DNA of 42,253 nucleotides from a virus. The stretch lies in IMG/VR virus record IMGVR_UViG_3300025085_000059, positions 1-42,253 of that record. One strand, given 5' to 3'. A model generated the notes under the pieces. It saw only the letters and a program-made list of their open reading frames with translations, was not told the origin of the DNA and did not search any database. Both the position numbers and the translations under genes were made by a program. This document shows positions 1 through 42,253 of this stretch, in pieces. Position 1 is the first letter of the stretch. Each line of letters begins with the position of its first letter.

Positions 1-77
1 TCAACACTGCTGAATCCAAAGGTAAGTTTATGAATCAGCAGATCCGCAACGAAACCCTCCAGACTGTGACGGTCTGA
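1..77 (+). CDS. 3' end of an upstream gene (partial)
   Basis: An open frame enters at base 3 and ends at a TGA (75-77), giving about 24 residues ending in NETLQTVTV. No start lies inside the window apart from an internal ATG at 30, so this is read as the C-terminus of a gene cut by the window edge. The product is not recognised. A small dyad (CAGAC 60-64 / GTCTG 72-76) overlaps the stop. The frame is too short to test for coding bias, so it is tentative. Confidence 0.4.
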   Translation, partial: NTAESKGKFMNQQIRNETLQTVTV

Positions 78-89
78 CAAGTGGCACAA

Positions 90-112
90 GGGAGCGGCAC
101 AGATTCGCTCCC
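90..112 (+). terminator. Hairpin upstream of the 152-634 gene
   Basis: GGGAGCG (90-96) pairs perfectly with CGCTCCC (106-112) around a 9-nt loop. No T-run follows, so it is not a classical intrinsic terminator. It sits just after the upstream gene end and just before the next promoter-like box, the same layout as the hairpins at 1057, 1471 and 1825. Confidence 0.5.
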
Positions 113-113
113 T

Positions 114-128
114 CCTGTATCTTATAGA
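114..128 (+). promoter_or_regulatory. Promoter-like element of the 152-634 gene
   Basis: CCTGTA (114-119) followed by TATAGA (123-128), which ends exactly 23 nt before the ATG at 152. The same 23-nt spacing recurs at the next four genes. The -10 match is only 4/6 and no convincing -35 is visible. Confidence 0.4.
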
Positions 129-151
129 AGTCAACCAAACGACACAGAATC

Positions 152-634
152 ATGCTCACTGGAATCGCTCTCAAAAACACTGTCGCCGCAATGGAAGCGG
201 AAGGCAAGAAACCAACAGAGATCGCCATCGCTTGTGGTTATTGTACTGTCGAAGGTTCCAACACTAAGATTCACTTTACCGATTTTTACATGGCATTAAT
301 GGAGGTAAAAGAGGTTTTAGTTGATGACATCGAAGAGGAGACAATTAAGGCAGAAAATGATGACAATCAGGAAGCAATTAATAAGGCATTAGAAGATTAT
401 CCTGCTGATGGAATCCGTGCCTTTATTGAATATTTTGGAGAGGATTGTATCGCAGACATTTCTAACTCTTATCAGGATGAAATGTCAGGCGCTGAGTTTG
501 CTGAACAATTGGTTTCTGATTGTTACTCACTCGACATTCCTTCCTTTGTTTCTGTAGATTGGGAAGACACATGGGATAATCTACGCTACGACTACATTGA
601 GCAAGACGGATATATTTTCTGCACCAACTTCTGA
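152..634 (+). CDS. cyAbrB-N-like / ArdA-like two-part protein
   Basis: 160 residues. Residues 1-55 (LTG at the start, ACGYCTVEG, then FTDFYMALMEVKEV) resemble the N-terminal segment of cyanobacterial cyAbrB regulators (LTG...CGYYT...NLTDFYDA...AKG), from memory of that family. Residues 80-160 (IRAFIEYFGEDCIADI, FAEQLVSDC, DIPSFVSVDWEDTWDNL, DGYIF) resemble the acidic C-terminal half of ArdA antirestriction proteins, which act as DNA mimics against type I restriction enzymes. The middle and C-terminus are strongly acidic, as expected of a DNA mimic. The start is the ATG that matches the 23-nt leader rule of this cluster; there is no Shine-Dalgarno. An early anti-host role is inferred. Both domain calls need a profile search; the ArdA similarity is the weaker. 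Confidence 0.65.
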   Translation: MLTGIALKNTVAAMEAEGKKPTEIAIACGYCTVEGSNTKIHFTDFYMALMEVKEVLVDDIEEETIKAENDDNQEAINKALEDYPADGIRAFIEYFGEDCIADISNSYQDEMSGAEFAEQLVSDCYSLDIPSFVSVDWEDTWDNLRYDYIEQDGYIFCTNF

Positions 635-640
635 TAACAC

Positions 641-668
641 TTAAGGGGACTAATCATCCCCTTTAATT
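641..668 (+). terminator. Hairpin terminator after the 152-634 gene
   Basis: AAGGGG (643-648) pairs with CCCCTT (658-663) around a 9-nt loop and is followed by TTAATTAAT. It begins nine bases after the stop codon. The tail is T/A rather than a pure T-run, so a weak intrinsic terminator or 3' stabiliser. Confidence 0.55.
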
Positions 669-765
669 AATACTTACCCTCCCAACCGGAGGGTCTACCT
701 TCATCCTAGCACGGCGGCGTGAGGGTAAAAAAATATGGTGTGCCAGTTTAACAGGTGGCACATGA
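669..765 (+). other. Structured intergenic region
   Basis: No gene was found here, but dyads are dense. ACCCTCC (676-682) pairs with GGAGGGT (688-694). Alternatively TACCCTC (675-681) pairs with GAGGGTA (721-727), which excludes the first stem. CACG (710-713) pairs with CGTG (718-721). TGTGCCA (739-745) pairs with TGGCACA (756-762). The two exclusive stems could form an attenuator-like switch or part of a small RNA; function is inference only. Confidence 0.4.
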
Positions 766-796
766 AATAGGCACAACGCACCGGATGCCCTATTCT
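766..796 (+). promoter_or_regulatory. Hairpin plus promoter-like box of the 820-1047 gene
   Basis: AATAGGCA (766-773) pairs with TGCCCTATT (786-794) with one bulged C. The downstream arm contains TATTCT (791-796), which ends 23 nt before the ATG at 820. The match to TATAAT is only 4/6. Support comes from the identical spacing at four other genes. Confidence 0.4.
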
Positions 797-819
797 TATC
801 TCAGTTCAAACAACCGACC

Positions 820-1047
820 ATGCAACTTCAATCACTCGGCGCTAACAAAACTCAAGTCGATCTGGCAGACGGTACGTCGGTTTTCTTTTCATACAAGACA
901 CCTGTCGCCGCTCTGGTACCTGGCAAGGGATGGATCCGCTCTAGTACGAAATACAGTTCTACCACGTCTAAGCACGTTAACCAGTGGATCACAGGTACAG
1001 CAACCGAGGTTGATCAGTGGGACATTGACCAACTGGTAGCATTCTAA
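820..1047 (+). CDS. Small conserved cyanophage-type protein, function unknown
   Basis: 75 residues. Visible features are a short beta-rich core (VDLADGTSVFFSYKTPVAALV), a basic stretch with TSKHVNQW, and an acidic end. Short proteins with the same FFSYxTPVAA and TSKHxNQW pattern are, from memory, common in cyanophages, and no function is known to me. The ATG at 820 fits the cluster's 23-nt A/C-rich leader; an overlapping frame opening at 755 lacks that leader. Nine bases after the stop a hairpin begins (1057-1081). No Shine-Dalgarno is present. Confidence 0.75.
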   Translation: MQLQSLGANKTQVDLADGTSVFFSYKTPVAALVPGKGWIRSSTKYSSTTSKHVNQWITGTATEVDQWDIDQLVAF

Positions 1048-1056
1048 AACAATTAT

Positions 1057-1081
1057 GAAGGGATCGCCATTCGGTCCCTTC
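1057..1081 (+). terminator. 10-bp hairpin after the 820-1047 gene
   Basis: A 10-bp stem (one T-G pair) with a CCATT loop. The central 19 bases (1060-1078) are identical to 1826-1844. No T-run follows; the next -10-like box starts seven bases downstream. It could be a 3' terminator or stabiliser, or a protein-binding dyad at the next promoter. Confidence 0.6.
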
Positions 1082-1082
1082 A

Positions 1083-1121
1083 CCCTGTACAATTAATTCA
1101 GTTCAAACCCAGACCGATGAC
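1083..1121 (+). repeat. Direct repeat copy 1: promoter and leader
   Basis: 39 bases covering the -10-like box, the leader and the first codon and a half. They match 1501-1539 at 37 of 39 positions. Conservation stops where coding begins, so the leader rather than the protein is duplicated. Confidence 0.85.
1084..1093 (+). promoter_or_regulatory. Promoter-like CCTGTA/TACAAT of the 1117-1440 gene
   Basis: CCTGTACAAT with a -10-like hexamer TACAAT at 1088-1093, ending 23 nt before the ATG at 1117. The only -35 candidate is TCGCCA (1064-1069), inside the hairpin, 18 nt upstream. The box recurs at 1502 and 1849. Confidence 0.5.
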
Positions 1122-1440
1122 TCTCACAATCAAAACCAACTGGACGCCAAGAGAATTGATTATGGGGCAATGGTTAGAAGGATTCGGCGGACTTAATTCT
1201 GCGAGTCTATATCATCAACTCCGCAAAGAGTTTGACTACCTTAGTGAGGATGAATTTGACGAAAGAGAGTTCTTTAAGTATCGGGGAGTTTGGTACGATA
1301 TCGGTGAATTTATGAGAATTGACAATAACTCTCCCTTCGGTAATAAGTGGGACGGGTATTCTTCCGACTCTTATTTTAGTGGGGTTCTTGTCAAAAATTG
1401 TTTTGATGGCAATGTCATCGTAGGAACCTATCTTTCCTGA
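1117..1440 (+). CDS. Hypothetical acidic protein of the small-gene cluster
   Basis: 107 residues, no known family recognised with confidence. Segments that look conserved in style are FFKYRGVWYDIGEFMRI and KWDGYSSDSYFSGVLV, rich in Tyr, Trp and Phe, suggesting a compact beta-rich fold. No signal peptide or membrane segment. The start is fixed by the leader shared with the 1535 gene (37/39 identical). No Shine-Dalgarno; the leader is A/C-rich. Like its neighbours it may be an early small host-modifying protein, but that is inferred only from location and promoter layout. Confidence 0.7.
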   Translation: MTLTIKTNWTPRELIMGQWLEGFGGLNSASLYHQLRKEFDYLSEDEFDEREFFKYRGVWYDIGEFMRIDNNSPFGNKWDGYSSDSYFSGVLVKNCFDGNVIVGTYLS

Positions 1441-1470
1441 TATGTAATACTATTTCAAAGTGTAACAAGT

Positions 1471-1494
1471 CGGGTGACCTGCAACGGTTGCCCG
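1471..1494 (+). terminator. Hairpin after the 1117-1440 gene
   Basis: CGGGTGACC (1471-1479) pairs with GGTTGCCCG (1486-1494), including two G-T pairs, around a TGCAAC loop. It occupies the same slot as the hairpins at 1057 and 1825 but with a different sequence, so the structure is kept rather than the bases. Confidence 0.5.
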
Positions 1495-1500
1495 ATCCGA

Positions 1501-1539
1501 CCCTGTAAAATTAATTCAGTTGAAACCCAGACCGATGAC
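1501..1539 (+). repeat. Direct repeat copy 2: promoter and leader
   Basis: Second copy of the 39-base unit, differing from 1083-1121 at two positions (1508 and 1522). It ends just after the ATG. Confidence 0.85.
1502..1511 (+). promoter_or_regulatory. Promoter-like CCTGTA/TAAAAT of the 1535-1813 gene
   Basis: CCTGTAAAAT with hexamer TAAAAT at 1506-1511, ending 23 nt before the ATG at 1535. It lies inside the 39-base repeat shared with 1083-1121. No clear -35. Confidence 0.5.
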
Positions 1540-1813
1540 CGATTTTCACAACACCTCACTCGACGCCTACGAACGCGAACAGGATCGGTACGCGATCCTG
1601 GACCTTCCTGCGATCCGCGAATATATCCAGGAACACGCTGGGTGTTCCGTTGACGATGCCCTTGAGTGGTTCGAGCAGGTATCAGGACGCCCTGTAGCAG
1701 AGGATCAGTGGGGTGCCATTGAAGAGGTCTGGGAGGAAGAGTCAGCAGACTGGGATCCGTCCGATGACGATATAATGGCATCGTTCGGTACCAAGTGGCA
1801 CGACGGATTGTAA
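1535..1813 (+). CDS. Hypothetical acidic small protein
   Basis: 92 residues from ATG 1535; the frame is open from a TTG at 1520, but the repeated leader places the ATG at 1535. The product is very acidic (segments EWFEQVSGRPVAEDQWGAIE and EEVWEEESADWDPSDDD) and helix-rich, with no Cys pair and no membrane segment. The family is not recognised. Acidity would suit a DNA mimic or a protein-binding inhibitor, but this is speculation. The DNA is clearly GC-richer than the structural genes. It contains a perfect 8-bp inverted repeat with a 5-nt loop (1580-1600). A hairpin begins 11 bases after the stop. Confidence 0.7.
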   Translation: MTDFHNTSLDAYEREQDRYAILDLPAIREYIQEHAGCSVDDALEWFEQVSGRPVAEDQWGAIEEVWEEESADWDPSDDDIMASFGTKWHDGL

Positions 1814-1824
1814 ATTAAATCTAA

Positions 1825-1845
1825 GGGGATCGCCATTCGGTCCCC
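1825..1845 (+). terminator. 8-bp hairpin after the 1535-1813 gene
   Basis: GGGGATCG pairs with CGGTCCCC around CCATT (one T-G pair). Bases 1826-1844 are identical to 1060-1078. No T-run follows; the next promoter-like box starts four bases later. Confidence 0.6.
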
Positions 1846-1848
1846 GAT

Positions 1849-1858
1849 CCTGTAGAAT
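1849..1858 (+). promoter_or_regulatory. Promoter-like CCTGTA/TAGAAT of the 1882-2181 gene
   Basis: CCTGTAGAAT with hexamer TAGAAT at 1853-1858, ending 23 nt before the ATG at 1882. A weak -35 candidate TCGCCA (1830-1835) lies 17 nt upstream inside the hairpin. Confidence 0.5.
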
Positions 1859-1881
1859 ACACACAAGCAAACAAACCAACG

Positions 1882-2181
1882 ATGTTTACTTCAATCACAA
1901 GTCGTCAGTCCTTCGGAGCAACCTATCAGTGGGCGATCCTGTCAGTCCTTCCTATGGACGACGGCGACGATGGCATGGCACAGGACGGCATGCGCCCCAC
2001 TGACATCAACGCTGCGCTGGGTCTTCCTAATGAAGCACGGACAGGTCTTTCAATGCTACTCAAGGTGATGGCAGAGCAGGGACTGATCAAGCGTCACGAA
2101 CTGGGAGCACGTTGGGTAGAGTACACCCGCCTTATGCCCCTACGCAACAGGGAGCGCATCGCCCGTTGGTTATGGCAGTGA
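1882..2181 (+). CDS. Winged-helix-like small DNA-binding protein (putative)
   Basis: 99 residues. Residues from about 38 to 82 read as a helix-turn-helix with a wing: TDINAALGLPNEARTGL is followed by the helix SMLLKVMAEQGLIKR and a turn into ARWVEYTRL, the pattern of MarR/ArsR-like winged helices. The C-terminus is basic (LRNRERIARWLWQ). A DNA-binding or transcription-modifying role is inferred from this pattern, not from a database hit. The start is set by the cluster's 23-nt SD-less leader. The hairpin dyads upstream of the cluster genes are possible operators for it. The DNA is GC-rich compared with the virion genes. Confidence 0.6.
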   Translation: MFTSITSRQSFGATYQWAILSVLPMDDGDDGMAQDGMRPTDINAALGLPNEARTGLSMLLKVMAEQGLIKRHELGARWVEYTRLMPLRNRERIARWLWQ

Positions 2182-2227
2182 GTTAGGTGGCACACAGTGG
2201 GTGGGTGTCGGGCAGTGCCCCCGCCCC

Positions 2228-2255
2228 CCGCGTGCGCCGCGCCCGGCGCGTGTGG
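2228..2255 (+). other. Strong GC-rich hairpin at the cluster boundary
   Basis: A 12-bp stem (2228-2239 with 2244-2255; three G-T pairs) closes a CGCC tetraloop within an almost pure G/C stretch (about 2207-2256). GGGC-AGT-GCCC (2210-2220) lies just upstream. No T-run follows. It marks the end of the small-gene cluster and the return to AT-rich phage DNA. Confidence 0.6.
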
Positions 2256-2341
2256 CTAAAACGCTAAGGTACCATTAGGCTACAAAGTCTTGCTTTCGCG
2301 ACCTCTTTATAGAACTCTACACTTTTCTATATAAAACAAAA

Positions 2342-2536
2342 ATGGAAAACGAAATACCTCTTATGCAAAAAAATCCCGGCGAAAATTTTTCGACTGTAGA
2401 GGTCGATCCCGTAACAGGTGAATATGTCGTTCAAGTACCAGAGTGGATCATCTCTGAATTTGGGTGGTATGAAGGTACACAATTAAATTTGGAGGTTGAT
2501 AAAGATGCTATCGTGATTACCGAACTGAAAGATTGA
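2342..2536 (+). CDS. AbrB/MazE-like swapped-hairpin protein (putative)
   Basis: 64 residues. The segment VEVDPVTGEYVVQVPEWIIS, then EFGWYEGTQLNLEVDKDAIVITEL, fits the SpoVT/AbrB-MazE pattern (beta hairpin, V-P, short helix, G-W/L..G..L.L.V...I.I), a dimeric DNA-binding fold used by antitoxins and transition-state regulators. It fills almost the whole protein, so any DNA-binding arm must come from the short N-terminus. The protein is acidic, which is unusual for a DNA binder and could mean it pairs with another AbrB-type protein, perhaps host cyAbrB; that is inference. The ATG at 2342 follows an AT-rich leader without a Shine-Dalgarno. No toxin gene is adjacent. Confidence 0.6.
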   Translation: MENEIPLMQKNPGENFSTVEVDPVTGEYVVQVPEWIISEFGWYEGTQLNLEVDKDAIVITELKD

Positions 2537-2561
2537 CGTGCTCCTTGTAATGGAGTATAAT
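2533..2561 (+). promoter_or_regulatory. Sigma70-type (early) promoter
   Basis: TTGACG (2533-2538), a 17-nt spacer and TATAAT (2556-2561): 5/6 and 6/6 matches at optimal spacing. The -35 overlaps the stop of the upstream gene. It should drive the 2600-3361 gene and the small genes after it up to the terminator at 3683, probably with host RNA polymerase early in infection. Confidence 0.8.
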
Positions 2562-2599
2562 TATATTTGAATGCATTCACATTTTAATTTGACCTAATT

Positions 2600-3361
2600 A
2601 TGGCAAAAGGATTTACAGTAAAAGCAAAATCGCCCGTTGTAAAAAAACCCGTAGAGACAGAATGGGATTTTGCAAAGGCAAGAGAAATGATTAAAGGAAA
2701 GACCATTGTATTCTGTTTACCAGGTCGCGGTGTATCATACACGTATCTGAAGAACTTTGTACAACTGTGTTTTGATCTAGTACAGAACGGAGCAAGTATC
2801 CAGATCTCACAAGATTATAGTTCAATGGTGAACTTTGCCCGTTGTAAGTGTTTAGGTGCGAACGTTCTTCGTGGACCTAATCAGAAACCATGGGATGGTA
2901 AGTTACAGTATGATTATCAGTTATGGATTGATAGTGATATTGTGTTTAACACTGAGAAGTTCTATCAGTTGGTATTGATGGACCAAGACATTGCAAGTGG
3001 TTGGTATTGTACCGAAGACGGTCAGACCACCTCAGTTGCACATTGGATGGAAGAAGATGACTTCCGTAATAATGGTGGTGTTATGAACCATGAAACACTT
3101 GAGAGTATTGCCAAGCGTAAGAAACCATTCACTGTAGACTATGCAGGATTTGGATGGTTGTTGATCAAGAATGGAGTCTTTGAGCACGAAGGTCTTCCAT
3201 ATCCTTGGTTTGCGCCGAAGATGCAAGTCTTTGAATCTGGTGAAGTACAGGATATGTGTGGAGAGGATGTATCATTCTGTCTGGATGCAAAGGAAGCAGG
3301 ATTTGAGATTTGGTGTGATCCTCGCGTCAGAGTTGGTCACGAAAAAACTCGTGTGATCTGA
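2600..3361 (+). CDS. Glycosyltransferase-like protein (GT-A type)
   Basis: 253 residues. A basic N-terminus (1-20) precedes a Rossmann-like core: a strand at 34-41 (TIVFCLPG), a DxD motif in WIDSDIVF (D111, D113) expected to bind the metal and nucleotide-sugar, and a C-terminal GEDVSFC (E222, D223) followed by H247 in RVGHEK. That spacing is typical of family 2 transferases. No membrane segment or signal peptide is seen, so it would act in the cytoplasm. The acceptor could be a virion protein, host surface sugar or DNA; the sequence does not say. It lies downstream of a strong sigma70-type promoter and upstream of the late structural genes. The ATG at 2600 has no clear Shine-Dalgarno. Confidence 0.75.
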   Translation: MAKGFTVKAKSPVVKKPVETEWDFAKAREMIKGKTIVFCLPGRGVSYTYLKNFVQLCFDLVQNGASIQISQDYSSMVNFARCKCLGANVLRGPNQKPWDGKLQYDYQLWIDSDIVFNTEKFYQLVLMDQDIASGWYCTEDGQTTSVAHWMEEDDFRNNGGVMNHETLESIAKRKKPFTVDYAGFGWLLIKNGVFEHEGLPYPWFAPKMQVFESGEVQDMCGEDVSFCLDAKEAGFEIWCDPRVRVGHEKTRVI

Positions 3362-3362
3362 T

Positions 3363-3524
3363 ATGACACAGGAGTATTATACAATTCTCCATAGGGGTGA
3401 AGTTCTTTTTAAGGACTTGACCGAAACTGAATACTTTGATAAACTTACAGACCTAGCAGAGGACTTTTACTCTACTGGGTCTCCGAATCCATCGGAACTT
3501 GATACTAAAATTACTACAGGTTAA
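3363..3524 (+). CDS. Tiny conserved-type protein, 53 residues
   Basis: The ORF starts one base after the glycosyltransferase-like gene's stop (…TGATATG) and encodes 53 residues beginning MTQEYYTILHRGEVLFKDL. It is acidic, with a predicted strand-strand-helix order (YYTILHRGEVLF, then ETEYFDKLTDLAEDFY). Similar short proteins with RGEVLFKDLT and AEDFYSTGSPNP occur in cyanophages, from memory; function is unknown. Tight spacing to both neighbours suggests a shared transcript from the promoter at 2533. Confidence 0.7.
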   Translation: MTQEYYTILHRGEVLFKDLTETEYFDKLTDLAEDFYSTGSPNPSELDTKITTG

Positions 3525-3526
3525 TT

Positions 3527-3676
3527 ATGGCACGCTCTAGAACTGGTCTTAATGGGCAAACATTCGTTGAATCCCAACCGAAGAAAACTCGTCAAGGATC
3601 CGGAAAAAACACGAAGTATGCCGCGTCGTCTCGCAACACTGCTAAGAAAGTCTATCGCGGACAAGGCAGGGGTTAA
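3527..3676 (+). CDS. Tiny basic protein, 49 residues
   Basis: It begins two bases after the previous stop. The 49 residues start MARSRTGLNGQTFVES and end KKVYRGQGRG, rich in Arg, Lys, Gly and Ser and without Cys or a hydrophobic segment. The composition suggests an unstructured nucleic-acid-binding peptide. Proteins of this shape sit near gp25 in other cyanomyoviruses, from memory, but no function is known to me. An intrinsic terminator begins seven bases after its stop, so it is the last gene of this transcript. Confidence 0.7.
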   Translation: MARSRTGLNGQTFVESQPKKTRQGSGKNTKYAASSRNTAKKVYRGQGRG

Positions 3677-3682
3677 TACATT

Positions 3683-3706
3683 GAGGGGCATCGACCCCTC
3701 TTTTTT
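3683..3706 (+). terminator. Intrinsic terminator
   Basis: GAGGGG (683-688 of the 3000s) pairs with CCCCTC (3695-3700) around CATCGA and is followed at once by six Ts (3701-3706). This is a classical Rho-independent terminator separating the transcript from 2533 from the late genes. Confidence 0.9.
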
Positions 3707-3714
3707 AATAAATA
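3707..3714 (+). promoter_or_regulatory. Late promoter AATAAATA
   Basis: AATAAATA differs from the T4 late consensus TATAAATA at one position and starts right after the terminator T-run. In T4 such boxes are read by gp55-containing polymerase. It precedes the 3747 gene by about 32 nt. Confidence 0.65.
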
Positions 3715-3746
3715 CCTAAAATCAGATTGATGTGAGGATGATCAAT

Positions 3747-4010
3747 ATGGGTAATTCACCTGTCGATAGAAATTCCAACTACATGAAAGAAATGTGGGGA
3801 ACCACAAGACTCGTAACTGACTACCACCAAAGTGAAAAAATGAACGATTTTCTTGACAATCTAGGTAATCATCAGCATCAAAAGATGCTTCGTGAGATTG
3901 CTAATGATGATATGACTCCTAAGAAGCATGACTCTAAGCAACAGAATGAATTATATGAAAAAATTCATAATGATGAAATAGAATCTACCTATGGTCAAAT
4001 TTCTGAATAG
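3747..4010 (+). CDS. Hypothetical hydrophilic protein upstream of gp25
   Basis: 87 residues from ATG 3747, chosen because GAGG (3734-3737) lies nine bases upstream; GTG 3732 and ATG 3738 are in-frame alternatives that overlap that site. The product is charged and helix-rich (MNDFLDNLGNHQHQKMLREI, then KQQNELYEKIHNDEIESTYG), with no Cys and no membrane segment. The position before gp25 and after a late promoter suggests a late virion or assembly protein. It is far shorter than T4 gp53 (about 196 residues), and I see no gp53 motif. A second late promoter follows five bases after its stop. Confidence 0.7.
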   Translation: MGNSPVDRNSNYMKEMWGTTRLVTDYHQSEKMNDFLDNLGNHQHQKMLREIANDDMTPKKHDSKQQNELYEKIHNDEIESTYGQISE

Positions 4011-4014
4011 TGGA

Positions 4015-4022
4015 TATAAATA
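4015..4022 (+). promoter_or_regulatory. Late promoter TATAAATA
   Basis: A perfect T4-type late box, ending 24 nt before the gp25 ATG. It probably drives gp25, gp6 and the giant wedge gene. Confidence 0.8.
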
Positions 4023-4046
4023 AATTCAGAAAAATAAACCATTTCA

Positions 4047-4448
4047 ATGCCTAGCAAGAGGGTTTCCAGAGCATTTAAAGATATTAGTTTCGCATTTGAT
4101 CCACATCCTGTGACGAAAGACCTTCCTGTACTCATTAATGAGCGTGCAATCATTAGATCTATACGCAATTTAGTCGAAACAATACCTACAGAACGCTTTT
4201 TTAACTCCGACTTGGGGTCTGATATTCGCAGAAGTCTCTTTGAGTTCGTCGATGTCGCCTCAAGTCGTGTTATTAGGGATCAAATACGTGAAACAATCTT
4301 GTTTTACGAGGATAGAGTTGAAAACTTAAAGGTTCAAGTCAATCCAAAACCTGATGATAACAGTTTTGATGTAAATGTCTTCTTTGATATTGTAGGTTTA
4401 GATTTTCCAACTCAGTCATTCTCATTCATATTAGAGGCAACACGATAA
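4047..4448 (+). CDS. gp25: Baseplate wedge subunit gp25
   Basis: 133 residues, almost the T4 gp25 length (132). gp25 is a small wedge protein of the GPW/gp25 family that joins the sheath-like tail apparatus to the inner baseplate. Family features are visible: NERAIIRSIRNLVETIPTER, followed by FNSDLGSDIRRSLFE, and a C-terminal beta strand pair. It is followed after three bases by gp6, as in other T4-like phages. No clear Shine-Dalgarno is present before the ATG, but a perfect late promoter lies upstream. Confidence 0.95.
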   Translation: MPSKRVSRAFKDISFAFDPHPVTKDLPVLINERAIIRSIRNLVETIPTERFFNSDLGSDIRRSLFEFVDVASSRVIRDQIRETILFYEDRVENLKVQVNPKPDDNSFDVNVFFDIVGLDFPTQSFSFILEATR

Positions 4449-4451
4449 ACA

Positions 4452-6356
4452 ATGCCTTTTACTCAGTTTACTAACTTAGATTTCGATCAAATTAAATCAG
4501 AAATCAAAGGATATCTCCGTTCTAATTCAAATTTTACGGATTTTGACTTTGAGGGATCTAATTTTTCAGTATTAATTGACACTTTAGCATATAATACGTA
4601 CATTAATGCGTTCAATGCTAACCTCATAGTCAATGAATCATTCCTAGATGGTGCAACAGTACGCGAAAATGTCGTATCACTGGCACGAAACATTGGTTAT
4701 GTGCCGCGCTCTGCAAGCGCCGCTAAGGCAAACGTAACTTTTTCAGTCCCTACGACTACCAGTAGCGGTTTTATCACCGCTGAAGCAGGTCTGGTGTGCA
4801 TTGGAGGGCAAGATAACAGTTCATATCGCTTCTCCCTACCCGAAAAGGTCACTGCTGCAGTGATTAATGGTGTAGCACAGTTCGGAACAGAACAAAAACC
4901 AATAGAACTTTTCCAAGGAACTCTTCTTACACGTCAATTTGTCACTGATACGTCTACAGATCAGCGGTTTATCCTTGATAATCCAAATATTGACGCTTCA
5001 ACCATTAGAGTAAACGTTTCTAATGTTGGTGAAGCAGGCACTGGTAGAGATTTTAGTAGAGTTGACAATATTTTAAACATTGATAAGAACTCAGAGATCT
5101 ATTTGCTCCAGGAAGTTCAAGATGAGAGGTATGAATTACTGTTTGGTGATGGATATTTTGGTAAAAAGTTGGAAAATGGCAAACTTATCTCCGTAAGTTA
5201 CATTGTTACTGATGGTGAAGCAGGAAATGGACCTTCTGTCTTTGAATTTCAAGGAAACCTTACAGATCAGATAGGAGTTAGAGTAATTCCTAGCGGATCA
5301 GTGCCTGTTACGACCGTTCAGAAGGCGATGAACGGCGGCAAAATTGAAGATGTGTCTTCTATTAAGTATTTCGCCCCAAGACTGTACTCAGCGCAATACA
5401 GAGCGGTTACATCAAGAGATTATGAGGCAATTATTGCTTCAATTTATCCAAATACAGAGTCTGTTGCAGTTGTTGGAGGTGAAGAATTAGTACCACCACA
5501 GTTTGGTACCGTTCAAATCAGTATAAAACCCAAAAATGGCACATATGTCTCTGATTTTGACAAAAGAAATATTCTGAATAAGATCAAGCAATACTCAATT
5601 GCAGGTATTAATCAAAAGATTATTGATCTTAAGGTTCTTTATGTTGAAATTGAATCAAATATCTATTATAACTCCTCACAGGTTGCTACTGTTGATGGTT
5701 TAAGAACCAATATTATTGATAGTCTTACAAAATACTCTAAAGACGTTGATATGAATCGTTTTGGTGGAAGATTTAAGTATAGTAAGGTTCTCCAACTAAT
5801 TGACCGTGTTGACACTGCCATTACTTCTAACATCACTAAGGTGAAAATTAGAAGAGATATGAAGGCATTGGTTAATCAGTTTGCTCAATACGAAATTTGC
5901 TTTGGCAATAGATTTAATGTCAAACCAAATGGACTGAATATTAAATCTACAGGATTTAAAATTGTTGGTGATACTTCAACAGTGTATATCACAGATTTAC
6001 CAAATGCAGACCTTAAGAGTGGAGTTGTTTCCATAGTTAAAATTGGCGCTAATGGAGTAAAAACTGTTGTTGCCAAAGAAGCGGGTGTAGTTGATTATAT
6101 GAAGGGAGAGGTTATTCTCAATACTATCAATATTGTTGAAACTGAAAAACCAAATAATATTGTTGAAATTCAAGCTTTCCCAGAATCCAATGATGTGATT
6201 GGTTTAAAAGACCTTTACCTCAGTTTTGGCGTTCCAAGTAGTACAATAAATATGGTTAAAGATGTTATTGCATCTGGTGAAGATATTTCTGGCGTGTCTT
6301 TCACAAGAGACTATTATACTTCAAGTTATTCCAACGGAGATCTAGAGAGGAAATAA
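4452..6356 (+). CDS. gp6: Baseplate wedge subunit gp6
   Basis: 634 residues (T4 gp6 has 660). gp6 forms the ring of wedge dimers around the hub and binds gp25 and gp7. The N-terminus (FTNLDFDQIKSEIKGYLRS, then SNFSVLIDTLAYNTYINAFN) and the following ARNIGYVPRSASAAKANVTF are typical of gp6/gpJ-like baseplate proteins. Residues about 300-350 (YFAPRLYSAQYRAVTSRDYE, ending IIASIYPN) are the conserved central gp6 block. It is followed after three bases by the giant gp7-like gene, preceded by AGAGGA. Confidence 0.93.
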   Translation: MPFTQFTNLDFDQIKSEIKGYLRSNSNFTDFDFEGSNFSVLIDTLAYNTYINAFNANLIVNESFLDGATVRENVVSLARNIGYVPRSASAAKANVTFSVPTTTSSGFITAEAGLVCIGGQDNSSYRFSLPEKVTAAVINGVAQFGTEQKPIELFQGTLLTRQFVTDTSTDQRFILDNPNIDASTIRVNVSNVGEAGTGRDFSRVDNILNIDKNSEIYLLQEVQDERYELLFGDGYFGKKLENGKLISVSYIVTDGEAGNGPSVFEFQGNLTDQIGVRVIPSGSVPVTTVQKAMNGGKIEDVSSIKYFAPRLYSAQYRAVTSRDYEAIIASIYPNTESVAVVGGEELVPPQFGTVQISIKPKNGTYVSDFDKRNILNKIKQYSIAGINQKIIDLKVLYVEIESNIYYNSSQVATVDGLRTNIIDSLTKYSKDVDMNRFGGRFKYSKVLQLIDRVDTAITSNITKVKIRRDMKALVNQFAQYEICFGNRFNVKPNGLNIKSTGFKIVGDTSTVYITDLPNADLKSGVVSIVKIGANGVKTVVAKEAGVVDYMKGEVILNTINIVETEKPNNIVEIQAFPESNDVIGLKDLYLSFGVPSSTINMVKDVIASGEDISGVSFTRDYYTSSYSNGDLERK

Positions 6357-6359
6357 AAT

Positions 6360-9300
6360 ATGTCGCAATTTGAGAAGAGAGTGCAACTCAATAAGATTAT
6401 TGAGAGCCAACTTCCAGAGTTTTTAGTTGCTGATTTTCCAAACGCTATAGAATTTTTTAGACAATATTATTTGTCTTTAGAACATCAGGGCGGTAGTGTA
6501 GATCTTGTAGATAATCTTGATCGATATATCAGAGTAGATAATCTCGTTCCAGAGGTTGTTGTAGGTGAAACATCGCTTACAGGAGATATTACATCTGCTC
6601 AAGATACTATTCAGGTAACCTCTACAAAAGGATTTCCTGATGAGTACGGTCTTTTACAAATTGGTGATGAAATTATCACCTATAAATCAAAGACTGATAC
6701 TTCTTTCTCTAGTTGTGTTCGTGGATTCAGTGGAATTTCTGGATATGACACAGGAATTTCCAATGTTCTTAGCAATATAAACAGTCAAAATATTATTTTT
6801 AGTGAAACTTCTGCATCCGCCGCGTCTGATGGATCAGTAGTAAAGAACTTAAGTGTTATTTTCTTACAAGAATTTTATAAAAAATTAAAAAAAACCTTTA
6901 CTCCAGGACTGGAAGAGTATGATTTTGTTTCTGATTTAGACGTTGGAAACTTTATCAAGCATGCAAGAAACTTTTATCAATCAAAGGGTATTGCAGAATC
7001 TATTAGAATTCTTTTCAAAGTTCTTTATGGTGTTCATGCTGAAGTATTAGATCTTGAAAGTAGATTAATTAAACCATCTTCTGCCGAATATATCAGAAGA
7101 GAAGTTATTGTAGCAGAAAATATTTCCGGCAATCCTTTCGGACTAGAAGGTCAGACAATATTTAAGTCAAATGATCTCAATACAAGTGCATCAGTTTCTG
7201 ATGTTGAGATTTTTACAAGAGACACTCAAACTTTCTATAAACTTGGAGTCTTTGTTGGATATAATGATAGAGACCTTGTAGAGGGTATTTTTACTATTCC
7301 TGGAGCATCTAGATCATTAGAACCAGTTGAAGTAAGTGCATCAGTAATTAGTGTTGACTCTACAATTGGATTTGGTCAAACAGGAACTATTATTTCTGGA
7401 AACAATAGAATTGATTATACTTCAAAGAGTATCAATCAGTTTTATGGTTGTACTGGTGTCACATCAAAAATTAATCTCTCTGATATTGTAAGAGCAGATG
7501 AAACCATTTTTGGTTATGAGAATGGTGATATTGAGAATAGATGTGACATGAGAATCACTGGAGTTCTATCAGAATTAAAACCTTTGGTAGATATCCCTTT
7601 GATGGAAGAAGATGAGGAGATAACCACAAGAAATGTTGGAGAGGTTATTGAGAATCCTATCGTTGATAGGACATATAAGCAAATGTTTGCTAATTCTTGG
7701 GTTTATAATACCAGCCCAAGATTCAAGGTAGAAGAAGTAAATTCTTCAGTATTCACACTGTTTTCCGATATTGATAAGGCATACCTTAAACTAGGAGATT
7801 CTGTTGAGGTTCTCATTGGCGATAGTCAGCAGGTAGTTGTACCTGATCCAAATGTTACTAATGCATCATTTGCAACAGTATCTTCAATAAACACATCAAC
7901 TAAGGAAGTTACTCTATCTAATATTGGATCTTTTACACCAGATCCCAATAAGGATTATAGTATTAGACGAAAGATTGTAAAAGCAAAGAGTTCTGGAGTA
8001 GTTCTTACTGTAGGTAATGAAGTATACCTTGCAAATACATCTAATATCTACGTAGACGATTCTACAATCTTTGGATATTTGGCATCAAATTCCCTTCCAG
8101 GATACACTATAAAAGATGATATTGTTGAATCTGTACTTCCAGATGGATATATTAAAACATTAGGTTCAAATAATACTCAAGGATTGGGTGGTTATAGTCC
8201 TTACTATAAGACTTATGGGACCATTGTATTTTCAACACCAGTTAATTTTAGAGATGGTGATGAAATAGTCTATACTGCAGAAAGTCCTTTAATTGGTCTT
8301 TCATCTGGAGAAAGTTATTTTGTAAAACTCGTTGCCGCAAACGAAATTAAACTATATTCTTCAAAGTCCCAACTTGCTAATAATGCTAAAACTGACGCAA
8401 ACTTTGACGATATTTCTAGATTCAATCCAAACTTTGGTGCTGGATCTCATAATTTTACTTTAAAGAGGCACGAAAATAGAACTCTCTCAAGTAAAAAAAT
8501 TCTTAGAAAGTTTCCATTATCGCAGCAATTACAAGGTAGTAAAAGTACTGATAGGACTGTAAGCAATATTGGAGTATTGGTTGATGGTGTAGAGATTGTA
8601 AGTCCCGATTCTAGGGATAAAATTTATTATGGACCTATAGAAGAATTTGAAGTTCTTAATGGTGGTAAGGGATACGATATCATAAATCCTCCAGAATTAA
8701 ATATTGAGGATATTGCAGCAAGATCTGGTCTTCCCGATGGGACTGGTGCAAAAGTTGAGCCAGTTGTTATTGGTAGTGTTAAAGAAGTTATTGTTGACCC
8801 TCAAGAATTCGGATTTGATGAATTCTTATCTCTTGATTTGGTAGGTGGTAATGGATCTGGTTGTTCTTTGGAACCAGTTATCGGAACAAGATTTAGAGAG
8901 ATATCTTTTGATAGTCGTAGACTAGATGTTGGTGGTGGAATTGATCCTAGTAATGAAACCATCACATTTACAAATCAACATAACCTTGCAGATGGTGAGC
9001 ATATTATCTACAACCAAAATGGAAATGATCCCATTTTTATTGGAGAAGCATATGATCCAAACAATATAGTAACAGGAGGTTTGAGTAGTGGTGATGAATA
9101 TGTAATTAGAATTGTAAATACTTCAACTATTAGATTATTTAAAAATGACAATGACGCATTTGCACCTTCTGCATCAGGTACTGCGGTAAGCACTGGTATC
9201 AATACTATTGGTCTTTCAGCTGCTACATCAGCATCTGGTATTCATAAATTTAGAACTCTATCGCAAAAAAATGTAAGATCTATTACTGTTCTTAATAGTG

Positions 9301-12300
9301 GATCTGGTTATGCTCACAGAAAATTAAGAGTAAAATCTAGTGGTATTTCTACAGAGTATAATTCAGTATACTTTAATAATCATGGATTTAAGACTGGAGA
9401 AATAGTTACATATAAATCAACAGGTAATCCTATTGTTGGTCTCTCTACTTTAAATAGTTATTCTATTCAACTTGTAGATTCAGATCAATTTAGACTTGTA
9501 AATGTTGGCATTGCTGGAACATTTGCTGATGATCTTGAAAAATCAAAGTTTAGTAAATTTAATTCTATTGGAAGTGGTTACCATATTTTCCAATATCCAG
9601 AGATTAAAGTTAATGCTAATGTTTCTTTTGGAGGATCTGGTATTGGAACCTTTACCTTTACACCAATTGTAACTGGTGAGATTACTGATGCCTATTTGTA
9701 TGAATCTGGAACTGGATATGGATCTACTGTATTTAATTTACATACAAAACCAAGAATTTCAATAAGTAAAGGTAAGAATTCTCAACTTGCCCCAATTATT
9801 TCTAATGGAAGAATTGTTGATGTTCAAGTATTGAATAAAGGATCTGAATATAATTCAATCCCAGAACTTAAAATTGAAGATCCTTCTGGTGGAGTAGGTG
9901 CAATTCTCAGACCTGTACTTTTAAATGGAAAGATCGACGATGTTATTGTCATTAATCCAGGTATAGGGTATAGCACATCTTCTACTTCATTATTTGTAGA
10001 TTCAAGAGGATCTGGTGCAATTTTTGATACTAGAGTTAGAGATCTGACAATAAATGATGCGTTTAGATTTGGTAAAATTTCCGAAACAAGAACTCCAGAA
10101 ATTTATTCTAGTCTCTATAAAGATGAAAAGCAGGATTCTTTGGTTTATGGAATGTATGGATATTCCCAAGACCTTGCATCAAACTTTGAATCTTTAAATG
10201 GATCTCACTCACCCATTATTGGATGGGCATATGATGGAAATCCAATTTATGGTCCCTTTGGATATCAAACGGCAGATAATGTTCAGTCGGGTGTTACTAG
10301 ACTTGAAACTGGATATGAATTGAGCACTAATTCTGTTGTTGATAGACCACCTACTTTTGAGCCAGGATTCTTCAAGGAAGATTACTTGTATACTAATAGT
10401 GGTGATCTAGATTTGCACAATGGCAGATTCTGCAAAACTCCAGAATTTCCAAATGGAGTTTATGCATATTTTGTTGGAGTTACAACCAGTGGGCAAAACT
10501 CTGCACAATTTGCACCAGCATATCCATATTTTGTTGGAAATAAATTTAAGTCACAAGTAATAGGTGAAAATCTAGTTTTAGATCAAACATTTGATTTCAA
10601 TGAAAATAATCTTGTTAGAAATACTTTCCCATACAAAGTCAGTGATCCACATGCAGATTATGACTTTATCAATGAATCTTATGAAACTTTTCAACAACGT
10701 TGTAATGTAGAATCAGTTACAAAGGGTTCTGTTGACGAAATTAGAATCATTGATGGTGGAGTTGGTTATTCTATTGGTGATAGGGTTAACTTCAATTTTG
10801 AAGGTACCGGTGGTGCTGGTCTTAGAGGAGAAGTTCAAGAATTAAAAGGTGCTGGCATATCTTCTATTAGAACTGAATTAGAAAGAAATGTAAACTGTGT
10901 ATTTGTTTGGGACAATGATAATCAAGTTTCTGCTTACAATCGTAATGGATACGATTTAAATAATAATGATACCGTTCTTGTTAGTAATCTTTCGACCTCT
11001 ATACCATTCCTTAGTGGATCTAAGAGAATAGGATTTACTACAGAATCTGTTGGTCTTGCTGGAACAATGACCAGTTATTCAGGTTTTCCTGGAGGCAAAT
11101 TTGAGGATATTTTCGTTTCTAGAAGATTTAGGGAAGTATCAATTGGTAATTCTATAACAATTACGTCCTCTGATGGTAATGAGACTGTAAGAGTTCTTAA
11201 TGACTATTCAAATGGTGTACTTACGGTTAAGAGATTTGGATCTACTGGCGTAGCACACTCCTTTGGAAGCGATCTTAGTTTGAGTTCTGATAGAGTCCGA
11301 CTTCCAGTAAAAACTACAAAGTTTGATTCCAAAAGAAATAAATTAATTTATTTCAATGCAGTAACATCAGTTGGTGTTGGAACTACTGCAGGTGGAGCTC
11401 AAAAGAAAGTAAGAACAGTTGGAGTCACTACATCTAGTGTCTCTGTCCCTTGTAGAGCAATTTATGTACCCAATCATGGGTTAAAGACGGGAGAAAGACT
11501 TACATTCACTAAGAGTACTCTTGCTGGCGTAGATTCACTTATTGTTGGAGATAATTCTCTTAATCAAGGAACATTCTTTATTCCAGATACAAATACACTA
11601 TCAAGTGATGTATTTGTTATAAACAAGGGAGAAAATCTCATTGGATTAACAACACAAGTTGGTTTAACCACTGCATCTGAAGGATTGTTCTTCTATAGTG
11701 ATGGATCTAATAATTCAGAGTATCTTTTAGAAACTAATAACGAACAAATTCTTGGAAATGTTGACAGAATTACAACTATTGTTAGTACTTCGTCAACTCA
11801 TGGTCTACTGAATAAAGACGTTATCAAACTAAACGTAGTTCCAAACACTATTGTTGGTTTTGGAACTACTGGCGCGTTGAATATAAAGTTGAATTTAGAT
11901 GAAAAGAAAATTCTTGTCAATACAATTGGTATCAATTCGACAGGTATTACTCTCTCTGACGGATCATTTACATATCAAGATCATGGATATAAAACTGGTG
12001 ATAAAGTATTCTATGAAGCAGAAGAAGTTGTTTCTGGTATAACAACTGGAATTTATTATATAATTCAAGATAGTGTCGATAAGTTTAGACTTGCAGAAAC
12101 TTTATATGAATCTGATCCGAAAACGGAAAATTCAGTAAGTATTACTGCAACTGGTGGAGTTAATCATTATATTTCTGCTGTCAATCCGCCAATTGATGTT
12201 GTAAGAAATAGTGACTTAAAGTTCAATCTTCAAGATACTTCACTCAGAGGATACCAATTAAAAATTTACAGAGATAAGAATTTCACTAATGAATATATCA

Positions 12301-15300
12301 GTTCGGGAGATTCTAGAGACTTTAATGTAGTTGGTCTTGGTAGTGTTGGTTTCGGCACTGATTCCAATTCTTCACTGACTTTAAACTACTCTAATAGTAT
12401 TCCATCAAGACTTTACTATGGTTTAGAGAAGGGTGGATACATCAGCACTGCTGACACTGAAGTCAAAGCATATTCGGAAATTAGATATGAAAATAGTGAA
12501 TATAATGGAACATACTCTGTATTTGGAATTTCAACAACATCATCAACAACAGAGTTCAAAATTTCACCATTTAAGTATCCAAATATATTATCATATAGTA
12601 ATGATGATTGTGATATTTTAGAATATAACACTAGATCCTCAAATGCACTTAATGGAAGTATTTCCAAAGTAAGAGTTATTTCGGAAGGATTTAATTTCGA
12701 TAAACTCCCTACATTTGGAGATGTCACATCTGTGAATGGTAGAAATGCCAATATTATTGGAGTATCCACTTCTATTGGTAGAATCAAAAAGACTAGACTT
12801 CGTGATATTGGATATGACTATCCTTCAGATAAGACTCTTAGACCAGAAGCATTTGTACCACCAATTGTAACTGTTGATAATTTAGATACAATTCAAGAAA
12901 TTGATATTAAGTTTGCCGGTGCAAAATATCTTGCTGATCCAGACGTTATCCTCTGGAATGATACAACTAAGAGTATTGTTGATACAACAACCCTTATTGC
13001 AAAAGCACCAAATGGATCTATTGCTGAGATTGTTCAATTAGCACCAATATTTGGATTAGATTCTGAACCACACAAAATTATTACAATTAATAACTCAAAT
13101 GGTGTGGGTATCGTTTCAATGATTAGTGGGCCAACTGGAATTGCAACTTGTGTACTTAAGACACCAATTCTTGGATACAATCAAGCACCATTTTCTGTCG
13201 ATGATAGAGTATTTGTTGAGGGCATTGAAATGTCATCTCCAGATGGATCGGGATTTAATTCCAGTGACTACGACTATCAATTATTCAAAGTAATACAATT
13301 TGCAAATACTAGTCCAGCAACTTTGACTTTCCAATTAATTGATGCATCAGGTGTGGGTCTTACAACTAATGCAGGTATTGCCAAGACATATCAATCAGGG
13401 TATGCAACTCTTATCAATGAGGACATCTATCCACGCATCGATATCAAGCAAAAGAGGGGAACATTTGCTAAGAATGAAAGACTATTTGTCAATAGTGATG
13501 GTAATGGATTCCGTTCCGAAGATGTGTTTATTTCTCTGGTAAGAGATGATTATATCAAATATACTGGAAAATATAATCTTAACAAAGGTGATATTGTTAA
13601 AGGAATTATTAGTGGTGTAATTGCAGAAGTAACCAATGTTGATAGGAAGAGAGCAAAATTTGTAGTTGATTACTCCTCAAGAATGGAACTTGGTTGGAGT
13701 GATGACATTGGCAAAATTAGTGAAGATTATCAAGTAACTCCTAACAATGACTATTATCAGAATCTTTCATATTCAATTAAGAGTCCTATAACCTGGGATG
13801 AACTTTCTACTCCAGTAAACAGTATTGTTCACCCAGCAGGTCTTAAGAACTTTGCGGATGTTGGTGTAACTTCCATTGGTAGGAGTAGTATTGGTCTTGG
13901 TGGAACAACTACAGCAATTGTAATTCTTGATGTGGTTAATGAGAGAAGAGTTGATATTATCAATAACTTTGATAATGCAGTAGATGTTGATCCAAGAGTA
14001 AGTCCTGTTACAGGTCTCACACAATCAAATGCTCTACAGATTCAGAATAGAAAGTTAACAGATTATATTGAGTGTAGAACTAATAGAGTTCTCATTCATG
14101 ATGATATTAGTAATAAGTTTTCTAGTAGAGGATTTAAGGACACTTTCGTTGAAATTGAAGAAATTGATTTTGTAGAAAATCATATAAGATATGTAATACA
14201 AGTTGCTGATCCAGATAGTAAAGATGTTCAATTATCCGAATTAGTTGTTCAATCAACTACCAATGATATTTTCGTATTCGAGAAGTATAGTTCATTTACA
14301 TCTACCAAACTTGGAGACTTTAGTGCAAATATTGATAGTTTTGGAAGAAAAACTCTCATCTTTACTCCAACAGATGCCTTTGAAAAAGATCATGATATCA
14401 AAGTACTCAAAAAATCATATCTTTTCCAAGCACTTCCTCCTGGAAACTCGGGTATTGGTACTCAAGCAATTGGTTCTGTAAATCTTGTCAGTTCCTTTGT
14501 CGGTCTTTCTAGTGTATCCGGTGGTAATAATATTGGAACACTTGCAGAATTCAATGATAATGATTTCAATGGATTATTTGCAAATATTGAGATTTCTAAT
14601 AGATTTAGTGGAGAAACTAACTATGTCGAAGCTACAATTGATTTTGATGGAACTGATACCTATGTAAGTGAATATTATTTTGATCATACTACACAGTCAT
14701 ATAGTGCATCAAATGTTGGACTTGTAAGTGCAATTTATGATGCTAATTCAGGTATTGTTTCTGTACGTGGTCGTAACTTTGATCAGGTTGATGCTTTTGA
14801 CTACAGAACACATATTGTTGGATTTGGTAATACCACAACTGGAATTGGAACATATAGATTCCTTCTCAATAATCAACCTGCAGGAACAGAAAGAAGTGCA
14901 AGATTAGAATCGACTATTGGATTTGGTACTGATGTAGTAAGAGTTGGAACTTTTGATAGCAGATTCATTTCTGCAGCAGCAGCAATCGTTCGTGTTTCTG
15001 CTGGAACAACATCAGCAATTCATCAAGTCAATATTCTTTCAAATTCAAGAACCAGTGAAGTTACTGTCACTCCTGGACCATTTGCACCAGTTAATAATGT
15101 TACTGGTCTTGGTACATTTGGTGGAGAGATTAGTGGTAATGAATTCTATCTTAATTTCTATCCAGATTTGGGATACAATATAGAGGCACAAGCATTTAGT
15201 GAAGTCTTCTATAGAGAGATGGACTTTGATAACCAAGCAAATTCACTTTCATATGGTCCAACTGATCAATTGATATTCCTCTCTGCATTTGATGGACTTA

Positions 15301-18300
15301 ATGGTTTGAGAGCAAATAGAACTAACTTTACATTGACTCATGAAGGTAAACCAATTTATGTGAAGACATTTGACCCCACAAATACTGTTGATATTAATTA
15401 TTCAACAGGTGTATTCACATTAAGAGATCATTTCTTTAATACTGGAGAAGAATTGATTTATAGACCAACTTCGACCTTTATTGGCATTGGAACACAACCA
15501 ATGGGAATTGGTGCAACTGTAAACCATCTTGGTATTGTAACAGATAAACTACCAGATAGAGTTTATCCAATTGCCCTAACTCCAGATACATTTAAATTAT
15601 CAACAACACCACAGTTCGCTGCTGCAGGTATATCCGTTACCTTCACTGATGCAGGAATCGGAAATGCTCATGAATTGGAATTTACTAAGAAGTTGAGCAA
15701 AACTGTCATCGCTATTGACGGTATTGTACAACAACCAATAACATTTACCCCAATTAACCACAAACTTGATTTTAATAGTGGAGAAATTTCTGTAGGTATT
15801 TCGACATTTAATATTACCGGAATTTCTTCTGTTCAACCAAGAGACCTTCTGAGAGTTGATGATGAATATATGAAGGTTGTTGAGGTTGGTCTTAGCACAA
15901 ATATTGGTGGTCAAGTTCTTGGTCCTATTAACGGTCTTATTGCTGCTGGTGTTGCTGCAACATTCCCAACAGTCTCTGTACAGAGGGGTGCTGTTGGATC
16001 TGCAGCGACATCTCACATTGACGGATCAACTGTTCAAATCTATAGAGGTGCTCTCAATATTGTTGGAAATGAAGTTCACTTCATTGATCCACCAAAAGGT
16101 AATAATAGAGCAAGAAGAAACGAAAGCAATCTTCCATATGTAACTGCACAATTTTCTGGAAGAACTTTCCTAAGATCTGATTATGACACTAATATGGTAT
16201 TTGATGATATTTCAGATTCTTTTACTGGAATTGGTAAGACTTTTGCATTAAAAGTTGGTGGTGCAGATACAACGGGTATTGATGCTGGTAACGGTATTCT
16301 GTTTATTAATGGGGTATTCCAAACTCCTACAACTGAAAATAATGCAGGAAATAACTATGAAGTTGATAATGATACTACAGTAGGAGTCACGAGTGTAATT
16401 TACACAGGTATCACTTCTGTAAATGGATCATTTATTGAATCTGATTTTGATATTAACCAAAATCAACTCCCAAGAGGTGGTCTTATTGTTTCTTTAGGTT
16501 CTACTCCTGGTCTTGGATATGCTCCTCTAGTTGGTGCAGAAATTAAAGTTCTAAAGAATTCTACAGGTCAACTTACAGATCTCATTGGTATTAATACAGT
16601 CGGTTCTACAGTTGCTATTTCTACAGCACTGTATAATAATATAACAGGAATACTTGAAATTGAAACCAACGATTCTCATAATATCTTAGGTGGAGATTTT
16701 GTAAAACTTAATAATCTAGAATTTAGTTGTGGCAGCACCGGATACGGTACAACAACCATCTTCCCAGATTATGATTATCCTGTTAATGTTGTTCAGGTAA
16801 TTTCTGCAACCAAAGTTTCAATCAGAGTGGGTCCATCTACAATTCCACATACTTATGAAACTGGCGGAACCGTTAGAAGATACTTTACCAATAATTTTGG
16901 ATCTGGATATAGAGAACCAGTTTCTATTGGTATTACAGATCTAGCATACGAACATAAGTTCATCAGATCTGTAAACAATAGTGTTACTGCAAGTAATGGT
17001 GGACCATTTACACCAACTAAAGCAGATTACACTTCCCATACAGGCGTATTGAGACTTACTATTCCAAGTCACGGTTTGGATACTGCGGATACTATTCAGA
17101 TTGCAACGGATGGTTTAATCTTTAGTTGCTCTGATGATGACTTCTTTACCGAGCAACCATATCCAAGAGCAACTGATCCTGCTGCAGGAGCAACTCTAGG
17201 AATTACATCATTCACCACCAATACAATCAGTGTTGGTGTTGGATCTGCTGGTGGTAGCGGAACTGGTGCCGTAGTTGATGCAACAGTTGGCATTGGAGGA
17301 ACTTTAGCATTCTCAATCACAAATCCTGGTCAGGGATATATCAATCCAGCATTGATCATTCCAGAACCAAACTATGAGAATGTAGAAGTTGTTGGTGTCT
17401 CTAGACTTGGTATTGGCGCAACAACTGAAACTGGTAGAAACCTCTTGCTGAATCTTACTGTGGGCGCAGCAGGAACAAGTAACGTTGGTATTGGATCTAC
17501 ACTATTCTTAATTGATAGTTTTAAAATTGCAAGGTCTGGATATGCATTCAAACCTGGTGATATTATTGAAGCTGTTGGTCTTGTAACAGCAAAAGATTAT
17601 ACTCAACCAATAGCACCTTTCCAACTTGAAGTTGTTGAAACCTTTACCGATAGATTCTCCTCTTGGTCCTTTGGTGAAATGGATTATATTGATAGTGTCT
17701 TTGGTTATCAAAATGGAACTAGAAGGAGATTCCCACTTTATTACAATGGTGAACTCCTAAGTTTTGAATTAGATCCAAATAACCCTCTTTCTGCAAATAT
17801 TGATCTTGATTCTGTTCTTGTTATCTTTATTAATGGTGTATTGCAGACACCTGGATATTCGTATCAGTTTACCGGCGGAACTTCATTCTTGTTTATGGAA
17901 GCACCTAAGGTAAATGATAAAGTTGATATTTTCTTCTATATTGGTCAAGATGGTATTGATGTTCTTCAGGTGGAAACCACTGAGACTCTCAAGATTGGTG
18001 ATGATGTAAGAATGTTGAAACAACCACTAATTTCAACATCCCAAAAACAAATTGATGATAGAGCAATTACAGAAATTGTAGGTTCTGATATTATGGAAAC
18101 TAACATCTATAGTGGTCCAGGTGTTGATGATACTAACTTCAGACCATTTGATTGGATTAAACAGAAGAAAGATATCTATGTAAAGGGTGATATTGTTAGT
18201 AAGGTGAGATCAGTCTTAGAAACTAAGATCTTCCCAACTGCAAAAATTATTGGTGATGTTACTCCAACTTCAAGTGATATCTTTGTAGATAATGCACAAT

Positions 18301-19301
18301 TCTTTGATTATGACGAAATTATTCTGGATCTTAATCAGAATACATTTACATTCGATGCATTTATGATGGAAACTTCAAATGAACCAGTTTCTGCAGCGTT
18401 TACTTCTACAGTTTCCATTGCAGGTACTGTCTCTGCAGTAACCATTGACAATGTTGGATTTGGATATACAACTTCTACAATTGATATTAAGTTCTCAGCA
18501 CCTAAAGAAATAGGTGTTGGTATTGGAACCACTGCAACCGGAACTGCTACCATTTTAAATGGTCAAGTTTCTTCAGTTACAGTTATCAATCCTGGATTTG
18601 GATATACAAATACAAATCCACCAAGAATTATTGCAGAACTTCCCACACCCCTATATGAAACTATCAATACAGTTCAAAATGTTCAAGGATTTAGTGGAAT
18701 TATTACTGGAATCAGTACAACAACTGGTACAGGTGGACACCCACTTGCATTGAAGTTTAACTTCCGCGCAATGAAAGATTATGGTGAAAATGGTGAAGCA
18801 AATGTTGCTTCTGATGCACTAGATTTGGTAGCAGGATATCCTATTATGATTTACGATACCACAGTTGGTAATGGAGTTACTTCCGTAAATAGTAGTGATT
18901 CTGCAATTGTTGGTATTGGTACGACATTCCTTGATAACGTTTATGTTGTCAACTCAATAACAAGTCTTGCATCGAATGCCGAAATTATTTGTAATATTGA
19001 TTCGGGTAGTCCTGTAATTGGAATACTCGAAAGTGGCACTTTTAATGATCTTCAGGCAGGATTAACAACTTCTCTTGGAAAACTTTCTTGGGGAAGAATA
19101 TATAACTATGACAATAGAACTAATGGAATTTCTATTGGAGTCACTGGTTTGACTGTTGATGCAGGATTATCAACCTTCCCAACTATCCAAAGGAGAGGAA
19201 ACTTTGGTGAAGGCAAAACTGGAGCAATACGTTCCAGAAAACCACGCGCTGATGGTGTAAGTCTGGAAGCTGATAACAACTTATCATTCTACATTCAGTA
19301 A
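6360..19301 (+). CDS. gp7: Giant baseplate wedge protein with gp7-like N-terminus and YHYH-like domain
   Basis: 4313 residues in one unbroken frame. Residues about 17-60 (LPEFLVADFPNAIEFFRQYY) and 166-270 (NFYQSKGIAESIRILFKVLY, then EGQTIF) line up with the C-terminal part of T4 gp7 (FYSTKGIEASYKFLFKVLY, VGQTIY), compared from memory. T4 gp7 is 1032 residues, so here the matching part is N-terminal and about 4000 residues follow. Residues about 1244-1377 hold a YHYH-like domain (GWAYDGNPIYGPFGY near 1288). At least eight HGL-TGD-type repeats (near 625, 870, 1006, 1702, 1871, 3021, 3437 and 3568), many GxGY repeats and several INGVxQ motifs fill the rest. It lies between gp6 and gp8, as gp7 does in T4. 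It likely forms the wedge core plus a large peripheral appendage. The repeat-rich body carries no recognised enzyme. Confidence 0.8.
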   Translation: MSQFEKRVQLNKIIESQLPEFLVADFPNAIEFFRQYYLSLEHQGGSVDLVDNLDRYIRVDNLVPEVVVGETSLTGDITSAQDTIQVTSTKGFPDEYGLLQIGDEIITYKSKTDTSFSSCVRGFSGISGYDTGISNVLSNINSQNIIFSETSASAASDGSVVKNLSVIFLQEFYKKLKKTFTPGLEEYDFVSDLDVGNFIKHARNFYQSKGIAESIRILFKVLYGVHAEVLDLESRLIKPSSAEYIRREVIVAENISGNPFGLEGQTIFKSNDLNTSASVSDVEIFTRDTQTFYKLGVFVGYNDRDLVEGIFTIPGASRSLEPVEVSASVISVDSTIGFGQTGTIISGNNRIDYTSKSINQFYGCTGVTSKINLSDIVRADETIFGYENGDIENRCDMRITGVLSELKPLVDIPLMEEDEEITTRNVGEVIENPIVDRTYKQMFANSWVYNTSPRFKVEEVNSSVFTLFSDIDKAYLKLGDSVEVLIGDSQQVVVPDPNVTNASFATVSSINTSTKEVTLSNIGSFTPDPNKDYSIRRKIVKAKSSGVVLTVGNEVYLANTSNIYVDDSTIFGYLASNSLPGYTIKDDIVESVLPDGYIKTLGSNNTQGLGGYSPYYKTYGTIVFSTPVNFRDGDEIVYTAESPLIGLSSGESYFVKLVAANEIKLYSSKSQLANNAKTDANFDDISRFNPNFGAGSHNFTLKRHENRTLSSKKILRKFPLSQQLQGSKSTDRTVSNIGVLVDGVEIVSPDSRDKIYYGPIEEFEVLNGGKGYDIINPPELNIEDIAARSGLPDGTGAKVEPVVIGSVKEVIVDPQEFGFDEFLSLDLVGGNGSGCSLEPVIGTRFREISFDSRRLDVGGGIDPSNETITFTNQHNLADGEHIIYNQNGNDPIFIGEAYDPNNIVTGGLSSGDEYVIRIVNTSTIRLFKNDNDAFAPSASGTAVSTGINTIGLSAATSASGIHKFRTLSQKNVRSITVLNSGSGYAHRKLRVKSSGISTEYNSVYFNNHGFKTGEIVTYKSTGNPIVGLSTLNSYSIQLVDSDQFRLVNVGIAGTFADDLEKSKFSKFNSIGSGYHIFQYPEIKVNANVSFGGSGIGTFTFTPIVTGEITDAYLYESGTGYGSTVFNLHTKPRISISKGKNSQLAPIISNGRIVDVQVLNKGSEYNSIPELKIEDPSGGVGAILRPVLLNGKIDDVIVINPGIGYSTSSTSLFVDSRGSGAIFDTRVRDLTINDAFRFGKISETRTPEIYSSLYKDEKQDSLVYGMYGYSQDLASNFESLNGSHSPIIGWAYDGNPIYGPFGYQTADNVQSGVTRLETGYELSTNSVVDRPPTFEPGFFKEDYLYTNSGDLDLHNGRFCKTPEFPNGVYAYFVGVTTSGQNSAQFAPAYPYFVGNKFKSQVIGENLVLDQTFDFNENNLVRNTFPYKVSDPHADYDFINESYETFQQRCNVESVTKGSVDEIRIIDGGVGYSIGDRVNFNFEGTGGAGLRGEVQELKGAGISSIRTELERNVNCVFVWDNDNQVSAYNRNGYDLNNNDTVLVSNLSTSIPFLSGSKRIGFTTESVGLAGTMTSYSGFPGGKFEDIFVSRRFREVSIGNSITITSSDGNETVRVLNDYSNGVLTVKRFGSTGVAHSFGSDLSLSSDRVRLPVKTTKFDSKRNKLIYFNAVTSVGVGTTAGGAQKKVRTVGVTTSSVSVPCRAIYVPNHGLKTGERLTFTKSTLAGVDSLIVGDNSLNQGTFFIPDTNTLSSDVFVINKGENLIGLTTQVGLTTASEGLFFYSDGSNNSEYLLETNNEQILGNVDRITTIVSTSSTHGLLNKDVIKLNVVPNTIVGFGTTGALNIKLNLDEKKILVNTIGINSTGITLSDGSFTYQDHGYKTGDKVFYEAEEVVSGITTGIYYIIQDSVDKFRLAETLYESDPKTENSVSITATGGVNHYISAVNPPIDVVRNSDLKFNLQDTSLRGYQLKIYRDKNFTNEYISSGDSRDFNVVGLGSVGFGTDSNSSLTLNYSNSIPSRLYYGLEKGGYISTADTEVKAYSEIRYENSEYNGTYSVFGISTTSSTTEFKISPFKYPNILSYSNDDCDILEYNTRSSNALNGSISKVRVISEGFNFDKLPTFGDVTSVNGRNANIIGVSTSIGRIKKTRLRDIGYDYPSDKTLRPEAFVPPIVTVDNLDTIQEIDIKFAGAKYLADPDVILWNDTTKSIVDTTTLIAKAPNGSIAEIVQLAPIFGLDSEPHKIITINNSNGVGIVSMISGPTGIATCVLKTPILGYNQAPFSVDDRVFVEGIEMSSPDGSGFNSSDYDYQLFKVIQFANTSPATLTFQLIDASGVGLTTNAGIAKTYQSGYATLINEDIYPRIDIKQKRGTFAKNERLFVNSDGNGFRSEDVFISLVRDDYIKYTGKYNLNKGDIVKGIISGVIAEVTNVDRKRAKFVVDYSSRMELGWSDDIGKISEDYQVTPNNDYYQNLSYSIKSPITWDELSTPVNSIVHPAGLKNFADVGVTSIGRSSIGLGGTTTAIVILDVVNERRVDIINNFDNAVDVDPRVSPVTGLTQSNALQIQNRKLTDYIECRTNRVLIHDDISNKFSSRGFKDTFVEIEEIDFVENHIRYVIQVADPDSKDVQLSELVVQSTTNDIFVFEKYSSFTSTKLGDFSANIDSFGRKTLIFTPTDAFEKDHDIKVLKKSYLFQALPPGNSGIGTQAIGSVNLVSSFVGLSSVSGGNNIGTLAEFNDNDFNGLFANIEISNRFSGETNYVEATIDFDGTDTYVSEYYFDHTTQSYSASNVGLVSAIYDANSGIVSVRGRNFDQVDAFDYRTHIVGFGNTTTGIGTYRFLLNNQPAGTERSARLESTIGFGTDVVRVGTFDSRFISAAAAIVRVSAGTTSAIHQVNILSNSRTSEVTVTPGPFAPVNNVTGLGTFGGEISGNEFYLNFYPDLGYNIEAQAFSEVFYREMDFDNQANSLSYGPTDQLIFLSAFDGLNGLRANRTNFTLTHEGKPIYVKTFDPTNTVDINYSTGVFTLRDHFFNTGEELIYRPTSTFIGIGTQPMGIGATVNHLGIVTDKLPDRVYPIALTPDTFKLSTTPQFAAAGISVTFTDAGIGNAHELEFTKKLSKTVIAIDGIVQQPITFTPINHKLDFNSGEISVGISTFNITGISSVQPRDLLRVDDEYMKVVEVGLSTNIGGQVLGPINGLIAAGVAATFPTVSVQRGAVGSAATSHIDGSTVQIYRGALNIVGNEVHFIDPPKGNNRARRNESNLPYVTAQFSGRTFLRSDYDTNMVFDDISDSFTGIGKTFALKVGGADTTGIDAGNGILFINGVFQTPTTENNAGNNYEVDNDTTVGVTSVIYTGITSVNGSFIESDFDINQNQLPRGGLIVSLGSTPGLGYAPLVGAEIKVLKNSTGQLTDLIGINTVGSTVAISTALYNNITGILEIETNDSHNILGGDFVKLNNLEFSCGSTGYGTTTIFPDYDYPVNVVQVISATKVSIRVGPSTIPHTYETGGTVRRYFTNNFGSGYREPVSIGITDLAYEHKFIRSVNNSVTASNGGPFTPTKADYTSHTGVLRLTIPSHGLDTADTIQIATDGLIFSCSDDDFFTEQPYPRATDPAAGATLGITSFTTNTISVGVGSAGGSGTGAVVDATVGIGGTLAFSITNPGQGYINPALIIPEPNYENVEVVGVSRLGIGATTETGRNLLLNLTVGAAGTSNVGIGSTLFLIDSFKIARSGYAFKPGDIIEAVGLVTAKDYTQPIAPFQLEVVETFTDRFSSWSFGEMDYIDSVFGYQNGTRRRFPLYYNGELLSFELDPNNPLSANIDLDSVLVIFINGVLQTPGYSYQFTGGTSFLFMEAPKVNDKVDIFFYIGQDGIDVLQVETTETLKIGDDVRMLKQPLISTSQKQIDDRAITEIVGSDIMETNIYSGPGVDDTNFRPFDWIKQKKDIYVKGDIVSKVRSVLETKIFPTAKIIGDVTPTSSDIFVDNAQFFDYDEIILDLNQNTFTFDAFMMETSNEPVSAAFTSTVSIAGTVSAVTIDNVGFGYTTSTIDIKFSAPKEIGVGIGTTATGTATILNGQVSSVTVINPGFGYTNTNPPRIIAELPTPLYETINTVQNVQGFSGIITGISTTTGTGGHPLALKFNFRAMKDYGENGEANVASDALDLVAGYPIMIYDTTVGNGVTSVNSSDSAIVGIGTTFLDNVYVVNSITSLASNAEIICNIDSGSPVIGILESGTFNDLQAGLTTSLGKLSWGRIYNYDNRTNGISIGVTGLTVDAGLSTFPTIQRRGNFGEGKTGAIRSRKPRADGVSLEADNNLSFYIQ

Positions 19302-19306
19302 TCTCC

Positions 19307-19314
19307 TATAAATA
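19307..19314 (+). promoter_or_regulatory. Late promoter TATAAATA
   Basis: A perfect T4-type late box five bases after the giant gene's stop and 17 nt before the gp8 ATG. It lets gp8 and the downstream genes be made independently of the 13-kb gene upstream. Confidence 0.8.
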
Positions 19315-19331
19315 TATAAAAAAAGATAAAG

Positions 19332-20891
19332 ATGTCAGCAATTGTTACTGATCAATTTAGAATTTTGAATGCCAGTAACTTTGTGGATTCTGTTGAATCC
19401 ACAAGTAACTCTTACTATATCACAGTTGGTCTACCCAACCCAACTAATGTTGGTTTTGGTAGGACAGTTGCTTGGAATACCAATCCACCAGCCCCAATTG
19501 ATAGTGTTGCTTATAACAACCATGCGGGTGATCTCGTTCTATATGGTAAGAAGGTAACTTCTGCCAATGTAAGACGATTAGTCCGACGTATTAATTGGGT
19601 CTCTGGAAGTAGATATGAAATATATCGTGATGACTATAGTATTACTAGTCCAGCACCTATAACTAATGCATCTAGATTATATGATGCAAATTACTATGTA
19701 ATGAATGAAGATTATAGAGTTTATATCTGTATTGAAAATGGATCTAATGGTGATAATCCAAAAGGAAATGTTTCTCAGGATCAACCGAAATTTACAGATC
19801 TAGAACCAACTAGAGCTGGCGATAGTGGAGATGGATATATTTGGAAATATCTATTCACTATTCCTCCAAGTGATATTATCAAATTCGACTCTACAGAATA
19901 TCTTACTGTACCTAATGAGTGGCAAACTAGTACAGAATCTCAAATAAGAACTATTAGAGAATCTGCCGACTCAAGTGTAAATGAGAATCAAATTAAGACT
20001 GTTTATATTGAAGCATCTGGTTCCAACTATGCAAATGGTTTAGGACAAGAATTTAATATTATTGGTGACGGTACTGGAGCAAAAGTTAGAGTTGATGTAG
20101 AAGGTGGAAAAATTACAAATACTACAGTTACTTCTGGAGGAAAAGACTATAGTTATGCATTAGTTGATTTAGGATCAATCAATTCAAATAGTACTGGCAC
20201 TCCTGCACATTTAATTCCAATTATTCCTCCATCAAATGGTCATGGATTTGATGTCTACACTGAATTGGGTACCGATAAAGTTCTTGTTTATGCAAGATTT
20301 GATGATTCTACAAAGGATTTCCCAGTTGATACAAGTTTTGCACAAGTTGGTATTGTAAAGAATCCAACAAAAGTCGGAACTAGTGATGTATATCAAGAAA
20401 ATACTTTCTCTGGATTAAGTTCTTTCAAATTTTCTTCAATTACAGGAACACCAAAAATTGGAGAAAAGATTGAACAGATTGTTTCTAGTGGAACTGGAAA
20501 AGCATTTGGTTATGTTGCATCATATGATCTTGAGACTAAGGTTTTGAAGTATTTTAGAGACAGATCTCTCTTCTATAATCAGACAACCTTTAACCAAAGA
20601 GATTATGCAGGTATATCTACAAATGGTAGACCATATGATTTTGAAGCATCATCAAATGTAATCAGTGGCAATGTATCTAATTTTTCTGCTTCAATCGATA
20701 CTGGATTTGCAGGAATCACAACAAATCCAACAGGAACAAAATTAATTAATCTTGGTGTTGATTTCACCAGTGGCATGGCAGTTCCTGAAATAAATAAAGG
20801 ATCAGGAGAATTAATTTATCTTGACAACAGATCTAGCATTGCTAGAAATGCCCGCCAAAAAGAAGACCTCAAAATTATACTGGAATTTTAA
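19332..20891 (+). CDS. gp8: Baseplate wedge subunit gp8
   Basis: 519 residues (T4 gp8 has 334). gp8 is a wedge protein that binds gp7 and gp10 in T4. The conserved start (AIVTDQFRILNASNF), the central block GDGYIWKYLFTIPPSDIIKF and the C-terminus GELIYLDNRSSIARNARQK, ending KIILEF, match T4 gp8 (GEMIYMENR...INILFTF), from memory. Extra length sits in residues about 215-430, which include GxNYANGLG and DYSYALVDLG, the same loop-strand repeat style as in the giant neighbour. The weak upstream AAAGATAAAG follows a perfect late promoter. Confidence 0.93.
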   Translation: MSAIVTDQFRILNASNFVDSVESTSNSYYITVGLPNPTNVGFGRTVAWNTNPPAPIDSVAYNNHAGDLVLYGKKVTSANVRRLVRRINWVSGSRYEIYRDDYSITSPAPITNASRLYDANYYVMNEDYRVYICIENGSNGDNPKGNVSQDQPKFTDLEPTRAGDSGDGYIWKYLFTIPPSDIIKFDSTEYLTVPNEWQTSTESQIRTIRESADSSVNENQIKTVYIEASGSNYANGLGQEFNIIGDGTGAKVRVDVEGGKITNTTVTSGGKDYSYALVDLGSINSNSTGTPAHLIPIIPPSNGHGFDVYTELGTDKVLVYARFDDSTKDFPVDTSFAQVGIVKNPTKVGTSDVYQENTFSGLSSFKFSSITGTPKIGEKIEQIVSSGTGKAFGYVASYDLETKVLKYFRDRSLFYNQTTFNQRDYAGISTNGRPYDFEASSNVISGNVSNFSASIDTGFAGITTNPTGTKLINLGVDFTSGMAVPEINKGSGELIYLDNRSSIARNARQKEDLKIILEF

Positions 20892-20894
20892 AAA

Positions 20895-23800
20895 ATGCCA
20901 CAAAAGACGAATTTAAACGTAAGTCCTTATTATGATGATTTTGATAAGGCAGATAATTTTTACAAAGTTCTGTTTAAACCTGGGTACCCTGTTCAGGCCA
21001 GAGAATTATCAGGTCTTCAGTCGATTCTACAAAATCAGATAGAATCCTTTGGCAGTCATATGTTCAAAGAGGGTTCTATGGTGATTCCTGGAGGAATCAC
21101 TTGCGATAATGCCTTTACTACGGTTAAGGTTAATGGAGACCACTTAGGAATTGATATTACGGTATATTTGGATGCTGTTATAAATGCAAATAATGGTAAA
21201 GGGTCTAAGGTAAAGGGAGAAAATTCTGAGATTGTGGGAACAATCAAAGGATATTTGTTGCCCCCAGAAGAAGGTGTTGAGGAAATAACACTGTTCGTCA
21301 AGTACCAAGATGGTGGCGTTGATGGGACAAGCGTTGAGTTTGAAGATGGTGAAACTCTTATTCTTCAAGAGAATATAACGTATGGAAATACTTCTATTGT
21401 CTCTGGAGATACTGTTTTTACAGTTAATTCAGTAAATGCAACAAACACAGGGTATTCTGTCGGTGTAGCAGAAGGTGTATATTTTATTAGAGGAACTTTT
21501 GTTGACGTTCCAAATGCACAAATTGTTCTTGATCCTTTTGACAATGAACCATCGTTCAGAGTTGGATATGATATTATTGAGGAAATTGTAAATGCGGATC
21601 AAAATCCAAAACTGAATGATAATGCAAAAGGGTTTACTAACTATGCTGCACCGGGTGCAGATAGATTAAAAATTCAACTTAAATTAACCAAAAAACAACT
21701 CACAGATAACGAAGATACTAGTTTTGTTGAATTAGTAAGAATTGATAAGGGTGAAATTAAAAAGTTACAGAATAAGTCAAACTATAATTTAATTAGAGAT
21801 TACTTCGCAAAGAGAACTTACGAAGAGTCTGGCAATTATGCTGTTGATAGTTTTATTGTAGATGTTATTGACACTTTAAACAATGAGACTGGCAACGGAG
21901 GTCTCTTCAGAGAGGATGAAGTAACTAATGAGGGGAATACACCTAGCGACAATTTGATGGGTGTTAGAGTGTCTGCTGGCACTGCCTACGTTAAAGGATA
22001 TGATATTGATCTTGTTGGTTCTAGTATAATTGATGTAGAAAAACCAAGAACCACCAAAACAGTAGGTGGTTCTCTAATTCCATTCGCTCTTGGAAGTTTA
22101 GTAAGAGTAAACAATGTTCATGGAACACCATATTTAAATATTGGTGATACTGCAGCAAATGGTTTAGATAGTACCAACACTAATATTATTGAATTATATT
22201 CTGAAAGAAGAAATGCATCAGGTAATACCAACATTTCCGATGCATCTGGTGCTGGTCTATCAACTAAGGTTGGTGAGGCAAGAGTTTACTGGTGGGGTGT
22301 GACGGATGATTCTTACAAGGATGGATCAACTAGTTGGGATCTCTATCTCTATGATATTCAAACATATACAAAACTAACTCTAGCAAACGCATATAGCACT
22401 GCGGATGTACCTGTCACTTCATATATTAGAGGTCTCTCTAGTGGTGCTACTGGATACGTTTCAGTTATTGCAACTAATGATTATAGTCTTACCCAGACTT
22501 CGGGAAGATTTTTAATTGGTGAGCAAGTAATCATCAATGAGAATCCTAAGTTTAAGACTGGTATCACAGGTATGGCAATCTATGATACCTCCGATATTAA
22601 AGCAGTATTCCAAGACTCTGATGGATTAAATAGTGCTTTACATACAAATTTCATTGCAGATACTGTTCTTTATGAGCAAGAACTTGAAAGATTTGGTGTA
22701 AAGGATCAGTTAGTTATTAGTGGCAGTAATACTGGTAAGGTTTCGGGAAGAAACTTCCAAGATGGTGAGGGTGGTATTAAACTTGGCAGTATAATTAAGT
22801 ATCAGACAGGTGGAGATCCGAACTTTAATGTTGTCAATGCAATCCGTGCTGATGGAAGTGCAGTAACTTTAGGAGCAGCACCAACTGCCGTTGGTGGTGT
22901 AAACAAAAGTAGTGTGGATAATGGTCAATATAATTTCTCCTTGATGGTTCCAAGAATCCGTCAATATGGATCAAATGGTCTATATGCAACAATGCCAGTA
23001 GAAAATACTGCAACTGTTGATCTAGCAAATGCTGATCTCACAATTACAAAACAGATTACAGGTAAGTCTGTTACAAGCAATAGTCTTACTTTAGATGTTG
23101 CTGATGCTGTAGATGTAAGTGCAGGAATTACTAGCGTATTTTTTGAAACATTTGATGCTGAGAGATATACGATTACTGATAACAGTGGTTCTCCAATTCA
23201 AATTAATAGCGGAAACTTTACTTTAGGTGCGAATGGCAACTCTGTAACTTTCAGTGGTCTTGCTAATGGTGCAGTTACTGTCCAGGCGACTCTAAAGAAA
23301 CAAGGTGTAACTAATAAAACGAAGGATTTTGCAAGATCAAATAAGGTATCCATTGTCAAAACTATTGGCGCAACTTCAACAGTTGGTCTCACAACTTCTA
23401 AGTTCTATGGAACTAGAATCGAAGATACTGAAATTTCTCTAAACGTACCTGATGTTGTAAATGTACGTGCAGTTTACGAATCAACTAATGCTGCAGCACC
23501 TGTTCTTGATAAGTTAACTTTTGCAACTGGTCTTTCTTTGGATCAGAATGCAATTGTTGGTGAAAAAATTATAGGAAAAGATAGTAGAGCAGTAGCACAA
23601 GTTGTAAATAGGACTGCAAATAGTATTGAATATGTAAAACTGAATACTAATAATTTTTCTGTTGGAGAATCTGTTAAGTTTAGAAATTCTGCCATCGAGA
23701 GTGTAATTCAAGAAATAACACCAGGTAGTTATAGTGACAGAACTTCAAACTATAGATTAGATAAAGGTCATCGTCATCAATTCTGCGACTATTCTAGAAT

Positions 23801-26800
23801 TGTTAGAAGGAAGGGTAGTGCAGTACCTTCTAGACAATTGCTAATTATATTTGATTCATATAAGGTTGGATCAAATAATACTGGTGATATTTTCACTGTA
23901 AATTCTTATTCACAGGATAGGTTTACTAGTGATATCCCAACATTGCCAAATGGTTTACGATGTTCCGATCTTTTAGACTTCAGACCTAGAGTTAAAGAGT
24001 TTGATCCTTCTACAGATGCGTCCCCATTTGCATTTAATATTAGACAATATGAATATAATTATAAGTATGTTGTTTCTCCAGATGAAACTTCATTCTTAGG
24101 GTATAGTTATTATCTACCTAGAATTGATTTAGTTAGCATTAACCGTTTAGGTGAAATTGAAGTTATTAAAGGAGAACCTGCCGATATTCCTCAAGCACCA
24201 GTTCTTGCGGATGATGCAATGGAAGTTGCACAAATTCTATTGCCTCCATATTTGTACGATACAACGAAGGATCCCAAAATTCTGCTTCGTGATAATAGAA
24301 GATTCACGATGCGTGATATTGGAAAACTTGAGGATAGAATTGAAAATCTAGAAGAAGTAACTAGTCTATCTCTTCTTGAACTCAGCACTAAAACATTAGA
24401 TGTAACAGATGCTAACGGTCTTAGTAGATTCAAGAGTGGATTTATTGTTAGTGACTTTAGAGATAAGTCATTGATGGATCCACGCCTTTCAACAGTGGAT
24501 ATATCTAAAGAAGGTGCTACTTGTATTGCACCAGTTGATTTCTGGTCTATGAATGCACAGTTGGCATTGGATCCTGGAATTGATCCTACTACAACAGATT
24601 TGAGTCAAAATCTCAAACTTTTAGATCCAAACATTCAGAAAACTGGAGATCTTCTTACGCTCAAATATGAAGAAGTAGATTGGTTGGATCAACCACATGC
24701 TACCAATGTTGAAAATGTAAACCCATTTAATGTTATTGTTTTTGTTGGCGGTGTTGTTTTAGATCCAGCATCTGATAACTGGGTTAGAACAATTTATATT
24801 GATGACCATAGAACCGAATCAACAGGTGCCAATTGGAAGCAAGAGGCAACAGTAACTAGAGATGTTGATAAGAAAACAGAATATGTTAGTTACAAAAAAG
24901 GTGGTGGTAGAGGTGAAAAAGGTAGAAAGGCATTCACTACGACAACAATTACAACCAAAACTAAGTTTAAACCAAAACTTAAAGGACCTGCAAGAGAGTT
25001 TAATTATGTTGAAGATGTAAAAATTTCTGGTGAAGCAGATCCTTGGATGCGCTCAAGAAATGTTTACTTTGCTGCTAATGGTCTAAGACCATATTCTAGA
25101 CACTATTTGTATCTTGATAGTCAACAAGTTGATATTATTCCAAAGGTATGTGAAATTGAAATGCAATCTGGAACCTTCAGAATTTATGAATCTGCAGATG
25201 TGTTTGATTCTACTGGTAGAAAGATTGGTGTAATGAGAATTCAGAAACCAAATCATAAGTTTGGTGATATATCAAGACCAGATATTGGTGCTGGTTTAGG
25301 ATCTCCTGCAGTTCTTGTTGAAGAATATCAGGTTGATCCATATGACAGAAATAGACCTGGACCTGGAGATACATATTCTCCAACATCTAAACTTATCAAT
25401 TTTGGCGTAAGAGTACTCTCTACTGGAGATAACTTCTATGGTTATGTTGAAAAAGGCGCTAAAGTAGTTGGAAAAACCAGTGGAGCAGTTTGCACCATCA
25501 CCAGAGCAGATCTAGTTTCTGATAACTGGGGAGATATTATTGCAAACTTCTTCTTTAGAAATCCAAATTCAAATCCACGACCAGCAATAAGAGTTAAGAG
25601 TGGAACTAAAACAGTTAAGGTTACTGCAGTTCCACCAAATACCGTAGTTCTTCCCGGATCTACAGTATTTGCTTCAGAAGCAATTGGATCTTACAGTGGA
25701 TCTGGAAGTATCTTAACACAAGAGACCAGTAGAGTTTCTGTTAGAAATCCACCCAAACCAAAGAGAAAGAAAACTGAAGTTGAGATTAAAGTTAAGGCAC
25801 CACATAGAGATCCACTTGCACAATCCTTTACTGTTGATGGAAAAGGATGTTTCTTAACATCATTTGATCTATTTTTTGCAGTAAAAGATCCTGGTGCAAA
25901 AATCTTTATTGAACTGAGAACTATGGAGTTGGGTACTCCAACATCTTTCCTGGTTCAAGACTACACGCAGGTTGCACTGAATCCTGCAGATATTCAAGTT
26001 AATGAGGCAAATCCATTTGAGCCTGTTCCTACAAGAGTAAGATTCCCATCACCAGTTTATCTGGAAGCAGATACTGAATATGCGATTGTTATTTTATCTC
26101 CCGCATCTGATGGTTATGAAATGTGGACAGCAACCATGGGTAAAAAGACTGTTAGAACAACAAATCTTCCAGATGTTCAAAATGTTGTTGTTACTAAGCA
26201 ATATATTGGCGGTTCCTTGTTTAAATCTCAGAATGGCACAATTTGGACTGCAAGTCAGTACCAAGATATGACATTCAAATTGTATAAAGCAAAATTTGTT
26301 AATTCTGGGGCGCTTACTTTCTATAATACTGATGTTCTTCCAAAAGGAGATAATAGTGCAAATCTCGATGATAATCCAATCGAAGGTCTGCCTAGAAAAT
26401 TAAAACTTCCAATTTCAGGAACACTTAACGCAGGTGTTGTATCTGGTGTAAAAGTTGCTGAAGGTGCAATATCACCAAGTATTAATGGAATTGTTGAAAA
26501 TCTTGGTGGTCCATCAGTTTCTGGAACAGGTAATGTTTCAATTGCAAGTAGTGGTACTGGTTACAAACCGAGTATATCAATCGCTAATGTTGATTTAGTA
26601 TCTTTGACTGGTAAAGGAACTGGTGCCAAAGCAACATTAACCATTAATTCTTTTGGTAGTGTTGAAGGTGTAAATATTACCACTGTTGGTACTGGATATG
26701 TTGAAGGTGAAACTGTTGGAATTGTTACGTCAACTATGGCAGTATCAAAACGAGCAGGTAAAGGTGCTAGATTTACTCTTACTGGAATTGGAAACGCAGA

Positions 26801-28301
26801 TACTCTCTATCTGACCAATGTTCAGGGAGAAAACTTCACAAATACTCTGAATCTGTTCTACTATGGGGATCCCTCAAACGAAGCAACAAGAGTAACTGCT
26901 GATGTTACTATTAATGGATCATCTACTTTAATTGATGATATTTACAGTGGAAATATCTTCAGAATCAAGCAACATAATCATGCACATCATGGCGGAAATA
27001 ACAAGATCTTAATTGAGGATATTCTTCCAGATACCGGAAAAACTACCATCACAGGAACTTTTGGTGAAACTGATGGTGTAGTTGCTGTCGCTAATACATC
27101 ACTATTTGGAACCTTTGAAGGAATAAGTACAAGTCGTGGTTATGCACTTCTTAACAATGAAATCATTTCTTATAATGGTATTACTGCTGGAGCAGGAGAT
27201 GCTGGTACTTTATCGATTGATGCAAGAGCAATAGACAATTCTGTTAAGTCCTCACATACTACAGGAGAATTTATTCAACCTTATGAAGTTAATGGAGTAT
27301 CTTTAACAAGAATCAATGCTTCCCACAATATTCCAGCGACATATTACACTGATGAAAATTCAAATCTAGATAATTATTACATTGAGTTTGATAGAACTAC
27401 GGCATCTCCAACTTCAAGAGGTTCTGGATCTGGAATGATTAACTTTGAATCTCAGAAGGGATTTGGTGGAAACACGGTTGGAATCTCTCAGAATTATCAG
27501 TTCAGTAATCTTGAAGCAATGTTTAATGTTATTACACCAGGAAAAGGAACTAAATCAAGTTCATTGATTAGAACTGTATCTGGAACAAGTGCTGGCGGAA
27601 ATGAGGTTTCCTTTATTGATCAAGGATTTGAACCAATAACCTTAAACAAGGTTATACATTTTGATACACCTAGGATGGTTGCTTCAAAAGTTAATGAAAT
27701 TGAAAGACTTGAAGTACTTCCAAGCAATAAGTCACTGTCTATGAGAGTTGAATTTACAAGTGAAGATGAAAATCTATCTCCTGTAATGGATATTCAGAAT
27801 GCAACATTTGTACTTGGTAGAAACAAGTCAAATGCACCTGTCAAAGATTATGTTGATGATTCTAGAGCAAATCTGATTGAAAACGATCCTCATGGAGCAG
27901 TATTTGTAACTAAGCAAATTTCTCTTTCACAACCTGCAACAAGTCTCAAGATTTATATTGCAGCAAATAGACAAGATGATGCAGATTTCCGTGTTCTTTA
28001 TCAACTAATTAAAGCAGATTCTAGTGAAATTGATCAGAAATTCATTCCATTCCCTGGATATGATAATTTAATTGATGATGATGGTGATGGATTTGGAGAT
28101 CGCGTAATTGATCCTGAAAAGAGTAGTGGAAGAGCAGATGCTTTTGTTGCTGCAAATGATAAGGAAGGATTTAGTGAATATCAATTCAGTGTAAATAATG
28201 TTGATCAGTTTACGGCATTTGCAATTAAAGTTGTTATGTCGTCTACCAATGAATCAACACCAGTAAAACTGAAAGATTTTAGAGCAATTGCTCTTGCATA
28301 A
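20895..28301 (+). CDS. Giant DUF4815-type baseplate/fiber protein
   Basis: 2468 residues. The N-terminus (KTNLNVSPYYDDFDKADNFY, then KVLFKPGYPVQARELSGLQS) is the start of the DUF4815 family, found in large tail proteins of marine T4-like phages. Further blocks are HRHQFCDYSRIVRRKG (from 958), a short coiled coil near 1140-1160 (GKLEDRIENLEEVTSLSLLE), a Lys/Gly-rich stretch near 1335, RDPLAQSFTVDGKGCFLTSF near 1638, GxGY repeats near 1887 and 1935, a His cluster HNHAHH (2027-2032), and a calcium-loop-like DDDGDGFGD (2394-2402). It follows gp8 by three bases and occupies the place of T4 genes 9-12, so a peripheral baseplate, pin or fiber role is inferred. No T4 gp9-gp12 homology was recognised. 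Confidence 0.75.
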   Translation: MPQKTNLNVSPYYDDFDKADNFYKVLFKPGYPVQARELSGLQSILQNQIESFGSHMFKEGSMVIPGGITCDNAFTTVKVNGDHLGIDITVYLDAVINANNGKGSKVKGENSEIVGTIKGYLLPPEEGVEEITLFVKYQDGGVDGTSVEFEDGETLILQENITYGNTSIVSGDTVFTVNSVNATNTGYSVGVAEGVYFIRGTFVDVPNAQIVLDPFDNEPSFRVGYDIIEEIVNADQNPKLNDNAKGFTNYAAPGADRLKIQLKLTKKQLTDNEDTSFVELVRIDKGEIKKLQNKSNYNLIRDYFAKRTYEESGNYAVDSFIVDVIDTLNNETGNGGLFREDEVTNEGNTPSDNLMGVRVSAGTAYVKGYDIDLVGSSIIDVEKPRTTKTVGGSLIPFALGSLVRVNNVHGTPYLNIGDTAANGLDSTNTNIIELYSERRNASGNTNISDASGAGLSTKVGEARVYWWGVTDDSYKDGSTSWDLYLYDIQTYTKLTLANAYSTADVPVTSYIRGLSSGATGYVSVIATNDYSLTQTSGRFLIGEQVIINENPKFKTGITGMAIYDTSDIKAVFQDSDGLNSALHTNFIADTVLYEQELERFGVKDQLVISGSNTGKVSGRNFQDGEGGIKLGSIIKYQTGGDPNFNVVNAIRADGSAVTLGAAPTAVGGVNKSSVDNGQYNFSLMVPRIRQYGSNGLYATMPVENTATVDLANADLTITKQITGKSVTSNSLTLDVADAVDVSAGITSVFFETFDAERYTITDNSGSPIQINSGNFTLGANGNSVTFSGLANGAVTVQATLKKQGVTNKTKDFARSNKVSIVKTIGATSTVGLTTSKFYGTRIEDTEISLNVPDVVNVRAVYESTNAAAPVLDKLTFATGLSLDQNAIVGEKIIGKDSRAVAQVVNRTANSIEYVKLNTNNFSVGESVKFRNSAIESVIQEITPGSYSDRTSNYRLDKGHRHQFCDYSRIVRRKGSAVPSRQLLIIFDSYKVGSNNTGDIFTVNSYSQDRFTSDIPTLPNGLRCSDLLDFRPRVKEFDPSTDASPFAFNIRQYEYNYKYVVSPDETSFLGYSYYLPRIDLVSINRLGEIEVIKGEPADIPQAPVLADDAMEVAQILLPPYLYDTTKDPKILLRDNRRFTMRDIGKLEDRIENLEEVTSLSLLELSTKTLDVTDANGLSRFKSGFIVSDFRDKSLMDPRLSTVDISKEGATCIAPVDFWSMNAQLALDPGIDPTTTDLSQNLKLLDPNIQKTGDLLTLKYEEVDWLDQPHATNVENVNPFNVIVFVGGVVLDPASDNWVRTIYIDDHRTESTGANWKQEATVTRDVDKKTEYVSYKKGGGRGEKGRKAFTTTTITTKTKFKPKLKGPAREFNYVEDVKISGEADPWMRSRNVYFAANGLRPYSRHYLYLDSQQVDIIPKVCEIEMQSGTFRIYESADVFDSTGRKIGVMRIQKPNHKFGDISRPDIGAGLGSPAVLVEEYQVDPYDRNRPGPGDTYSPTSKLINFGVRVLSTGDNFYGYVEKGAKVVGKTSGAVCTITRADLVSDNWGDIIANFFFRNPNSNPRPAIRVKSGTKTVKVTAVPPNTVVLPGSTVFASEAIGSYSGSGSILTQETSRVSVRNPPKPKRKKTEVEIKVKAPHRDPLAQSFTVDGKGCFLTSFDLFFAVKDPGAKIFIELRTMELGTPTSFLVQDYTQVALNPADIQVNEANPFEPVPTRVRFPSPVYLEADTEYAIVILSPASDGYEMWTATMGKKTVRTTNLPDVQNVVVTKQYIGGSLFKSQNGTIWTASQYQDMTFKLYKAKFVNSGALTFYNTDVLPKGDNSANLDDNPIEGLPRKLKLPISGTLNAGVVSGVKVAEGAISPSINGIVENLGGPSVSGTGNVSIASSGTGYKPSISIANVDLVSLTGKGTGAKATLTINSFGSVEGVNITTVGTGYVEGETVGIVTSTMAVSKRAGKGARFTLTGIGNADTLYLTNVQGENFTNTLNLFYYGDPSNEATRVTADVTINGSSTLIDDIYSGNIFRIKQHNHAHHGGNNKILIEDILPDTGKTTITGTFGETDGVVAVANTSLFGTFEGISTSRGYALLNNEIISYNGITAGAGDAGTLSIDARAIDNSVKSSHTTGEFIQPYEVNGVSLTRINASHNIPATYYTDENSNLDNYYIEFDRTTASPTSRGSGSGMINFESQKGFGGNTVGISQNYQFSNLEAMFNVITPGKGTKSSSLIRTVSGTSAGGNEVSFIDQGFEPITLNKVIHFDTPRMVASKVNEIERLEVLPSNKSLSMRVEFTSEDENLSPVMDIQNATFVLGRNKSNAPVKDYVDDSRANLIENDPHGAVFVTKQISLSQPATSLKIYIAANRQDDADFRVLYQLIKADSSEIDQKFIPFPGYDNLIDDDGDGFGDRVIDPEKSSGRADAFVAANDKEGFSEYQFSVNNVDQFTAFAIKVVMSSTNESTPVKLKDFRAIALA

Positions 28302-28302
28302 T

Positions 28303-28518
28303 ATGGAAAATAAAGATCTGATACAGGTTGAAAATGAGCAGAATCTCTTCAGAGATAAAAGCACTGGCGCTATCATTAATACCGATAGTGCCGGTTATGC
28401 TCAATATATGAGAATGAAGAAAAGAAGGCAGACAGAAAGAGAAGAACTTGATACAATTAAAGATGATATTGAAGAAATCAAATCACTATTACGGGAGATA
28501 GCAAATGGATCCAAATGA
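28303..28518 (+). CDS. Small coiled-coil protein, 71 residues
   Basis: The ATG at 28303 begins two bases after the giant gene's stop; an in-frame ATG at 28288 lies inside that gene and is less likely. The sequence starts MENKDLIQVENEQNLFRDKS, has a basic turn (MRMKKRRQ), and ends in a helix with heptad pattern (EELDTIKDDIEEIKSLLREI). A small virion or chaperone-like protein is plausible; the family is not recognised beyond its frequent presence in cyanophage tail modules, from memory. Its end overlaps the next gene by 14 bases. Confidence 0.75.
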   Translation: MENKDLIQVENEQNLFRDKSTGAIINTDSAGYAQYMRMKKRRQTEREELDTIKDDIEEIKSLLREIANGSK

Positions 28519-28684
28519 CATTGTATTAGAGAAAGTTTCTAAAAATTTTGAATATGCAAAATTATCTAGAGAGATTGATTCCTGCGATGATAATGATACT
28601 TTAAGAGACATTGCAAAATCATATGCAAAACTATATCTAAAGCAACAAGAAGTTGTAAGTGGATTGGGACTTCAAGGAATATAA
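28505..28684 (+). CDS. Small helical protein, 59 residues
   Basis: The ORF starts inside the end of the previous gene and encodes 59 residues beginning MDPNDIVLEKVSKNFEYAKL and ending GLGLQGI. It is almost entirely helical in pattern, with DDNDTLRDIAKSYAKLYLKQ as the core. The 14-base overlap suggests coupled translation with the 28303 gene. Similar small DPNDI-type proteins occur in cyanophages, from memory, with no function known to me. The late box at 28680 overlaps its stop codon. Confidence 0.7.
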   Translation: MDPNDIVLEKVSKNFEYAKLSREIDSCDDNDTLRDIAKSYAKLYLKQQEVVSGLGLQGI

Positions 28685-28687
28685 ATA
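28680..28687 (+). promoter_or_regulatory. Late promoter TATAAATA
   Basis: A perfect late box overlapping the end of the 59-residue gene, 28 nt before the ATG at 28716. It likely drives the two fiber-like genes and those after them. Confidence 0.8.
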
Positions 28688-28715
28688 TATTTACATTCTG
28701 ATCTGTATATAATCA

Positions 28716-28943
28716 ATGGCTGAAATTAAAGTCAGAGTAGGTCAACAACCAGCAGTAAAGGTAATATCTTCTCTTGCAGGTGCTCAAGGACTTTCTTTGG
28801 CAGAACTCAGTGATGTTAGTGCTTCAAACTTGCAGAATGGTATGGTGCTTGTTTATAACAGCAGCATCAGAAAATGGGAAGCAACTCTTACCCTGACGCC
28901 GGGCGCAACGCAGAATTTAGACATCAACGGAGGCAATTTCTGA
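28716..28943 (+). CDS. Small fiber-associated virion protein (putative)
   Basis: 75 residues. The block LSLAELSDVSASNLQNGMVL, then VYNSSIRKWEATL, is the LSDV...L.dG.vLvYN...kWe repeat found in many phage tail fibers. The C-terminus QNLDINGGNF resembles the end of the next gene's product (STLDGGTF). It starts after a perfect late promoter, and its stop is one base before the next ATG, so the two are probably made together. It may be a small fiber subunit, tip or cap; the exact place in the virion is unknown. Confidence 0.75.
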   Translation: MAEIKVRVGQQPAVKVISSLAGAQGLSLAELSDVSASNLQNGMVLVYNSSIRKWEATLTLTPGATQNLDINGGNF

Positions 28944-28944
28944 C

Positions 28945-30660
28945 ATGGCAAGTATTATTAGGATTAAAAGATCCTCAGGTACTAGCAAACCAGCCAGTTT
29001 ACAATGGGGTGAACTTGGATACGTAACTGGTATTGGTAGTTACGGTGGAATCAACCAATACAAGGATAGAATATTCCTTGGAGACGATGGTACAAACTCC
29101 AATGCAGTTGGTGGTTTCTACTACACATCAATGATGGAGCACGCTCCTGGAAATATTCCAGCTGCTTCTCACAACACAAGAAACCAAGATAGAGGTGTTG
29201 TTGCCATTATGGCACCAGCAACTAACTCTGGATTAGGTGGTGCAGAATCACTTAAGGTTGACCAGTGGAACGTAGATAATATTAGAATTGATGGAAATAT
29301 AATTTCATCAACTGATACTGATGGAGATATTAAATTAGATCCTCACGGTTCTGGTGAAATTCATATTCCAGATGATACTTTTCTATCATTTGGTGATGAT
29401 AAAGACGCAAAATTTGAATATGATGAAAATGGAGTCAATCAGTTAACTTATACTGGTGCAGACCTCCGAATTAATGTTACTACAGATTCTATTGATAAGG
29501 ATACTGGTGCATTAATTGTAGAAGGTGGTGTAGGTATTGAGAAAAACTTAAACGTTGGTGGAAACTTCAGCGTTGCTGGTAACTCAACCTTTGATCAAAT
29601 TAAAATTGAAGATAATATTATCTCTAGTACCCCAGGTAGTAGCGATACCATTTACATTGATCCATATCCTGATGGGTTAAGTAATGAAGGTACTGTTATT
29701 GTTAAGGGAAATCTTCAAGTTGATGGCACAACAACTACTGTCAACTCAACAACTTCTACCCTTAACGATCCAATCTTCCATATTGGTGATGTAACCAGTA
29801 CTAGAACTGTTATGGCGGAAGCCAGCAGTGGTGCAACTTCACTGATTTTAGATTCTATTGTTGGTATCAATACTGGTGATGGAATTACTGCTGCTGCAGG
29901 AATTCCAAATAGTACTACAGTTACTGCATATAATCCTGGCACCAAAGCAATTACCATCAGTAATGCTACAAATGCTGGTATCAGTACTACAACTCAGGTA
30001 ACTATCACCCACGCATACGATAGTAACACTGATAGAGGTATTTCATTCGCCTTCAATACAAGTTCTGGGGCATCTAACAACAAAGTTGGATTCTTTGGTA
30101 TGGAGGATGACTCCATTGCCACTAGCACTGCAGGCGTCAATAATCACGGAACCCATGCTGATGATAGCAGAAGATGGGTATATGTTCCCGATGCTGCTAT
30201 AGCAAATAGTGTTGTATCAGGAACTAAAGGTTTCCTTGATATTAAAGGTCTCTACTATCAGTCTGGAGATTATGCAACTGGTGGTGTTGCATATTTTGAT
30301 AGCACTGGACTTCAAAGGTCTACAAATGCAGTAGCGACCCCCGTAGCAACCTCTAAGCAGATTCTAACTGCTATTACAAAAGAAACTTTAGTGTTATCAG
30401 TTGCAATTACAGTATCTGCTGGTGACATTATCAGACAAGATACTTCAAATGCATATGGTGTTGTTGAGACTGGTGTTTCTGGTTCAACAACAGTAAGTCT
30501 GATTGGTGTAGAGGGTGGTGGATTCCAAACGGGACAGAATCTAAGAAAGGAAGGTGCGAATGGATTTATTGCAAATCTTTCCTCAGTTCCAAACACAGTT
30601 ACTCCCATATATACTAATAAACCTCATTGGACTTCAACACTTGATGGGGGCACATTCTGA
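28945..30660 (+). CDS. Tail fiber-like structural protein
   Basis: 571 residues. The N-terminus (IIRIKRSSGTSKPASLQWGE, then LGYV) is common at the start of marine phage fibers. Residues about 180-230 carry the shaft repeat GALIVEGGVGIEKNLNVGGN followed by FSVAGNSTFDQIKIEDNIIS, and GNLQVDGTTTTVNSTTSTLN follows. A later block (DRGISFAFNTSS, NKVGFFGMEDDS, GTKGFLDIKG) is also usual in cyanophage fibers. The last residues are STLDGGTF. No enzyme motif is seen. It probably forms a trimeric fiber or whisker; host receptor specificity cannot be read from sequence. Confidence 0.75.
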   Translation: MASIIRIKRSSGTSKPASLQWGELGYVTGIGSYGGINQYKDRIFLGDDGTNSNAVGGFYYTSMMEHAPGNIPAASHNTRNQDRGVVAIMAPATNSGLGGAESLKVDQWNVDNIRIDGNIISSTDTDGDIKLDPHGSGEIHIPDDTFLSFGDDKDAKFEYDENGVNQLTYTGADLRINVTTDSIDKDTGALIVEGGVGIEKNLNVGGNFSVAGNSTFDQIKIEDNIISSTPGSSDTIYIDPYPDGLSNEGTVIVKGNLQVDGTTTTVNSTTSTLNDPIFHIGDVTSTRTVMAEASSGATSLILDSIVGINTGDGITAAAGIPNSTTVTAYNPGTKAITISNATNAGISTTTQVTITHAYDSNTDRGISFAFNTSSGASNNKVGFFGMEDDSIATSTAGVNNHGTHADDSRRWVYVPDAAIANSVVSGTKGFLDIKGLYYQSGDYATGGVAYFDSTGLQRSTNAVATPVATSKQILTAITKETLVLSVAITVSAGDIIRQDTSNAYGVVETGVSGSTTVSLIGVEGGGFQTGQNLRKEGANGFIANLSSVPNTVTPIYTNKPHWTSTLDGGTF

Positions 30661-30668
30661 GGTAGTTA

Positions 30669-30854
30669 ATGGAAAATCAAAGTGAAGTGGATGTTAATGT
30701 TCTCATTAAGATATACAATTCTAAATTAGCAGCAGTATCAAATCAAAATGTTCTTCTTGAGGCAAAGTTAGCAACTTTGGCACAAGATTTTAAGGAACAA
30801 ACTGATGCTTTGCTTGAAGAAAATGCAGACCTCAAAGCACAATTAGAAGGTTAA
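30669..30854 (+). CDS. Small coiled-coil protein before gp13
   Basis: 61 residues, almost wholly coiled coil: VLIKIYNSKLAAVSNQNVLL is followed by EAKLATLAQDFKEQTDALLE and ENADLKAQLEG with leucines in heptads. No other motif. It starts eight bases after the fiber gene's stop and ends one base before gp13. A virion oligomerisation or assembly role is possible; the family is not recognised. Confidence 0.7.
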   Translation: MENQSEVDVNVLIKIYNSKLAAVSNQNVLLEAKLATLAQDFKEQTDALLEENADLKAQLEG

Positions 30855-30855
30855 T

Positions 30856-31719
30856 ATGGCAAAACCGTCAACTAGACAAGGATTAATAGATTATTGTTTG
30901 CGTCAACTTGGTGCTCCAGTGTTGGAAATCAACGTGGATGATGATCAAATTGATGATCTGGTTGATGATACCATTCAATATTTTAATGAGCGTCATTATG
31001 ACGGTGTTGAGAAAATGTACCTCAAGTACGAAATTTCTCAAGATGATATTGATAGAGGAAAAGGTGTAGATATTGCATCTGGTAATCAAGTAAATGGCAA
31101 AACTGGAGTTGGTATTGTAACTACTACAGCAACATCTACTGGAATTGCTGCAACTACTTTTAACTTCTATGAAAATTCAAATTTCATACAAGTTCCAGAT
31201 TCCGTAATTGGAGTAGAAAGACTTTTTAAATTTGATACGAGTTCAATCTCGGGTGGAATGTTTAGTATCAAGTACCAAATGTTCTTGAATGATCTTTATT
31301 ATTTCAATTCAGTTGAACTTCTTCAATATTCTATGACAAAATCATATCTTGAATCTATTGATCATTTATTAACAACAGATAAGCAGATCAGATTTAATAA
31401 GAGACAAGATAGATTATATTTGGATATAGACTGGGGATCGCAAAGTGCAGGCAACTTTATTGTACTTGAGTGCTACAGAGCACTTGATCCAGAATCATTC
31501 TCTCAAGTGTATAATGATAGTTTTGTCAAGAGATATCTGACAGCAGTAATTAAGCGTCAGTGGGGAAGAAATCTCAGTAAATTCCGAGGAGTAAAACTTC
31601 CTGGAGGAATTGAACTGAATGGAGGTGAAATTTTACAGCAAGCAGAACAAGAATTAAGTGATATTAAATCTCGTATGACTATGGAATATGAAATGCCACC
31701 TCTCGACTTTATTGGATAA
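30856..31719 (+). CDS. gp13: Neck protein gp13
   Basis: 287 residues (T4 gp13 has 309). gp13 forms part of the neck that seals the filled head and joins it to the tail. The N-terminus (TRQGLIDYCLRQLGAPVLEI, then DDDQIDDLVDDTIQYFNERH) is the typical gp13 block, as is the C-terminal KRQWGRNLSKFRGVKLPGGI with EMPPLDFIG. A Thr/Gly-rich loop at about 80-105 (GIVTTTATSTGIAATT) looks like an insertion. Its stop overlaps the gp14 ATG by one base (TAATG). Confidence 0.92.
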   Translation: MAKPSTRQGLIDYCLRQLGAPVLEINVDDDQIDDLVDDTIQYFNERHYDGVEKMYLKYEISQDDIDRGKGVDIASGNQVNGKTGVGIVTTTATSTGIAATTFNFYENSNFIQVPDSVIGVERLFKFDTSSISGGMFSIKYQMFLNDLYYFNSVELLQYSMTKSYLESIDHLLTTDKQIRFNKRQDRLYLDIDWGSQSAGNFIVLECYRALDPESFSQVYNDSFVKRYLTAVIKRQWGRNLSKFRGVKLPGGIELNGGEILQQAEQELSDIKSRMTMEYEMPPLDFIG

Positions 31720-33161
31720 TGGCACTTAATCCTTTTTTCTTACAAGGGACTGCATCTGAACAGAGATTAGTCCAAGATCTAATAAACGAGCATCTGTCTT
31801 TTCATGGTGTTGAAGTAACTTATATTCCAAGAAAATACGTCAATACAAAGACGGTTATTGAAGAAGTACAGACATCAAAGTTTGATGATAATTTTTCTAT
31901 TGAAGCATATGTCAATACTTTTGAAGGATATGGTGGAGCAGGAGATATCCTAACAAAATTTGGTGTAAGTGTAAGAGATGAACTAATCATTACACTATCT
32001 AAAGAAAGATTTGAAGATTTTATTGCGCCATTTATGGCAGGACAAGATGATGGAACTGACGATTCCATTATGCCTACTCCTACTCGCCCTAGAGAGGGAG
32101 ATTTAGTATATTTTCCATTAGGTCAAAGATTATTTGAAGTAAAATTTGTTGAGCACGAAGATCCATTCTTTCAGTTGGGGAAGAACTACGTTTATCAACT
32201 CAAATGTGAACTCTTTGAATATGAAGATGAAGTTATCGATACAACTATTGAAACAATCGACACTCAGGTTCAGGATGAAGGATATATTACTACACTACAA
32301 CTGATTGGAGTTGGTAAGACTGCTACTGCAACAGCATTAATTACTGGTTCAACCCCAAGTGGTTATATAAGAACAATTCATCTAGATAATGATGGAAGTG
32401 GATTTACCTCAGTTCCGACTATTGGATTTTCATCTTCACCAACAGGTCAAATTGGTGATAATGCAACTGCTATTGGATTCTTGACAACAAGAGGTAGCGT
32501 TACCTCGATTGAAAAGATTTTGATGACAAATGCTGGTGCAGGATATACAACGCCACCATCAATTACGATTACTGGAGGTGGTGGTGTTGGAGCAGCAGCA
32601 ACTGCGTCTATTGAAACTAGTGGTCAAGGTGTAATCAGATTTAGTATTACGGATGGTGGAGTTGGTTACGGCACTGCACCAACCGTAACCATTGCGGGTC
32701 CACCAGCAAGTGGTATTGCACATACTGCAGTTGGTATTGCTTCTATTGGTCTTGATGGATCTAATAGTGTTATCAAATCAATTTATGTCATAGATCCGGG
32801 AAGAGGATACAGTAACGCACCAACAGTTACAATTGCAGACCCAGAAACTTTAGCAGGTCTTGGAACATATCTCTTCAATGAAATTGTTATGGGATCTAGG
32901 TCTATGATACAAGCAAGAGTCAAGGAATATGATCAAGATACTCACGTTCTTAAGATTTCTAATGTAAGTATTGGTTCTACACAACCAATCGGATTCTATC
33001 CTGGAGAAACTGTAATTGGACAAACATCTGGAGCAGAATATCCAGTCTTTAGTTATGTACAAGATGATACTTATGATAAATATACCGAGAACGATGAGTT
33101 TGAAACTCTCGGAGATAATCTTTTAGACTTTACTGAAACCAATCCATTTGGGACATTTTAA
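31719..33161 (+). CDS. gp14: Neck protein gp14 with repeat insertion
   Basis: 480 residues, far longer than T4 gp14 (256). gp14 works with gp13 to complete the head and attach the tail. The N-terminal 190 residues (LVQDLINEHLSFHGVEVTYI, then PREGDLVYFP and FEVKFVEHEDPFFQLGKNYV) are standard gp14. Residues about 205-375 are four repeats of GxGY/F...P...I (226, 273, 314, 361), the same unit found in the giant gp7-like and DUF4815 proteins. The C-terminal part (LFNEIVMGSRSMIQARVKEY, ending DFTETNPFGTF) resumes the family. TAATG overlaps link it to gp13 and gp15. Confidence 0.92.
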   Translation: MALNPFFLQGTASEQRLVQDLINEHLSFHGVEVTYIPRKYVNTKTVIEEVQTSKFDDNFSIEAYVNTFEGYGGAGDILTKFGVSVRDELIITLSKERFEDFIAPFMAGQDDGTDDSIMPTPTRPREGDLVYFPLGQRLFEVKFVEHEDPFFQLGKNYVYQLKCELFEYEDEVIDTTIETIDTQVQDEGYITTLQLIGVGKTATATALITGSTPSGYIRTIHLDNDGSGFTSVPTIGFSSSPTGQIGDNATAIGFLTTRGSVTSIEKILMTNAGAGYTTPPSITITGGGGVGAAATASIETSGQGVIRFSITDGGVGYGTAPTVTIAGPPASGIAHTAVGIASIGLDGSNSVIKSIYVIDPGRGYSNAPTVTIADPETLAGLGTYLFNEIVMGSRSMIQARVKEYDQDTHVLKISNVSIGSTQPIGFYPGETVIGQTSGAEYPVFSYVQDDTYDKYTENDEFETLGDNLLDFTETNPFGTF

Positions 33162-34006
33162 TGTTAGGAACATATTATTATCACGAAATAATTAGGAAAA
33201 CTATTATTTCATTCGGAACTTTATTTAATGATATCCATATCCGCCATCAAGATGATGCTGGTAAAGATGTCAGTGATCTGAAAGTTCCTCTGGCATATGG
33301 TCCTAGTCAAAAGTTCCTGGCAAGAATAACACAGCAGGCAGATCTGAATAAAGCAATTCAGATTACAATGCCTAGAATGTCATTTGAAATGACAAATATT
33401 TCTTATGATTCTACAAGAAAGTCCAGTTTAGTTCAGACTTTCAAAACTTGTGAGGACGGAACAAAGGCAAAGAAAGTGTTTATGCCCGTTCCATATAATA
33501 TTGGATTTGAACTCAATATTATGTCAAAATTAAATGATGATTCATTACAAATTTTAGAGCAAATTCTTCCATATTTTCAACCACATTTCAATTTAACTGT
33601 TGATCTAATTGACTCTATTGGAGAAAAAAGAGATATTCCCATCATCCTCGAATCTGTAGGTTTCCAAGATGATTATGAGGGAAACTTCGATACAAGAAGA
33701 TCTTTAATTTATACATTACAATTTACAGCAAAAACATATCTGTTTGGTCCTGTTGCTGATAGCAGCGATGGTCTCATCCGCAAGGTTCAGGTTGATATGT
33801 ACACCAGCACCGATCAAAAGACTGCTAAACGTGAAATGCGCTACACAGTCACACCAACGTCTAATATTGATAGAAATGATGATGGTGTAATCAATGAGGC
33901 AGATCATAAACTTCTTCAACCTGGTGACAACTTTGGTTTCGATGAGGACTGGGAATTCTTCTCAGATTCTAAGAAATATAGTCCCACAAGACAAACTGAT
34001 ATTTAA
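33161..34006 (+). CDS. gp15: Tail sheath stabilizer gp15 with EF-hand-like loop
   Basis: 281 residues (T4 gp15 has 272). gp15 forms the hexameric ring at the top of the tail that stabilises the sheath and docks with the neck. Family blocks are MLGTYYYHEIIRKTIISFGT, DDAGKDVSDLKVPLAYGPSQ, KFLARI, and PVPYNIGFELNIMSKLNDD. Near the C-terminus DRNDDGVINEAD (33869-33904) fits the calcium-binding EF-hand/dockerin loop (D1, N3, D5, G6, I8, D12). Whether other cyanophage gp15 proteins share it was not checked. It begins with a TAATG overlap with gp14. Confidence 0.92.
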   Translation: MLGTYYYHEIIRKTIISFGTLFNDIHIRHQDDAGKDVSDLKVPLAYGPSQKFLARITQQADLNKAIQITMPRMSFEMTNISYDSTRKSSLVQTFKTCEDGTKAKKVFMPVPYNIGFELNIMSKLNDDSLQILEQILPYFQPHFNLTVDLIDSIGEKRDIPIILESVGFQDDYEGNFDTRRSLIYTLQFTAKTYLFGPVADSSDGLIRKVQVDMYTSTDQKTAKREMRYTVTPTSNIDRNDDGVINEADHKLLQPGDNFGFDEDWEFFSDSKKYSPTRQTDI

Positions 34007-34011
34007 TAGTC

Positions 34012-34443
34012 ATGAGCAATAATTATGAGTCCATTGACGATGCACTTAATATTGAAAGTAGCATTGTTGAATCAAAACCAATAAAACCTGTTCCCCCAAA
34101 ACAGGAGAGAAATGATATAACTAAAGATTATGAATATACTCGTGCCAATCTATATTCTCTCATAGAAAAAGGTCAAGAAGCAATAAATGGAATTATGGAA
34201 CTTGCAGGAGAAAGTGCAAGTCCTAGAGCATATGAAGTTGCTGGACAACTTATTAAGAGTGTTGCAGATACTACCGACAAGTTGGCAGATTTGCAAAAGA
34301 AGGTGAAAGATTTAGAGGAAGATTCTGTACAGAAAGGTCCTAACAATGTTACAAATAATGCACTGTTTGTTGGGTCTACAACAGAACTGTCAAAACTGTT
34401 GAAGCAAGGTTTTCTAAATAATAATGATGCTCCCACCAAATAA
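34012..34443 (+). CDS. gp16: Terminase small subunit gp16
   Basis: 143 residues (T4 gp16 has 164). The small terminase recognises phage DNA and regulates gp17. The central helical pair, DYEYTRANLYSLIEKGQEAI followed by NGIMELAGESASPRAYEVAG and QLIKSVADTTDKLADLQKKV, is the conserved coiled-coil oligomerisation core of T4-type gp16. The C-terminus (NNALFVGSTTELSKLLKQGF) is also typical. It overlaps the next gene by one base (TAATG). The usual direct neighbour gp17 is displaced by a 1.7-kb gene. Confidence 0.92.
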   Translation: MSNNYESIDDALNIESSIVESKPIKPVPPKQERNDITKDYEYTRANLYSLIEKGQEAINGIMELAGESASPRAYEVAGQLIKSVADTTDKLADLQKKVKDLEEDSVQKGPNNVTNNALFVGSTTELSKLLKQGFLNNNDAPTK

Positions 34444-36152
34444 TGGCAAAGTCCTGTAAAAGGGGTTATTATTACTGTAATACCTCCAAAAAATGCAAGA
34501 AAATTCCTAAAGGTTATCACGTAATGTCTACGGGATATTTAATGCGGGATAATGAACATCAGGATGAAAAAGAAACTGAGGGTAAAAAAAAGAATGGTAA
34601 TGGGAATGGAAATCACTCAAATGGCAATGGCAACGGGAATGGCTCCTCTTCTGATGGAGGTGGTGAAGGCGGCGGAGGTGGCGTCTCTGAAGCATGGAGT
34701 GCAAAGTACAAAAAATCCATCGATTGCGATAATCCAAAAGGATTCTCTCAAAAATCCCATTGTAGGGGTAAAGAAAAAGTAAGCGAATCCAAGAGTGGTG
34801 ATTCTTCTCTGCGTGACTGGTTTGGCAAGAGTAAGTCTAGTGATGGCAAGCCTGGTTGGGTTCAACTGGGTGGGAAATACGCTGGAAAACCCTGCGCCAA
34901 ACAACCAGGGCAAAAGACCAAACCCAAGTGTGGATCCAGCAAAATGGCTGCAAATTTAGATGATAAAGAAGAGAAAAGGGCATTTAATAGAAAGCAACGT
35001 CAAGATCCAAATCCAAATAGAAAAGGGAAGGCAATCAACGTGAAAACAGAATCTCATTCAAACTGGAAACAAGACTTAAATCAACTAGATGAAATTGCTC
35101 CTATTGTCGCAATTCCTCTTGTCGCTGCAGGTGGATATGCTGCATACAAGGGTTTACAACATCTGAAAAAGAAAGCAGATTCTGCATTAGATAATGCCAG
35201 ACAAAATGCTACTCTTAACGGAAAGCCGTTTGGTGCTGGTGCTAGACAAAGAGCAATTGAAAAGGCTGCTGGTGCAAAGTCTGGAACTTTGAATCCAAAT
35301 ATGCAGAGACTTAGAAACTCATATGAACCAGAAGGTGAAATGGTTGATGAAGGTAAGAAAGATGCCTGCTATCATAAAGTCAAGTCCCGTTATTCTGTCT
35401 GGCCAAGTGCATATGCATCAGGTGCTCTAGTTAAATGCCGAAAAGTTGGTGCTAAGAACTGGGGTAATAAGACCAAAAATGAAAGTTATGAGTTCTCCAA
35501 CTGGAGAGATGATTTCCATGCAACTGAAGTAGAATCAGTAGATTTGATTTCTAACGAACCACTTCAACCAACTCAAGGTCTTGGAAGTGATATGCTTGAT
35601 GAAAAGTGTTGGAAAGGATATAAGAAAAAAGGTATGAAGACAATGTTTGGAAAGAGATATCCAAATTGTGTAAAAGCACATTTCTCTGATTGGAGATCAG
35701 ATATGGATCTTCAAGAAAAAGAGTTTAAATCTCATAAGATGTATGATCAAAAAACTGGTAAGGGATATGATGCCGAGACAGAGGAGGATCATCTTCGTAT
35801 GAAGAAGATGGGTTATACCCACGAAAAACCTGAGAAAAAGAATTGTGGATGTGGTAAAGATCCCTGCAAAACTTATGGTAAGCAAGAGGTAAAAGAAGAC
35901 TGGCAGAAATCAAACCGTAAAGACGGTGTTGATGGTATGAGTCAGAAATCCGTAAATGCATATCGTCGCGAAAATCCAGGTTCAAAGTTGCAAACTGCAG
36001 TAACTGGTAAAGTTAAAAAGGGAAGTAAAGATGCCAATCGCCGTAAGAACTATTGTAGTCGTTCTAAAGGTCAGATGAAGATGCATAATATTGATTGTTC
36101 AAAGACCCCAGATAAGAAAATCTGTAAGGCACGTAAACGCTGGAGATGTTGA
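34443..36152 (+). CDS. Cys/Lys-rich mosaic protein inserted between gp16 and gp17
   Basis: 569 residues, rich in Lys, Gly, Asn and Cys. It is a string of modules: a Cys-containing start (MAKSCKRGYYYCNTSKKCKK); an Asn-Gly linker (51-80); WSAKYKKSIDCDNPKGFSQK (85-104); DWFGKSKSSDGKPGWVQLGG (125-144) with paired Cys at 151 and 163; a hydrophobic segment APIVAIPLVAAGGYAAYKGL (219-238); CYHKVKSRYSVWPSAYASGA (309-328); CWKGYKKKGMKTMFGKRYPN (389-408); CGCGKDPC (468-475); and a C-terminal YCSRSKGQMK, ending RKRWRC. NW-or-DW-(R/K)xD separators recur near 207, 353 and 416. Such modules appear piecemeal in cyanophage virion proteins, from memory. A DNA-binding or internal head role is possible; not established. 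TAATG overlap with gp16. Confidence 0.75.
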   Translation: MAKSCKRGYYYCNTSKKCKKIPKGYHVMSTGYLMRDNEHQDEKETEGKKKNGNGNGNHSNGNGNGNGSSSDGGGEGGGGGVSEAWSAKYKKSIDCDNPKGFSQKSHCRGKEKVSESKSGDSSLRDWFGKSKSSDGKPGWVQLGGKYAGKPCAKQPGQKTKPKCGSSKMAANLDDKEEKRAFNRKQRQDPNPNRKGKAINVKTESHSNWKQDLNQLDEIAPIVAIPLVAAGGYAAYKGLQHLKKKADSALDNARQNATLNGKPFGAGARQRAIEKAAGAKSGTLNPNMQRLRNSYEPEGEMVDEGKKDACYHKVKSRYSVWPSAYASGALVKCRKVGAKNWGNKTKNESYEFSNWRDDFHATEVESVDLISNEPLQPTQGLGSDMLDEKCWKGYKKKGMKTMFGKRYPNCVKAHFSDWRSDMDLQEKEFKSHKMYDQKTGKGYDAETEEDHLRMKKMGYTHEKPEKKNCGCGKDPCKTYGKQEVKEDWQKSNRKDGVDGMSQKSVNAYRRENPGSKLQTAVTGKVKKGSKDANRRKNYCSRSKGQMKMHNIDCSKTPDKKICKARKRWRC

Positions 36153-36167
36153 TTTAGGAATTTTATT

Positions 36168-37817
36168 ATGAGTGATAACATTTATCTTGGTAATCCGAAT
36201 CTAAAAAAGGCAAATACTCCCCACGAATTTACAGAGGAGCAGGTCATTGAGTTTATTAGATGTAAGAATGATCCTGTTTATTTTGCAAGAAATTACATAA
36301 AGATCGTATCTCTGGATCACGGTCTTGTTAATTTCGATATGTATCCTTTTCAGGAGAAGTTAATTCAAAACTTCCATGATAATAGATTTAATATCTGCAA
36401 GATGCCACGTCAGACTGGTAAGTCTACAACGTGTATATCATATCTTTTACACTATGCCGTCTTTAATGATAATGTTAATATTGCAATTTTGGCGAACAAG
36501 GCATCTACTGCAAGAGATCTCCTCCAAAGATTACAACTTGCTTACGAAAACTTGCCAAAGTGGATGCAGCAGGGTATTATATCTTGGAACAAAGGTAGTT
36601 TAGAACTTGAAAATGGATCCAAAATTTCATCTAACTCTACTTCGTCATCTGCTGTCCGAGGCGGATCCTATAATGTCATCTTTCTTGACGAATTCGCGTT
36701 CATCCCAAATCACATTGCTGATGACTTCTTTGCCTCTGTTTATCCTACTATTTCTTCTGGACAAAGCACAAAGGTAATCATTGTATCCACGCCACGCGGT
36801 ATGAATCATTTCTACCGTATGTGGCACGACTCAGAAAAAGGTAAAAATGAATACATTCCAACTGATGTTCATTGGTCCGAGGTTCCTGGAAGAGATCAAG
36901 TATGGAAAGAACAGACGATTGCTAATACATCAGAACAGCAATTCAAAGTCGAGTTCGAGTGTGAGTTTCTTGGTTCTGTCAATACCCTTATAAATCCGGC
37001 AAAACTCAGGAATCTAGTATATGAAGATCCCATCCAAAGAAACGCTGGATTAGATATTTACGAAAAACCTAGAAAAGATCATAACTATCTTATGACTGTA
37101 GACGTTGCTCGTGGTTTGGGCAATGACTACTCCGCATTTGTAGTGTTTGATATTACAGAATTTCCTTACAAAATTGTAGCAAAGTATAGAAATAATGAAA
37201 TCAAACCAATGTTGTTCCCAAATGTGATTCAAGACACTTTGAAAGGATATAATAATGCTTGGGTATTGATTGAAGTTAATGATATTGGAGAGCAAGTAGC
37301 AAGTATTCTTCACTATGATTTGGAATATGAAAATATGCTAATGGCAGCAATGAGAGGTCGTGCTGGTCAAGTTGTTGGTCATGGATTCTCAGGCAAAAAA
37401 TCTCAAATGGGAGTTAGAACAACAGCGCAAGTAAAAAGACTTGGTTGTTCAAACTTAAAAACTCTTTTAGAGGATGATAAGTTATTGACTCTAGATTATG
37501 ATATTATATCCGAACTTACAACGTTTGCTCAAAAACATAATTCCTTTGAAGCAGAAGAAGGATGTAATGATGATTTGGCAATGTGCCTTGTTATTTTCTC
37601 TTGGTTAGTGGCACAAGATTACTTCAAAGAGATGACGGATACTGATGTCCGTAAAAAAATTTATGATGAACAGAAGAATCAAATTGAACAGGATATGGCA
37701 CCATTTGGATTTTTAGATGATGGTATTAATGACGCAGTTTCATTTACAGATAATAATGGAGATCGTTGGCATACTGATGAATATGGGGATAAATCTTATA
37801 TGTGGGATTACTACTAA
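36168..37817 (+). CDS. gp17: Terminase large subunit gp17
   Basis: 549 residues (T4 gp17 has 610). gp17 is the packaging ATPase and nuclease at the portal. Visible motifs: Walker A PRQTGKST (80-87), Walker B VIFLDE (170-175), coupling motif VIIVSTPRG (203-211), then the RNase H-fold nuclease with acidic residues D312 (MTVDVARG), E369 (VLIEVND) and D468/D469 (GCNDDLAM), matching T4 D401, E458 and D542. All key residues are present. GGAAT lies upstream of the ATG. The stop TAA overlaps the next ATG by one base. Confidence 0.96.
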   Translation: MSDNIYLGNPNLKKANTPHEFTEEQVIEFIRCKNDPVYFARNYIKIVSLDHGLVNFDMYPFQEKLIQNFHDNRFNICKMPRQTGKSTTCISYLLHYAVFNDNVNIAILANKASTARDLLQRLQLAYENLPKWMQQGIISWNKGSLELENGSKISSNSTSSSAVRGGSYNVIFLDEFAFIPNHIADDFFASVYPTISSGQSTKVIIVSTPRGMNHFYRMWHDSEKGKNEYIPTDVHWSEVPGRDQVWKEQTIANTSEQQFKVEFECEFLGSVNTLINPAKLRNLVYEDPIQRNAGLDIYEKPRKDHNYLMTVDVARGLGNDYSAFVVFDITEFPYKIVAKYRNNEIKPMLFPNVIQDTLKGYNNAWVLIEVNDIGEQVASILHYDLEYENMLMAAMRGRAGQVVGHGFSGKKSQMGVRTTAQVKRLGCSNLKTLLEDDKLLTLDYDIISELTTFAQKHNSFEAEEGCNDDLAMCLVIFSWLVAQDYFKEMTDTDVRKKIYDEQKNQIEQDMAPFGFLDDGINDAVSFTDNNGDRWHTDEYGDKSYMWDYY

Positions 37818-38029
37818 TGGACTTAGATAATCAACTAAAATTTGGACATTTACTTCTTTATGAAAGAGAATGTAGGATTTGTGGCGAAATAAAAAATTTA
37901 GTTGATGGATTTTATAGGACTAGAAAAGACAGAGGTCCTGTTGCTGCATCGTATTCATATGAATGTAAAGAGTGTACTAAGAAGAGAGTAAAAAAGCATA
38001 GTAATATTTGGGAATATCCAGATTGGTAA
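37817..38029 (+). CDS. Small zinc-finger-like protein between gp17 and gp18
   Basis: 70 residues from ATG 37817, overlapping the gp17 stop (TAATG); an in-frame GTG at 37802 lies inside gp17 and is less likely. Two CxxC pairs, CRIC and CKEC about 40 residues apart, should bind one zinc ion: ERECRICGEIKNLVDGFYRT, then YECKECTKKRVKKH. This resembles the zinc-binding part of phage HNH or endonuclease VII-type proteins, but the catalytic HNH residues are missing, so nuclease activity is unlikely. It may bind nucleic acid or help packaging; that is inferred from position only. Confidence 0.75.
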   Translation: MDLDNQLKFGHLLLYERECRICGEIKNLVDGFYRTRKDRGPVAASYSYECKECTKKRVKKHSNIWEYPDW

Positions 38030-38067
38030 GTTTCACGTCAAGATTCCCCATTCAAAAGCAATTTTTT

Positions 38068-38075
38068 AATAAATA
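38068..38075 (+). promoter_or_regulatory. Late promoter AATAAATA
   Basis: One mismatch to TATAAATA, preceded by T6. It lies 36 nt before the gp18 ATG. Together with the strong AAGGAG ribosome site (38097-38102) it suits high output of the sheath protein. Confidence 0.65.
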
Positions 38076-38096
38076 ATTTGAGAAATAATTTGGACC

Positions 38097-38102
38097 AAGG
38101 AG
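38097..38102 (+). promoter_or_regulatory. Strong Shine-Dalgarno of gp18
   Basis: AAGGAG nine bases before the ATG at 38112. Most other genes in the window have a weak site or none, so this one stands out and fits a protein needed in very many copies. Confidence 0.75.
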
Positions 38103-38111
38103 ACCGAAAAG

Positions 38112-40331
38112 ATGCCTCTAAACTTAGCATCTCCCGGAATTGTCGTAAGAGAAGTTGACTTAACTATTGGGAGAGTCGATCCAGTCTCTGGTTCGATTGG
38201 GGCACTTGTTGCTCCTTTCGCAAAGGGACCTGTGGATCTTCCTCAATTTATTGAGAATGAGGATGATCTCTTAAACACTTTTGGCAGACCATACTCAACG
38301 GACAAGCACTATGAGAGTTGGATGGTTGCATCATCCTATCTTGCATACGGAGGAACTCTCAGAGTTTCTAGAGCTGATGATTTTAATATCACCAATGGAA
38401 CGGGACTTAAGAACGCATATGTTGGTTCAGCAACTAGCATAAGAATCAAGAGTACTGAACACTACGAGCAACTTGCATATGATGATAATTCAATTACCAA
38501 TGTAACAGTTGCTGCAAGAAACCCAGGAACTTGGGCAAACGGAATTAGAATTGGAATTATTGATGCTAAGGCAGATCAAATTCTGACTGGTATCTCTACT
38601 GCTAACGTTCTTGTTGGTTACGGATTTACACAGGCAGTTCCTTCAGGGGCAACTGTTCCAGCAGCAACAGGTGGAACAAGATCAATTGACGGATTCTTCC
38701 AAGGTGTTATCACTGAAGTCGGTGATGGTCAAATATCCACAAAACTTGTCGCGCACGTTTCTGCTGCAGGAACGGTAAGCAATGCGGACTACACTCAGAA
38801 TAGTGTATATGCCCTTACAAACGTAGGAAGCATTGGTATCCATACCACAGACACTGCTGTCCTCGAAGCACCGTTAGCAACTCGCTCCTACACTACTGAA
38901 AAAGACTGGTTTGAGAATCAGTATATTGAACTGAGTTCTACTGACTTCAATGGTGATCCAGCCAAACTTGAGTGGGATCAATTGTCAAACCGTCCAGGAA
39001 CTTCCGAGTTTGCTGCAAATAGAAACTCTAGATTTGATGAAGTTCATGTTGTCGTTATTGATGACAAGGGACTGATTACTGGAAATGCAGGTTCAATCTT
39101 AGAAAAGCACCTCAACCTTTCTAAGGCAAAGGATGCTGAATATTCTGTAGGTTCTCCTTCTTATTGGAGAAAGTACCTTTATACCAACTCTCGCTATATC
39201 TTTGGTGGTTCTGCACCTGGAGGAACAACTGCGATTGCATTCTCCGACAATGGTAGAGCACAATCAGAACTTGATACTGACACTGGTTGGGATCAAAATG
39301 CGGATGGTGTAAACTTTGGTGGATGTGGATCTCTTTCACTTGCAATGGCAGGTGGTAGAAACTACGGCGGTTCATCCGATTTAACTAGCGCAGGTTCTTT
39401 GGATTGTGGTGCTGATGATATCATTTCAGGTCTCACTAAGTTTGAAAACACTGAAGAGTTTGAAGTAGACTTTATTTTGATGGGATCTGCCAAGTATGAT
39501 AAAGAAACCTCTCAAGGAATTGCACAAAAGTGTATCGCAGTTGCTGAAGAAAGAAAAGATGCAGTTGCATTCATTTCGCCATATAGAGCAGCATTCTTGA
39601 GTGATAATCAAGTTGGAACAGTAACTGTCAATGATGTTGACACTATTACTAATAACATTCTTGGTTTCTATGCACCGCTAAGTTCTACAACTTACGGTAT
39701 ATTTGATAGTGGTTACAAGTATATGTACGACCGCTTCAATGATACTTTCCGATATGTTCCTCTAAATGGAGACATTGCTGGTACTTGTGCCAGAACTGAC
39801 ATCCAACAGTTTCCTTGGTTCTCACCTGCGGGAACTTCGAGAGGTGCGATTCTTAACGCTGTCAAACTGGCATACAATCCAGGTAGAAAGCAAAGAGACG
39901 CTCTGTACTCCAACAGAATCAACCCAATTATCTTCTCTCCTGGAGCAGGTATTATCCTGTTCGGTGATAAAACTGGATTTGGTAAGTCTTCCGCGTTCGA
40001 TAGAATCAACGTTCGTCGCTTGTTTATCTTCTTAGAAGATGCAATCGCCGCCGCCGCTAAGGACTTCCTGTTCGAGTTCAACGATGAAATTACAAGAACT
40101 AACTTTGTAAATATTGTTGAACCATTCCTCCGTGACGTTCAGTCTAAGAGAGGTATCCAAGATTATGTTGTTATTTGTGATGAAACAAACAATACTGCTG
40201 CCGTTATCGATGGCAATGAGTTTGTAGCGGACATCTTCATCAAACCAGCAAGATCGATCAACTTCATTGGTCTTACCTTCATTGCCACCAGAACTGGTGT
40301 TGCTTTTGAAGAAGTAATCGGCTCCGTTTAA
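38112..40331 (+). CDS. gp18: Tail sheath protein gp18
   Basis: 739 residues (T4 gp18 has 659). This is the contractile sheath subunit. The N-terminus (LASPGIVVREVDLTIGRVDP, then VSGSIGALVAPFAKGPVDLP) and the middle (STDKHYESWMVASSYLAYGG, TLRVSRA) are standard for the family. The C-terminal core includes FAPLSSTTYGIFDSGYKYMY-like sequence (here GFYAPLSSTTYGIFDSGYKY), PWFSPAGTSRGAILNAVKLA and NVRRLFIFLEDAIAAAAKDF. All parts needed for inter-subunit handshaking appear intact. It has its own late promoter and a strong ribosome site; gp19 follows after 21 bases. Confidence 0.95.
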   Translation: MPLNLASPGIVVREVDLTIGRVDPVSGSIGALVAPFAKGPVDLPQFIENEDDLLNTFGRPYSTDKHYESWMVASSYLAYGGTLRVSRADDFNITNGTGLKNAYVGSATSIRIKSTEHYEQLAYDDNSITNVTVAARNPGTWANGIRIGIIDAKADQILTGISTANVLVGYGFTQAVPSGATVPAATGGTRSIDGFFQGVITEVGDGQISTKLVAHVSAAGTVSNADYTQNSVYALTNVGSIGIHTTDTAVLEAPLATRSYTTEKDWFENQYIELSSTDFNGDPAKLEWDQLSNRPGTSEFAANRNSRFDEVHVVVIDDKGLITGNAGSILEKHLNLSKAKDAEYSVGSPSYWRKYLYTNSRYIFGGSAPGGTTAIAFSDNGRAQSELDTDTGWDQNADGVNFGGCGSLSLAMAGGRNYGGSSDLTSAGSLDCGADDIISGLTKFENTEEFEVDFILMGSAKYDKETSQGIAQKCIAVAEERKDAVAFISPYRAAFLSDNQVGTVTVNDVDTITNNILGFYAPLSSTTYGIFDSGYKYMYDRFNDTFRYVPLNGDIAGTCARTDIQQFPWFSPAGTSRGAILNAVKLAYNPGRKQRDALYSNRINPIIFSPGAGIILFGDKTGFGKSSAFDRINVRRLFIFLEDAIAAAAKDFLFEFNDEITRTNFVNIVEPFLRDVQSKRGIQDYVVICDETNNTAAVIDGNEFVADIFIKPARSINFIGLTFIATRTGVAFEEVIGSV

Positions 40332-40352
40332 TTCAAGTAGAGGTTAACTCAA

Positions 40353-40943
40353 ATGCCATCTAGAAATCAAATTAATCCACCCCCACTAAGGAAAATTACC
40401 GACTTCAAGAGTAAGTTAACGGGTGGTGGCGCTCGCGCCAACCTCTTTGAAGTCGTTCTTCAGTTCCCTGATACATCGCAACCTGACTCAGTAGTTCTTG
40501 AGAAATCAAGATTCCTGGTCAAAGGTGCAAATATGCCTGCATCTAATATTGCTCAGATCGAAGTACCTTTCAGAGGTCGTGTTCTGAAAATCGCAGGTGA
40601 TAGAACCTTCGATTCTTGGACCGTTACAGTCCTGAACGATACAGACTTTGCAATCCGTTCTGCCTTTGAGAATTGGATGAATACTATTAACAGAGTATCT
40701 GATAATACTGGTCTGGTCAATCCAGCAGATTATCAATCAGATGCTTATGTTTATCAGTTAGATCGTGACGGTTCTACTCTGAGATCATATCGTTTCTACG
40801 ACGTATTCCCGACTCAGGTATCACCAATCGAACTTTCTTATGATGCTCAAGGTATCCAAGAATTCACTGTTGAACTTCAAGTTCAGTGGTGGGAAGCTAC
40901 TAAGGGCAGCGGCGCAAATGCTGGCGGTGAAGACATCAACTAA
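40353..40943 (+). CDS. gp19: Tail tube protein gp19
   Basis: 196 residues (T4 gp19 has 163). The protein stacks as hexamers to form the inner tail tube. The signature NLFEVVLQFPD, the segment IEVPFRGRVLKIAGDRTFDS with WTVTVLNDTDFAIRSAFENW, and the C-terminal YDAQGIQEFTVELQVQWWEA are characteristic. The extra length over T4 is at the N-terminus (NQINPPPLRK) and the Gly/Ala-rich end. AGAGG lies upstream of the ATG. Confidence 0.95.
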   Translation: MPSRNQINPPPLRKITDFKSKLTGGGARANLFEVVLQFPDTSQPDSVVLEKSRFLVKGANMPASNIAQIEVPFRGRVLKIAGDRTFDSWTVTVLNDTDFAIRSAFENWMNTINRVSDNTGLVNPADYQSDAYVYQLDRDGSTLRSYRFYDVFPTQVSPIELSYDAQGIQEFTVELQVQWWEATKGSGANAGGEDIN

Positions 40944-40975
40944 ATAGAAGAAGGTAATAGGCACTTTAAGTTATT

Positions 40976-42253
40976 ATGGCCAAACTTTTTGGTTTTTCTA
41001 TTGACGACAAGCAAAACAAGTCACCTTCGGTTATTTCCCCCGTTCCTGAAACTAATCAGGACGGGGTTGATAACTATATTAGTAGTGGATTTTATGGACA
41101 ATATGTCGATATTGAAGGTGTCTATAAAACAGAGCATGATTTAATTAGAAGATATAGAGAAATGTCCCTCCATCCCGAAGCGGATGGTGCTATTGAAGAT
41201 GTGGTTAACGAGGCAATCGTTAGCGATCTTTATGATTCTCCCGTAGAAATTGAACTATCAAATCTGAATGCAAGCGACAATCTTAAGAAAAGAATCAGAT
41301 CAGAGTTCAAGTATCTCAAAGAAATTTTAGATTTCGATAGAAAGTCGCACGAAATTTTTAGAAATTGGTATGTAGACGGAAGAGTATATTATTTAAAGGT
41401 AATTGATCAGAAAGCACCTCAAGAAGGTATTAAAGAACTTAGATATATTGATCCATTAAAGATTAAGTATATTCGTCAGGAAAAGAAAGACGACACTAGA
41501 TATGATACTGGATTTGCACGAGTAGGCAATAAGATAAATTTAACTGGCAAATCTAATGAAGAGTTTGCTAATGGACCAGAGTTTGAAGAATTTTTTCAGT
41601 ACACCCCATCACCAAATTATCCAACAGGATCTTTAAATGGTAAAGGAAAGTCAGTAAAAATTGCAAAAGATTCTGTAACTTACTGTACTTCTGGTTTAGT
41701 AGATAGAAATAAAAACACAGTTCTATCATATCTTCATAAAGCGATCAAGGCACTCAATCAACTAAGAATGATTGAGGATTCTTTAGTTATCTATCGCCTC
41801 TCTCGCGCACCTGAGCGTCGTATTTTCTATATTGATGTTGGCAATCTTCCTAAGGTAAAGGCAGAGCAATACCTCAAAGAGGTTATGTCTCGCTACAGAA
41901 ATAAACTAGTCTATAACGCACAAACTGGTGAAGTTCGTGACGACAAAAAGTTTATGAGTATGCTGGAAGATTTCTGGTTACCTCGCCGTGAAGGTGGTCG
42001 CGGAACTGAGATCACAACTCTACCTGGCGGTCAGAATCTAGGAGAACTCTCAGATATTGAATATTTCCAGAAGAAACTCTATAGGGCACTTGGTGTACCT
42101 GAATCTAGAATCGCTGCTGATGGTGGTTTTAATTTGGGAAGATCTTCAGAAATTCTTCGCGATGAATTAAAGTTTGCAAAATTTGTTGGTCGTTTGAGAA
42201 AGCGTTTTGCTCAAATGTTCAATGACATGCTCAGAACTCAATTGATTCTAAAA
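40976..42253 (+). CDS. gp20: Portal protein gp20 (5' part, truncated by window end)
   Basis: 426 codons are open from ATG 40976 to the last base; T4 gp20 has 524 residues, so about the last fifth or more is missing. The portal dodecamer starts head assembly and is the DNA channel. Family blocks are YREMSLHPEADGAIEDVVNE, LRYIDPLKIKYIRQ, SYLHKAIKALNQLRMIEDSL, VIYRLSRAPERRIFYIDVGN, and FWLPRREGGRGTEITTLPGG with LGVPESRI. Gene 20 is the classic cyanomyovirus diversity marker, so this stretch can place the phage. AAGG lies about 15 nt upstream; no canonical late box is seen in the short gap after gp19. Confidence 0.95.
   Translation, partial: MAKLFGFSIDDKQNKSPSVISPVPETNQDGVDNYISSGFYGQYVDIEGVYKTEHDLIRRYREMSLHPEADGAIEDVVNEAIVSDLYDSPVEIELSNLNASDNLKKRIRSEFKYLKEILDFDRKSHEIFRNWYVDGRVYYLKVIDQKAPQEGIKELRYIDPLKIKYIRQEKKDDTRYDTGFARVGNKINLTGKSNEEFANGPEFEEFFQYTPSPNYPTGSLNGKGKSVKIAKDSVTYCTSGLVDRNKNTVLSYLHKAIKALNQLRMIEDSLVIYRLSRAPERRIFYIDVGNLPKVKAEQYLKEVMSRYRNKLVYNAQTGEVRDDKKFMSMLEDFWLPRREGGRGTEITTLPGGQNLGELSDIEYFQKKLYRALGVPESRIAADGGFNLGRSSEILRDELKFAKFVGRLRKRFAQMFNDMLRTQLILK

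Follow-up and report, generated by a model that had tools for sequence, protein, structure and literature searches.

A promoter–leader unit, often accompanied by a 24-bp palindrome, ahead of small genes in T4-like cyanophages

The window, that is, the whole 42,253-nt stretch of IMG/VR virus record IMGVR_UViG_3300025085_000059, contains an array of five small genes, and all the features described here lie on its + strand. Gene 1 (152–634) encodes a protein of the anti-restriction family phrog_36653 (E 1e-18), and this membership is the only functional hint towards the early host-takeover role that the original prediction suggested for the array genes. Gene 2 (820–1047) belongs to phrog_5643, which has no assigned function; gene 3 (1117–1440) and gene 4 (1535–1813) are both missing from this place in G006, the closest relative of the window; and gene 5 (1882–2181) shows a weak MarR-like match (PF12802, E 0.024, below the cut-off). 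The array is adjoined by a gene for a 64-aa AbrB/MazE-fold protein (2342–2536, phrog_661), a weak candidate regulator.

Each gene of the array is preceded by a −10-like box, namely TATAGA (123–128), TATTCT (791–796), TACAAT (1088–1093), TAAAAT (1506–1511) and TAGAAT (1853–1858), as the original prediction had claimed, and direct re-reading gave exactly 23 nt from the end of each claimed box to the ATG at 152, 820, 1117, 1535 and 1882. CCTGTA is likewise found at or near the box of units 1, 3, 4 and 5, and all five leaders lack a Shine-Dalgarno (SD). The exact-23-nt rule itself, however, stands for units 2–5 only. The true −10 of unit 1 is probably TATCTT (118–123), 5 nt upstream of TATAGA, because of its distance from the palindrome of this unit (TGTGACGGTCTGACAAGTGGCACA, 65–88, dyad PWM score 22.5, a predicted regulator site) and because promoters of the same arrangement occur in Syn9 (48551 and 50993) and S-SRM01 (86631); "exactly 23" is therefore left for four units, and the rule is local rather than lineage-wide. 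Unit 2 also has a palindrome (TGTGCCAGTTTAACAGGTGGCACA, 739–762, dyad PWM score 16.8) with the −10 (PWM 43.9) at the right distance, and its predicted 5′ UTR, the class B leader AGTTCAAACAACCGACC (803–819), is also present in S-PM2, S-SRM01 and about 60 places in IMG/VR. Units 3–5 have no recognisable palindrome. The box plus leader of unit 3 reaches a PWM score of 15.7, and the predicted 5′ UTRs of units 3 (1100–1116) and 4 (1518–1534) are near-identical; that of unit 5 (1865–1881) is the class A leader AAGCAAACAAACCAACG, also found in S-CAM3, Sf-CH1b and seven IMG/VR contigs. A hairpin had been expected ahead of every box, and strongly folding ones (−13.8 to −17.4 kcal/mol, z −2.2 to −4.3) are indeed found in unit 1 (89–113, terminator-like, MFE −16.7 kcal/mol, z −3.5), unit 3 (1056–1082, z −4.3), unit 4 (1469–1496, z −3.7) and unit 5 (1825–1844, z −2.2), but not in unit 2 (z −0.5).

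The box and leader recur in related genomes: the PWM scan gave 640 matches in the examined DNA versus none in reversed and none in shuffled sequence, and 268 non-redundant copies of the unit were collected from the T4-like cyanophage loci examined, versus 0 in controls. The unit conserved across these phages consists of a −10, a C/A initiator and an A/C-rich, SD-less leader of about 17 nt. As in SigA/sigma-70 promoters, the box reads TAYAMT and a purine initiator follows 6–7 nt downstream; the C-A step, a predicted transcription start, is invariant in the 268 units and lies 11–12 nt after the box start. Across relatives the ATG lies 26–38 nt from the box start, with a mode of 28, which is 22 nt past the box end; the spacing is thus under constraint but not fixed. 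The −35 elements had been called poor, and over the 268 units no conserved −35 hexamer was found. Downstream of the unit stand 87 unrelated protein families with a median length of 65 aa. This conservation ahead of unrelated genes bears out selection on promoter and 5′ UTR as a unit, and, as far as sequence can tell, it supports a separate promoter and a short SD-less leader for each gene. The leader could alternatively owe its conservation to being part of the promoter, and not to translation. The promoter module is not confined to small genes: a UvsW-like helicase and a cobS-like AAA ATPase stand behind it too. Two large genes that follow it had been taken from their first residues for nrdA and nrdB, but Pfam identified one as a cobS-like AAA_5 ATPase and assigned the other to no family, and this identity was dropped.

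It is highly improbable, and already disfavoured, that the likeness of the leaders merely reflects recent, functionless duplication of cassettes within a genome. In the window, units 3 and 4 nearly duplicate each other, as such copying would leave them, but the downstream genes are unrelated and leader likeness is 0.60 between genomes or families versus 0.61 within a contig; since the two values match, genome-specific homogenisation of leaders was also dropped. A host origin of the leader was abandoned as well, the extended leader having no match in GTDB genomes.

Hairpins with arms of at least 6 bp adjoin the −10 in 41% of the 268 units, versus 5% after shuffling, and the remaining units, about 59%, keep the −10 and the initiator without a strong hairpin. 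The hairpin is best read as a putative transcription terminator of the preceding gene. Outside the arrays, a U-rich stretch follows 22 of 45 hairpins; in the arrays only 10% have at least four T in eight, and termination there is not assured because most array hairpins lack a U-tract. The same layout could also be that of one long transcript which is processed, the hairpin and the AU-containing stretch forming an RNase site and the −10 likeness being incidental. Hairpins followed by single-stranded sequence ahead of many genes, together with some very short intergenic gaps, fit such processing, yet we regard it as very unlikely: the box resembles a sigma-70 −10 and not an RNase consensus, it persists with the initiator where no strong hairpin exists, and its spacing to a palindrome in the DNA is fixed.

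This palindrome, with the consensus TGTGCCAGTT-N4-AACTGGCACA, is 24 bp long, stands at a fixed distance from many units and is recognisable in 161 of the 268 array units (about 60%); it also occurs ahead of other genes throughout cyanomyovirus genomes. Of 153 sites not used for training, 117 have a −10 box 39–44 nt from the palindrome centre, versus about 13% at random, with a peak at 41–42, and 100 of 128 exact palindromes in IMG/VR have a box at this distance, versus 13.7% by chance. With at most three mismatches it was found in 15 of 16 T4-like cyanophage genomes and not at all in the reversed control; it was sought and not found in T4, HTVC008M, P-SSP7, Syn5, Ma-LMM01 and S-TIM5. Neither compensatory nor excess pairing exists between the half-sites, so it is DNA sequence and not RNA structure that is conserved, and an RNA hairpin was rejected on the same ground. 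The original prediction had suggested a special polymerase state or activator; the palindrome at many units now offers a candidate activator site.

The palindrome could also be the operator of a repressor, with an incoming or early phage protein silencing the promoters. A phage-specific, regulon-like dyad conserved in sequence would suit a repressor, but its centre lies outside the core promoter, about 54 bp ahead of the predicted start and in a position typical of activators, and the promoters have no −35; repression is thus unlikely. A further question is whether an activator would come from the host. A hijacked host transcription factor would be available at once on infection, and cyanophages have been reported to use host PhoB (PMC10976474). 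Nevertheless, 201 host-family genomes contain only 23 sites, with reversed-control matches in 12 genomes, which corresponds to about 0.05 sites per Mb versus about 20 per Mb in T4-like cyanophages; such host sites as were examined lie scattered, some at least inside coding sequence; and the palindrome is missing from the podovirus and non-T4 myovirus controls, whose hosts are of the same kind. A host regulon is accordingly not supported, a host factor is doubtful, and the binding protein is probably encoded by the phage lineage. The AbrB/MazE-fold protein (phrog_661), present in most T4-like cyanophages tested, is weakly supported as the binder, since it is missing in the palindrome-bearing S-CRM01 (14 sites), Bellamy and P-HM1.

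The arrays lie at a single locus upstream of gp25 and can be dense: a 205-kb genome has seven copies within 2.8 kb, another genome 14 within 4.4 kb, and S-PM2 six. Arrays of at least three units were found in 67 contigs, with a median unit spacing of 271 nt. Relatives differ from one another by swaps of whole cassettes. In G006 one unrelated gene stands in place of genes 3 and 4, and both breakpoints fall inside units, at about 1110 in unit 3 and about 1846 in unit 5. Ends of blocks with at least 94% identity fall in the 44-nt core in 50% of cases versus 15% at random, although such BLAST block ends show gene-bounded swaps and not the crossover site, because blocks extend into any conserved unit. 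The earlier notion of a plug-in cassette fits these unit-bounded swaps.

The nearest known counterparts are the promoter-early stem-loop cassettes (PeSLs) of T4-like phages (Arbiol et al. 2010; Comeau et al. 2014; both by way of PMC4503421). In both, a stem-loop with a promoter, prereplicative in the PeSLs and putatively so in the cyanophages, is repeated between small unrelated genes of hypervariable regions, and gene swaps are bounded by the element. The stem-loop and promoter between genes (41% of the 268 units, four of the five in the window), the dense repetition among small ORFs of a hyperplastic region (the 67 contigs) and the gene differences bounded by the element between close relatives (G006, block ends enriched in units) are all shared with PeSLs. 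Unlike PeSLs, however, whose early promoter is strong, of host type and equipped with both a −35 and a −10, the cyanophage unit has no −35 over the 268 copies, its conserved part spans the entire 5′ UTR up to the ATG, and a 24-bp palindrome lies upstream. At a different locus, the S-PM2 ORFanage, PeSL density was judged too low to explain gene gain (Puxty et al. 2015). T4 middle promoters are alike in having a −10 without a −35 and an activator site upstream. Their MotA box is about 9 bp long and lies at −30; the cyanophage site, in contrast, is a 24-bp palindrome some 54 bp before the start. No MotA-type box is conserved at about −30 in the cyanophage units. Cyanomyoviruses also lack motA and asiA (PMC2984593). 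NtcA-activated cyanobacterial promoters likewise combine an upstream palindromic site with a TAN3T −10 and no −35. The NtcA site, however, is GTAN8TAC and lies nearer to the −10 than the cyanophage palindrome. T4-type late promoters (NATAAATA) share a −10-like element without −35 and a short leader, but they differ in sequence from the unit and occur apart from it in these genomes, where their leader is CTAAAAAAC.

We consider it quite likely that the units are composite terminator–promoter–leader cassettes, the cyanophage equivalents of PeSLs, which are used by host sigma-A polymerase with a putative palindrome-binding activator. The GC hairpin would terminate the transcript of the previous gene; a sigma-A promoter that lacks a −35 and consists of a C-rich tract, a TAYAMT −10 and a C/A initiator would begin a new one; and the leader would link this start to the ATG. 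The bound protein may, at many such promoters, substitute for the missing −35 contact. Since the identical unit type flanks every small gene at the locus upstream of gp25, units could exchange whole genes by homologous recombination, each gene arriving with a functional promoter and start codon.

Transcription control of early and middle genes in T4-like cyanophages, which lack alt, mod, motA and asiA, has been called still unclear (PMC2984593), and a palindrome at fixed spacing ahead of −35-less promoters in 15 of 16 genomes supplies an answer that is concrete and can be tested, as well as a means of isolating the putative regulator. With slightly less than even confidence, it is proposed that a lineage-specific activator and palindromic regulon replace MotA/AsiA/Alt/Mod in prereplicative transcription, and that tiny host-interaction genes form an integron-like, modular cassette array in which the promoter–leader unit has become the joint. 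Cyanobacterial viruses of oceans and lakes carry the same module of terminator-like hairpin, promoter and 17-letter leader ahead of dozens of unrelated small genes, which would offer a mechanism for exchanging tiny accessory genes, some resembling anti-restriction proteins, in a state ready for expression. The palindromic control site, often a part of this module, appears to be undescribed, and neither it nor the leader was found in print in the phage papers searched, although an earlier description may exist in the papers on PeSLs or on the Syn9 transcriptome. The unit would also serve as a compact expression module for cyanobacteria. Finally, it predicts genes overlooked by annotation, for example in S-PM2, where two units lie inside an annotation gap.

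The 42-kb window comes from an IMG/VR virus record and is a T4-like cyanophage fragment, in which gp25/gp6-like baseplate genes lie 2-4 kb downstream of five small genes (genes 1-5; ATGs at 152, 820, 1117, 1535 and 1882), each preceded by a unit (units 1-5) with a -10 box and a short leader. When positions 640-2200 were compared by blastn with 50,697 phage records, similarity to named phages was found in short pieces only, several of which were leaders: the gene 2 leader resembles S-PM2 intergenic DNA and a S-SRM01 leader, and the gene 5 leader resembles S-CAM3, S-CAM1 and Sf-CH1b. These short matches were the first hint that the conserved part is the leader and not the gene. A scan of IMG/VR with the gene 2-type leader (class B) yielded 90 contigs; at 64 of the 91 places listed, which include a few loci already collected, the ATG is in place, and a TATACT/TACAAT-type box stands just upstream in most of the 64.

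A position-weight matrix built from the C-tract, -10 box and leader matched 2.5 Mb of fetched DNA at 640 places and reversed or shuffled sequence at none; 375 of these matches are followed by an ATG ORF (268 when non-redundant). The consensus is CCTGACCCC-TAYAMT-N2-TCTCAGTTCAAACGACC-N2-9-ATG, in which positions 11-12, counted from the start of the box, are invariably C-A, the predicted initiator; the predicted 5′ UTR would then be mostly 15-20 nt. The leaders consist of 75% A+C and carry a Shine-Dalgarno-like 4-mer in 8%, and no conserved -35 was found in the units. A related TAnnnT-N5-CA module peaks 27-31 nt before ATGs genome-wide and also heads larger genes, such as those of a UvsW-like helicase and a cobS-like AAA ATPase, so the short leader is a general trait of these promoters and the special feature is the dense array. 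Outside the gp25 array, S-CAM4 has a unit match upstream of psbA (180547-180577; 3001-3031 of the fetched locus L182), and ACG-2014e/i/j show comparable matches at roughly this position.

Unit copies cluster at one locus, with 14 in 4.4 kb in the compared genome G003, 7 within 2.8 kb in the 205-kb genome G001 and 6 within 2.5 kb in S-PM2, where shuffled genomes would be expected to give zero. Arrays of at least three units occur on 67 contigs (median spacing 271 nt), and 378 distinct units are followed by 87 protein families, including 34 singletons. Gene 1 and S-PM2p068, also an array gene, belong to the same anti-restriction family; the other families have no assigned function, and array genes could plausibly act in host takeover. 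The unannotated region 22975-23767 of S-PM2 (NC_006820) contains at least two units (23220 and 23460), and the ORF behind each is 67-71 aa long.

The genes behind the units are exchanged. The closest relative, G006, is 96% identical to the window from 1846 onward and 84% before 1110, and where the window has genes 3 and 4 it carries a single unrelated gene of 70 aa; the homology breaks off within the leader of unit 3 and just upstream of the unit 5 -10 box. Taking the arrays together, the 44-nt core holds 50% of the points where blocks with at least 94% identity end, compared with 15% of random positions. Since BLAST blocks run on into conserved units, these ends establish gene-bounded exchange but do not locate the crossover. 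Window 2197-2340, 3′ of gene 5, is very GC-rich with inverted repeats (GCGTGCGCCGCGCCCGGCGCG), and is the point where homology of relatives resumes in many loci.

A hairpin had been proposed before each box, and this stands for units 1, 3, 4 and 5, where the hairpins fold well. Perfect arms of at least 6 bp occur in 41% of the 268 units, compared with 5% in shuffled sequence and 8% just upstream, and the hairpin mostly ends 8-14 nt before the -10 box. Hairpins are commoner where the preceding gene stops early (p = 1.6e-5), and a U-tract is usually absent after those of arrays. We read the unit hairpin as the predicted terminator of the preceding gene.

Position-specific k-mers, TGTG(C/A)CA 54 nt and TGGCACA 37 nt upstream of the box start, form an inverted repeat, TGTGCCAGTT-N4-AACTGGCACA, whose half-sites do not covary, which argues for a predicted protein-binding site. 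Genome-wide, 193 sites were found in 11 genomes, and in 153 of them a -10 box lies at 39-45 nt from the palindrome centre; part of the 193 had trained the matrix, and in the cleaner test on the 153 sites outside training, the box is present at 117, almost always 40-43 nt from the centre. Among these 117 non-array promoters, a hairpin lies between the palindrome and the -10 box in 45, and in 22 of these it is followed by U-rich DNA, as in putative textbook terminators. An exact-pattern scan of IMG/VR gave a box at 100 of 128 palindromes against 13.7% by chance. When up to 3 mismatches were allowed, 15 of the 16 T4-like cyanophage genomes had the palindrome, at about 20/Mb against 0 in the reversed control; it was not found in T4, Pelagibacter HTVC008M, P-SSP7, Syn5, Ma-LMM01 or S-TIM5. 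The 201 host-family genomes hold 23 (about 0.05/Mb), at least some within coding sequence, and the reversed control matches in 12 genomes. In the window, it is present at units 1 and 2 and absent from units 3-5. IMGVR_UViG_3300008113_001711 (L360/L403) carries at least eight exact palindromes, many just 57-62 bp apart, as if in a tandem operator array. Several filamentous cyanobacteria (Nostocales records L287, L309, L313, L316, L327, L328 and others) have exact palindromes of the TGTGAC type, with this same pattern and in similar contexts; these may represent an unrelated operator or the end of a mobile element.

By analogy, the units would work like the promoter-early stem-loop cassettes (PeSLs) of T4-like phages, with which they share three features; the cyanophage unit lacks a -35, includes the whole leader and has the palindrome in addition. 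PeSLs were weighed for S-PM2 at another locus and judged too sparse (Puxty et al. 2015, PMC4503421), cyanophage early promoters were predicted solely by a generic sigma-70 program (Sullivan et al. 2010, PMC3037559), and the early/middle mechanism was termed unclear (Clokie et al. 2010, PMC2984593). Host sigma-A polymerase would act at the -35-less promoter, assisted by a predicted dimer bound about 54 bp upstream; the promoters may be immediate-early or activator-dependent (middle-like). Directly downstream of the array (window 2342-2536) lies the gene of a conserved 64-aa AbrB/MazE-fold protein (phrog_661), found among phage records in T4-like cyanophages only; its distribution is like that of the palindrome but matches it imperfectly, and it is a possible DNA-binding regulator. 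In S-SRM01 and other genomes, late-type promoters TATAAATA have a common leader of their own (CTAAAAAACnATA-ATG; e.g., 6243 of the fetched locus W01), which suggests that there may be a second conserved leader, for late genes.
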